Assembly: GCA_920105625.2 (NCBI GenBank)
Contig: OV050033.1
Location: 128,773,821 to 128,837,820, forward strand
DNA: 64,000 nucleotides
Origin: Clusia tigrina
Lineage: Eukaryota > Arthropoda > Insecta > Diptera > Clusiidae
Direction of reading: 5' to 3'
Shown here: one piece after another, positions 1 through 64,000 of the stretch
Numbering within the stretch: the first letter of the stretch is position 1
Layout of the letters: each line of letters opens with the position of its first letter
Program-made: the position numbers and the translations under genes
Notes under the pieces: generated by a model
The model's input: the letters and a program-made list of their open reading frames with translations, nothing else
Databases searched by the model: none
Told to the model about the DNA's origin: nothing

Positions 1-1040
1 TTTCTATATAAAAATATAACTAGTCGACATGTTTTGTGTCCCTATTTTTTAGAAGTGGCACAGAAGCTTGTTTTTAGGCAATTCTATTTCTCTACGCCTA
101 ATCACTGAAGATGATTTCTGCTCGCTCGATAGGATTATATAACTTCATTGAATTATATAACGTATAGCTATTTCGGACACGCCACTTGTCCTCATCAGAG
201 ATCATTCAATGAACGGCAATTTTTCCCCAAGTATTTTTTATGTCTCCGAAATCAACAGCACACCAACTATGAAGCCTCCCAAGAAATTGAGCTGGGCCTT
301 CAGCTATTGCACTCTGTCAATCCAGACAACTACGCTAACTGCAGGTGGTGAACTCACTGATCAAATTCTGTCTCAATCCACCGGACTCTAAACTACTGTG
401 TCTCATTATTACCCCTAATTTGTGCCGTTAAGTGTCTCCCTCTTTTTTATTACATTTGAGTCGTGTCATAGTACATTACTTTTTTGTGGGCCATAATACT
501 TAATATTTTATATATAATCTTTAATATTTTAAATATAATCTTTGATATGTACGACTAACATAGTGAGTCTATAAATCAATAATTGTAATAATAATCTTAT
601 ATATGTACAAAAATTAATAGGTACATACTTATATGTGTGGGTTATCAGCATGTCTATTTTTGGTTCTGACTTGCCCCAGGCATTCTAGTGTTAATAACTC
701 AACCATAGCGTCATTTAGCAGTGAACTCATCTTATCCCATTTCTTTTTTATTATCTCTTTTTTCTCTTTTATTTTATTTGTGACAATTTAGTTTATGAAT
801 CATTATGACATTTTTAATATTTTTGCCTCATTTTGTCATACTTAAAATTCGCACTGACTTAATAGGCTGGGCTACCAGCACGGAGGCAAAGACAGATGGC
901 AGCCTGGGTAGACAGTCATTATTTTATTAGTATTTTAAATGTGGTGTCTCTCTAGGGAAATCATATGTGGCGATCACCTAAAAAGGAAGTCAATTTTGTC
1001 TTAAAGAGCAATCATATTAATTGTTTATTAATATGAATAC
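1..1040. other. Intergenic, no gene recognised
   Basis: AT-rich DNA with only short open frames. Two overlapping frames near 148-391 reach 60-67 codons but look like nothing I know, and a decayed transposon origin is possible. No RNA gene or tandem repeat was seen. Confidence 0.5.
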
Positions 1041-1042
1041 AA

Positions 1043-2090
1043 CTAAACTAATTGAGTGCGATTAAGGAAGGAAAGGGAGAAGGGCAACAGTGCTACTCTT
1101 ATCCAATAAACGATTAATTCCAGCAGTATTCTTCCGTTATTAGCAAATATGGGTGCAGTACTCGTATAGGTGGGTTGAACGGTCGCCAAAAAACCCACAC
1201 TCGGACCCTTTACTGACCCTTTGTGATACCGCATGAGACATAAGTCCTCTTCCCTTTCATAGGTCCAGTCATTTGGAGCTTTTGCTGAAGCCATTGATGT
1301 AGCTTATTTTTTCGCTGTAAATGTCTCACAGGGGGTCCAGAAAATAGTCACCCAGGAAAGTGCTACTTTTGAACAGCGCTAGATACGTACATAACAGGTG
1401 TTCGATGGACTCTGGCTCCTCCCCGTTCATGCAACTCCTGCAGAAGTCATTTGAGACAATCCTCAACCTACTACCATGAGTACGCAGGGTCCAGTGTCCC
1501 GTTAGGACACTTATGATACCTATACCTCTTTTACCTATACTTTCTCTTTTTAGAAATCATAAATCTTTTTGAGCGCTCAAAATTTATTTCAGGCCAGGTT
1601 AGTCTAGCGATTTTGCATCCTGCTCCTTCAAACCAACACCTCCCAGCTGCACCTAAGGATATTGTGTCAATTAATAGCTTACATGTATAAATGGAAATAC
1701 CGAGGTCTGAGCTAGCTGGCTGAATCGGTATTCTTGTGCCCTCTCGGGCGAGTTCTTCAGCTTTGGAGTTCCCTGGAATATCTCTGTGGCCAGGAACCCA
1801 ACTCGGACACAGACGAGTCTGCTTAGCTATCTTCCCTATAGATTTGCGGCAGTTCTTGGTGGCTTTTTAGGTGATAATATCCGAATCCAGGGAGAGCAAA
1901 GCCGCTTGGCTGCCATATATAACGCAAATATCTTGTCCAGATAAATTCTTCTTCCTGAGCAATGACAGTTCTTCTTCTATAGCCGCGATCTCAACCAGGA
2001 ATAAAATGCAATGGGCGGGAAGCTTAAAGGACACGTTAATGTCCAGCTCATCTGAGAATACACCAACTCGTATACCAGCAGGACATGCGC
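1043..2090 (-). mobile_element. Non-LTR retrotransposon tail (RNase H to 3' UTR), fragment A
   Basis: Minus-strand remnant of the end of a LINE ORF2. Going leftward from 2090 there is an RNase H domain (SDELDINVSFKLPAHC, then a QAALLSLDS motif near 1870-1900). A decayed stretch follows, then VLTGHWTL near 1480-1500 and a CRSC..EEPESIEHLLC zinc-knuckle-like segment near 1390-1450. These are typical of the C-terminus of I/LOA/R1-type elements that carry RNase H. The frame is broken by several stops, so the copy is dead. About 1170-1380 recurs at 34738-34960, which gives the family's 3' tail. Confidence 0.75.
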
Positions 2091-2835
2091 AGTGAAAGTG
2101 GTCTGATCCTTCCATATCCACTTCACAGAATCGACATACATCAGTGCAGAAAAACCCAACTTTTGTAGGTACATACATAGGATACATCAGGTTGCAGTAT
2201 AGGGCAAAGTACTCAGATAAAATTCGTATGTGTACCTTACTTATCGAAAGTAGCTTATCTGATATTCCCTTTGCCGGGATTAGGAACCGTTTTGCTTTAC
2301 TTTGACCTGCGCTATTAAGCCAGTGGTCGGCAAATTGCTTTCCTTCCCATTTTCTGATAACTTCGTTTGTGTGGCCCACAGAAGGGCTCAGGTCCAATCA
2401 AAGGGCATTTTTACCCCTCGTTTTGCTAGATAATCAGCCATTGCGATGCCCTCGTGTCCTTCGTGTCCAGGAATCCACTCAACTACTACTGGTATTAAAA
2501 TTCCCTAAGCAATCAATTACCATTTTTTAGGTGATCTTGGCTTGACTGTCTGAATGTATGTACTCGTATGTATATGTGAGTTCCTCCCATCTTTCTACGA
2601 AGACAGCCCCCCTCACACATATTTCGATGGCATGTATTTCTGCTTGAAAAATTGTTGGATAAACACCCATCGCAATTGATGTTTTGAATTTTCAGCAATT
2701 GCCCGGCAGTCCCGCCCCTGTTCCACTGTTTTCTAGTTTCGACCCTTCAATAAAACAGATCTGAGAGCCGGGTTTGAAAGTAATCGAAGTGGTTTTCCAG
2801 ACTTCACGGTCGTTGATATTGACCTGAAAATTGCT
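2091..2835 (-). mobile_element. Non-LTR retrotransposon tail, fragment B
   Basis: Second minus-strand LINE tail lying head-to-tail with fragment A. An RNase H start (EGSKLENSGTGAG, then FQAEIHAIEICVR) is readable near 2630-2760. The C-terminal part (WLNSAGQSKAKRFLIP, then CRFCEVDMEGSDHFHCACPA) lies near 2090-2350. The copy stops right after the zinc-knuckle-like motif and runs in frame into the RNase H start of fragment A. This gives a chimeric 176-codon frame at 1867-2397. No poly-A separates the two, so the junction is probably a deletion or recombination. Confidence 0.7.
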
Positions 2836-2839
2836 GAAG

Positions 2840-3560
2840 AAAGCAAATTTTGATCAAATTCACTAATTTTATACTAAAGCATGTCAAAATATATTTTTAT
2901 AAATAAATAATATTTTAAAGAATCGTTTTCATTAATTTGTTTGATTCTTCATTTATAAAATGTTTTAATAAAATTTGTTTTCAGTTCTAATTTTTATATT
3001 TATTTTCTGTTTTTTTTATATTTTATTTTACTTATTAAGTATTTTTCCAAATTTATGTGTACATTTTTTTAAATTTATTTTTATTATATTATTGTATATT
3101 TATTTTATTTCAAACAAAATAATAGTTTTCTAACTTTTAAAATGGAAAATTTTTTACTACGTGATAAGATTTTTATATACTTTTATTTATTATCTGTTTA
3201 ATATTTCATTTATAAAATTTTATAAAAATGTTTTTTCATACATTGTTTTATAAATTTATTTTAATATTCTTTTTTTGAATCTCTGTTTAGTTCTTAATAT
3301 AAAAAATGCTGTTAATCAAATTATTAATCATCTCTAATTTCTATATTTATTTATTCGGTTTTTTTTAATATTAATTTTATTTTTTTATATTTTTTTAAAT
3401 TCTTTTAGTATGTAATTAAATTTATTATACTTTTTTAAAATTTTTTAAAATTTTTTTGTGCATAAATTGATAACTTTAAAATAAACTAACTTTTTGCTGC
3501 ACTATGTCCAAAAATATTATTAAATACTCGTATATAAACAAAAAACATCATAAAATCAAA
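2840..3560. other. AT-rich low-complexity spacer
   Basis: Mostly T and A with T in excess on the plus strand. No coding potential was seen. Confidence 0.8.
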
Positions 3561-4157
3561 TTCCCCTCCACTCATCATATTCGTTGATAGCACACTCGTG
3601 CCTATTACACTCTATCTTTGGAGTTATGTATTTTTAAGTAGCCATGTAAGAGGCTAAAATTGCTAATGCGGATGTCTGGCCTAATATGAAACCAGCCATA
3701 TTTGCCGTGCAGTTGGGGTACATTGACATTGACTCCAGTCTCGGTTATAGTAGATGGAACGATGGAACCGTTATGCGGAAAGCAAATCCAAGTCAACTTA
3801 ATAAGTGGCACAGCGACTGCCATCAGAACGCTAAACAAGCTAAGGTGGTGCATTATGGAATTCAAAAGTAGATAAGAAGCATTATAAGATCTTATAAATC
3901 CTTTATAGAGAATATTTAATTGTAATTGCGGTATTTTCTAAGGACTTGCGCAGGACTCTTATTGTTGGAGTATTATAGAAGACTTCAAAGTTTCAACAAA
4001 GTTGTCGTAGAACTGGTAGAAAACCATGTAAAACAATTATAATATTTTTTATTTTAGTACATAATAAATTTTTTAGTTAAAATTACTCTACATTTATATT
4101 GAGAGTATAAGTAAAACTAAGCTTAACATTATATTTGTATTTCTAACTTACATGAAT
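3561..4157. other. Intergenic, nothing recognised
   Basis: Short overlapping frames exist on both strands at 3605-3871 (61 and 86 codons). Neither resembles a known family. No repeat was seen. Confidence 0.45.
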
Positions 4158-4385
4158 CTGAAGATTCGTGTTATCTAATGAGTAATCCAGGGAGAAATAT
4201 CAATGTAGTACATAAAGAGGGTGGTTCTTTCTAATGGGTAATGACCATGGTGGACATAAAAATTCATAATCTTACATCTTTCTTTATGTCCACCATGGTC
4301 ATTACCCATTAGATAGAACCACCCTCTTTATGTACTACATTGATATTTCTCCCTGGATTACTCATTAGATAACACGAATCTTCAG
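4158..4385. repeat. Long hairpin: 103-nt inverted repeat, 22-nt loop
   Basis: Arms 4158-4260 and 4283-4385 are reverse complements with a single mismatch (ctttcta against ctatcta). The loop is 4261-4282. A transcript would fold into a near-perfect 103-bp duplex. The arms contain the TTACTCATTAGATAAC motif of the tandem array just downstream, so the hairpin probably arose by inversion or template switching within that repeat. Confidence 0.9.
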
Positions 4386-4407
4386 AACCCCCCTTTTATG
4401 CTCACTT

Positions 4408-4515
4408 TTCATTACTCATTAGATAACACGAACTTTCTGAATCGTCCTCTTTATGTCCACCCTGGACATTACCCTCTTCATTACTCATTAGATAACGCGA
4501 ACTTTCTGAACCACC
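4408..4515 (+). repeat. Two-copy tandem repeat, 69-bp period
   Basis: A segment starting TTCATTACTCATTAGATAAC is repeated at 4408 and 4477, each copy continuing into CGAACTTTCTGAA. It shares sequence with the adjacent hairpin arms. Confidence 0.8.
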
Positions 4516-4860
4516 CTAGACCCCATCCGTGTAGGCGATAAATCATCTTCCTATTTGTCCAATTATGATGCTGAATGATTGCAGTTGGTTCGTTCTGGTT
4601 GCCACAAGTATCGTTATCGTGGAGCTCCATTTTTCCGGTCCATGTTCCTTTTTCTAGGCACGCAATTTATGCCACTAAATTCGTTTAAGCAGAAATATTT
4701 CAATTAACTTTAATTGAGCTGCAAAATTGTTTTAATTGTGCCAATCCATGAATCACTCCATACAAATGCTCAGCATTCCAAATAAGTGGAGGCATGCCGC
4801 TTTGCCGCCTTCGCATGCCGTGCCTTTCCACGCGGCTTGGCGTGCCGCTGTGGTGCGACT
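4516..4860. other. Intergenic, no gene
   Basis: Slightly GC-richer stretch around 4780-4860 with repeated 'catgccg' and 'cgtgccg' words. Not coding as far as I can see. Confidence 0.5.
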
Positions 4861-6288
4861 TTTTATGATGTTTTTATATTTTTACTGCGTACTCGTAGAA
4901 AGTTGAATAATAATTTTTTACCTTTTTAAATTTGAATTATTTTGTGATTATTATTTTTATTTTATTCGCACATGATTTTTATTTATTTATGAGTTTTTAT
5001 GCTTTTATTTGTATTAATTTATTTTTTGATTTATTTTTTTTTTAATAAAATTGTTTTTGTTATTTAAATTTGAATTTATTTTCGTTTACTAATTTTATTT
5101 TATTGGCACATAATTTATTTATTTTTTATTCGTACATAATTTATTTACTTATATTTTTATTTTGTTCTTCACGAACAAATTTTTTTTAGCTGAACATATA
5201 TTTATTTATACATTCTTAAATAATCATGCAATTATTTGTTTAGCATTATTAATATTTATTTATTTTTTTATATATTTTCTGTTTAATTTTTATTATTATT
5301 ACTATTTAATAGTTTTTGTGTATATTTTCTCATAAATTTTGTTTTTATTATTATTTAATAATTTTTTATCTTCACTCCTTTATTTCTTACAAATTTTTAA
5401 ATATTTTACAAAAAAATCTTTTTTTAAATAATTTTTTAATTTATTAAAATTGGAATTATTTCGTTATTATTAATTTTATTTTGTTGAAGTGCTTTTCTTA
5501 AATTTTTTAATTTATTTGTTTTTTAATATTTTTTCATTTATTTAAATTTGAGTAATTTTACTTTATTCGCACATATTTTTTTACTTTATAAGTTTTTTAT
5601 GCTTTTATTTGTATTTATTAATTTTTTAATATTATATTTTTGAATATAATAATTTAATTTACTATTTTTTGAATATAATTTTTTAATTTACTATTTTTTC
5701 AATATAATTTTGTAATTTACTCAAATTAGAATTATTTTGTATTTATTAATATTATTTTATTCTTTTCTATTTTATTATTTAATTTAATTGGATTTATTTA
5801 TTTATTAATATATTACTTTTATGAACAAGTTTTGTTGATTTTTTCTTAAACATTTAAATTTACCGAATTTTATTTTCATTTATTTTTATAATACTTATTA
5901 ATTCTTAAACAATCATATAATTATTTTTTGAGTTTTATTATTTACTGTTATTAATATTTATTAGTTTCTTCTATATTTTCTCTCTACTTTTGTATATACG
6001 GTTCCTTTATTTTAATTGCTTAATATAATATATTTCTTGTTTCTATTTATTAACTTTGGTTATTACATATTTTTATTTTAATGAATGACGAAATTTAATA
6101 ATTAAATATCAATTTTTTTCAATATTTATTGGTTCTTTTTAAATATTGTCTTTTTTAGTTTTTTTAATTTTTATTTACTCTCATTTTTTTTTTAATATTT
6201 GAATTTTTCTTTTTAATAAAAATTTTTGGTTTTTATTTGTTTTTTTCATAAATTTTTTTATATATATTTTTGTATATATTTTTCCATA

Positions 6289-6352
<64 letters not shown>

Positions 6353-7680
6353 TTATTTTTTTTATTTAAATATTATTTATTTCTAATTTTTTTTCAATTT
6401 TTTAATAATTATTTTTTGTTATAATTTATTATTTGCAGCGCTTTTTTATAAAGAATAATAAATATGTGCACACTTTTTCACTTTATTATAGTTTTTTGTT
6501 AATATTTGCACTTTTTATTTAATGATTTATATATTTTGTATTCATATTTTTAGCAATTTTTTATTTTTATATTGATGTTTTTATACATTTTTTATTTATG
6601 TTTCATATTTAAATAAATTTTTTATTTTTATATTCATATTTTTATAATTTTTTTTTTATATTCATATTTTATTTATTATTTGTTTGTGTATTCATATTTC
6701 AATTTTTTTTTTATTCATTTTAATTTTCTGTTTGTTTTTAAATGTTTTATTTGTTGTAATTTTATTAATTAATTTATTTATACATCTTTTTTTTTATTCA
6801 TATTTTTTTATTTATTTTTTATTTTATTTATATTTTTTTATTTATATTTTATTTATTTATTTTTTATTCATACTTCATTTATTTTTTAAATGTTTTTTAA
6901 TAATAAATTTTAGATACGTTGTTTTATTTAAATAAGAATTTTTGTTCTTATTTACATTTCTTATTTATTAAAAAATTTTTTATTCATATTTTAATTGATC
7001 TTTTTTCATTGATATTGAAATTTTTGATAGTAGTTGTTTATAAATTTATATATTTTTAATTCATATTTTAATTGTTATTTTGTATTCATATTTTAATTAT
7101 TTTTTTTATTCATATTCAATTTTTTTTTGGTTTGTTAACATTTGAATAAAAGAAGTGTTTCATTTTATTATTAATTTTATTTTTATTAGTTCGTTTATTT
7201 TATTTTTATAATTTATTTTAATTTTTAATAACTTTTTATTATTCATATTTTAATAAATCTTTTTCTTCATTTTATATGTTTGTATTATTAATTCATTCAT
7301 TCATTTATATGTTTGTATTATTAATTTTTAAATGTTTTATTTCTTTTAATTTTATTGATAAATTTATTTATTTTTTATTCATATTTTAGTAATAATCTTA
7401 ATCATATTTTACTTTCTTGTTTGTTTTATTCATATTTTATTTTTTGTTTGTTTTATTCATATTTTAATTTCGTTGTTGTAGTAATTTTATATATTAATTA
7501 ATTTATTAAGTCGATTCATATTTTAATATTTTTTTTTTATTCATAGTTTTATTTTGTGTGTGTTTTTCATGTTTCAATTTTTTGTGTGTTTTATTCACAT
7601 TTTTTATTTTGTTGTGTATTTTATTCATATATTAATTTTGTTGTTGTTGTAATGTTTATTGATTAATTTATTTATTTTCG
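4861..7680 (+). repeat. T-rich low-complexity tract with degenerate ATTCATATTTT repeats
   Basis: About 2.8 kb dominated by T on the plus strand. From about 6520 to 7640 a core like TTATTCATATTTTA recurs many times at irregular 30-50 bp spacing, so the tract is a decayed minisatellite. A (TA)n run sits at about 6292-6334. Open frames here are products of composition. Confidence 0.75.
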
Positions 7681-8800
7681 TCTACGCACGTGAATTCACA
7701 TTTTCTTTCGCCAACAAAAAAACAGTAACAAGTTTTTGCTCATGCTTGCGCACCCCTTGCATACCCACACGAACTCACACGAACTCACACTCACTCACAC
7801 ACGCACGCATACCTTCACATAACTGCAGGTGCAGTAGTGCGGCTTATTTGCCACTTTCTAATGCTGCCACATTTTTAATATTTTTTTAGTTTTTTGGCTG
7901 CTTGCTTCAAAGTCGAAAATCGTAATTTCACTTGGCTGGAAAGTTGATGAATGGTGTCGTTACACTGTGGCGGATTGGCTGCAGGTGTTTGCAGGTGCCC
8001 TCCACTCATCAAGCGGGTTTTTCTTCGTTTTGTGGGTCGCTTGGAATGCCTCTGCAAATGAGGCGCTTCCTTATATGAGAAAATATGAATGTTCAGAAGC
8101 AGTTCCACAAATTTACCCACGCAATTTGTGATATGAAAAGTTCGAGCACTTCATCACCTTCCTTCAGCCTTCTGTCTTTTACTCGCTTTCATATGAAGTC
8201 GATGCAGTGTGGAACGCCGGGGTCACCAAAAGAAAATGTGCAATGTGAAAAGCAGATGGAGAAAAAAGGCCTGCGAGAATTTGTAAATGGAAAGTGGCGG
8301 GGGAGTAGGGTTCTTGCATACTTTCCGCCTAAAGTTCTTACACACTTTCCATCTAGAATTCTTGCCTAGTTTCCATCTAAAGTTCTTACCTACTACACTA
8401 TGGTTCTTACCTACTTCCCCTCACACCGCATTCCTTGTAGCCCCCACTCAGTCGCCCTGCTTGCTACCCTTTTCGAGTGGTTGTACGTGTGCTGATGGTG
8501 CGTCACAGAGTTCGCGAAAACATGCTCATTTCGTGGAACTCTGCTTGACTCCGTATTCGAATCGTTTCACTAATTGGCCCACTTTCGTGTAGTTTGCATT
8601 AATTTTATCCACTTATGTTCATTTTATCTGCATTTGCTTAATTTGCTGGCGTTTATGCCGAAAGAGGCGTTTGCTGGGCATGTCTGCTAATTGCATACTT
8701 GCTAGTACGTAACCCAGTTGCGTGGTGCTTCTGCAATTAGGAACGATTTTTGAATTCATAAAATGTTGCTACAAAGATTCTTTCCAACTTCAGTACAGTT
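7681..8800. other. Intergenic, moderate complexity, no gene recognised
   Basis: A CACACGAACTCACAC-type short repeat lies at 7768-7810. A short tandem of 'gttcttacctactttccatctaaa'-like units lies at 8308-8420 and explains the repeating VLTxFP frames. No conserved protein was recognised. Confidence 0.5.
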
Positions 8801-9283
8801 TTAAACAGAAGGGTTCAAGGATATTGTTTCCATCCTCAACTCAGTAAAAATCCATTTAAAGCATTCGATATGGTCTGATGTTGCCTTCTCATTCTCGCTA
8901 AGACTATAAAGTTTATCATTAACATTGTTATCCTTGCTGTCATACGGTAATGACGAGACATGTCCACTTATCTCGTTCTCACATGTGATTTTCTCTGTGG
9001 GTCTACAAAGTGCTAGCATGATCTTGTGGTGAGTTACGGGGATCGCGATCTTGAGGTGAGTTTCGGTTAAATTACCAGTCTTGAGAGAAGCACACTTAGC
9101 CTGGCGATATTGTAATAACACCAGATCTGAGTCTTCTTCATCACTCACCCAACAATCGTGTGATTGTTTGAAGAGGCTGTTAAAATTGACATAAATAATA
9201 CCGAAGATACCATGAACGATGTAAGCTTCCAGTTGAGTCTTTCTTTTCCAGCTGTAATAATAATTAAGAATTTGTCGCACCAT
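8801..9283 (-). other. Unrecognised 160-codon open frame
   Basis: Longest minus-strand frame in this part of the window. The protein is acidic to neutral, with no signal peptide, membrane segment or motif I recognise. It includes a VSDEEDSDLVLLQYRQ stretch that looks like real protein sequence, but similar text can arise by chance in AT-rich DNA. It could be a decayed transposon ORF or a chance frame. I do not assign a function. Confidence 0.2.
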
Positions 9284-9319
9284 TCATTAGGCTCCGTTTG
9301 TCCAATTGAGATAGGAGAG

Positions 9320-9960
9320 CAGGAATAGATGACAGTAGATTAATGAGTGAGAAGTGAGTACTCAGTTGTGAATTGAATACTGTAGTGATAGATGATATTA
9401 CTAATGATAGATGAGATTACTATTGAAAGAGATGAGAGATGAGCTTACTATTGAACAGAGTAGTTCAATTGTGAATTAACTAATGTAGTGATGGATGAGA
9501 ATTGGATTAACAGCGTAGTTCAGTTGTGAATTGACCACTGCAGTGACAAAAGAGATTACTAATGAAATGTATGAACAGGGTAGTTCATTTGTGAATTGAG
9601 TACAAGAGTGACAGAAGAGTCAGTTGTGAATTCACTATTGTAGTGATAAATGAAATTTCTAATGAGATGTATGAACACTGTGGTAGGAGATGAGATTACT
9701 AATGAAATGCATGAACAGAATTGTTCAGTTGTAGTGGTAAATGAGATTACGAACGAAATGGACGAACAGAGTAGTTCAATTGTGAATTGAGTAATGAAGC
9801 GATATATGAGATAGTTATCAATTGACTAATTTGGTGATAATGAAATGTGTGAACCAAGTAGTTTAGCTGTGAATTGACCACTGTAGTGAAATATAAGATT
9901 ACTCAGAAAGTAATGCACTTGTGAATTGACTACTGCAGAGGGAGATGAGATTAGGAATAC
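9320..9960. repeat. Degenerate minisatellite, units of roughly 60-80 bp
   Basis: Repeated words such as GTTCAGTTGTGAATTGA, ACTGTAGTGATAGATGAG and GATTACTAATGAAATG occur in the same order many times through the segment, with indels between copies. Non-coding. Confidence 0.8.
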
Positions 9961-10715
9961 GCGGGTGGATTAAAAGTTTCTTGTATCGCAACTGCACTGA
10001 GAATGAAAGAGCGACATATGTATTATATACTCGTATATGTATGTATATTGTATACTCGTATATATCATAAATAGTTTCGATCCTTCGGAATTTATAGGCC
10101 AGGTACAGCTAATATGCAATAGATATATTATAGCACCAATCCAGTTTTTAGAATTAATCATAGTTAAGTTTATGTTTTCGATCAAATGCTTCCTGTGAGG
10201 ATCTTGTCCAAGCTTACTAATGGAATAGTTGAAGGAAGAGTTGGGTACTATAGAAGAAATAGAGAATGGGGAGTAAACGTGATTGTTGTTGTTAACGGTT
10301 CGATTAAAGAATATATAACCGCACTTTCTAAGAGAAACTATAAAATAAAAATAGTTTCCTCAAAACTAATCAGTCAATACCTCTTGACTTACTTGGAAGA
10401 ATCCCGTAGTTCCAACTATATGAACAAACCCAGATTCCTGTAATGATAATGATATGTATATAATTACGGATTATCAATCATTTCAGTATTCATGACTAAA
10501 CACGTATAGAAGTTGCGCAAAAATAACATCTAGAACAGTCTATATGCAATCGAAACACGCTCGATGTGAACTTCCTTTAGCTGCCACCTGAACTTCAGTA
10601 ACTTGTCACAATCTAGTGAACTAAACTATTTGAATTATCTAATTTTCGTAACCATATATACAATTTTTTTTCTTTTAAACTTTAATGTATACTAAAACCC
10701 TCTCTCTTCTTACAG
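9961..10715. other. Region just upstream of the Unc-76 exon, probably intron
   Basis: Contains an 85-codon frame at 10186-10443 of no recognised family. A polypyrimidine tract and acceptor (cttcttacag) end at 10715, showing that at least the right end is intron. Confidence 0.5.
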
Positions 10716-12774
10716 AATGTGGTGGACCATCACTGGCAATTTCGGAAACATTCTACCGATAGATTGGTCAAAATCATTCACGCGTCAGATGCATATGCCC
10801 ACCTTGAATTTGGGTCAAAACCGTCAGCGACAACCCAACTCATTGGGCGCTCAGACACCCGGCGACGATATCAACGATTTGACCAGTGAGGATGAGGCCG
10901 TTGCCAATGATCTCGATATGCATGCCCTGATATTGAATGGTTTGAATGCCGATCATGATGCTCCCATAAAGACGGTCGAAGAAGTGATCAAGGAAATCGA
11001 TGATATTATGGACGAGGCCGAAACTCCATTGGATGAACCGGAAACATGCGAATCGGAAATTATGGAAAAGGCAAAGGAAGTTCTGGGGGCGCCTCTCTAT
11101 GCGGAAAGTCAGTTATTAATGCAATTAAATTGAATTTCAATAAATTATTATATTATATTTATTATATAATAATTTTTATTAATTTATTAATAAATTATTA
11201 ACATGATTTATATATATTTTTATTGCATAGAATTGCAATTTTTGACGATAACACAACTGAATGAGCTCTATATGGAAATGGAAGTGTTAATACAGGAATT
11301 AAGTGAGACTCTGATCAATGAGTTGGCTTTGCGCGATGAACTGGAATACGAGAAGGAGCTGAAAAACACATTCATTTCATTGCTTCTTGCTGTCCAGAAC
11401 AAGCGGAGACAATATCACGTGGAGAAGAAGCGGGGCAAAATGCAAGGTATGATTTTGTTTGCTCATGGGTGCTTGAAGATCAAAGCTATGGTTCGCACAT
11501 TAGAGTCAGATGTATTGGAAGTGGACCATGTAGATACTTGGCTTATCCCTGACAGACTTCTGAGATTCATAAAAGAGTCAAAGAAGTTTGAAATGGGGTA
11601 ACTTCCCTTTCACAATCCCCTATCATAATCACACCTTCAGTTGAAAACTGGGTGTAATCTCACTACTCTGGGATACTGTGATAGGATCCTTCCATGTATT
11701 GTGATAGGACCTTTCCATGTATCCTGATAGGATCTTACCAGGTACCGCGTTAGGTAATTATGCCATTATGTGTTCCGAAAAACAAATTTTGTGAATCCTT
11801 TCGGATTCTTTATCCGACGCTTAATATTTTTCCTCACTGGAACTGTTTTTAACGTAGTGAGTTCCAGACACTACGCAAAACCGTTCTTTTAAGGTCACAG
11901 AGCACCCGCCGCACCATTAGCTCTCTGTCAGATCACTATCTAGGAGAGCCTCGAGGAGGCTGTGCCTCAACATGAGACGAAGGAGCGCAAGGATCAAATA
12001 TAGTCTCGGCCGCTAGTAAGACTATCACAGACTTTGCCTTGTGTCCTCCACAACCAGAGAAAAGTTTTTCACACTTGTACTAAAGCATGGTAGAGTATAA
12101 TGGGTGATAGAAAATTTGTTTCTCACCATTGTGCTAAACATGGTTAAATTTTGAGGGGCAGTTTTATAAAACGAGTGGTAAAAAAGGGATTCCCTCAACC
12201 TACTGAAAACATTGTAAGATTATGAGAGGTAGTTGTACAGAAACTATGATAGAAAAGGGACTTCTTCACACTTATATTTAAGCATGGCAGAATTATGTGT
12301 GATAGCTATAGAAAGTATGGTGAAAAAGGGACTCATTCACCTTTGTACTGAAGCATGGTAGAATTGTGAGAGGTAGTTGTATTGAAGTGTGGTATTTAAC
12401 CAGTTTTAAATGGGAGAGAAAATGCAACTAACCATGCATTGAAAATGATTTTTATTTATAAGAATACTTGTATTGTACATTTTAATTTAATTTCTCCTTT
12501 TGCATAGGTACAGAGCCCAAATATCTCACCACTGTCATACCGTATCACTTGGAAAATGGCACACCAAATAATCACTCATTGCAAGTGCTGATTAAAAGTG
12601 AGTGCTGCGATTTATTATGAAATATATATATATATTATTATTATTATGAACTATTATATTAAAATCGAATCTCACCTCTATTTAATTATAGTTTTAAAAG
12701 CCATCAACGAGGATAGCCCCACTGTACCCACTCTGCTCACGGATTACATATTGAAGGTTCTATGCCCCACATAA
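10716..12774 (+). CDS. Unc-76: Unc-76 (FEZ family), last four coding exons; partial gene
   Basis: Product: fasciculation and elongation protein zeta, a cytosolic coiled-coil adaptor that links cargo to kinesin-1 in axons (family knowledge). Exons: 10716-11107, 11231-11446, 12508-12597 and 12692-12774. All have GT/AG borders and the split codons match in phase. Exon a carries the MWWTITGNFGN...DW segment and the acidic VEEVIKEIDDIMDE motif. Exon b carries the coiled coil (QLNELYMEMEVLIQEL, then LALRDELEYEKELKN). Exons c and d carry KYLTTVIPYHLENG and end in TLLTDYILKVLCPT, the hallmark FEZ C-terminus. About 259 residues are present. The first exon here starts inside a codon, so the N-terminus lies further upstream; I could not find it in the first 10.7 kb. 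Introns are 123, 1061 and 94 bp. An AATAAA-like sequence overlaps the end of the gene. Confidence 0.93.
11650..11760 (+). repeat. Short tandem repeat in Unc-76 intron
   Basis: Three to four degenerate copies of a unit like TGTGATAGGATCCTTCCATG, about 24 bp apart. Confidence 0.7.
12065..12405 (+). repeat. Five-copy minisatellite (about 72 bp) in Unc-76 intron
   Basis: Copies begin near 12067, 12122, 12192, 12265 and 12337. They share TTCACACTTGTACTAAAGCA, then TGGTAGAATT and TGAGAGGTAGTTGTA, with many substitutions. It accounts for most of the 1.06-kb intron. Confidence 0.8.
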
Positions 12775-14275
<1,501 letters not shown>

Positions 14276-14279
14276 AACA

Positions 14280-14562
14280 TCATAGGTGCTTTGACAGCTG
14301 TGAAGTATTTGACAGCTTCGCACTACTTTGATAGCTTTGCAGAGTCGTGACATATTCTCAGTGCTTTGACAGCTGTGTAGTATTTGACATCTTCGCAGTG
14401 CTTTGACAGCTTCACAGTGCTTGACATCTTCGTAATGCTTTGACGTATTCGCAGCGCTTTGACAGCTGTGAAGTATTTGACAGCTTCGCAGTGCGTTGAG
14501 AGCTCCGCAGTGCTGTGACAGCTACGCAGTGCTTTGACAGCTGTGAAGTATTTGACACTTAC
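14280..14562. repeat. Minisatellite built on CTTTGACAGCT
   Basis: Tandem 16-40 bp units combining CAGTGCTTTGACAGCT, GTGAAGTATTTGACAGCT and TTCGCAGTG. It opens a periodic minus-strand frame (VKYFTAVKALR repeated), which I regard as non-coding. Confidence 0.85.
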
Positions 14563-15690
14563 CTCACATAACATAAAGATTTAAGTGTTCGTGTTGTTGT
14601 TCACTGGCACCCTCTGCACACAAAAGTGCATCGTGGTTGAAGTACTGGCAGAAGCATGGCAGAATCCTTAACAGGTCAACTCCTGCCAAAGGCGCCATCA
14701 TTTTGATTGTAATATGTGGCAAAATTACCAGAGACTCATTGAACAAAGTAACCTCAATGGTGTCAATTGCACTCAGACCCATGTCAGAATAATTAAAAAG
14801 TAAACGCCTGGCAAAGACACAACGTTATGTGTATCAAAATTTCCAGGGACTCATTGAATGAAGCAATTAAATGAATGTCAATTGTATGTCATTTAAATCT
14901 AATTGGATTGCTTAGAATCACTGAATTTGTGGCGTGTGAAATACCATAATCTCCATTAGACTTTGATCTGGTAATCATTTGTCTACTATGTGACAATAAT
15001 AATTTAATAGCCACGCGTTTGGTAATGTTGGACACAACAACAATTTGTACCCTAACTACTTTTTTCTTGGCATTTCATATCAAAGTTTTTATTGGCCAAG
15101 CTGTCGCTAAATTCTGCCTGGGGGTACTCCACCTAGTTAGTGTATCCCGATGTGTAAACTCCATAAGCTCTGCTGAAAATTGTTTTCTCATTTCCAATGA
15201 TGACATCAAATTCATGGTGAATGCATTAGTTCCATTTTTAAACACTGATTTCGTCTAAAGCTGAAGTACGTTCAGTGGGGTCTTAGTTCCCAATACTTTG
15301 TCATTTGTGAACGATCAAAATGCTGCTATTGCTTCCACCACTATTTTTATGTCATCATGATTTGTCCCAAATTACATTCAGCTGTCAACATGCCTCTCTT
15401 TTTGTTGCAATACTTTCATTTACGCGCTTATTTTGTTATATATATGTAGATTTATTTTATTGTTTAACAATTTTTTAATGTGTATTATATAATAATTGTG
15501 TAATATATTAGCTTTAAGCTTAGAGTATTCGCAATCAAATGGCCATAACCCAAGCACTCTTGCTTCATTATAAACGTTATTTTAGTGCAAAAAGAAAACA
15601 AGATTTTGTATGTAGTAATTTTAAGTTTTATTTGAGTTGACTCACAAATTTATTTCTTCCCAACTGCTGTGGTATAATATTATACATTGA
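14563..15690. other. Intergenic, no gene recognised
   Basis: A 79-codon plus frame (15019-15258) and a 72-codon minus frame (14564-14782) exist, but neither matches a known family. The phrase 'aaaattaccagagactcattgaa' recurs in altered form (14724 and 14840), which hints at an old duplication. Confidence 0.45.
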
Positions 15691-16320
15691 TTTTATATAT
15701 CGTTAAAATATATTTATATAAACATTTTTTTAATTATTAACATTTTTTTAATAATTTAAATTTTTAATTCATTAAAATTTTCTTATGAATTTAATTTTTT
15801 TAAGTTAATAAAATAATTTTTTTTAATACTATTTATTCAATATTATTTTTTTAATATTATATTTTTTAATATTATTTCTTTGTATTTTATTTTAATAATT
15901 AAAATTTTTCATTAATTAAATTTTTTTGAATTTATTATTGTTAATTTAATAAATTAATTTCTAATACTATGTTTTAATATTTTTTTTTAAAAATATTCTT
16001 TTAACCATATTTTAATTCTAATTTTTTAATATTTTTTTTAAGAGTTATTTTTAAGTTTTATTTTTTTTAAATTATTTTTTTAATAATATTTTAATTTAAA
16101 TTTTTAATTTTTGTTATGTTTTAATATTATTTTAATTTTATTTTATAATATTCCTTTTTTATTAATTATGGTTATTAATATTTTTCTAATATTTTTTTTT
16201 GATAATATTTTAATTATTATTTTTTTAATAATCTTTTTATTAATATTTTTTTTTAATATTATTTTATTACATAATTTTTTTGATGATTATTTTTATAAAT
16301 TTTTTTAACATAAATAAATT
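15691..16320. other. T-rich low-complexity tract
   Basis: Almost entirely T and A with runs of T on the plus strand. Frames rich in Phe, Ile and Leu are compositional. Confidence 0.8.
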
Positions 16321-16987
16321 TTAAACAAAACTCAACTTTCCACTAAAAACAGTAAAAATTACCCACACGTTTACCGATAGTTCTTTACCGTATAAATTGC
16401 AACCATGATGAAATGGTGCCATACAAATTCTGTTCTCTATATGAGTGTGTTACCATACAAATTCTGTTCCCCATGAGAGTGTGGTGAGTAGAATTTGTAT
16501 GGTGTGAAATATGCAAATAATGTTTGTAAGATATTTATTTTTAATATCAGTGCAACTTTATTAATATTTGAAAGAATTTTTCGTATATATTTAAAGTTCT
16601 TTTGATATATTGAATTTTATTCCCATTTATTCAATTTTATATCCCTTATTTTATTCAACTTTAATCCTCTTACTTCCTCAACTCAACTCTTTGAATTCTA
16701 AATTCACCACTATGAAAGGTGGAGGTGTAAGAAGGGGGATTTCTGAACACTTTCTTAGGTATTCTGCAAAACTTAAAAAAAAAAAAATTGAAAAACCCTT
16801 CAGGCAAAAGGCGCACAGAGTAACCTCTTTCAATCAACTGCAAATATCCCAGCAAATCAGACTCATTTGAGCAAAAATAAATAAAAATAAATAAATGTCG
16901 TAATAAAATAATTAAATAAATTATCATAAAAAAGCAGCTTCAAACAGAGATTTGTTAGTGTTATAAAAAAAATATTTACACAACCAT
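16321..16987. other. Spacer with a small local duplication
   Basis: ACCATACAAATTCTGTTC occurs in direct orientation near 16420 and 16452 and again, inverted and shortened, near 16493. An A run sits at about 16776. No gene recognised. Confidence 0.5.
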
Positions 16988-17112
16988 ACTCAAACACACT
17001 CCTCTTTCAAACGCACTCTCTCTCAAACACACACTCTTTCAAACACACACTCTCTCAAACACACTCTCTCAAACACACTCTCTCAAAAACACTCTCTCTC
17101 ACACACACACAT
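16988..17112 (+). repeat. CAAACACACTCTCTC minisatellite
   Basis: About eight copies of a 14-18 bp unit AAACACACTCTCTCTC, ending in (CA)n. Confidence 0.9.
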
Positions 17113-17865
17113 ATATGTTTGTCACAAATTTACATATACACATACATTTCGAAAATTCTTAGGTACCTTACTATGCAAATACATACATTTATATATATAT
17201 ACACACACACAAATATATATATAAATATATAAAGAAAATCTACAACAAATATAAAAAGTAAATAAGTAAAATGTTTTTCTTGAAAATATTCATGTGTGTG
17301 CTTAAAACAATTGAATAAAAAACAAAAATAATTCCACTTTTTTTTTCTAAACATAAATTCCAACAAAGCAGTTTAAAAACATAAAACATAAATATAGAAG
17401 AAATTCAAACAAAAGTTTACAATATTTACTAATTGTGCTTATTTATACAGTCGCATATAATGTCTAAATCAAATTTAAACGGAATATTGTATGTGTAAAT
17501 GTGAAGAATAAAGAATTTTCAAAGTCCATGTTTATGTAATTGATAAACGATAAAAAGTATATTTATAAAAATCTTTGCAAACAAAAAATTAAACATTAAA
17601 TATAATATTAATTAATAAATGTAATGCAATTCTCTATATACAAATTTAAAAATGCTTAAATAAAAATTATTTAAAAAATTCAAAAAAACAATTGAGTTGA
17701 GTATATTTCTCAATTTTTATAATAAAATGGAAGACGATTGCAAAAGATTGCAACGTCTGGAGGTAAAAATTGTTGGGGGTCAAGGCTCAGTTAGGACCGG
17801 CGAGCCAACAATGATGATGATGGCGGTTGGACGCATTTGCTCTTCATTTCTCGGAAGTCAACCCT
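17113..17865. other. AT-rich spacer
   Basis: Short (TA)n and (CA)n runs around 17190-17230. An open frame starts at 17697, but only its part from about 17866 onward is recognisable (Jockey reverse transcriptase). Confidence 0.6.
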
Positions 17866-19470
17866 TTCCAAACAAATATCCACAAGAAGACCTCAAAATA
17901 GATGGATTTCTAGACACCCCATACCAAAAGGATCTTCCGATCCAGTACTTTAAAATCAACGAAGTTAGAAGAACCCTCAACAAAATATTAAAAGACCAGA
18001 AAACTCCGGGCTATACCTTATCACTAGCAGGAAACCTAACAGAGTTATCAGAGTGTGGCTATAAATTTATTGTACAAATATTCAATACGATTCTCCGATG
18101 AGACCACTTCACAAGCCATTGCAAAGTAGCTCAAATTATCCTTGCTCCCGAGTCTGGCAAACCGACAGAAGTGGTTGATTGGGTTGTTTCGGTGGTTGAT
18201 AAGCATCTGCTAGATCAGTATCACAATTAGCTCTGTAGCGCCGTTTTGATACCATTTCCTCACCGAGTATCGAAACTATGGTATATACTAAACCAATCCC
18301 GTAGAGTTTAGATAGCATAGTAATTTCTTGGAATTGACCTCCGAGCAGTCCCATAGATTGTCAAGAAAGAAAACTCCCAGAAACCTATACCTTGTCCTTG
18401 CCAAAGCTGAGCACTCGCAAAGATAATGGAAGATTGTTTCTTTCTGGGTTAAGTCCCCACAGCTTCTGCAGTGTAGTTGAAAGTTGCTGCAGTTGTTGAA
18501 AGGGCTACGTAGTCTCTCGGCATGAGTACCCACACACCAGTGCCTAGTGTAAACAGCCGTTTCAGTGCGATCCCTGTTAATTAACTCGCGAATTCTGCCC
18601 TCATTGTATGAGGGCCATGTCGCGCGTGAGTTCGTTCAGGATGTTAGTAACCTCCACCTCCTATTTGCCAGTCGAAGACAAAGCAGGTAATCGCCTCTCT
18701 TTACGACGCCCAGGGAATCCGACACTGGTACCCTCAGGTCTAGAGGCGTCCCCGGCCGAGCTAACTTATCAGCTTTCTCATTTTCCTCAATGTAACTGTG
18801 GCCGGGAATCCAGATGGGGGTAATGTCAGCATGATGACTTAACTCGGCCAACACCTCTCTGCACTCCTTGATCACTTTAGACTTTATAGTGGTGGATTGA
18901 AGAGCCTTTATTGCCGCCTGAATGTCGATAAAAATAGCAGCTTTACGCCTTCTTGTGATGTGCCGTACTATGAGTCGACACGCCTCTCTAATCGCCAGAA
19001 CTTCCGCCTGAAATACAGTGGCATTATTAGGGAATCGTATGGATGGATTTATGGCCACCTGAGGGGAGTGAACAAACGCACCTACCCCACAATCCATCTT
19101 AGATCCATCCGTGTGGTTACGTTAGTTACGTCCGACAGAAGTGGTTACCTTATTTAGACCAATAAGCTTCCTACCTAAAGTCTTTGAGAAACTGCTACTG
19201 AAGCGACTCCTCCCAATTATCGAATTAAAACTGCTTATTGCTTCCCAACAATTTGGATTCCGGAAACAGCAGTTTGAGGACCTGCTCTACACACAGGTCA
19301 GCCCAATCTCTGGAAAATAAAGTCCTGTTATATAAAGTAATATTGAAACCCATATGGACTAATGGTATCCAAATTTTGGGATACCATTAGACTAAGTCAA
19401 ACCTGAACCTCCAGCAACGATTTCAATCCAAAGTTTTACGAGTATGTACTAATGTATCTCAAGGCTAACC
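17866..19470 (+). mobile_element. Jockey-type LINE reverse-transcriptase fragment, split by another LINE
   Basis: Plus-strand ORF2 remnant. The N-terminal RT part (DGFLDTPYQKDLPIQYF, then DQKTPGYTL) is readable to 18176. The frame continues at 19147 with RPISLLPKVFEKLLLKRLL and QQFGFRKQ. It then jumps at about 19318 to the RT tail (SLENKVLLYKVILKPIW), showing a large internal deletion with loss of the catalytic region. The 955-bp gap at 18177-19131 is a later minus-strand LINE insertion. The frame across it is restored exactly when one copy of the duplicated target is removed. The fragment fades near 19470. Confidence 0.85.
18177..19131 (-). mobile_element. 5'-truncated RNase-H LINE inserted into the Jockey fragment, 15-bp TSD
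   Basis: Inserted element in minus orientation. Its 5' truncation lies inside the RNase H domain at 19131 (TDGSKMDCGVGAFVHS, then FQAEVLAIREACRLI and IWIPGHSYIEENEKADKLA). The C-terminal zinc-knuckle-like segment CRSCGDLTQKETIFHYLC lies near 18410-18480. The target-site duplication CCGACAGAAGTGGTT flanks it at 18162-18176 and 19132-19146 without mismatch, which argues for fairly recent target-primed integration. The 3' end near 18177 carries a repeated AACCACCGAAACAACCC-like tail instead of plain poly-A. Confidence 0.9.
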
Positions 19471-19479
19471 TGGCCTAGC

Positions 19480-19720
19480 ATCAGCAAGTAGCATACGATT
19501 CAATTACTCCAACTCGGACGCGACTCCATCAGCACTACGGTTTCGGTGCTGACGGGGCATTGTGTGATGGGTAGGCATGCGGCTAGGCTGTGTTTGCCCT
19601 GTAATGACTTCTGCAGTTGGTGCGGTGCTGAGGAAGAAGAACAAACAATGCTACAGCTTATGTGTCTGTGTCCATCCTTAGCCAGACTAAGAACATGTTC
19701 GGAGCTCCTTGCTTGATCGT
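19480..19720 (+). mobile_element. LINE C-terminal fragment
   Basis: Plus-strand end of an RNase-H-type LINE ORF2: TVSVLTGHCVMGRHAARL followed by CNDFCSWCGAEEEEQ and CLCPSLARLR. It differs from the Jockey RT just upstream, so two families abut here. Confidence 0.8.
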
Positions 19721-21049
19721 CCTGACAGAACTCGCAACCTGTATGATTTGGGACGTAGCCAAATTTATCGAATTGTCAGGCTGGCTCCACACTTCCTAAT
19801 CGGGGGAGTCGTGCTCAAGTTTCCGCTACTTAGGATGTTAGTGCCACATACCTCTAACCTGAACTCACAGAAAACCGGCCTTTTGCACAAAAAGTCCATC
19901 GCCTTAATTTCATTAAATTCTGTTTCTCAGTGAGTCCTATGCAATTCTATGTTTTTCATTATATAAAAGTGTTCCTCTTACTCTCACAGACAGCACCTCT
20001 CATAGTAATAATATCAGTATAAGCAATCTTTAATATATCAGTAAAATTTCAGCAACATTTTCGTGTTCAATTATATTCGACGTTTTTTGATACGTATATC
20101 AAACGTATTGAACACGTATGTCACTTTTTAGCTATGATAAATATAACAGTTTTACTTATTGTTAATTATCAGGTTTAGTAAGTTTAAGACAAATATTAGC
20201 ACTATTTATTTCAAAATTTATTCGTTTCTATATTTTCCACATTTCAAAGTATTGACAAGCACTCTTGTACCATGATGATAATTTTCACCATATTTTTCAA
20301 TGAATTGTGTGACACATATTTTCATTACCTAATTTTAGGTTTGAAAGCAAAAATTGAGTTAATTTCAATCAATATAGGTAATTAAGTATGTTTACGTGGC
20401 TGTCAGGACATGTATACTCGGGCAGAGGACGCACTTAGGCCATGAGCACGCCCATTTTGATACCATCAATCGTCCAGCAATCAAGAAAAACTATAGGGAA
20501 TTCTATGTTATTTATAGTTTAAGTTTTTTAATGATTGAAGTCAAACATGTTATAAAGCAAAAATCATATATGTTAAAATGCAACCCTGTATGCTTAGATA
20601 CGAACCCCAATTTGACAGCTGCGTCTAATGAAATGCGGCCGCCGCTCTGATGACCTCATCTTGTATTTCATCACTCTTGACTGTCTGGCATTTTTCGTAA
20701 CACCTGGTCACCTTACTTAACCAGCCGCCCGCCCTCTGATCACGATCAGAGTGCAAACAGCGGCGTCCACTTCAAAAAAAGCACATTTGAATGTTTACAG
20801 ACAAAAAATTTATTAAAAATCGTTTGCCGCGACGACTCGAGACGCTTATCAATCCACTTGGCTAAACAGATGATGATGAGAGAGTCGTATTTGAATTGCA
20901 TATCAATCTTATCAGCAATTGTAGATAGTACCTTTGCATGTATATGACAACCTCTGCGCTGGAACTTGCGATAGACGCAGGGTTCTAGGCATGCACCGAT
21001 CCCATGTCTCCTCCCTGCTCGGTTAGTAGATACGCTGCAGCTCAGAGCA
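19721..21049. other. Spacer upstream of Ass
   Basis: No gene seen. The inverted repeat CTCTGATC-AC-GATCAGAG at about 20734-20751 and GC-richer DNA in the last 350 bp probably belong to the Ass promoter and 5' UTR region. I could not place a TATA box or transcription start. Confidence 0.45.
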
Positions 21050-22454
21050 ATGGTTGAGAAAGTGATTTTGGCTTATTCGGGCGGCTTAGATACGAGCTGC
21101 ATTTTGAAATGGCTGCTGGAGCAGGGCTACGTGGTCATTTGCCTGATGGCCGACGTGGGTCAGAGTGAGGATTTCGAGATAGCTCGCAGGAAAGCACTCA
21201 AAATAGGAGCCCATGAGGTACACACAAGAAACTGTATTTTTAAATACTATGAAAGCATCCCATCTCTGTTCTCTGGTTCAGGTGACCGTGGTGGATCTTA
21301 AGGAGGACTTTGTTGGCAACTTTGTATGGCCCGCAATACAGATGGGCCTCATCTACGAGGAGCGTTATTTGCTGGGCACCTCCTTGGCCCGGCCCTGCAT
21401 AACGGTGGCATTGGTGGCAGCTGCCAAAAAGCATGCGGCCAAGTTCATAGCGCACGGCGCCACCGGCAAAGGGAACGATCAGGTGCGCTTCGAATTGTGT
21501 GCCTATGCTCTGCACCCGGAAATCAAAGTGAGTGAATGGTCTAGGTAGTGCGGTCACCTCTTCAGAGTAATGCTGTGCCTTTTTCAGATCATTGCTCCTT
21601 GGCGTGATGAGGAGTTCTGTGCCCGCTTTCAAGGTCGTCTGGATCTGATCGAGTACGCCCATAAAAATTCCATACCCGTGAGTGCAGTGCCGGCCGCTCC
21701 GTGGAGTACCGACGCCAACATTCTGCACATCAGCTATGAATCGGGTGTGCTGGAAGACCCGTTTCATCCGGCGCCCTCGTCCCTTTACGAAATGACCGTG
21801 GACCCAGCGACGAGAGCACCCAAAGAACCCGTACGCCTTTCTATTCAGTTTGAACGTGGCTTGCCCGTATCTTTGGGTTTGGGGCGTGTGGACTGTCAGC
21901 GTGCCTTCTCCACGCCCCTTGAGATTCTGCAGTACTTGAACGAGGTGGGCGGTAGGTACGGCATTGGCCGCATCGACATCGTCGAGAACCGTTATGTGGG
22001 TCTGAAGTCTCGAGGGGTCTACGAGACGCCGGGCGGCACCATACTCCATGCAGCCCATCAGGATCTCGAGATTTTCTGCCTGGATCGGGAGGTGCTGCGC
22101 ACCAAGCAGTTATTGCGGGATCGCATGTCGGACTACGTCTACAATGGTTTCTGGTTCAGTCCCGAGGCTGAATACGTGCGCCGCTGCTTGGAGATATCGC
22201 AGGAGCGCGTGTGCGGCCAGGTTATTATAGAGTTGTTGCCGGGCCACTGTCGTGTGGTGGCTCGCAAGGCCACCAAAGAAGCCGGGGCCCTTTATAATGA
22301 AGAACTGGTGTCCATGGACGTGCACGGCGGTTATGTGGCCAGCGATGCCAGTGGATTCATTGCTATTAATGCGGTTCGTATACGGGAGCATGTCCGCGCA
22401 TTTGGGGACTACAAATCGGAAAAACTTGGTCAAGAAAAAAATAGCATGCAATAA
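21050..22454 (+). CDS. Ass: Argininosuccinate synthase, complete three-exon gene
   Basis: Catalyses ATP-dependent joining of citrulline and aspartate to argininosuccinate in the cytosol, in arginine and NO-citrulline metabolism (family knowledge). Exons: 21050-21217, 21282-21527 and 21588-22454, with GT/AG introns of 64 and 60 bp, both in phase 0. The protein is 426 residues, close to the usual 400-412. The N-terminal ATP PP-loop is AYSGGLDTS (residues 8-16). The second exon holds [13 protein letters not shown] and [13 protein letters not shown]. The third holds [17 protein letters not shown] and the tail [14 protein letters not shown]. The ATG at 21050 opens directly into the conserved VILAYSGG strand, so the start is secure. 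Coding DNA is clearly GC-richer than its surroundings. No frame damage. AATAAA signals follow the stop. Confidence 0.96.
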
Positions 22455-22489
22455 AAAATGTCATGTAATAAAAAATATCATACAATAAA
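22450..22489 (+). terminator. Three AATAAA poly-A signals after Ass
   Basis: AATAAA at 22450 (overlapping the stop codon), 22467 and 22484. The 3' UTR is probably very short. Confidence 0.7.
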
Positions 22490-22614
22490 ATGCTTCCAAC
22501 AAAAATATCAAATCAAAATATAATTTTTAATTTTCCTATTCAAAAAGACGTTAAATCAGCTCCAATTTATTATATAATTTCAACCGTTCAACCTGCAAAC
22601 GTTGGCAACGGAAT

Positions 22615-23040
22615 TGTTACTTAACAGCATAGTTAACGCCGTCTTTCAGCGTTGATTTTTTATTAGGGTATCAAAAATCTCGGAGTAAAATAATTGACCA
22701 GACATTTTTATTTTAATCTCATTATTTAATAAATTACAAAATTAAAAATGCACACAAAAAAAATAAAAAATAACTATAAGATTTCGACTAGATCTTATAG
22801 TTTTTATTTAAATTTGTGATTTAATACATTTCTTGACATTTCTTACGTCTTGGCTAGAAATTCTGTTAATTAACACCACTGTTAACATCATCCTTCAGAG
22901 TTGATTTTTTATTAGTGCTATTCCCTTCTATTATAATTGATTAGAATTTTTTTTTATTATTTTCTAATATTTTTCATATATTACAAAATTAGAAATACAC
23001 AAAAGAAAAAGAAATATATAGTTTCTAGTAGAAGACCTAT
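22615..23040 (+). repeat. Diverged tandem duplication, about 247-bp offset
   Basis: The block with GTTAACGCC...TTCAG.GTTGATTTTTTATTAG at about 22627-22665 recurs at about 22872-22912. The downstream ATTACAAAATTA.AAAT.CACA segment recurs likewise. Copies differ at many sites, so the duplication is old. Confidence 0.75.
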
Positions 23041-23714
23041 GCTGTTAGAATTAGTAAATATATTTAAATTTGACAGGAGCGCATATTGATTTTTCTGAAC
23101 ACAATTTGATCATGTCAATAAAATACTTTAAAAAAACCGTCTTTTTACATATACTCAAATAAATTTTGTAGCATCTCAAGCATTTTATCTTTTTTAATTC
23201 TTTTTAAACTCGAACTTTATTTAAAAATTTACTTATAAAATTTAATACCGAGTTGTGTACCGAAACCTCCGAAAGTATTAATTGAATGATATACTTATTA
23301 TACCAGGTAGAAAATCTCGAGATACTCGCTCTTCTTCTTGGTCTTTTTTTTAAAGGTTCCTTAATTTTTTTATATTTTTTCCGTTCAGTTGTTTTCATAA
23401 TTTAACTGACAATATAATTTTATTATTTGTTGTTGTTATAGTCTTGCGTCACCTTATTAGAGTTGCCTGGGTCCACCAATTTTTTAAATACGTTCCATTT
23501 CAAATTTGTTTCTATCATAATTTTGCAAATATAAATACCTAAAATTAATTCACTTTTTTCAGAATTTTGTAAATATATTATTTCCTATTTCTAAACACAT
23601 TTCAAAAATAATTTTGATTTATTTTATATATATATATATTTTTTTTTTATTTTTTATTTTGTCGGAACAATCTAGTAAGCGCAGCACTCAGACAGAGTAT
23701 ATATCCATTGTACT
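23041..23714. other. AT-rich spacer
   Basis: No gene seen. Short TA and T runs around 23620-23660. Confidence 0.6.
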
Positions 23715-24180
23715 GCACTTAAGGTTCCCTTTTACTCTTCTTTAAATCTACCCGACCTCCGAAGAAATAGAAGTAGATCCTGTGGTGCCAAGGAGCCAAG
23801 TTGGTTACTCCTCAGCACATCAGTGTCAAAAATCCCGAACCTGATTCGAGCAAAGGCAGGGCAGACGCAAAGAAAATGGTCCGCCGTCTCGTCTTCTTCT
23901 CCACAGGCTGGGCACAGGGCACTGTCTGATATGCCAATCCTTTCCATGTGCCTAGCCCATAGAAAGTGCCCCGTCATCACGCCAACCAAGAGCCTGCCGT
24001 CCCTCCTGCCTAAAGATAGAAGGAACCGTGACCATTGGTCAGAGATAGCAGGTAGCATAATTTTCGTCCATCCGCAGCCTCTCTCAGCCCGTACTGTGTG
24101 GACGCAATTTCTTTGAGCAGAAATTTTCTTCGCTACCGCACTCAACACATAGCACAACTGTTTGTAGAGCATATTTTTAC
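23715..24180 (-). mobile_element. LINE ORF2 C-terminal fragment
   Basis: Minus-strand 146-codon frame ending the ORF2 of an RNase-H-type LINE: LLVGVMTGHFLWARHMERIG, then CPACGEEDETADHFLCVCPA and LLLFLRRSGRF. The frame is still open, so this is younger than most fragments here. It lies upstream of Rop and has no host function. Confidence 0.85.
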
Positions 24181-24329
24181 GTTAAAGTGACCAATTTTTG
24201 TAGCAGCCCATTCACAAACCAAGTGCGCTGTTTCACTCACCCGACAGTGATCTTGTTGTTGGATTCGGCAAGCTGCGTATCTATTGGTAATTTATAGTAC
24301 GGTAGCGAAGAAAATTTCTGCTCAAAGAA
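24109..24329. repeat. 29-bp perfect inverted repeat between opposed LINE scraps
   Basis: 24109-24137 and 24301-24329 are exact reverse complements. Both arms encode the same VAKKISAQR segment, on the minus strand at the left and the plus strand at the right. The right arm therefore looks like a second LINE scrap in opposite orientation (about 24265-24380). The 163-bp spacer shows no extended symmetry. Confidence 0.85.
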
Positions 24330-24339
24330 GTGTCGGCTG

Positions 24340-24953
24340 GTTGCAAAAAATTCGTAAAATTCTGGTCGGTTGAGTATCCGATGGGCTGCAAGAACGCAGC
24401 ACTTGTCTTTAATAAATTAGTTTCTAATTCTCATTTTACCTCAGATTTTCCTTAACATTTATATTCTGTTATATATTTTCCTCTTAATATAAAACTGTTA
24501 TCACATAAGCACGTGAGAAAATAGCAATGTTAATCTATATGGATATATTATATATAGTTAATAAATAATATCCTACCTGTCTATAAATAATTTTAGAGCT
24601 GATTTTCTTTTTATACCTATTAGATACATTGTGTTCTTTCTCGAAATATTATTATTATATTCAATTTTGAATTATTTCATATCATCCTCAGTACTATTTT
24701 ATGCGCCATGCACACAAAACCCCGAACCAATAACAGCTGCGAATGCTATCCAGATTTTAGTTCTGTTAAAGTATTTTTACAACGAGAGCCACAGTGAACA
24801 TCAACTCACAAGAAGAAGAAGATGAATTTTCGTGGTATTCCACCAGCAGCCGTAAAGAAAAGACCGAAAACTGTGAAAAGATTGTAATAAAAATTTTAAG
24901 TTCATAATTTTTTGTGTGGAGGAACCGTTCCGGTTGTGGGAAAATCTGGAGAA
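24340..24953 (+). promoter_or_regulatory. Presumed Rop promoter and 5' UTR region
   Basis: AT-rich sequence ending at the Rop ATG. The 5' UTR probably includes about 24830-24953. No TATA box is certain. I looked for the divergent Ras64B start expected from Drosophila and found no Ras-like coding sequence on either strand here. Confidence 0.4.
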
Positions 24954-24981
24954 ATGGCGTTGAAGGTGTTGGTTGGACAAA
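24954..24981 (+). CDS. Rop: Rop exon 1 (start codon, 28 nt coding)
   Basis: Encodes MALKVLVGQ plus the first base of a Lys codon, followed by the donor gtgagt. The codon is completed by AA at 35400-35401, giving K-I-M-N as expected for the family. The context gagaaATGG is a reasonable fly start. Together with the exact match to the family N-terminus, this fixes the start 10.4 kb upstream of exon 2. Confidence 0.9.
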
Positions 24982-27900
24982 GTGAGTGTTTGCACATTTA
25001 ACTTAACTAAATCCCAATTGGAGCGACAACATTTTTTCATTGCCCTTGCGAAGAGGTGCTGGGTGCTCCGTGCGTTCACGCCCCCCTTTGTTAGCAGCCA
25101 TTTATTGCAATGGGAACGAGGGAAAATCATTTTAATTGTTCAAAACACTTAAAATTATTATTAAATTATGCATTAAATATGTAAATGTATGCACAAGAAT
25201 GCATTTTTAATTAAGTGATGGAAAATTTTCGCAAGTATCGATTTTTTCCCTTTAAGTTTGTGTGACCTTTTTTCTCTCTACTGGATTCATTTTGACATTG
25301 TTTCTCGTTCCTCTCTTCATGTCAATTTACGTACTGTTATCGGAAAAGTGCGTCGCAAAAAGCTGCGCAAAGGGAAAGTGTTCACATGTTAAAATGACGT
25401 TTACAGGGTTTGTGCATTTGTTTTTGTTTTCCCATATGACGTCATTTGTTAGCGGCGTATTATTTTCTGCAACATTTTTTGCCTACGGTTTGTTGTTTTT
25501 GTTGATTCACAGGTAGTCGACGCAATGACTCATACTCCCACTTCATACTATGTATTTCAAATTCGCAATGCAAAAATAAACTTTGAAAGTGGGGGCTGAG
25601 TGGGGATAGCAAAATAAAATCTAAAAATAAAAAAATTTAAGCACTATGCTTCTTCTATGTTTTCTGTGTCCAATTATTTATAATTGGTACCAAAGGGACT
25701 TGAAACTTATTGAGGACCGTTGATAACTTAAAAATGAAGATAATATGGCAAAGGAAATTAATGCAAAATACAGTAAACTCTTGATTATATTGACTAATTC
25801 AGATAACTGTGGTATATAATACAAAAATTGTAACTAAGCAAAGTTTTAATTTTTGAAACAACACAGGAAAGGAAATACAGTCAGCGTCAAAATAAAGTAT
25901 ACAGATGCAAAGAGCTCATTTAAAAGATAATATCCTTGTTCATAATGAAAATATCCTAAATGCATTTCCATTTTTGGAAGAAGTTACTTTATTACTTATT
26001 TTTTAATACTAATATGAATAAAAAATATTTACATAATTTCACTTAAATTCAAAAAAGAGGTAAAAACTCACAAATTCACGCGTTTCACAGTTTCAAATAA
26101 ATTGACAAATTCGATTCATTTATTTGCAACTGTATACTTTATTTTGACTCTGACTGACTGTATGTATATTGCAAATTATCAGGCTTAAAGCTAATTAAAT
26201 ACATCCCGGCGTAAAGTTCATTTAAAAGTTTTGGGTAAATTTGAAATCCTGTATCTCCCTGCTAATAGTAGTACAATGGGAATCAATAATTGAGTGCTTG
26301 GAGACCTCCTTTTTCAGCGACTCTCCAGCCTATATTCTATCTGCTTGTATCTAACCACATATGCCATCTCTATAAGTGTGGATATTCACAGCATTGGAAT
26401 TATATGCAGCCTTACTAGTGAAGTTAGATAGGCTTGTGATTGAAATATAAAGAAATGATATGGAGTAAAGAAAGTCGAATCCACTCTATTGTTATTACTA
26501 TAGGTAGAACCAAAATAGACTAGACTTAACGATAGCGATTGGACGAACGTCTGCACTCGTTACTTCGATTTTGATATTTAACCCAAAATGTGACGGTATC
26601 AGCCGCATCGATAGATGGCTTTTTACATAAATTCCAAGCTCATCCCACCCAGCGGCGATTAAATTGTAGCAAAATTCCGTCATTTTAATTTTAATTTCTT
26701 TAAAAAACAACAATCGTGTCAACAAAGAAGAGGTTGTGACGAGTAGCAGACGTTTGCAGTTCGATTCTTAAGGGCTAACCAAAATAGACGAGACGTAACG
26801 AGTAAAGAGCCGACCAAAATAGACGAGACGTAACGAGTAAGTTCAAGCATATGTGAATCAATGTTAATAGCCAAAATGGCCATACGTATTTGATCGAAAC
26901 TGAACGAAACATTTAGACAAGACGATCGGTTCCCTAAGAACCGAACTGCAAACGTCTGCTACTCGTCACAACCTCTTACCCTACGTCTCCACGGGCAATT
27001 TTTGATGGCATAACATCTGTCAAATTTGATTGCAATGGTTGGCAATATTTTAATGGTGGGCATTGCGATGTTATGCCATTGTCATTTTGAAAATGCCGTC
27101 AAGCAATCTAGTTCGCTGTGTCCACGATTGAAAAAAATTTTTATTTATACGATGAAGAGGAAAAAAGAAGGAAACCGAAATTCTGGGTGAATCCTTTATT
27201 ACAAAGAATGCAAATGCACAGTCTCCATTCATTTTAGCGTTTTTATTTATTTAATAGATGCGGTAAAACGAAAATGTCCGACGTTGCTTCCACTGTGAGC
27301 GTCACGAAAAAATGAAAAAAGGCTGTCAAACAAACAAAATGACAACTGATTGCAACACAGCACGTTGGCAATTTATGGCATAACATATTTCATAACATAA
27401 ATTGCCAACTTGAAGCAATTTGGAGTCTCCATTGGCAATTTGCTTGAAATTGCCAATGGCATGCCATCAAAAATTGCCCGTGGAGACGTAGGGTTGTTTG
27501 GTGACACGATTGTTGTTTTTAAAAAAAATTAAAATTAAAATGACGGAATTTTACTACAATTTAATCGCCGCTGTGGGGGATGAGCCCGGAATTTATGTAA
27601 AAAGCCATCCATCGATGCGGTTGATAGCGTCACATTTTGGGTTAAATGTCAAAATCGAAGTAACGAGGGCAGACGATCGTCCAATCGCTATCGTTAAGTC
27701 TAGTCTATTTTGGTCCTACCTTTACGAAACCGATCGTCATGTCTAAATGTTTCGTTCAGTTTCGATCAAATACGTATGGCCATTTTGGCAATTAACATTG
27801 ATTCACATATGCTTGAACTTATTCGTTTCGTTTCGTCTCGTCTATTTATGGTCGGCCCTTCTGGCCTTCGACTCGAAGAGAAAAACATTTTGAAAGAAGC

Positions 27901-30900
27901 TTTTTGGAGCCCATGCCCGGGGTGGTGAGTTCGAATTCCCAGGTGTGAGTCTAACCCCGACGCTACACGCGCCAGCACAAGTTCGAAAAACTCAATACCT
28001 TCAAAGATTTTCACCAATACTCTCACACATTTGCTACTGGCGGCGCTACTGGCAACGAAATTTCATAGACAGTAAATTTTTGACAAATGCGGCCAGTAAA
28101 TGTCAAATTCATACTCTGAATCACTGATGCACAAGAGAGAAATAAAAAAGTACTCTTGAATTTAAAAAATGCTACAAAAACACCAACTACAAAAATTATT
28201 TTCACAAAATTTTTTGTTGTAATGTAAGAGTTGGACATTTTGGTACTACAAATAAGAAAAAAGTGTATAATAGTTTGAAAACAATAAAAAAGTACTAATA
28301 CCAAAATAACTGTGCTTCGTATGCGACATACAAAAAGGCACCCTAAATGGTACGAAAGAAGAAACTAATAAATTAAAAGTAAATAATGTTTAAATAAAAC
28401 TCCTATATAATTGCATATATATAGTCATAGACACACCAACATAAAGCCCTGATATGAACCCCATTGAAAATGTATGGGCGCAGCCAGTTACTGGCACGTG
28501 TGGCCGCAGTGTAAGATGCGTACCTTAGACGTTTCGTTACATCAAACGTTTCATTTCCACGTGTTCCAAACAGAATGGCAAACATTTTTCCAAATTTATC
28601 GTATTGATTATATTTTATTTGAGTGGAAAAATTTAAGCATATTTAAAGCGAAGTAGATTCCTTGAGTTTATTATTTCCGAGTGTTGAAGGGGAGGCTTGG
28701 AAATTTTCTTGACAGTGGACCATCAGATGGCGCCATATGTTTGTATCAAAAAATGTTTTATACAAATGGAAAGTAATGTTCCAACGTTAAATTGGACCTC
28801 TTATTTTTCTAGATTATTATAAATAAGCGGGTATTTAAGTAAACCGAAACTATACTGTAATCGTTTCCTTATAAGAAATTCTGAATTCTGGAACTAAAAA
28901 GGAATCTCAAATTCATATACAAAAATCATGGTTTCTCCTTGGAGCAAGCTCTTAGAAACTTTGCGTATGAAATAACAATCACGATGACAGAAAGCCAATC
29001 TGTAAAACCTGAAGCAGAACGAGTCGAAATTTAAGTTGAGTGCCAACTGATACAAAGTCATGATATTTAATATATATACATTTTGACAATGTTAAATTAT
29101 TGATTTTTCCGGTACTCTGTAAATAAATAAGCATCATTCATCAGCCCTGTATATAAAGCCCGATTCTGGGAAGTAGCAGCTATCTTCAAATCGACCGGTT
29201 GGCATTTTATCTTCACTGACGGATCTAAAGCAACCAACACAGCCTTCGCTGTAGTGACAGAAAAAGATAAGTCAATATCGTATGGTCGGCTATTTCCTTT
29301 TTGTTCAGTTTTCACAGCGGTAGCTATTGCAATTCTTCACTCCGTTCAGTACTCCCAACAAAACAAAGGATAGTAAGTCATTTGTACAGACAGCTTGTCC
29401 TGCTTGTCCAAGCACTAAAAAACTGCAGTAATTCTAACTACATGATTTGTGGCATAAGAGAAATTCTGATGGCTTTTCCAAAGAAACTTAAAATAATGTG
29501 GGTGCGTGGCCATTCAAGCATTATTGGCAACACACTTGCGGATACAACTGCCAAAGAAATGATCAACACTCCCACAACTACCTCCATTTTCTTCATAAAG
29601 AGCGATATCCATCGCCTTATAGCTCAGCAGAGACATACTAAGATAGCGGTTGATTGGGTGAAGTACAACCACCACTATTCCAGAAGCAACCTTAACCGCA
29701 CTAAACCTGGCTACCCGGCGTCCATTCCGGCTAACTACATCACTCCTTATACTCGCCTTCGTATTGGACACACTATCATCACCAACGCACACCTATTGGA
29801 TGGTGGTCGGCTCAGCCAGTGCCCATTTTCCGAGTCACTGTCAGCGTGATACACCTACTAGCTTTTTGCCCTGACTGTCGACAACATCACCAAAATTCAC
29901 AATTTTCCTAAGGATACTGACTTACTCGGCCGCATCTAAACCAGCCCTCATTCACCAGCCAGCCGAAAGCCCCTGACACTAGCGCTGTTTAGTATAGCTT
30001 ATTTAATAATTGTTTTAACTATGTAAGCTTTAATAAAAAAAAAATAAAATCTTTTCTGTGTAAATATTTAGGGTTTTTTCAATTTCACCGGGGCAACACT
30101 GTACTCAATAGCAGGCTAACTATAATATTGCCGTGGGTTTTTGCCTACATACTGTGTTGCCCAAGTCATAAATAATTTATGTGTGCACTCTATGCCAAAT
30201 ATTCGTAGTCCTATACTCACATATAATCGATATATATTTGCGTGTGTATATCTTTGCGTATGTACACACAATTAACATTATTTTCTTTGCTATAGTTTAC
30301 ACAGTAGTTAAAATGATTCATTCCGACATATCTTCATATGTTTCATAAATTTCATATATGTGTGGTTTGTGCATATGTGTGAGCACTTAAAGAGGCACAC
30401 ATGAGAGTCACTGTCATCACTTAATTTAATTATTAAACAAGTTATGGGGATGAACTAAGCCAGGTGAGACGCTAATGACTGGCATACACCTTGCAGACAT
30501 GAACATTTGTAGTATAGCAGCACACCCACAAATAAGGGTGTGGCCAGATTGTTCAGTGGCATCCATAATAAGGCCAAGCAAAATATATATACAAATGCCT
30601 ACTTGGGTTCAATAGATTTATGTCATGTGGCAGTATTGACATCTTCATATTTAATTATTGGACTAATGTCAATTGTCTGGGTGCTGAATTATTAATCAAC
30701 AATCATGGGCAGAAGAGCAAGCCTATGGTGTTGCCAGACAAACTTCGAATGGCATGGAAAAGTGGAGAACTACTCAACTACTACTTACTCAGCTACTCAA
30801 TGTCATCAGAAACTCCATTAGAACAACAATCTCTGAGCTCAAGGACGCGTTGATTGGTAAACATGCTGAAAGACTAAGGTTGGCATTCAATGATTTCTGT

Positions 30901-33900
30901 TGTTGCTCGGAGAGGAAGTTTCCGCTCTGACAAAGACTCAGAGTCCGGTCTGAAGAAGACAAATTGGTACGCTCTGAAGAAGACAAAGTGGTACGCTCTG
31001 AAGAAGAGGTAAAGTCCGTTCTGAAGAAAAAGTAGAATCCTCTCTGAATAAGAAGTAGAGTAATCTCTGAAGAAGTGGAAGAGTCCGGTCTGAAGAAGGC
31101 AAATTGGTACGCTTTGAAGAAGAGGAAGATTCCGCTCCGAAGAAGAGGGAGAGTTCGGTCTGAAGAATCCAAATTGGGGGCCTCTTTGAAGAAGAAGTAG
31201 AGTCCCCTCTGAAGAACAGCTAGAGTCCGCTCTATAGAAGGGCAGAGTCCGCACTAAAGAAGAGAAAGAGTACGCTATGGAGAGGACAAAGAGACCGTTC
31301 TTAAAAAGACAAATGTACCGCTCTGAAGGAGAAGCAGTGGCCCTTTTGAAGAAGAGGCAGTATCCGCTCTGAAACAGAAGTAGATACCGATCTGAAGAAA
31401 AGGCAGAGTTCGTTCTCCATCTTAAGTGTCAGTACCCTCGCTAGCTGGGAGAATATATAAGTGTTTAGGCTCACCCTTCCTCAATGGTCTGATCGAATTA
31501 TCATTCAAAATTATCAGGAACATAGTCAGCTAGGAGTCTACATAAAATGCGCGGTTCATCTTTCTTTAATAGTCTGATCGTAATATCATCCATAAGTATC
31601 AGGAATATAGCCATGTTCATATCGGTATCACAATGGTTTTCCATGCGGTAGATAACCAAACCTAATTATCTTCATTTGGTTTTTATACCATTACATACAA
31701 ATCGATACCAAAGTGCGACCAAAAGAAACTGAAAATATCAATATAAAGCTTCCATAGTGGGTCCAAAAGTAGTGAGCGGGAGTCACTCTTTCTTATTTTT
31801 GGTGGAAAGAGAAATATGGTGCAAGCGACTTTTGATGACACAAAGCAACCAAACGCTGGTTGAAAGTATCACTAGTGCTACTATGGTGCTTGTAAAGGAT
31901 CCATAATGAAATTTTGAGCCCTCAGTTGCAAGTATGTGAAATTTCAAGTGAAGTTCTACTGGAAAGCATTGGAATGACTGTCGAATGGTGTTAAAAAAAA
32001 GTTATATTAAATTTTAATGTTTTGATTCCTCAAATTTGGCTACGGTATGGCAGCTATTCTGCTCCCTAAAGGATCGAACTAATTTGGGTTATTAAGAGCA
32101 GCAAAAAACGTATAATAAGACACGTTAAAAGTAGTTCAAAATCATTGCTTCCAATCCACAAAATAGAATGTGAAGCAGTCATTCAAACGATTAGATGAGA
32201 ACGCAGATCAGTATTCCCATTTGGGTTGTTCCATATTAGGGATAATCCACAGTAATGAATGCGTATGGTTCCTTGCGGGGGCAAAGGGCCACCATAGTCA
32301 ACTCAACTCGTCTTGAACTTTATATTGTGTTGTTAAGTGTGCAAATACGATAGAAGTTTATAAATCCATTTTAAAATCATATTTTTATCATATTTATAAT
32401 ATCTTTAGATACCTCAGAAATCTAAGCAATATTTTTTTTGGTCTAAATCGTCATTGGTCCATATTTTTCCTTGTTAGTCTCAATTATTTCCTCAACATTT
32501 GGCATGATCACAGCAGTCTGGGAACTCTTTAGTAAAATCCGCTGGGAAAATGGTGCAGTGCTCATATGTGGGATAACGGGAGCATAGATTAACACGTATA
32601 ACTTCGTCTTCCTGGCACATCATTTCGACGCATTCACCAATATTGGTGGGTTTTATAGTTTCACCCTTTTAATGGGCAGCTTCTGTGCCTTGTGGAGGCA
32701 GTTGCCAGGACTATCTGAAGTTGTAGACAATTATTATAAATATCTCAACTTCACAATATGTAAAATTTACCAGGATCAGATGAGTTGGGAATATATCGTT
32801 CGGCATTAACCAAGAACAAGCAAAAAGCAAAAATTATCCACGATTTAAACATGATTAACTGGATTAACAAGAGGAACACTTCTTCACTATTGGACAGACG
32901 ATAAGCGACTAACTTGATGGGCAGTTTTTATAAGAATTTTACGCGGAATAATATTTGATAGGAATAAGTTGCCACACACGAAGTGAATTTAGTAATTTTG
33001 TTTATTATTTTAATTATAATTTAAGCCCATTTATAATTGTTTGTTTCGCCGTTCGTCGTGCTTCACCTTTAGAAATTCCCTAATTTGCATACAGACAAGA
33101 ACCGGAACCTGAATATTGGCATAGATTAAAATTTTGTTTGTTTCTATTAAGTGTACAAATGCACCTCTAATTAAATGATTCCCTTACCTAGGTTTAGCCG
33201 GGGGTGCAGTGTCTTTTGATATCATGTTTTTAGTTTTAAAATCAGAAGAACTAGAATAGATCGTCGAACAGGCAGCAATACTCAAGCATTAATTTCAATC
33301 ATAGACAATTGGTTATATATTAATATATTAAATGTGGATGATGATCCATTCATTCGCTGTCTGCTCAATGGACTAACCCACATATCATTAACTTGGTTGC
33401 CAGGTCATTGTGAACTCGCCAGACGCGGCTCAACATTAACTGACATTCGCACTCCGTTCGCTGCATGTGAACATAACATTGCTTCTAGCTTCCTCGAAAA
33501 GGCCAACAAAGAGTGGCAGGCGAAACAAACCAGCTAGGCAAAGAACATTAACCTTTGCCTTACTGGTTTACCTTGAATCCCCAGACACATAGGGATTCAA
33601 GGTAGCGGGCGTACAGACGAGCTTGTCAGGGAAGGGGCTTCCACAAATATATTAGGACCAGAACCTTCTCTTAGAATAGAATATAATAGAATAGAATAGG
33701 GATCCAAGGTAACGAGCAGGCAGACGAACTTGCTTGGGCTTCCACAAAAATAATAGTAACAAGATATTGTTATGGGATAAGAAGAGGAGTCTGGGGAAAC
33801 CTTTTCAGAGTGTATGAGAACTGGGCAAGACAGAAACTCTTTTCAAGCCACGTAGGGATTAGACAATCTCTTGTTCGGCAACTTCAACAGCAAAAATCTT

Positions 33901-36900
33901 GCATTGGACTATCCAAGAATATACTAAGAATTTGAACCGTGCTTCTGACTGGACAGACTTAACCAACATCTGAGCAAGCTAGCAGGTGTAGCAAGCCCCA
34001 TGTGTAGATTCTGTGAGGAGGATACTGAATCACCAGAGCACATAATTGGGATTTGTGGAGCATTGATGCACAAAAGGAAACAGCACCTGGGTTCCTTCCA
34101 CGTACCAAATACTCTCTATAAAGAATATGCGACGTCCTCTCAGTTAGTATAGAGAGTATTTGCTTAAACATGGTGATAGTCAGCACCAGGACAATGCGTA
34201 GGAGAGAGGAAAAAGTAGCTGTAAGACAGCTCTGGCTTTCTTTTTGTCCCAAACGCACTAAAGCAACAATTTCCTTGAACAGGCAACATATTGGCTCTAT
34301 TGTGGCAATTTGACAGAGCACTGTCTATTTTGCCGACATGACACCAGGCCGGAACTCAAGGCGCGGGCTTCTCCGGGAGCGGGCTTCTCCGGGAGCAGAT
34401 GGAAAATCCCTTTTAATGCGCTGGACGATGTCAAATCAATCAATATAAAATACGCGTTAAGATTTGTCTGTAATGGCTTTAGTAAGGCTCCACAAAGATT
34501 CTGAGGAAACACACTTCTTGTCCCTAACTTGTGCCATCACAATGCACCTATGTATGGCCTAAGTGTTTCTTCTGGCCTAGTGTTCGTGCTCTTGACAGAT
34601 ACTTAAACCTAGCTGACCTACCAACCAAGACTTCTTCTTAACTGGTCAGGTGTGTCACAGGATTACAAACTCAGCTTGGAGCTATGCACATACTGTATCA
34701 ATAATTTCTCTTATCATGCCATTAGTGGAAGAGGAGAAGGTAGGTAGAAAGGTTCAGCGGTCGCCAAAAAGGCACACTTAGGTCATGATTGAACTGTTGT
34801 GATACCGCATGAGACACAAGTTCCATTCCCTCGTCCAGTCATTTCGAGCTTTTTATGAAGTAGTTGCTGGAGTTTGTTTTCTTATCTGGAATGTCTCCCA
34901 GAGAGTAGTCACTCAGGAAAGTGTATCTCCTTAGGAGAAACCCGCTAGCAGAAACACATCGTGTGCAACAGTATTCCCAAGAAAAAAGGACGCACTGTGC
35001 CTAGAAGTTCTCTTATCTTGCCATTAATGGAAGAGGACAGGCTCGCTAGCTAAAACAAGTCATGTCCACTGTGCTAAGAGCTTCTCCTAAAACTAAAAAT
35101 ACCACAAAGAGTGTCTCTACGGTGGTCCCCTCCTTCCTCCTAGCACTTTCATAGCAGTGCACTCAATATGTGAAAAGGACTCCAGCGTGCGTGCTTTTCC
35201 GTTTCATGGTTCTTGCTATTGAGTACAGCTGAAGGTACCAGAAAACCTCACATTGGTCTCTTCTCTACATTTTCATCTATCAACTTTTCCAAGCCCCTAT
35301 ATATATACTCGTATTTTTAGATTTTGTCAATAACCTTATCTCAACTTTTAGTTGAATCCTTTCACTAATAAATATTTTCTTTCCCTTATTTATTTGCAGA
35401 AATTATGAACGAGGTGGTGAAATACAAACCACCACCTCCGAAGAAGGGCGGGGCCGTTGCGGCTGCTCCTAAACCGGGCAACATTGAATGGCGTGTTCTG
35501 GTGGTCGATAAGCTCGGCATGCGCATGGTTTCGGCTTGCACAAAAATGCATGAAATCAGCGCTGAGGGCATTACTTGTAAGTATAATTATAATTTAAAAT
35601 CAATTCACCTTAAATTGCTATGTGGTGTTGTCTTCTTCTCTTTCCAGTGGTTGAGGATATTAACAAGAAGCGTGAACCTTTGCCCACCATGGACGCCATT
35701 TATCTCATTACACCATCCGATGAGTCGGTGCGCTCCTTGATACGGGATTTTGAGAATCCAGCGCGCCCGATGTATCGTTATGCTCATGTCTTCTTCACGG
35801 AGGGTATGTTGTAGAATACAAATATGCAGTTTCATTTAATTTTCTTTTATTATTTTAAATTTTTTCCAAATATTTTTTGTTTTTTATTTCTTTGCTTAAA
35901 TTTTTTAAAAAGGTTTTTAATTATTTGTTTTGTTCTTTTCAAGTTATAAATATTTTATTGTTTTACAAATGTGTTTTTGGAATTTTTTTGTTTTACAAAT
36001 GTATTTTTGGAATTTTTTTGTTTTATTTTTTAAACTTTTTTAAGTTTTTTTTATAAATTTCTTTTTTAAATCTTAAAAATATTGTTTTTTTTAACTTTTT
36101 AAAATTTTTTTATAAAACTTTTTTCTAAATCTTAAAATATTTTGTTTTATTTTTTCAAAATATTTTTTATTATTTATTTTTTTATAAAAATTTTAAAATT
36201 TATTATAAATATTTTATTGCCTTAAAAATATATTTTTGGAACTTTTTTTATTCTAAAAATTTTTTTTTCATTTTTCAAAAATATTTTTAATAATTAATTT
36301 TTTTATAAAAAATGGCATTTGTTTGTTTTTATAAAATTTTAAAATTTGTTATAAATATTTTTTTTGTTTTAAAGATATATTTATAAAATATTCTTTTAAT
36401 TAAATCAATTTTGTTTCATTTTTTTAAAATATTTAGTTTGGTGTTTTAAACATTTTTTTAGTTGAAATTTTATAAAAAAATGTCTTAATATTATATATTT
36501 TTTATTATAATTTTTCAATTTGTTATAAATAATGTATTGTTTAGAAAATATGTTTCCTTAAAAATAATTTTTGGAATGTTTATATTTTTGTTAATTTAAT
36601 CAATAATTTTTTTTTAAATTTTTTATAAATACTTTATTTCCTTCTGAATATTTTTTTACTTATTTTATGTTTTAAAAAAAAAAGTTTATATAATTATTTA
36701 ATTAATAATTTTTTATAAATTATTTTCTTAATTTTTAAATTTTTGAAAATATATTTTTATTATACATATATTTTTTATGTTTTTAAAAGGTTTCCTTTTT
36801 ATTTATTTCTTTTGTTTTATTCGAATATTAAATTTTTATCGAATATTTTTTCCTTAAAAAAGATTTTTTTAATTTTTTGTTAATTTTTTTTACTGGGTTT

Positions 36901-39900
36901 AAATTAAAAATATTTTTTGTTTCTTGTATTTTAAGTTTCAAAAATATTTTTTTCAATGTTTTCTAACATAAAAATTATGTTTAAAAATTTTTAAATTTCT
37001 TTTCATTGATTTCTTTTTTTAAATATTTTAATTTTTTTATTTTTTACAAATTTTTTTTTGTTTTAAAAATATATTTCTTATAAATATTTAATTAAAAATT
37101 TTTTTTTAAATTTTTTCAAAATATTTATCTTTTACAATTTTTTCAAAATATTTATCTCTTACAATTTTATTTTTTATATATTTTTATTTTTTACAAATTT
37201 TAATTTTTTTATATTATTTCTATATGATTTTTTCTTTCTTTTCTTAATTATAATTTCGCAGCCATACCCGAAGACATATTCCAAATGTTACAGTTGCGCA
37301 AAGATATTACGCGCAAATACATACTAACTTGCAAAGAAATCAATATTGCATTTTTACCCTATGAAGATAAGGTACGAGCCCCGAAGGCAGCTGACTTTAT
37401 AGCGCCAAATATATACCCTATGTCCTTCGCTGCTGTACTAAAATGCAAAATCCATCCTAATATTTGTGGCTTTTTGTCCTTAACAATTGTCAAGTGTTTT
37501 ACGATATGTTTATCCCCACTAACTAACCACTCTTATTCGTATTTATGTGTTTATGCAGTCAGCTTCCATGTCCGATAGAGTCGGGCAAAGTGTGCGATGT
37601 AACCAATTTAATGTTTTCATATTCGACTGGGTTCCCAATGTTGCGTTCGGTGATAGTCATTAAAAATATTATTTATAAAATTCATGTTTAAAATACGCTG
37701 ATGCATTTCCATTTTCCTTTCTGCAATTGTTTTTAGTACTAGATAGAGAAGTGTCTTAAGTGTACTTTTTACAGTGGGTTTCAGTTAGCTCCTTCCCCCA
37801 ATCCTCTCCGAGATATTAGAAATCCTGGGATCCATTACATGCATAAGAAAAGGGTGAGTTTATTAACAGGATTGTTTTTCTTATTAAATTGGAAAGAAAA
37901 ATATTCCCAACAAAGATTTCCATTTAAACAAGTTTCACTTTTTTTTCGAAATCAATCTTATCAAAGCGTCTTTCAAACCAGAACCTATTCGAACTCTCGC
38001 TCCTCATGCTCATTTAATGTATTCTCTCAGTTTTCGAGATCATTCAAATACATTCGAGATCATTCTAACATATTGAGATCAGTCTAACACATTCGAGAAC
38101 ATTGTGCAATTGAGTCTATTAGTAGGTATCAGTTATGACTCATCGTTTATGCTTCATAGAATAAGACCACATCACTAAATAGCATTAGCGAGAACGCTAT
38201 GTGATTAGCAAGACCTCTATGCCATTAGCGATAACTTAATGACATGAGCGAGAACTCTATAGCATTAGCAACACATACCAAAAATTCGAGTGTCAATATC
38301 AATATAACATTTATTCATATTTAGTCATGAATAAATAAATGTCTATTTCATCACAATACTTCGGGCATATGAAGACCATGGTTAGCTCCGATATATCACA
38401 TTCTGTCAATTCACGTATTGTGGCTAGGAATCTTACTTCATCAATTACGGTAATTATTTTGACTACTCATGCAACAATAAATGCCGAATTATTCGCCTCA
38501 TCCTGGAGAAAATATCATGATCCGTCAGGTTGCTAGAATCCAAAATCTGTAGTATCAATTCTCAGTACGATAGTTCGAAAAAATCTTATCGCTGAGTACT
38601 ATTTCTACGTCGAATTACTCCGTAAAAGAAAATGATCACCTTCAGCTAAGTTTTCACGTTCATATTCCGTTTGGCACGCCCGTTTCTTCCCCTTTCGCAT
38701 CATCTTTTTTCGCCTGTTGCCTCATCTAGCGAGAAGTTTAACTCAAAATCTAACGATAATTATTCTATTCACAAGCTCCATTGTTCGAATATTCCCAAAC
38801 TTTGCATGGAATGGATAGAAAACTCTCCTATACTGTAATTTAGAATCAATTTTCTACATCAAATGGTACAAAATATGGGAATAGATATGGGAGTTAATTG
38901 CCTTGCAATTATAATGTTAGATGGCGCTGTTAAACCGTAACTAAACTGATATTAGTTGGGGAGTGCAGGAAATACAGCGAATATTCAATCACCTGTCATA
39001 GTCATGGCCTCTTGGCCCCAGTAAAAGAAGAGAACAACGTGATGTTCCACAAACTGAGAAAAATATAACAATATACTAGTACTATCCTTGTGGAGATTCC
39101 TTGTGGAGCTACCTTGTGCAGCTTACCAAGAATTCTTATTACTTTCTTACTTGATTACTGTCATTGTAAAATACAATATAAAAGGATTATGAGCCATTCC
39201 CAGTTTAGTACAAAATTATGAACTCATGGACTATGAATTATGCCACAATCTGGAGCCGTCAATATTATAATACGAGTATATAGTATTTGTGCATTATATA
39301 TTAGTCTTTGTTTCTCCTGTACGACATACATGACATCATATTTAGCTGAGTATCCCATAATAAGGCAGCGCCATCTACTGAAGCTTCAGCTCGTCTGTCG
39401 TAGTATATTGGTATATGTGTCTTGCATACGGATTAGATGACATCGTATTTGGCTGACAGTCCTATAATGAGGCAGCGCCATATACTGGAGCTTGAGCTCT
39501 CATTGTAGATTGGCTTCTGTCTCAGATGACTTACATGAGATTTTCATTTGCCGAGAATTCTTTAATGAGACAGCCTCTTCTACTACAGCTTAAGCTCCTT
39601 TGTCATTGAAAATTGGCCTCTGTCTTTCCTATGCGACTTAATAACATTTTGATTTGCTGAGAATCCCATAATGAAGCAGCGCCATCTTCTTGTAGTCATT
39701 GCAAGTTCTGTGGGGGGAAAAGAAAAGTATCATATCCTTATCCCCAACACACACTTATTCAGAACTCAGGACTTTTTAGATCAGGTACTTATCTACTTGT
39801 GTACTTTTTTCTTTGATAATTATTTTGAGTTTTTTTTTTAAATTATTGTTTCTGGCTCATTTCTCTTCATTACTCTCTCTCTCTCTCTCTCTTCAACAAT

Positions 39901-42900
39901 ATATTAACAATTTCTTGCAGTTACAGGGTAAGATTGTAGACTTCCTACACACACAATTTTAGTATTTAACTTTGCTGCAGCAAACATTTTTCTTAGCTCC
40001 TTTGATCTCTTATCAAATTTGCATTTAAAAATAGCCGATTTTATGCATTTTCTGTTCAAATTATTATCTTATATTATATATTTATTTTTCCTTGATTTTA
40101 TTTTGTAAATTTTTGCTCAATGCAAAAAGTTGCGTATCACCACTTTCTTTTTGAATTCATCACCCAATTGCCGTGCCATGCCCATACGCATTGGAATTAC
40201 ATAAACAAGTTTTAGTTTTGTTTTATTTTTCATTATGAAGTTTTATCATTTTATTGTAATTTATAGTTTGCCCGGAGGAATTATTTAACGATTTGTGTAA
40301 ATCGTGCGCTGCAAGAAAGATCAAAACTCTAAAGGAGATAAATATTGCATTTCTTCCATACGAATGCCAGGTGCGACAACAAACTAAGAACACGCTCTCT
40401 CTCTATCTATCTTTCTTACACACACTGTCTCTATCTTTTACGCCCTGTTTCTATTGTAACATTAAAACTCTCGCCCTCTCTCTCTCTCTCTGTCTTTTTC
40501 TAAGTGTTGTAAATACACTTTATATACATATATATATGTGTGTGTTAAAAAATTATTAACCGAATCAAACTGATTCATTGCTGTAATTATTGAATAAAGT
40601 TGCGAGTATATTCCGAAAAAAGGAGGAATTTTCCACTCTAAAAATGCAGCAATGAATTAATTGAATTATATGAAATGTGTGTATAAAACAACTACGAGCT
40701 GGAAACTGAATTCCTTCGGAAGAGAGGAGAGGATGGTATGGTGGTGGCACATGTTCGACACCTTATGATAATGTAAGAAAGTTGTGTGGTTTTAAATCGG
40801 AAATGGATGACTACATTCACGAGCCCTTTGGCAATTTATTGGAAGCACCTGAAAATATGCTAAATTGTGCGTATAAATTCCAAATATCGAATTTATGAGT
40901 TATTGGTATGAAAACTAGTCAGCATACTATCAGGGGTTTCAATTAATATCTCAAAGCTTCTTTCATTTGATTCAAATTTGTTGTTATTACATTTATGAGC
41001 GTTAATATAGGCACCTGGAAATGTTGTGAAATCATTCATGAGCATTTTAGGAGGTTGATAGAAATACCCGATGTGTAGTGACATCATTCATGAGCATTTC
41101 AGGAGGTTAATAGACATTACTAAAGCAAACACGAATCAGAGATGTGTAATGAAAATATTCATGAGTCTTTTCTTGACATATATTTATATAATTGAACACA
41201 ATGTTTTTAGTGTTCATCATATTTTCTGGAACATTAATAAATATTTAAAGAACACACGATTCAGAGAGCATACAGTTTATAATCCTTTTGACAGATCTCT
41301 ATCAGAGACCAGCTGCGACAAATCGTCCTATTGAAGGCATCTTGACCCTGCATATTTAATTCAAGCCATAATGAATATAAAGTGATCTTGAAGAGGAGTA
41401 ATTATGCCTGCCAGTTGTTCTATATTCTCTATGGTTGAGCATACTTTGACTGCCCGTCTTTTCGTCTTTATAGTATCCTTGGAATGCTCAGACACCACAA
41501 AATTAGGGGCACGAAACTTTCCACAACTTTTTTGAAAAGATCTCGAGTGCTCTCAATTAATCATTATTCCTCAATGACAAAAATATCCAAAAACTGAATT
41601 TTTATAATCAACGGAAAAAAAATCGATCTGGCAACAATACCTGCTTTCAGCCGTGCCCTCGTGACTTACGATAATAATAACCAGAATCGATATTAATTAC
41701 CAGAATCGACAAGAACAACCAGATTCGATAATATCAAACCAGAATCGTTATTAATCACCAGAATTGATAAATATAACTAGATCCGCTAATAATCAGAATC
41801 GATAATTGCAACCATTATTGATAAAAACCAGAATCGTTAATAACAATCAGATGCGTTACTTGAGTTGCCCCAGTGCACCATTAACTAACCCACATAAAAT
41901 ATCTGCCACATTTTTGGATGCCCTCTTCCAGAGTAAAATATATAAATATACATACACAAATTCCTTTCATTTTACAGAATAATGCCATGAAAATGAATTC
42001 ACATTTGGGGTCATTAAAATATTCTTGTACAAATAAATTTATACCCCCCGATTTGGATAAGATTTAAACAGCTTTCGAGTAGATATACTCACATTCCTAT
42101 TCAATTTTGTGGGAAAAACATTCCGATGGCTCTATTTAAGGTGATTTTCTTGACCCTGTCGCTGCCACAACCGTATCCCTCCTCGCTTCTCTTGCAAAGA
42201 ATTCGTACCCTTAAAAAAGATCTCCTTAAGTTTTGTTTAACTTGTTTTGTAGTGTTCAATTTAATGTATGTGATTGTATACAGAGAAGCAAATCGTCACA
42301 AAAATTGTATTATATATATATACTAACCAAAATATCCTAACAATATATGTACATAATATACATCTTATATGCCAAACTACACACATCCACACATACACAA
42401 ATAAATGCGAAATATTTTAAATTGCGTAAATTTTTTTAAACTTTGTAGATCCAGTTTTAGTTGTATTTCAAAATATTGTCTTGATTTTATTCGTTTTTGG
42501 GTGTAGTCCTTGCACCGTTTAAGTTGGAATTTTAGTTTCTTCTTTTTAGTCTACTAACGTTCAGTTTTCTAAAGTTTACAGAGGCAATTTGAATTTCGCA
42601 TTTATTTGTCAGTTTGTAATTTGGCATGTAAACACACACGAAAACTCACGGGCGACAGCAACAGAAACAAAAGAAACAACAACTTTTTTCTTTATGCATA
42701 GAACATTTACTGTAAATTAGTTTGCACGTCAAAATAGTTTAGTTGCAATTTAAAAGAATAAAAATTAGCTTGTCATACAATGCTAGAATTGCTGTCAGCA
42801 TGACAGCAAGGAAGGTAGCGGAAGATGGTGTTAATTAGTGATGAGACTGGTGATTTTGTAGCTACCTCATCGTCACTGACGTGGCCACTAGCGACTTCTG

Positions 42901-45900
42901 TGCCTAACGAGAGACTTCTGTTACTGGTGACTTGCTAACATTTCTGTTAGTAGCCAGAGGCATAACGCACTGTTAAAATTACCAGCGCTGTTAAGTGACT
43001 GTTAAAGAAAATCGTCGCCCACGGTACATCTGCTAGCGATTTTTTTTTTGTCCAACGAGTGACTTCTGTTACTGGTGACTTGCTAACACTGTTAAAACCA
43101 CCAGCGAATCTCAGCGCTATTAGTCAATATTAAAGAAAATTTGTCCCTTCCTCGTCGTCACCGGTACTCTGAATAGTGACTTCTCTGCCTAACGGGAGAC
43201 TTCTGTTACTGGTGACTTTCTAACATTCCTGTTATTAACCAGAGGCATAATGAACTACCAGCGAATTTCGGCTCTCTTAAATCACTTTTAAAGAAAATTG
43301 GTCGCTATTTAGTAGTTTTATATGTTCAATTTCGCAGAAACGAATAAAAATAAATGTTAAAGAACCAAAGTTTCTCAATTTATAAGCCAAAAGAGGTTTG
43401 TGATACAGAATGACATTATATTTGTCTCTCTCCACTGCTCTGTGACATATACAAATCGCAGCAGAGGAACACAATTACCAGCTGAAGATCCTTTGTCCAT
43501 ATTTTATAACAAGAGATATGTTTTAATCTCCGCCTCTCGCTAATCTTCCTTGCATCACCCTCACAACACACTATCAAAAATGTATCGGTTAGATTACTGC
43601 ATTAATCTCGTTCAAAGCTTTAATCGCCTAAACATACACACTATAAGCCCACCAAGAACACATTTTACGCACATCCACAATTTGTAAATTAAAATGCATG
43701 CATCATTGTAGTTTGATTGGTTTTGTTGTTATGTTTATTTGTAAATAAGTAGCTTTAGTATTCTATATGCACAGCTTGAAGAATTCTTTTAAATACGGGT
43801 CCATATTTGTATAAAATTGTGGACCAAATCATCCACAAACATGATTATTATAGAGGGATAATATTATATTTTATCTGCAAAGAAAACCTCTTATTTAGAG
43901 AATTAAAACAAAAATCGACCTACTATTATCAAAAAGAGGAGGAATTATCTGCTAAGCAACCTAGATTCCCGTGTGTTAATTAGTATATATAGCCTCTTAT
44001 ATACGAGTACCCAATTGGAGTTAAGCAAAGAAGAGAAATTTGTGTCTTACAATCCAGTATACCTGTCGTATTATTTATATATTACACTGATATTACATTA
44101 CATATGCCTCAAAAGGGGTATATTATTCTGGGGGGATCGAGTATGGAGAACTTGAGATATTAAGGTTATGTATTACAATAACCTAAGATTGAGATCACAA
44201 TATAATAAAATATACTTCCTTCATTTCAGACTTCGATTCAAACTTTCTCTTATACAGAACATTGGAAATGAGGAGACTTGTACAAAAATATTCCTTTTGA
44301 TATTACCATGAATCAGTAAAAATATTATATATTCCTACAGCCCCAAGTGGAGCATATAGTTCTGACGTATTGGTGGCTCGGACACCGAGATCCCTGTGAT
44401 CTTATAGAGCTATATTTAGGTTTCAAAATTCCAGAGGTACTTCAATAGACCAATCTCTATAATTCTATATGTACTCTAAAAAGAGCAAGTTTCTAGATCT
44501 ATAGGTTAGATTGTAGGCTAAGAAGAAGGGAAGAGAAGTATGATATTTTAAATCCAGATCCTAATTATTAATAGAAGAACAATGTGGTATAGTCCCACAT
44601 TTCCAAAGTAATCAAAACTGGAGAGGAGGAATTGGAGTCTAAGAAATTGTGTTCCAAATTATTGTAGTGTAACAAAAGGAAGACAAGGTAACTCTTGATT
44701 TTGACATAGTACTTAAAATACCAAAGAAAACATTTTGTTGCATGCATATCAAGTAGTGGGAAAAACCTCCCAACCCTCGTGGGCCTAGGGAAATAAATAA
44801 TCGAAATGCTTGTGATTTACTATAGAACAGCATACATCGTCATCCTAGCTTAATTGGTCAGTGTCAGTACAAAAACAACTTTTGTGAATCCAAAGGCATT
44901 TACAAATAGTGGTGAAAGACACCGGATCCACGGGGTCCCTGGGAATTAAGAACTGAGTCTGAGTAATTAAAACAACATTGATCATCATCCCAGCTTTATT
45001 GGTCTTTGATGGACTAAGGACTAATTTGTTATGAATCTGCTCGAGTTTGGATGAATCGATTCCAGAGATATTTGGAGAATATTAGTCCAAATATCTTTGT
45101 TATAGGTGGTTCCCAACCTATTCATGCATATTCATACCAAATATTCTTGCTTTTTATACTGTCGCAAGTAGTAAAATGTGGACTCAGTATCGGACAATTG
45201 TGACAGAAGACTTGGTCCGTTCACCAAAATGTCTATATCAAAATTAGAGACTTGTTCCCTAGTTGGGATTAACAACGTAACCACCTGAAGTTTGAAATGT
45301 GGTACTTTGTGAGCCGAGAGTAACAATCGTAGTTTCCAGAGATCAGTTATCGGGTTGGTATATCTAGGGTTTTTGTAGAGTAATATTGGAGTTAGAGTAA
45401 TACTGGAATTACATAATTTTGACTACAATTGAGGTCTTAGTGGCTTCCAAGTAGATTATAGAACTATAATGAAGGAATTGGTGATTTCAAATCGAGATCC
45501 CTGTGATATTATTTATTATGGATATATAATAATTGATTAAAATAATGAAGAAAAAAGGAGCTCTAGATACCAGGCTTCCGGCTCGATATCCTAATTAAAT
45601 ATTATGTAGGTCCCAGTTGCCAGTCGAATTGATTGTAAAGCCTCCAGAGAAGTTTGATCTTCAAAGTAATTTATTTATCACACGAGTATCACAGATTCTC
45701 ATTGAACATTTATATTTCCAGAACAACAGAGGGGAACTCGTAATAAGTCAATATGTCGGTAGTATTAATTAAGTGTATAATTGAAGTTCCCTAAACCCAG
45801 GTCCCAGGTGGAGTGGATTATCAAGGATGAGTTTAGTCACATTCAAGCCACATTTAAGTTACGAATCCCCACTTCCTACCCTTAAACAATATCAACCAAT

Positions 45901-48900
45901 TTCTTTTGAACTTAAATTAATATTCACGTTACTGTTTTGGTAGACTTTCCATTAAATTTTTATTCCGCTCAACCAACCAATTTAAAATCTGTTTTATATG
46001 TTTATTTTATCATTGTGTTAGTCGGTCCCTTTCAGTATAGTTTCGCTTTGTTAAACAACTTTCGAACCCATTTTCGTCACGCACAATGATAGGCTAAAAT
46101 ATTCGCAGAAAACCCGTCACTGCCTCAACCGCTAAAACTGACCCATAGCCACTCGCAACGCCACCTCCATAGCGGACCGAAATATATTCTCAAACCTATT
46201 TTGATTTTATTTATAAAGAGATTTCTTACTGCGCACATGGCAGAGGCACGCGTCCTTTATTGTTGCTGCTGCTGAATTTGACAGAACTACCCTTAAAGAC
46301 GTCGATCAATATGCTGTGTGTAACAATAGCCAAGTGCCTTCCCCACTTCATACACACGAGTATTTGGGCTTTTTCGCTGCTTACTGCTATTATATTCTTC
46401 TGAGCTTAAACGTCATTTTTCGGTCTTCTTTGGCACATTGCCTCATTTGCCTCGGTTGTGTTTATTTTTACTTGGCAATGTGGTTTGTATAATGACGCCA
46501 CAGCTAATATCTGAAGCAGACGTTCTTAGTTGCTTTGTGATTGTTGCCCCCAAAGGACAACTCAATGACTTTGTGGCTCGTATCATTTCCCATTAATCGT
46601 TAATGGGAAAGTTTTAGGCACGAATGTTTTTACTCTGAATAATCTTCGTCGGATAAAAATATCCACGAGCTCCTCACTCTCTTTAACTATCGCTTTAAAT
46701 GTGTGGCAGTTGGAAGGGAAAAGCAATCGTTGCTATGTGCACGACTGTGTCATTAAACTAATTGGTGGTTAGTATAGTGAACGGTCGGGAGTAAACGTGT
46801 TTGCATGTAAACTGCATATCTCTGCAATTCCTCGTAGAACGGAACAATTCAATTTAAGGAAAAATGCCAACTTCCAGCTCTAGCGTGGTTGTTAGACCCC
46901 AGTGAAGGTTTGTTTCTTTAAGATTAAGCAGGATTTTAGACCTCAGTGGGGATTTTCTCCTTCCAGCTTATGATTTAGGAGAGTTTGTAGACGTCAATGT
47001 AGGCTTTTCCTCCCACCTTTAGGGGGGTTTATAGAACTCAGTGGGTGTCCGTTCCCATCGGCTTTAACAGGAGGTCTTAGACTCCAGTGGAGGTTTTTTT
47101 CTTCCAACTTTATAGGGGATTTTAAGTGTTCAATGGAGATTCTCCTTCAGCTTTAGTGGAATTTTCAATCCTTCCAGCTTTAGCGGAGCTTTTAACCTCA
47201 GTGGAGGCTTCTTTCCTTCTAGCTTTAGCTGTGTTTTTAGACCTCAGTGGATGTTCGTTCCTATCAGCTTGAGCGGGGGGTTTCGAGACCACAAAAAAAA
47301 TATTGGGTCTGATTTCATTTTTACTATACACTAAAATGTATCAAAGATCCGAAGAATATTATGTACCGAAAATTCTCTGTAATGGATTTTCGGTACATAA
47401 TATTCTTCGGATCTTTGATACATTTCTCGGTGTGGTTCTTCCTTTTTTTTCAAAGAAAAAGTTCTCGATGTTGATCTCTTTTTTTTAATATCAAGAAAAA
47501 AAACTCTCGGTACAGTAACTCTTCCTTAACAAAGTCTTGGGATTCACCTTCAATAAAACTACAAGCGTCCAAATGTCTGTTTTTTATGGGTTTCCAATGG
47601 TGTTCCCGACGGTTCCCAATCTTCTTCATCATCATCTTTAACTTATCTAGAAATACAGTCACCACACTACTAAATGGTCCAACGGTCTGTTTTCTATGGG
47701 TTGCCAATGGTGTTCCCCACTGTTCCCAATCCTCTTCATCATCATCTTCAATTTACCTCATATTTATATAGAATTCTTCAAGCTGTGCAGCATTGCAGTC
47801 ACTATGCTTTAGAATAATTTAACATCCTAACTAGTAGATATACACTTAAGACCTATTATTACAGTCCATCCTGTCCGTAACCCAACTAACTAAAATTAAG
47901 TACTCGTATATTTGTATGCGCAAAACTGAACAAGTGAAGTGTCTAACCAAGAAACAAAAATCCATCCCTCCATATTCCCGCCGACGCTCGTTTAGGTCTT
48001 CTCGCTCGATTCGCCGGATACCTTTCAGTGTCTGTACTCGCCGGCGTTCGCTTCGATCCGCACCAAACACATCGAGCGCATTGCCGAGCAGATTGCCACC
48101 TTGTGTGCCACGCTCGGTGAGTATCCGATGGTGCGTTATCGTAACGACTGGGATCGCAACATCGATCTGGCCGCCTCGGTGCAGCAGAAACTGGATGCGT
48201 ACAAGGCCGATGAGCCGACAATGGGGGAGGGCCCGGAGAAGGCTCGTTCCCAGTTGTTGATATTAGATCGCGGATTCGATTGTGTGTCGCCGTTGCTGCA
48301 CGAATTGACATTGCAGGCGATGGCCTACGATCTGTTGCCGATCATCAACGATGTGTACAAGTATACGCCGGGGCCGAATCAGCCGGAGAAGGAGGTGCTG
48401 CTCGACGAGAACGACGATTTGTGGGTGGAGTTGCGTCATGAGCATATCGCCGTCGTATCGACTCAGGTCACGCAGAATCTGAAGAAGTTCACTGAGTCGA
48501 AGAGAATGACATCGAGTAAGTTTTTCCGCCAGGGTGGGTGTGTCCCTCTATGTGTGTGTGGGGTTACTTTAAAACTTGAAAAAATTTAAAAGATGAGCAA
48601 TTTTCTGTCATTAGGGAAGTTCTTTTCTTTTGCAACATTTTTGCCACTTTATAATATTTGAAAAAAAAATTGTTCTTAGCCGATAAATCATCGATGCGTG
48701 ATCTATCTCAAATGATCAAGAAAATGCCGCAGTACCAGAAAGAGCTGTCCAAGTATTCCACTCATTTGCATCTCGCCGAGGACTGCATGAAGTCGTATCA
48801 GGTGAGCGAGTCGTAAGCCACAGGAATTTTGTTGCATATTTCTAAGACTTCTTCTTTGCCCACTGCAGAACTACGTAGACAAGCTATGCCGCGTTGAGCA

Positions 48901-49972
48901 GGATTTGGCCATGGGCACCGATGCTGAGGGTGAAAAGATCAAAGACCATATGCGCAATATTGTGCCAATTCTATTGGATCAGGTAAGACCCCCACTTTAG
49001 GATTTACTTGGTAACCCTTTCTGATATTTTCTTATATGTTTTCCCAGAACGTCTCCAACTATGACAAGGTGCGCATTATTGCTCTGTATGTGATGATTAA
49101 GAATGGCATTTCCGAGGAGAATCTAACTAAGCTATTCACTCATGCCCAACTTTCACCGAAGGACCAGGATATGGTGCGCAACTTAAGTTTCTTGGGTGTA
49201 AATGTAATTGCGGATGTAAGTTGTTGTTTTTTTTTCATTCAATTGAATATTTTTTTAAATATTTAATGTTTTTGTTTAGTCTCGCAAGAAAAATTACAAT
49301 ATGCCACGCAAAGAGCGCATCACTGAACACACTTATCAGATGTCTCGCTGGACACCCGTGGTTAAGGACATTATGGAGGATTGCATTGACGATAAATTGG
49401 ATCAGCGTCATTTCACTTTTCTGGCTGGACGTGCACAGAACACCAACTATCATGCTCCAACCAGGTAAGACTAATAATAGTGACGTAAGCTTACAAGTGG
49501 AATTAGGAACAGGGTTTAAAAACAGTCGTAGGCAAAAATATATTTTATATTATTTTTATTATTATTATTATCACCATTAGCACCATAATTACAATTTATT
49601 TGTTATTCAGACCTTAGACTCGTTAAAACTAATTTGAAAATTGACAAATCGGTTCACATTTTTAATTGTTTTTTGTTCTTTTGTTATCTCGAAAGATATC
49701 ATCACATTATGACTTTTATCATATATGAAATTTTTTATATTTGTAGCAGTGCACGTTATGGCCATTGGCATAAGGACAAGGCGCAAGCCCAAGTGAAGAA
49801 TGTGCCGCGCCTGATTGTGTTTATTGTGGGCGGTGCCAGCATGTCGGAAATGCGTTGCGCCTACGAAGTCACCAACTCAGTCAAGAACTGGGAAGTGTTG
49901 GTAGGATCATCGCATATACTAACTCCGGAGATATTCTTAAGCGACTTGGGCAGTCTCTCCAAGGAGGACTAA
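24954..49972 (+). CDS. Rop: Rop, Sec1/Munc18 family; complete, with alternative exon 4
   Basis: SM protein that clasps syntaxin and the SNARE bundle to drive synaptic vesicle docking and fusion; cytosolic, peripheral to the plasma membrane (family knowledge). Exons: 24954-24981, 35400-35576, 35648-35803, then either 37262-37371 (4a) or 40267-40370 (4b), 47996-48515, 48680-48801, 48869-48982, 49048-49215, 49280-49464 and 49747-49972. All borders are GT/AG and phases agree throughout. Length is 599 residues with 4b and 601 with 4a; Drosophila Rop is about 597. Landmarks: [18 protein letters not shown] start; [67 protein letters not shown]; end LGSLSKED. Introns 1 (10.4 kb) and 4 (7.6 kb after 4b) are loaded with repeats. 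No frame damage. Confidence 0.96.
24982..25875 (+). other. Rop intron 1, 5' part
   Basis: No exon found. A hydrophobic 84-codon frame at 25262-25516 is unsupported. Confidence 0.55.
25876..26162. mobile_element. Tc1/mariner-type MITE in Rop intron 1
   Basis: A 283-bp element (25878-26160) is flanked by TA on both sides, the Tc1/mariner target duplication. The left end is CAGTCAGCGTCAAAATAAAG. The right end is its inverted match with a small CAGT expansion, and both continue into TATACAG(A/T)TGCAAA. No transposase frame, so non-autonomous. Confidence 0.85.
26163..26504 (+). other. Rop intron 1, nothing recognised
   Basis: Unique-looking AT-rich intron sequence without repeat or exon signals. 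Confidence 0.5.
26505..27855. repeat. Composite inverted DNA-transposon blocks around a Harbinger-like MITE
   Basis: Two blocks occur on both sides in opposite orientation. Block X is minus at about 26505-26730 and plus at about 27500-27715; its shadow frame reads IKMTEF.YNLIAA. Block Y is minus at about 26808-26945 and plus at about 27720-27855. Each block is inverted but the order X-Y is kept, so it is not one simple hairpin. The terminal motif ACCAAAATAGACGAGACGTA recurs at 26509, 26778 and 26813, and inverted at 27703 and 27840. It behaves like the TIR of a MITE family. Confidence 0.75.
26979..27493. mobile_element. PIF/Harbinger-like MITE, 515 bp, 33-bp TIRs
   Basis: Perfect 33-bp terminal inverted repeats start CCCTACGTCTCCACGGGC. 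Flanks are TTA on the left and TTG on the right, one mismatch from the TWA duplication typical of Harbinger. An internal scrap at about 27139-27229 encodes [18 protein letters not shown], which resembles the N-terminus of HARBI1/ALP1-type transposases, then stops. It is best read as an internally deleted derivative. The family call is inference from TIR/TSD style and this scrap. Confidence 0.7.
27856..28437 (+). other. Rop intron 1, no exon
   Basis: The GC-rich patch 27908-27985 includes GTGAGTTCGAATTCCC, similar to a tRNA-type B box, but no A box at the right distance. Otherwise AT-rich. Confidence 0.4.
28438..28500 (+). mobile_element. Tc1-like transposase scrap
   Basis: Encodes [12 protein letters not shown], the conserved block near the last catalytic acidic residue of Tc1-family transposases (family form SPDLNPIENLW). 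Flanks have decayed beyond recognition. Confidence 0.75.
28501..29129 (+). other. Rop intron 1, nothing recognised
   Basis: No repeat or exon evidence. Confidence 0.5.
29130..30052 (+). mobile_element. RNase-H LINE tail with poly-A, in Rop intron 1
   Basis: Plus-strand 3' part of a LINE. The RNase H start ([18 protein letters not shown], about 29210-29265) is in one frame. A frameshift leads to the rest in the 29301-29849 frame ([20 protein letters not shown], then [17 protein letters not shown]). The 3' UTR ends in an A-rich tail (aataaaaaaaaaataaaat) near 30030-30050. The copy is dead, but its end is intact and marks the insertion edge. Confidence 0.85.
30053..30895 (+). other. Rop intron 1, nothing recognised
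   Basis: A 77-codon frame at 30620-30853 has no recognised similarity. Confidence 0.5.
30900..31410. repeat. CTCTGAAGAAGAGGAAGAGTCCG minisatellite, about 500 bp
   Basis: About twenty degenerate units of 22-32 bp built on GCTCTGAAGAAGA, with two larger units containing GACAAATTGGTACGC. The purine-rich strand is plus. Two minus-strand frames of 126-127 codons ([17 protein letters not shown]) come only from the repeat. Confidence 0.9.
31411..33204 (+). other. Rop intron 1, no exon recognised
   Basis: A weak duplication is visible: 'tttctttaatagtctgatcgtaatatcat' (31560s) against 'cctcaatggtctgatcgaattatcat' (31480s). Otherwise nothing supported. Confidence 0.5.
33205..34110 (+). mobile_element. 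Decayed LINE fragments in Rop intron 1
   Basis: Plus-strand RNase H remnants: [20 protein letters not shown] at about 33385-33445. Two later copies of the Gly-Ile-Gln-Gly...Asp-Glu-Leu segment lie near 33590-33650 and 33700-33750, separated by an AATAGAATAG microrepeat. The C-terminal [15 protein letters not shown] motif lies near 34000-34045. The order suggests two overlapping or duplicated copies of one family. Confidence 0.75.
34111..34737 (+). other. Rop intron 1, no exon recognised
   Basis: Contains a perfect 18-bp direct repeat GCGGGCTTCTCCGGGAGC (34363-34380 and 34381-34398). 'ctcttatcatgccattagtggaagagga' near 34700 recurs near 35010. Confidence 0.5.
34738..34960 (-). mobile_element. 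LINE 3' tail, same family as fragment A at 1043-2090
   Basis: Matches 1170-1380 in the same orientation: CGGTCGCCAAAAA, then TGATACCGCATGAGACA, CCAGTCATTT.GAGCTTTT and CACTCAGGAAAGTG-like blocks in the same order. It shows that this family has several copies within 34 kb. Confidence 0.8.
34961..35399 (+). other. End of Rop intron 1
   Basis: Ends in the polypyrimidine tract and acceptor tttatttgcag at 35389-35399. Confidence 0.6.
35400..35803 (+). CDS. Rop: Rop exons 2 and 3
   Basis: Exon 2 (35400-35576) encodes residues 10-68, including a basic, proline-rich insert ([19 protein letters not shown]) typical of the fly protein, then [20 protein letters not shown]. Exon 3 (35648-35803) encodes [20 protein letters not shown] and ends in VFFTE plus one base. 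The intron between them is 71 bp. Together they form most of SM domain 1, the syntaxin-binding face. Confidence 0.93.
35804..37261 (+). other. T-rich intron between Rop exons 3 and 4a
   Basis: Low-complexity T-rich DNA. A 29-bp unit ttttacaaatgt(g/a)tttttggaatttttttg is repeated in tandem near 35960-36020. No exon. Confidence 0.75.
37262..37371 (+). CDS. Rop: Rop alternative exon 4a
   Basis: 110 nt, acceptor ttcgcag, donor gtacga. It completes the split codon to Ala and reads [20 protein letters not shown], then [16 protein letters not shown]. The second half is nearly identical to exon 4b; the first half is diverged and two codons longer. The conserved protein sequence, correct phase and good splice sites say it is a real coding exon, not a pseudo-exon. 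It replaces residues 121-155 at the end of domain 1. Confidence 0.85.
37372..40266 (+). other. Intron between Rop exons 4a and 4b
   Basis: No third exon copy was found. Short repeats occur at 37985-38100 (ATTCGAGATCATTC units) and 38170-38275 (CATTAGCGAGAACTCTATG units), with a larger array at 39325-39690. A (CT)n run is at about 39874-39892. Confidence 0.55.
39325..39690 (+). repeat. Four-copy tandem repeat, about 105 bp, in Rop
   Basis: The anchor GAGGCAGCGCCATCTACTG recurs near 39365, 39473, 39571 (worn) and 39676. Each copy is preceded by GACTTACATGACAT...TTTGCTGAGAATCCCATAATGA-like sequence. Confidence 0.8.
40267..40370 (+). CDS. Rop: Rop alternative exon 4b (canonical)
   Basis: 104 nt, acceptor aatttatag, donor gtgcga. 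It completes the codon to Val and reads [20 protein letters not shown], then [14 protein letters not shown]. This matches the usual family sequence best, so I take it as the canonical form. If 4a and 4b were both spliced in, 4b would be read out of phase and meet a TAA at 40330-40332. If both were skipped, exon 5 would be out of phase. Use must therefore be mutually exclusive. Confidence 0.93.
40371..41977 (+). other. Rop intron 4, first part
   Basis: A (CT)n run is at 40475-40492. A two-copy tandem TGAAATCATTCATGAGCATTTTAGGAGGTTGATAGA-like unit lies at about 41025-41120. A CCAGAATCGATAAT repeat of about 20-bp period, some ten copies, lies at about 41688-41850. No canonical exon. Confidence 0.6.
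41978..42067 (+). other. Possible cryptic terminal exon in Rop intron 4
   Basis: After a good acceptor (ttcattttacag) a 30-codon frame runs to TAA at 42065-42067 in the phase that would follow exon 4b. It reads [16 protein letters not shown] and onward, and is unlike any SM protein. No AATAAA lies close by. It could be a truncating alternative end or chance. Confidence 0.2.
42068..42859 (+). other. Rop intron 4, nothing recognised
   Basis: AT-rich, no exon or repeat seen. Confidence 0.5.
42860..43310 (+). repeat. Three-copy tandem repeat, about 140-150 bp, in Rop intron 4
   Basis: Each copy contains GACTTCTGTTACTGGTGACT, then CTAACA, CCAGCGAATCTCAGC and TTAAAGAAAAT, starting near 42905, 43045 and 43195. 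Confidence 0.8.
43311..46867 (+). other. Rop intron 4, middle part
   Basis: AT-rich unique-looking DNA. Weakly related blocks containing 'ATCATCCCAGCTTTATTGGTC' (44840 and 44985) suggest an old duplication. No coding or RNA gene recognised. Confidence 0.5.
46868..47290 (+). repeat. Minisatellite of about 45-bp units in Rop intron 4
   Basis: About nine degenerate copies of CTTCCAGCTTTAGCGGGG, then TTTTAGACCTCAGTGGAGG and a T-rich link. Lies just before a perfect hairpin and 0.7 kb before exon 5. Confidence 0.85.
47334..47425. repeat. Perfect 40-bp hairpin, 12-nt loop
   Basis: Arms 47334-47373 and 47386-47425 are exact reverse complements; loop 47374-47385. The pre-mRNA of Rop would form a 40-bp duplex here. 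Confidence 0.95.
47573..47760 (+). repeat. Two-copy direct repeat, about 112-bp offset
   Basis: GTCTGTTTTTTATGGGTTTC, then CAATGGTGTTCCC and TTCCCAATC.TCTTCATCATC, occur at about 47575 and 47687 with few differences. Confidence 0.85.
47996..49972 (+). CDS. Rop: Rop exons 5 to 10
   Basis: Exon 5 (47996-48515) encodes [18 protein letters not shown], then [19 protein letters not shown] and [11 protein letters not shown]. Exon 6 (48680-48801) holds [20 protein letters not shown]. Exon 7 (48869-48982) holds [20 protein letters not shown]. Exon 8 (49048-49215) holds [20 protein letters not shown]. Exon 9 (49280-49464) holds [20 protein letters not shown]. Exon 10 (49747-49972) holds [11 protein letters not shown] and ends [18 protein letters not shown]. 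Introns are 64-282 bp. These form SM domains 2 and 3. Confidence 0.95.
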
Positions 49973-50270
49973 AATACAAATTTAAAAAGGTAAAAACAAA
50001 ACAAACGAAACAGTTCGCAAACGTAGTAAAGTTTAGTAAATGAAATGTAATGTTATAACCGATTCAATTAGAGCGGATTGTCCAATTGTTTTTCTTTTTT
50101 AAGTTTCAAGTTACTTGTATTAAACACACTTATATATCTTATATACTTATATTATTACCCTATTACCCTGCCGTTATTTCTATTGTGTGGCCCGTAAAAA
50201 AGTTCTAATCGGAAACTAATAGTGAAGGAAATTATAATTTATCAAACCCCCAACAAAGTCAATAAATTTC
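49973..50270 (+). terminator. Rop 3' UTR with candidate poly-A signal
   Basis: The first clear AATAAA after the stop is at about 50261-50266. A longer UTR is possible. Confidence 0.45.
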
Positions 50271-51170
50271 AATTAGTAATTATTATGAACACGCAATGAT
50301 ATATGGAACATTTATCATATATCTTATAGCATTGTAACCGTTATTAAATTGCATACTTACATACTTATACAACATATATATATCAGCCTATTTGTATAGT
50401 ATTTCTCTTCTCTTCAATGAAATGGTATTTGAACTACTTTTATTAATTCTTAAATTATGCGTTATATTTATTTAGAAACGAAAATCAAGTTACATAAAAT
50501 TATTACTTATAAATGCACACAAAGAAGTTACAACAAGAAAAGAAAGCATCATTAAGAAAAACAATTTAATAATTATGTACACTAAATATATTTAAATGTA
50601 TTCGATAAACCGTACTTACAAAAAAGCATACGAAACAAAGTTAAAATTGAAATTCATAATAAAATTAAAATATGTGCATACACAGAAAAACAAATAGAAC
50701 ACAATAACCGAAAGAAAATACCCGAAGGCGAAAATATGTTGAGCTAAAACGGCAAAATAGTAAATATCGAAATTGATATTGAATAAATTTGCAAAAACTG
50801 ATGTTGTGAAAGGCAACAAAAAATACACAATTACACAAAATATATATTCGACAACCATATTAAGCAAATTTGTATACATATAAAATCTATATCTATATTT
50901 TAAAATACACTTCATAGTCGTAAGTACACATAATGAAAGAATACTTAGTATACTCTTTTTACCCATCTTAAGGTTAAGGGTATACTAATATTTTGAAAAG
51001 CTTGAGCAGAACTTGATAAGAAGAGATTATCGTGTATTGAAAAGCTGCGGACTGGAGTTACACACGCCACATGGGTGAAGAATTATGCTGATTTATGGCA
51101 ACACTGAAAAGTGGGCGTGAATTATCATCATAATCAATGTAACGTAAACGAACTCCAAATAGAGCGGCAG
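50271..51170. other. AT-rich intergenic
   Basis: A hydrophobic 116-codon minus frame (50616-50966) is rich in Phe, Tyr and Asn and is probably compositional. No gene. Confidence 0.5.
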
Positions 51171-51424
51171 CATATGTCGTTGACGTAAGCAGGTCTTAAG
51201 CGGGAATACATGACACAATTATACCACCATTTAAATGTCATTGACGTAAGCAGGTCTGAAGCGGGGAATACATGATACAATTATGCCACTATTTGCATAT
51301 GTTGTTGACGTAAGCAGGGCTTAAGCGGGGTATGCATGATACAATTATGCCACAATTTAAGTATGTTGTTGACCTAAGTCGGTGTTAAGCGGGGTATACA
51401 TAACAGATTTATGCCACCATTTAA
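51171..51424 (+). repeat. Four-copy tandem repeat, about 63 bp
   Basis: Each unit reads GTTGTTGACGTAAGCAGG, then CTTAAGCGGGGTATACATGA and ATTATGCCACCATTTAA. Copies begin near 51174, 51238, 51301 and 51365. Confidence 0.92.
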
Positions 51425-52710
51425 AGTTGATAGAATAACAGTGAACAATAACAATTGTAAGAATTTAACATACGTGCGTCCTTCCTTGTGATCATTTAGA
51501 ACAGATTATAGAAGACAATAGAAAAGAGAATACACGTTCAAAGACATATAAGTAAATATGGATATGCTACCATGTTTCCATAAGCATACATAGAATTAAG
51601 ATTTAGAAAACCCCATAGATAAACATAGGTTTTTTCAGTATAATTTGTGTCAAGGAATAAATAAATAGAAAATAGTTTGTTAATCGGGTAGGTTACCATC
51701 AGAGAACTGCAGTAATGGCACTCATCGAGTGTTTTGTTTTGGTAATTTTTGAAACTTTTGAAAGTAGTTTGCACAATTTATATACCAATTACATATTTGA
51801 ATTTGGTAGGTGTAATTGGTATGCAAAGTGCAGTAAAAAAGTACCAGAGAAGGCTCGTGGGTGTAGTTATGTAGTAAGTCTCTGTATCCCATGCATCGCG
51901 TTGAGTTGAATTGAGATTTTTAGACATTTTATTACATACTTATTTAATAATTACTATTAAGATAAATTAAGGTTTTATTATATTGTTTGCACTCGGCTTT
52001 GTTTCGTATACTCGCAATCACTTTGTAGTAAATATATTGAAAATAGCTCAGTTGAAGAGATGACGTACTTTTATATGGATAGGTCGAAAATCCAACTCAA
52101 CTCTCTGATTCCATTCATACAATCCCGGAATTAATCGGTCCTCTGTTGAAGAAACAAACACCTTTTAATAGCAATTTTTTTCACCTTAGGGCTATATACA
52201 GGATTAACTCTAGTTACCATGGTATGTGTGGGCGGTATAATAAGCGTGGCGATTAAACTTCGCATTGAAAGCAATATTGGTAGAAGGATTACAAAGAAAT
52301 TAATTTTTTTTAATTAAATAAAATTTGTAATTTTTAAAAGGTTCTAAGTGAATTTTTAGTTTATAATATTTAAATAATTGAAATTTTTTGTTTATTTTAG
52401 TGAATTTTTAATTTATAATATTTAAATAATTGAAATTTTTTGTTTTCTATTATTTTTGCTTCCTGAAGCATCTTTTAATTAATCCTTCACATTTGGCGTA
52501 TTTGTCGGGGGATTAGTTTCAGTATTTACATCTGTATGTTCTAACTTAGCGTAGTCTCTCTTTTTGGTTCTTGGGATATTATGCGATTTCCATCAAGTGC
52601 GGACAGACAGGTGCATATAAATGCAACGAATCAGGAAATAAAAATGAGTGTAAAACGACTCAATAAGTGACTTCATCAATTATACCTAAGAGGTACAGAG
52701 TGACATAAAG
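51425..52710. other. AT-rich intergenic
   Basis: A short direct repeat 'taatttataatatttaaataattgaaattttttgttt' lies near 52355-52445. No gene recognised. Confidence 0.5.
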
Positions 52711-52912
52711 CAAAAACGGCAACAGAACCAGGATCAGTGCATTTGCAACAGAAGCTACACAATTTAACGACAGAAAATTTGCGTTTGGCGACAGAAAAGA
52801 AACAACTTATTGTTAGAGGTTTCTATTCTGTCGCCAAACGTTTATTTTTGTTGTTAAATTTTGTAGTTTCTGTTCCAAATGCACTGGATTATGTTTCTGC
52901 TGCCGTTTCTGC
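52711..52912. repeat. Imperfect long hairpin, about 90-bp arms
   Basis: The left arm (CGGCAACAGAACCAGGATCA, then GTGCATTTG..ACAGAAGCTA and GTTTGGCGACAGAA) pairs with the right arm (TTCTGTCGCCAAACG, then TTTCTGTTCCAAATGCAC and TGATT...GCTGCCG). Several mismatches and small bulges are present. It looks like a fold-back element or MITE remnant, and a structured transcript is possible. Confidence 0.8.
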
Positions 52913-53604
52913 TTTATACCAATCTGTAACTTTATAAATTACCAAATTTTTCTCTCAATTCGATACACATTTCTGTTGTCCCTATGCTCAGGTTATGCTT
53001 ACAAGTATGATCAATGTCGTTTTATCGTCAAGTGTCCACCGCAGGCAATGCGGAAAAGTTCGTCTCACACGGGCATAACCTCGGGCGTAAATATATATCA
53101 TTTTCGATGCGAGTACTATTTTATTTATACATTTATTTACAACACAAAACATAAACTTTAATCATAATAATACTAGAAAGAAAAAAAAACAGCACAGCAC
53201 GAGGAGCACAGTCTTCAACTGAAGAGATGCGAAGATTACAAATCACTTCTGCACAATGAAATTGTTAATATATACGATATGCTTACAAAGACATTATAGA
53301 ATCTGCATAGAACTTGGATGCGATTGCAAGTAGCGGATCAGTAGTTTTACAGGATCCAAAAGTTTCAGAAATATCATTGAATTGTTTGTGGTGTCACAAT
53401 TGTGTGGTGTATTCCCTGATTTAGAGTGTAGGGAGAGAAATGTTGGGTTAACAGCACTGTTAACTGCAAAGGTGAAAAGAATGTTTTTCGCACATTTATG
53501 TTAATTTTTTTCGCTGACAAGCACTGGAAAATATTAGCGGATTATGCTGGGAATTTTACATACTCCTCTAGCTGGTTATACTTCAAATGGCACAACAAAT
53601 GCAA
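52913..53604. other. Intergenic, nothing recognised
   Basis: No gene or repeat supported. Confidence 0.5.
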
Positions 53605-53730
53605 TCTCTCGCCTGTCAAATAGTAAACAAATGCCTTGCACTCACACAAGCTAAATAGTTAAGCATGTGTGTGTGCTTTGTTTGCCGTACAACATTGATA
53701 AATTGGACAGGAGAGAGATTGCAAAATAGT
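53605..53730. repeat. Diverged inverted repeat, MITE-like
   Basis: TGCAATCTCTCGCCTGTCAAA (about 53609) faces TTGGACAGGAGAGAGATTGCA (about 53702), with inner CACACAAGC against GTGTGTGCTTTG. Outer sequences ATGGCACAACA and GGCAATGTTGTACC may be worn ends. No transposase. Confidence 0.55.
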
Positions 53731-54539
53731 ATTTTAGTTTGGGGGAGAAGTGGCAATGTTGTACCCTACATGTTGATGTTATACTCTACGTGTTGATGCT
53801 ATGACCCACATAATATTCGTACGTCGTCTATTTGAACGTAGTATGAAGATTTGTTTTACAGGTATGAACATATTCACACATATGTATCTATATATGTGTG
53901 TATATTCTTTGCTCTTCGTAACATGATTTGTTTTTGCTTTTCCACACAATTAATGAACTCCCTTTATTCATGAATAAAAGGAAAATCTTTTCAAATTATA
54001 AACTCTTAATAAATATTTATCTTAATTTACTTAAACAAATCAGAGTTAGTTAATAACTATTACATTTGTGTTAATTAACATAAAATCTATTCAAAAACTA
54101 TTCTGCTTAATAGTAGAAAGTTACGCTATTCAAGTAAACGTATAACTTACAATTTAATAATTAAAGTGTTTTGTCAAATTTCAATAAATATATATATATG
54201 AATGTAATTACCCATATTAGAATTTTTGTGGTACGTCCACCTTAGTTACGTATTTATCTTAAACAAAAGCAAAAAAAAAAACGAAGCTTCAAAGGGATTA
54301 TTAAATACGTCGTCATAAGCACACGTAAAACAAAAAAAAATTAAAAAAATATTTACGTTACATTATTTAAGAAATTATGAATATAATCATAAAATAAAAT
54401 TTTAATTTCCATATTTAAAACAATACATATAAAACTCAAACGGTTTAGTATTGTACTCCGAATAGTAAAAACTCACCATAGAATTAAGAGAACTGTCATA
54501 ATATTATGCAGTACTGGCTGCGACCAGGTAGGAACATAG
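53731..54539. other. AT-rich intergenic
   Basis: No gene recognised. Confidence 0.55.
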
Positions 54540-55600
54540 TTATTTCGATATAAACGTTATTTGCTTTATGCTCGCTAAATTACTTACAACTGTTACGAAT
54601 TTAAATGTCAATTCTCTATTCTGACTTAATGATTACAGCAAAAAAATTAATAATAAGAAAATTCATACAATAATTAATTTATAAATATATGTCAAATTTG
54701 ATTCATTTGAATTTGGCAAAAATTTTACTTTGAATAACGTTGGCAACTTGCAACGTTATTAATGTAGAATCATACATCCATAAAAAACTTAGAGCAATAA
54801 CTACCATTATGCTATGGGAGTATTCGATAAAACACACAACTTAAACTGCGAGCGTAACGCTACTATTAACTTAACATTTTTGAGGGCTGCCCTTTCTTAC
54901 TTCCATTCAACGGAATGTAATAACAGAATAACAGGTGGCGTTGCGAACGCTATGAAAGTGTGTGTGTGTGTGGAATCTCGCATATGTAAACTGTGAATAA
55001 CGTAGCAGTAATAACGTTATTGTATATATTCGTAAAGCATCAGCAACGTAATTAACGTTATTTGTGCTAAACTGAAATAAAGTAGCACTAGTAACGTCTA
55101 CATAGATATTGGCTATTCCACTATAAACGCTAATTTTTGTAGCATCCAGAATGCTCACTGTTTAATTAACGACAACAATAACATTAAGTAACAACAACAA
55201 CTGTTTAATTGACAACAACATCTGTTTAACTAACAGCAACAACAATCGTGATCACAGTGGACGTTGCAAAAATGTATGCATTACACCCTATAATCAGTTT
55301 GTTGGCTGGAATCGGAGGTCATTTCAATAGTAATAACGTTATTTAATCAACTTTAAATAACGTTATTGATTGCTTAAAAATTCTTATAATATTCCGAAAC
55401 CTTATTGACGTTACAATAATGTATCATTGTAAATCCTATTAATTGGTAAATTCATAGAAAATGTCAAGCAAACTTTCAATATCGTACTACTGACCACGTT
55501 ATTCATCAAATTCATACAAAAAAAAAATCGTTTACGGTAATAATGTAATAAAAGCATATAAACAGCGTAATACTTATAACGTTAGTAATTATATAAAAGC
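54540..55600. repeat. Cluster of AACGTT palindromes
   Basis: AACGTT, mostly as ATAACGTTAT, occurs about eight times (near 54553, 54736, 54752, 55013, 55054, 55335, 55358 and 55578), plus many TAACG half-sites. A CTGTTTAATTGACAACAACA unit repeats at 55155-55235. No gene is associated. Confidence 0.7.
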
Positions 55601-57689
55601 ATATATATACAACAACAAAAAACACCACAATAATTAATATTATTTACGCTTCAATATAGCACTAATAACCTTATTATTTTCATATAAAAATGTCTAATAA
55701 AAATATTATTATTGATACAAACTGTACATTAACAGTATTCTGTACAATCATATGCTATTCCAGTAAAGCACTCACACACTAGTGTTAATATATGCACGAG
55801 AGCTGTTGTAGCAGTGCCACAATCCTGTCGCTGCACAACAACAACAGACCACTCAACTAACATAAGCATAACTTTTCTTCTTAAATGTTAAGTATATTTA
55901 CATATGTGAATGGCTAAAACACAACAACAAGAGAATAACATTAATGTTAAAATATAACAACTTATTTAATATTGGAAAGTACATGCAAATTTATAAAAAC
56001 AAAATATATATATAAAAAATACAACATTTACTAATTAAACAATAACACACACATTTGAAGTGTTTTCTTAAAATCGATACGCTATTCTAATACAAACTTT
56101 ACAGTGCAAATAAACTTCAAATCAAATCTTTAAAAAATTATTAAACAGAAAATGCATATAAGTAAGCAATTAAATTTGCATATGCGCCCCAAATCTAGTT
56201 ATATAAGTCCAAGTTTTGAAAATATATTATTCAACAAGTGCGAATCAAGCAATTTAATATTTAAAAAACACACATTTATAAGTGTTATATGAAATATAAG
56301 CAAATCTTTTACCATTTATAATTCTACATAAATTGAATTTTCTAGCCATATAAGTTTCAAATACAATTATATATTTTAAAAAAAATCAATTATTATATAA
56401 AATTGTGTATTGCACAGCGCCGGTGTAGTCCCATGACCGCCCAACATCGCCTGGCCCGGTGGTTTGCTTTTAAATTGAGGATCACAGGCAAACTGCCATG
56501 GTCACCCATGGGGCCACACTGCGGCGTCTGTGCAAACATGTGTATACTTAGATTTAATTGTTTATTGCTTGTTATACATTAAAAGAAATGAATTAATAAT
56601 ATTTATAATATTAATGCATCTAAATTAAACGAACAATTGAGGATCACCGGTTAAGAAATGTATTTTAAAAAACAAAATTATTACTTAATGTTAAGAAAAT
56701 ATTACATTATTTCAACTTATAAAAAACATTTATTATACTTGAAAAAATGTGAAATAACTTATTATTATTAAATATCGAAAAAATTATAAAAAAATTTGTG
56801 AAATAACTTATTATTAAATATAAAAAAAAATTTTAATAATTGTGAAATAACTTATTATTATTAAATTTCAAAAGGCAGTAAACAAAACTGTTCAAATTAA
56901 CACAAACAACACAACTCTTAAAAAACATCAAATATAAACAAAAACAACACAACAAAATATAAATAAAAACAACACACCAACTCTTAAAACACATCAAATA
57001 CGAAAGCAAAAAACCACAAATTCAACGAATATTTGTGAACAATTTTGTCAATTTATTTTATTCTCCATAAACAATGAGAATGCACTTTTAATTATAACTT
57101 AACAACATAAGTAAAAATAACTACAAACAAAGCAATGTGCGAAAAGCTCAGTTAAGTCAACATGGAAGAAGAAAAGAACACATCAGTTTTGCAAATGTAT
57201 TTAATCCCAGTTTTAATTTACAGCCGCCGCTCCGTAGCTGCCGAAATTCGTATTAACTTAATATATAATTAAATGAAATTGTTAGAAAAATGTATAAGCC
57301 CATACAGACAACAACTCGCATATGTAAACCCAATAATAGTAACGCTTTCACACACATAACGCAATTAATTACATACCAAAACGTGCGCAAACGTAACGCA
57401 AATTAAGCAAAAGTGTCAAAACTTGTGCGAATGTAGTGCAGAAGTTCGTAGAGAGGTATCACAATATTATTACCAACTAGTACGGTTTATTGTCCATCCA
57501 AGAAAATCTTAATAAAAATATAACTACAAAAAAGCCATCAAAAATGGTAACAATCCCGCTTTTTACTCAACTCGCTGGCGCGAGCAACTAGAATAAATGA
57601 TTCAATGTAAATTGTTATTGCATTTTGCTACGTAAGTACTATGATTGTCCTCTGAACTGCTTGTGCAATAGGAGAGGGAAGGGTGCAGG
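55601..57689. other. AT-rich intergenic, A-rich on plus strand
   Basis: Repeated 'gtgaaataacttattatta' units lie at 56748-56870, and an AACAACACAAC-rich stretch at 56890-57010. One GC-rich island (56410-56545) is listed separately. No coding gene. Confidence 0.55.
56410..56545. other. GC-rich island of unknown nature
   Basis: About 135 bp of far higher GC than its surroundings, with sharp edges. It contains GGTGTAGTCCCATGACCGCC, TGGCCCGGTGG and two nearby CCATGG sites around GCCATGGTCACCCATGG. It does not fold as a tRNA by eye and encodes nothing recognised. It could be a SINE or retro-copy fragment. Confidence 0.4.
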
Positions 57690-57871
57690 GCGGTTGCGTA
57701 TGCGGACAATGTTGCTATCAGCATCTCGGGCAAATATATATCTATGAGAGACTTCTTGCAACGTATGTTAAACGTTCTCACCAAATGGGCTACAGACTGT
57801 GTGTTGGGGTTAACCCGACTAAGACTAAGCTGGTAAGTATAAAATTCCGCAATTTATCGCTTCGGAACTAG
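57690..57871 (+). mobile_element. LINE reverse-transcriptase scrap
   Basis: Encodes AYADNVAISISGKY (the catalytic YADD appears as YADN at 57699-57710). After a frame change comes GVNPTKTKLV, the conserved segment downstream of the RT active site in I/R1-type elements. Truncated on both sides and abuts the gypsy fragment. Confidence 0.75.
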
Positions 57872-58209
57872 ATGTTAATTGCCAATTCGTTGTTCTTTTA
57901 TCTTCTCTGCTGTCCATTCTTCGTCTGGTAAAACAGTCATTAAGCGCACATCGACTACTCCTTTCCCTTCAGCTTTAGAGTAGTGCTCACATTCCACATT
58001 GCAAGGACGTCGTGATAATGCATCAGCATTCCCGTGGCTTCCACCTCTGCGATATTCTATTGCGAAATCGTAGCTTTGGAGTCGCTCAATCCATGTCACA
58101 ACCTGACCTTCGGGATTTTTGAATTGTAATTGCCAGCGCAGAGCAGCGTGATCCGTTCTCCACAATAACTTTTGTCCATACAAGTACTCGTTAAAGTGCT
58201 TCACGCACT

Positions 58210-58888
58210 TGTGAAGACCTAAATTTTATAACAATTTTAGGTCACACAAAATACCGCCCTCACCATATACCAACACCATGCGAGCACATGTAGCCAAACC
58301 ACGCCACACGTGGTTATGCTCGAACATGACACAACGCCGAAATACGGGAATTCCGTATGCGCGAACACGACACAGTGCCGAAATACGGGACTTGTCGATG
58401 CTCGCATAAAAAAATGTATAAAAGGCCGGTGCGCGGAGGAACCGGTCTCTTGTGATTTCAACAGCGGCGGCGACAACAGCGGACGAGCAGGCGAGTAAGT
58501 GGGTATAGTATTCGCGGACATTGGCGACCACGGCAGACAGTTCCTGACTTTTGAGACTTCTTACGTGATTGGTGGTGTGAGGTTTTAACCGACATCACTA
58601 CCACGTAAGAGAGTGCTCCCCCTAGACGAAGTAAACGCGAGGTTTTAACCGGCGTTGAATTTCAAAGCAGCTATTGCTTCTACGTCTGCCACTACCCCAC
58701 TTCACTGCAATTAGACGAAGCGGAGATAATACAGAATTTAGTTATAATTAGTCTAAGATGAAGTTGTAATTTACTGAATAATAAAATAAAGTAAAACTCC
58801 ATCAAACGTGTTGTGTTAAGGTCAAGAAAATAAATATTGTACAGGACTCTGGGAAGACTGAGCGTACCCCAGCTAGAGATTCTTTACA
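58210..58888 (+). repeat. 5' LTR
   Basis: Begins TGTGAAGACCTAAATTTT and ends TTCTTTACA. TATAAAAGG at 58417-58425 is the likely promoter, and AATAAA at 58780-58785 a likely poly-A signal. The first 40 bp hold an inverted repeat GACCTAAATTTT...AATTTTAGGTC. Confidence 0.93.
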
Positions 58889-58906
58889 TGGCGCCCGAGC
58901 AGGGAC
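58889..58906 (+). promoter_or_regulatory. Primer-binding site, tRNA-Lys type
   Basis: TGGCGCCCGAGCAGGGAC directly follows the LTR. It differs at one base from the complement of the tRNA-Lys(UUU) 3' end. Confidence 0.85.
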
Positions 58907-58925
58907 CTTAACACAACGAATTGAT

Positions 58926-59483
58926 ATGAAGCCGAAGTCAGGGTGGATCTATACCCTACGCAGAGACCAGCTAGAACAATACGCGGTAGAATTTAAATTT
59001 GACGATACTGGAAGTGTGGACGAACTGCGAAAAAGGTTCGCAGCTTTCATAGTTGATATCACCACTAACCCAGAATTCCGCAAACGACTGGAGGAATTGG
59101 AAATAAAGCACACGCAAGGGACAACAAGCACCACATTACCAAAAACGTCGAAGTCAACGTTAACACAACCATCTCACGTCCACGTAGAGGAAATGGAACG
59201 ACACCAGGAACATCCATCTGGCGGTGCAGATAACATGAACGCCTTTTTGTCAACTCAATGTGTTACCGTCATTGAACAAGTTCGTAAGTGGCCAGTAAAA
59301 TACGACGGCGATAAGGATCCGTTGGGATTTATAGAGCGCGTAAAGGAACTGGCAGACATGTATAGTCTCAACCGGGACTTACTCCCTCGCACAATGCCAC
59401 AGCTTCTCACAGATAAGGCATTAACCTGGCACCGAAACAACAAAAGGCAGTGGGTCACGTTTGAAACAATTGACAGTGCGTAA
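58926..59483 (+). CDS. Truncated gag of the LTR element
   Basis: 185 codons from the first ATG after the primer site. The N-terminus (WIYTLRRDQLEQYAVEFKF, then VDELRKRFAAFI) looks SAP-like, as in several insect Ty3/gypsy gags. The C-terminal half (WPVKYDGDKDPLGFIERVKE, then LPRTMPQLLTDKALTWHRNN) is a capsid-type segment. It stops at 59481-59483, well short of a normal gag, without a nucleocapsid zinc knuckle. The stop lies where the frame of the next ORF begins, so the truncation and the acquired sequence may share one event. Confidence 0.8.
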   Translation: MKPKSGWIYTLRRDQLEQYAVEFKFDDTGSVDELRKRFAAFIVDITTNPEFRKRLEELEIKHTQGTTSTTLPKTSKSTLTQPSHVHVEEMERHQEHPSGGADNMNAFLSTQCVTVIEQVRKWPVKYDGDKDPLGFIERVKELADMYSLNRDLLPRTMPQLLTDKALTWHRNNKRQWVTFETIDSA

Positions 59484-60909
59484 CAGGAATCCTAGGAAGC
59501 AACAGCAGAGGTCACCACAGAAACAACAAGGACAGCAAACGCTAATACAACAACAGTTGACAATAGCAAACGACGATCAACAGATAACCCCGCCTGCAGT
59601 GAGACGAGGGCATTCGATATGGAGCACAAACAACAGCAATCTCAGCAACAACAACAATAACATTAAAAAAATTGCCGCTAGCCTCTCAGCTAAAGCCGGC
59701 GCTGCCGAAGAAGCCAAAGCAGCCGCAACTACATCACCGGCTTCATCCACACCTATAACACCCCGAAACCACGGACGGAAGAAGAACCAACAAGTAACGC
59801 AAGTCCTGCAACGAATTGCTGACACTCTTGAGGATCAGGAAACACATCCGATGCCCGCCAAAGTGGCTAATATTGAATTAGCAGAAGGTTCACGTACAAG
59901 TGCACTCACAGCGACATCGCCTCTACTAAACGCAAATTATGATGAAACTCCAACGCTGGACTTGCACGATCCCAATTCCAATTCCAACGCTCACGTTCGT
60001 CTACCAAGCACTGCGCCTTCATCGGCACCGCAGCGCGATTATAAGATCAAAGACAAGTTCAAACGGACCCTTACGCTGGACAACCAGGTCAACTGCAACG
60101 CGGTGGTCCCGTCACCGAGCGCACAAGTATCCGCTGAAGGCACTGGTACTGCTGGCATAGTCGCAGCCGAGGAGGAACAGCAACGCGGTTCGGTAAAACT
60201 GGTCTTATCCAAAAATAAGGGTAGGATTTTCAAAAGTGGGGTACTTGTTCAGTCCGACCAACCCGAGCGGTCTGCAGTCAACAAGCGACAGCATCTGTAC
60301 AAACATCGGTGGGGTGCTGAAGCCAACGGCGATGCTTCCTGCGACGCAATGCCTCCGAAATTCAATGACAAGCAAGCCATACGAATAGCGTCCGACGGCC
60401 TTTTTGAAGACTTCAATGAAGAGTCGAGCAAAAGTACACTTTCACGTAACAATAGACCAGTGGTCCCCAATCTATTTGATATGGACACGGACACAGCTAC
60501 ACCGGCCGACATTATTACCAGCTTTAAAGTTGACAGGAAGGGCAAACTGAATGTCGTAGCCGATGCGCAATCTAGACAACCGCTAGAAGCTCTTTACTCA
60601 CGTACTGAACTGCAAGATGAAGAGAAGGAAGAATATAACGACGGAGGCACGTGGAAGAGAGGCGCTACATCATTGACCGCGCTATTAAATAAACTGCCCA
60701 TTACAACTGGCCTCACTTTCTGCGACCTGAACGAGGTACATGGAGAGAAGGGGCAACACTTACCACAAACGGTCAAAGACGCAATAGCAGCGAGGGTGCA
60801 GATAGATCATAGGACTGGGAAACTGAAACGAATGCGATTCGAAATACCACCATACCGAATCGTCATTAACCCCACGTCAATAACCGTAAGATTGCGCACC
60901 ATGAAGTAA
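59461..60909 (+). CDS. 482-codon open frame of chimeric or captured origin
   Basis: Long open frame, +1 relative to gag and overlapping its end. It has no ATG at its 5' edge, so translation would need a frameshift, readthrough or an internal start. Order: Gln/Asn- and Ala-rich low complexity (residues 1-90), a basic TPITPRNHGRKKNQQ patch (about 97-112), KIKDKFKRTLTLDN (about 196), KLVLSKNKGRIFKSGVLV (about 247), RQHLYKHRWGAE (about 275) and SSKSTLSRNN (about 324). Then comes KGKLNVVADAQSRQP (about 361), which resembles the RNase H tail of gypsy pol (NVVADALSRQ). No RT or integrase motif. The text looks like fly nuclear protein rather than pol. I cannot name a donor. The stop codon lies in the polypurine tract. 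Confidence 0.6.
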   Translation: MKQLTVRNRNPRKQQQRSPQKQQGQQTLIQQQLTIANDDQQITPPAVRRGHSIWSTNNSNLSNNNNNIKKIAASLSAKAGAAEEAKAAATTSPASSTPITPRNHGRKKNQQVTQVLQRIADTLEDQETHPMPAKVANIELAEGSRTSALTATSPLLNANYDETPTLDLHDPNSNSNAHVRLPSTAPSSAPQRDYKIKDKFKRTLTLDNQVNCNAVVPSPSAQVSAEGTGTAGIVAAEEEQQRGSVKLVLSKNKGRIFKSGVLVQSDQPERSAVNKRQHLYKHRWGAEANGDASCDAMPPKFNDKQAIRIASDGLFEDFNEESSKSTLSRNNRPVVPNLFDMDTDTATPADIITSFKVDRKGKLNVVADAQSRQPLEALYSRTELQDEEKEEYNDGGTWKRGATSLTALLNKLPITTGLTFCDLNEVHGEKGQHLPQTVKDAIAARVQIDHRTGKLKRMRFEIPPYRIVINPTSITVRLRTMK

Positions 60910-60917
60910 GGGGGGGG
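60902..60917 (+). promoter_or_regulatory. Polypurine tract
   Basis: TGAAGTAAGGGGGGGG directly precedes the 3' LTR, as required for plus-strand priming. Confidence 0.85.
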
Positions 60918-61601
60918 TGTGAAGACCTAAATTTTGTAACAATTTTAGGTCACACAAAATACCGCCCTCACCATATACCAACACCATGCGAGCACATGTA
61001 GCCAAACCACGCCACACGTGGTTATGCTCGAACATGACACAACGCCGAAATACGGGAATTCCGTATGCGCGAACACGACACAGTGCCGAAATACGGGACT
61101 TGTCGATGCTCGCATAAAAAAATGTATAAAAGGCCGGTGCGCGGAGGAACCGGTCTCTTGTGATTTGAACAGCGGCGGCGACAACAGCGGACGAGCAGGC
61201 GAGTAAGTGGGTATAGTATTCGCGGACATTGGCGACCACGGCAGACAGTTCCTGACTTTTGAGACTTCTTACGTGATTGGTGGTGTGAGGTTTTAACCGA
61301 CATCACTACCACGTAAGAGAGTGCTCCACCCTAGACGAAGTAAACGCGAGGTTTTAACCGGCGTTTCACTTCAAAGCAGCTATTGCTTCTACGTCTGCCA
61401 CTACCCCACTTCACTGCAATTAGACGAAGCGGAGATAATACAGGATTTAGTTATAATTAGTCTAAGATGAAGTTGTAATTTACTGAATAATAAAATAAAG
61501 TAAAACAAACTCCATCAAACGTGTTGTGTTAAGGTCAAGAAAATAAATATTGTACAGGACTCTGGGAAGACTGAGCGTACCCCAGCTAGAGATTCTTTAC
61601 A
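60918..61601 (+). repeat. 3' LTR
   Basis: Copy of the 5' LTR with the same TGTGAAG...TTTACA ends. It carries a 1-bp and a 4-bp insertion relative to the 5' copy and a short block of changes (gcgtttcactt against gcgttgaattt). Confidence 0.93.
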
Positions 61602-62731
61602 CACTCCATAACCGCCCAAAGTTCTCTCCGTGTTACACAGTAATTTCGCTCTAGCTTTGATAAGATTTTGCTGAAGTAGGCTATTGCTCTTTCATGTCCG
61701 TCAATAACTTGCGACAGGACACCTCCAATCTCGAAGGCACTTGCATCTGTAACCAAAATAAATTGTTCGCCAGGAATTGGATACGCAAGGATTGGAACTG
61801 TACACAATAGCTCTTTCAATCTGTTGAATGCCTTCTCCTGTTCGCTTTTCCACTCAAAAGGACAATTCTTCCTCGTTAATGCATGCAGACACCAGCCACG
61901 TCTGCGAAGCTTGGAACAAAGCGTCTGTAATAGGTGCAAAGACCCAAGAAGCTGCGTAGCTCATGCAAACTAGTTGGTCTTGGCCACTCCCTTACTGAGT
62001 CAATCTTATCTGGATCTGTGTGTACTCCTTCAGGTGTGACTTTATGTCCAAGGTACTTGACTTCTCTCTTGAATAAGCTTCAACCCTGAAGCTCCTAATC
62101 GCATCAATACTTCTTCCAAATTCTTCAAGTGGTCCGCAAAGTCCTTTCCCGTAACGATGATGTCATCTAGGTACACCAGACACGTTTTGCAGTGGAGACT
62201 CTTTAGCACATGCTCCCTTAAGCGTTCAAATGTAGCATTTCACAGTCCGTATGGCATCACCAAAAATTGCCATAGTCCATCACCGCCACTGAATGCTGTC
62301 TTTTCCTTGTCTTGTTCGTCTACTGCACTTGCCAATATCCGCTTTGTAAATCCAACGTTGAGAACCAATTTGCACCAGAAAGTGTGTCCAAGGTATCATC
62401 GATGCGAGGTAATGGATAACTTATCCGGGGTGTAGATATTAATTGTTTGAACATACTCGTATGTACATATTTGCATACTTTTATATTAATGTGCATTTTC
62501 ATATTTAAAGACAAACAACACAAGTTGCCTTTTAATCTTACTCCAGCAAAGTATAATTGGCTAATGCGCCAAGTATACGCAATTTAGAACACGGCTCATG
62601 CGCCTGGTCTAAAACTAAACATTATAATATAAAAGCATACTATACATTCATCTTGTTGAGGAAGCTAAATATCGGCGCTTAATCCTGGGTAGAAAGCTAA
62701 ACTGGAAGGTTAAAATGGCTGCAAACTTAGC

Positions 62732-63364
62732 TGTAAGGCTAAAAGCTACGCATCAATGGGATGCAAGGAACGAAGGTCAAGCGACTATTTTAAGACGTTT
62801 CAAGGGTACACCTGACTTTCCATTACATCACACCAATGTATACCTTCAATGGCATATGCAGGAGACAGCCAGACAGGTTTAGACACACACACGGAAAGTT
62901 GTGCTGGTATGCGTGCGCATGGGAACCTATAAAAGCGGGTGCAGGGATCAAACCGACGACTTTTGACAGCCAGCTCTCGTTGGATAAACAGCTCTTTTGA
63001 CACACAACTCTCGTTGGACAAACATCAGCGCTACGGAAAAGAACTCTCGTCGTAGAAGACATCGCGGAGATCTACTTACAAACCAAATTAGAGAAATTCT
63101 CAGGAACTCTGACTCAGAGGTAAGTGCTCAGGCAAATCTGGACAATAACGACTAAGCGAATCAATCGTTCGCGCCGAACGCACTTGAGCGGGCCAACACC
63201 CCTCGTTGACTGCCACTACAGGACTCGCGACATCGAGCACGCCTTTGAAAGGAGTACTATTTACTGTTATTAATAGTTTGTAATAAAGATTATAAATAAA
63301 TAATTTAAACAGCAGAGATATCTTAGTAACGAACCCTGGCAAGCCGCTGAGCCTCAGCCTTACA
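62732..63364 (+). repeat. Probable solo LTR, 633 bp
   Basis: Bounded by the perfect 9-bp inverted ends TGTAAGGCT (62732-62740) and AGCCTTACA (63356-63364). TATAAAA is at 62938-62944 and AATAAA at 63282-63287, the order expected of an LTR on the plus strand. No internal domain follows. Flanking 5-mers (TTAGC and ATTGA) are not a target duplication, so one edge may have been rearranged. Confidence 0.6.
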
Positions 63365-64000
63365 ATTGAAAAGACCCCGTGTCGTTACAGTACTGTAAAG
63401 TGGAACTGCCGCTGGGGGACTACCATACATATTTTTACCAGATAGGTCAAACCTCGATATTCCTATTGCCACATGTAAGCTCTTAATAAATACCATATCC
63501 TAAGGCACAGCGGTTAGACGCTGGCCTGGAGGTACAGGATACAAAATAGCTACACAAACCAGGCCAGAAATAAATGTCGAGCGCTTGAAAGATTCAGTAT
63601 CTCTAAATATACTAAGTATAGGTTCTGTAGTTAGTGTACTAACGGGACACCAGATCCTGGGTACTTAAGAAGGTAGGCTGGGGATTGCCTCTAAAGACTT
63701 CCATCGGAGGATTGCCTCTAAAGACAACCATCACCAATAGTTCCGATAACTAATCCCTTCTCTGACAGTGAAGCAGCTATAAAGTCGCTTTCTGAGGTTT
63801 TAATCGCTTCTAAGTATGGGGTAGTGTGCCGGTCCGCTCTAAATACCCTCTCAAAGTGAAACGGCGTTCACCTCCGGTGGGCCCCGGGGTATTAATGAAC
63901 TAGAGAGAAGGGGCACCACACAAAAAGAAACATCACAAAACGTGGGTGTACCACTCACGTCTGTATAGCTTCTTATCAGACAAGACTACAGACGTGCAAC
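63365..64000 (+). mobile_element. LINE scraps and unassigned sequence at window end
   Basis: Encodes VVSVLTGHQILGT near 63625-63660 (C-terminal LINE segment). Downstream and thus out of normal order, it encodes DSEAAIKSLSEVLIASK, then VVCRSALNTLS (RNase H) near 63765-63855. A CACAGCGGTTAGACGCTGG sequence near 63507 looks like a tRNA/SINE A-box region, but no B box was found. Confidence 0.55.

Follow-up and report, generated by a model that had tools for sequence, protein, structure and literature searches.

Structure of the insertion

The window (the whole 64,000-nucleotide stretch of Clusia tigrina DNA analysed here) carries a recent LTR insertion at 58210-61601, nested within another Ty3/gypsy element. 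It has the two LTRs, primer site, purine tract and target-site duplication of an LTR retrotransposon, and the initial annotation, which had described a recent, functional-looking insertion, was borne out in its ends, primer site, G-run, CACT duplication and near-identical LTRs. The LTRs align with 673 of 684 columns identical (six substitutions, three of them clustered within 4 nt; one 1-nt indel and one 4-nt indel). Excision in silico of the element and one CACT gave an unbroken 229-codon RT/RNase H frame on the minus strand, belonging to the other Ty3/gypsy element. The features of the insertion are as follows:

58206..58209, no strand: target-site duplication CACT, left; joined flanks restore the 229-codon frame
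58210..58888, +: 5' LTR, 679 nt (LTR alignment)
58889..58906, +: primer binding site TGGCGCCCGAGCAGGGAC, directly after the 5' LTR; copy L018 (in L039) has an identical site behind its 5' LTR
58926..59483, +: truncated gag frame, 185 codons; Retrotrans_gag and CCHC occur in the full-length gag of L018
59425..60909, +: long open frame, 494 codons stop to stop (481 counted from 59464)
59463..59467, no strand: join left by a private deletion (comparison with L018)
59464..59573, +: pol remnant between protease and RT (L018 949-1618 vs. RT-bearing L045 1-670, 97.9%)
59574..60546, +: captured host wapl piece (DNA match to host L044; protein matches)
60547..60626, +: pol scrap after RNase H (NVVADAQSRQP here, NVVADALSRQP in L045)
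60627..60909, +: C-terminal end of ORF3 (SENP-like protease ORF), without the catalytic part; L018 from 2652 onward matches the ORF3 end of L047 and L048 (Peptidase_C48)
60910..60917, +: run of eight G, end of the polypurine tract, directly before the 3' LTR
60918..61601, +: 3' LTR, 684 nt (LTR alignment)
61602..61605, no strand: target-site duplication CACT, right, matching the left copy

The primer site TGGCGCCCGAGCAGGGAC presumably fits tRNA-Lys, and the join between pol scrap and ORF3 falls within about 60612-60626. Protease, RT, RNase H and integrase domains are all missing from the window copy, and Rfam at gathering scores returned nothing in the window.

Identity of the long frame

At 494 codons the long frame exceeds the longest open frame obtained when the interior was dinucleotide-shuffled 1000 times (298 codons). 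Pfam returned no family for it at E up to 1, and a PDB sequence search gave a single chance-level match (SEC3, E 0.32). The protein search, however, listed 20 proteins at E up to 10, all of the WAPL family (1.3e-68 to 5.3e-21). wapl (wings apart-like) encodes a cohesin-release factor. Window positions 59574-60546 match an exon of the host wapl gene (L044, reverse complement, 3037-4053) with 90% DNA identity over 1018 columns, the host gene lies at a single place in the genome (6/6 matches), and host Wapl and the element ORF2 are sisters in the tree with support of 100/100. These matches identify the long frame as host coding sequence captured from wapl, and the element holds a stretch of a host gene whose donor lies elsewhere in the genome, as a host-gene-transducing element does. 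The captured part stops just before the conserved C-terminal WAPL domain (PF07814, starting at residue 1049 of P0008 and residue 1178 of P0002), and the window frame lacks this domain.

The suggestion of host coding sequence captured by a retrotransposon has thus gained an identified donor. A search for a multi-exon donor had been proposed; the donor gene was found, but the matched stretch lies within one open host exon, so that intron loss offers no test of an RNA intermediate. The frame had also been called non-pol, which holds for its bulk, host wapl, but not for its beginning and end, which are element pieces (pol remnants and the ORF3 C-terminus).

A family of wapl-bearing copies

The frame is no peculiarity of one copy; the same frame is open in many copies of a family. 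A first look at the genome gave 1265 candidates, and among the best 89, which were the ones scored and are therefore biased toward good copies, 65 had no stop in the matched frame, so that the description of a non-autonomous element with an intact ORF is true of the family. Capture by the element is likewise real, but it took place in an ancestor of many copies rather than at the window site. Family insertions carry their own target duplications (CACT and GTAC), 18 distinct non-element 3' flanks occur among 30 loci, and the LTR pair of L018 differs by 3 mismatches and 1 gap in 1393-1394 nt; dispersed insertions that share joins and carry their own duplications are what transmission by retrotransposition leaves. 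Classification as TRIM or LARD, which have no coding capacity, was rejected given the gag and protease::Wapl frames.

Better-preserved copies encode gag (Retrotrans_gag and CCHC in the full gag of L018), followed by protease::Wapl, which lies in the -1 frame and is preceded by a GGGAAAC heptamer. This heptamer lies in the correct gag phase within a 91-nt overlap leading into the -1 frame, as predicted for a slippery site, and was found in 27/30 loci; in the window copy it is deleted. The fold behind it was no better than in shuffles (z +1.12, pseudoknots lying outside the model), and a frameshift-stimulating downstream fold is thus unsupported. A protein search with the protease region gave 559 candidates, 0 of them at E 0.001, and relatives of ORF2 and gag sought in viral contigs were not confirmed.

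Of the wapl-bearing copies 36 were read, and most of those read have lost integrase and most of ORF3 through one identical in-frame deletion, present at many sites. Compared with L018, the window copy lacks a further stretch of about 1 kb (the 3' half of gag and the protease), a deletion private to it among the loci compared. By this comparison the window copy is a doubly deleted derivative of the family; the truncated gag of 185 codons has the length first reported, but its shortness comes from this separate later deletion, which also took the protease.

RT-bearing relatives and the exchange

In RT-bearing relatives protease, RT, RNase H and integrase are followed by a SENP-like ORF3 and the LTR. 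In L045 the Pfam order protease, RT, RNase H, integrase is that of Ty3/gypsy (Metaviridae-like) elements, and its best PDB sequence match is Ty3 Gag-Pol (1.3e-120); the third ORF is a SENP-like SUMO protease (Peptidase_C48), the C-terminus of which closes the window frame. Relatives with ordinary pol at the same place, which the initial annotation had named as grounds for doubt, do exist (L045 and L054), but they lack any wapl piece and so reveal what was replaced without refuting capture. The wapl-bearing L046 is 98.5% identical to L045 over protein residues 1-198 and 99.1% over the last 445 residues; between these conserved ends L045 has RT-RNase H and L046 has Wapl, after which the frame continues into integrase. 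RT and RNase H have been exchanged in frame for about 320 codons of host wapl, with identities of 6 and 9 bases (ATCAAC and ACAGGAAGG) at the joins.

We therefore consider it very probable that the copy in the window, with its two deletions, belongs to a non-autonomous, gene-transducing Ty3/gypsy element that originated by template switching and was moved in trans by an RT-bearing relative. Reverse transcriptase switching onto co-packaged wapl RNA would have made the exchange, and wapl-bearing copies would then move with RT and integrase borrowed from the RT-bearing relative; shared LTR, gag and protease sequence, together with mosaics, points to such trans-mobilisation. In copies with intact gag, -1 frameshifting at GGGAAAC would yield a Gag-protease-Wapl fusion where RT would otherwise be made. 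Recombination of wapl-bearing with RT-bearing copies is supported by the two sequence types that follow the wapl join, by the mosaic L051 and by integrase-type copies that are nested among integrase-less ones in the tree rather than basal. The integrase-bearing wapl copies may accordingly be later recombinants rather than the first chimera; L046 was read through its integrase, and in L049-L053 the same domain is suggested by how long the frame is and by the sequence past the join.

Entry of the wapl piece as DNA, through repair of a double-strand break or end joining within an integrated element rather than by reverse transcription, would accommodate a donor stretch within one exon and the short identities at the joins. 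We regard this route as unlikely, however, given that the joins exchange exactly RT-RNase H with the frame running on into integrase, and that the wapl/RT-bearing mosaics reflect ongoing template switching in the family.

Selection on the Wapl piece

We also weighed whether the Wapl piece is under selection as an accessory protein: synthesised together with Gag and protease and released by the latter, it would interfere with host Wapl or cohesin to the element's benefit. In its favour are the frame kept in 65/89 scored copies, a most conserved Wapl block that is unaltered in the window copy, a pN/pS of 0.61 for the Wapl part (12 copies), and inherited changes (51 N : 27 S) set against singletons (86 N : 24 S). 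This pN/pS is lower than that of protease (0.85) but higher than that of gag (0.47); the inherited-singleton contrast has p 0.067, and neither the fixed class (p 0.16) nor the shared class (p 0.25) departs from neutrality by itself. Moreover, 13/77 columns invariant across 20 fly Wapls are altered in the window copy, the element branch is 0.16 vs. 0.0095 for the host, neutral decay simulated to the same number of changes left a stop-free frame in 11-25% of runs, and the 89 copies are a biased sample. Strong purifying selection is unsupported by pN/pS, by the decay runs and by the inherited-singleton contrast. We find a selected role rather improbable; most likely the Wapl piece is a passenger under constraint that is weak at best. 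As for a rapidly evolving gag, pol or env gene belonging to the element, with no host gene involved, the initial Pfam search without a match would fit, but the host wapl exon, at 90% DNA identity across 1018 columns, leaves this reading virtually no probability, and we reject it.

Relation to known systems

Acute transforming retroviruses have a host gene in place of pol or env, in many cases as a gag fusion, and depend on a helper to move their defective genome. The fly element resembles them in this layout and probably in its use of a helper, but they are exogenous viruses, and it implies no infection or oncogenic role. A literature search for transduced wapl in retroelements found no precedent.

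Three other systems are comparable. Bs1 of maize, an LTR element without full pol, likewise fuses transduced host gene pieces into a hybrid frame (PMC13317346); there the pieces come from three plant genes, whereas in the fly element one wapl piece exactly replaces RT-RNase H behind the protease, the copies are many, and their genome also contains the donor gene and the RT-bearing relative. CrocERV29 (KIT-ligand) and CrocERV31 (nectin3) similarly keep captured host coding sequence open in several proviruses at the cost of viral genes (PMC4299795), but these are vertebrate ERVs with whole-mRNA captures and reported purifying selection, whereas the fly element is Ty3/gypsy and carries a gene fragment with no firm sign of selection. 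A mosquito retrotransposon has also captured a foreign gene, a jingchuvirus glycoprotein (PMC10084718), viral in that case rather than host.

Host-gene transduction is well known in retroviruses, whereas animal LTR retrotransposons with donor, both joins and RT-bearing relative in one genome are seldom seen. Aligning them base by base makes it possible to test for template switching, for movement in trans and for recombination of defective copies with RT-bearing ones. It is conceivable, though we give it little credence, that the element uses the stolen piece: the Wapl fragment, produced by frameshifting as Gag-protease-Wapl, would enter virus-like particles in RT's place and, once freed by the protease, compete with host Wapl, either for the latter's C-terminal cleft or for Pds5, altering cohesin release in germline nuclei in favour of access or integration. 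If so, a retrotransposon would act on chromosome cohesion with a host-derived decoy, beside the SENP-like SUMO protease of its RT-bearing relative. Whatever its use, a cohesin-release factor as donor and a SENP-like SUMO protease place two chromosome-regulating proteins within one retrotransposon family.

A wapl segment inside a nested LTR insertion

In the window (G000:C3:128773821-128837820), part of an assembly of 1.21 Gb and 666 contigs, one LTR element has inserted into another. The relevant window features are:

58210-61601: LTR element flanked by a CACT duplication, with a primer site and a G8 tract between LTRs of 679 and 684 nt
57875-62079, minus strand: nesting element, another Ty3/gypsy, with the insertion falling in its RT/RNase H region
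59574-60546: wapl piece, within a frame that from 59464 reads pol remnant, wapl, pol scrap from behind RNase H, ORF3 C-terminus
60627-60909: ORF3 C-terminal remnant

Excising the insertion with one CACT restores a single 229-codon RT/RNase H frame in the nesting element. The two LTRs differ by six substitutions, one 1-nt indel and one 4-nt indel; three of the six substitutions cluster inside 4 nt, which may reflect slight mosaicism of the LTRs and makes any simple dating unsafe. Elsewhere the window contains an inverted repeat (26499-27838) whose arms, 231 and 117 nt long and 93-94% complementary, are separated by 764-784 nt, a near-perfect palindrome (4157-4386; 104-nt arms, 99% complementary, 22-nt loop), a 301-codon open frame with an argininosuccinate synthase C-terminal domain (21549-22454; 3.3e-69) and a Sec1-family exon (47996-48589; 1.7e-43).

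The long frame of the window copy (494 codons) exceeds chance, the maximum over 1000 dinucleotide shuffles being 298 codons, and matched none of the Pfam families. With longer candidates allowed, a protein search scored 7989 candidates and listed 20 at E up to 10; every one of them carries the WAPL Pfam family, with E-values from 1.3e-68 to 5.3e-21. The 16 with source-given names were all from fly species, and 14 of these were called wings apart-like. On this similarity, we identify the frame as wapl. The window copy, in which gag has lost its 3' half and the protease is gone, keeps the most conserved block of the wapl piece (DYKIKDKFKRTLTLDNQVNCNAVV) unchanged.

Querying with the C-terminal part of Wapl placed the fly's own wapl gene at a single site (C3:186873184-186875140, minus strand), to which all six matches from 16 candidates, all scored, belong. 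The donor stretch (about 3037-4053 of the reverse complement of L044, the host locus) lies within one open frame of 867 codons and is 90% identical to four element copies in an alignment of about 1018 columns that includes one in-frame deletion of 42 nt; the captured stretch stops immediately before the WAPL domain. PMC10656103 reports a metazoan-conserved motif in the N-terminal part of Wapl and predicts that it occupies the cleft in the C-terminal domain of the same protein. In a protein tree, ORF2, the element frame with the wapl piece, and host Wapl were sisters with full support, and their end branches (0.16 for ORF2, which occupies 34% of columns, vs. 0.0095 for the host) place most protein change on the element side.

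A family of wapl-bearing copies

Searching with ORF2 turned up 1265 first-look candidates, of which the best 89 were scored, a sample biased toward good copies; identity was 90-95% across nearly the whole query (100% for the window copy), and the matched frame was stop-free in 65 and had one or two stops in 24. Thirty of the copies were read as loci (L009-L038), and these showed 18 distinct 3' flanks other than the element's own primer site. Several loci have a primer site directly 3' of the 3' LTR. Regularly spaced tandem arrays of wapl-bearing elements occur at G000:C4:68621714-68660851 (about 4.2 kb) and C1:365597078-365704699 (about 3.2 kb), and look as if amplified through unequal exchange.

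The better-preserved copy L018 has its own duplication (GTAC) and two LTRs with three mismatches and one gap over 1393-1394 nt. Its LTR (L039:673-1373) holds a 142-nt tandem repeat (4.9 copies), which accounts for LTR length differences between copies, and a 50-nt repeat (3.7 copies); the window LTRs are short. L018 gag has Retrotrans_gag (1.2e-07) and zf-CCHC (0.00019) domains and overlaps by 91 nt with ORF2, which lies in the -1 frame, runs 641 codons stop to stop and opens with an aspartic protease (gag-asp_proteas, 1.8e-11; DTGA in translation) followed by the wapl piece. Within the overlap is GGGAAAC, in phase G GGA AAC, a heptamer that we take to be of the -1 frameshift type; it is present in 27 of the 30 loci (absent from the window copy, L016 and L020), and the predicted fold 3' of it was unremarkable against shuffles (z +1.12). 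In 13 of the 30, no stop interrupts either gag between the start of the locus and the overlap or the -1 frame through to its end.

RT-bearing relatives and a SENP-like ORF3

The protease query gave 2748 candidates, and among the 150 that were scored, frames of 1076-1083 codons occurred at five places and of 960-962 codons at seven. Two of the five were read: L045 has protease, RT, RNase H and integrase and no wapl, and L054 has a YLDD motif and no wapl match. One of the seven shorter frames belongs to L016, an integrase-less copy in which gag runs on into ORF2; the remaining six (L046, L049-L053) carry wapl. By Pfam, L046 has protease and integrase and no RT; the other five (L049-L053), whose DNA was read to just past the wapl join, would have integrase judging from frame length. 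L046 and L045 are 98.5% alike over residues 1-198 and 99.1% over the last 445, and this agreement on both sides identifies the exchanged part as RT-RNase H. At the joins, host wapl and the RT-bearing element have in common ATCAAC (5') and ACAGGAAGG (3').

Behind the integrase, the RT-bearing element and the wapl-integrase type carry ORF3, of 444 open codons:

L047:81-1412 (G000:C2): ORF3
L048:77-1408 (C3): ORF3

ORF3 of L047 matches Peptidase_C48 (2e-24), and its closest solved structure by sequence is Sentrin-specific protease 7 (SENP7, 3eay; 5.6e-39); the His, Asp and Cys of the catalytic triad are aligned. These matches identify ORF3 as a SENP6/7-like SUMO protease, which may be another host gene that was captured. 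Neither the window copy nor the 641-codon class retains the catalytic part of ORF3.

Selection on the wapl piece

Between the host and 29 of the 30 loci (without L037), dS was 0.071-0.112 (mean 0.094) and mean dN 0.051, a ratio of 0.54. In 12 copies, thinned for near-identity from 17 of the 30 loci taken as indel-free, pN/pS was 0.47 for gag, 0.85 for protease, 0.40 for the linker, 0.61 for Wapl and 0.52 for the tail. With near-duplicates removed (25 of 36 copies kept; neutral N:S expectation 2.59), N:S was 14:9 for changes fixed relative to the host, 37:18 for shared changes and 86:24 for singletons (S excess over neutral, p=0.16, 0.25 and 0.94, respectively; inherited vs. singleton changes, Fisher p=0.067); nonsense changes made up 4 of 114 singletons (expected 3.1%). 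The window copy departs from 20 fly Wapls at 13 of the 77 columns that are invariant among them, some of these changes being common to all 28 other copies checked and some private to it; in a leave-one-out comparison, each of the Wapls departs at 0-3. When neutral decay was simulated up to the same number of changes, 11-25% of runs remained stop-free. Together, dN/dS, pN/pS, change classes and neutral decay indicate that the piece is relaxed and that youth largely explains the open frames; weak constraint is possible but unproven.

Capture and recombination

With the host gene as root, a DNA tree of the 36 wapl pieces, in which several forks are weakly supported, placed the window copy and integrase-less copies near the root and nested the six integrase-type copies among integrase-less ones, L051 separate from the other five. 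Letters behind the wapl join were readable in 32 of the 36 copies (the anchor motif is missing in four). Five of the six integrase-type copies have the letters of RT-bearing L045 there; in L051 two marker positions read as in the wapl family, with RT-type letters following about 20 nt later. This nesting and these mosaic letters fit template switching that happened repeatedly between RNAs of the wapl-bearing and the RT-bearing kind. Given such recombination, the first chimera may have been something other than today's integrase-type copies.

Host-gene capture as such is already known, from Bs1 (PMC13317346) and the CrocERVs (PMC4299795). Among the open-licence papers listed for wapl and retrotransposons, host-gene capture, non-autonomous LTR elements, and Ulp1/C48 with LTR or gypsy ORF3, we found no report of wapl or a SENP-like ORF inside an LTR retrotransposon. 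For the window element, the most likely reading is a defective element that transduces host sequence: wapl would have been put in place of RT-RNase H by template switching, and the chimera, retaining LTRs, primer site and gag, would be copied and integrated in trans. The join letters and the tree, which fit an RT-bearing relative serving the wapl-bearing copies, are the best evidence for that service.
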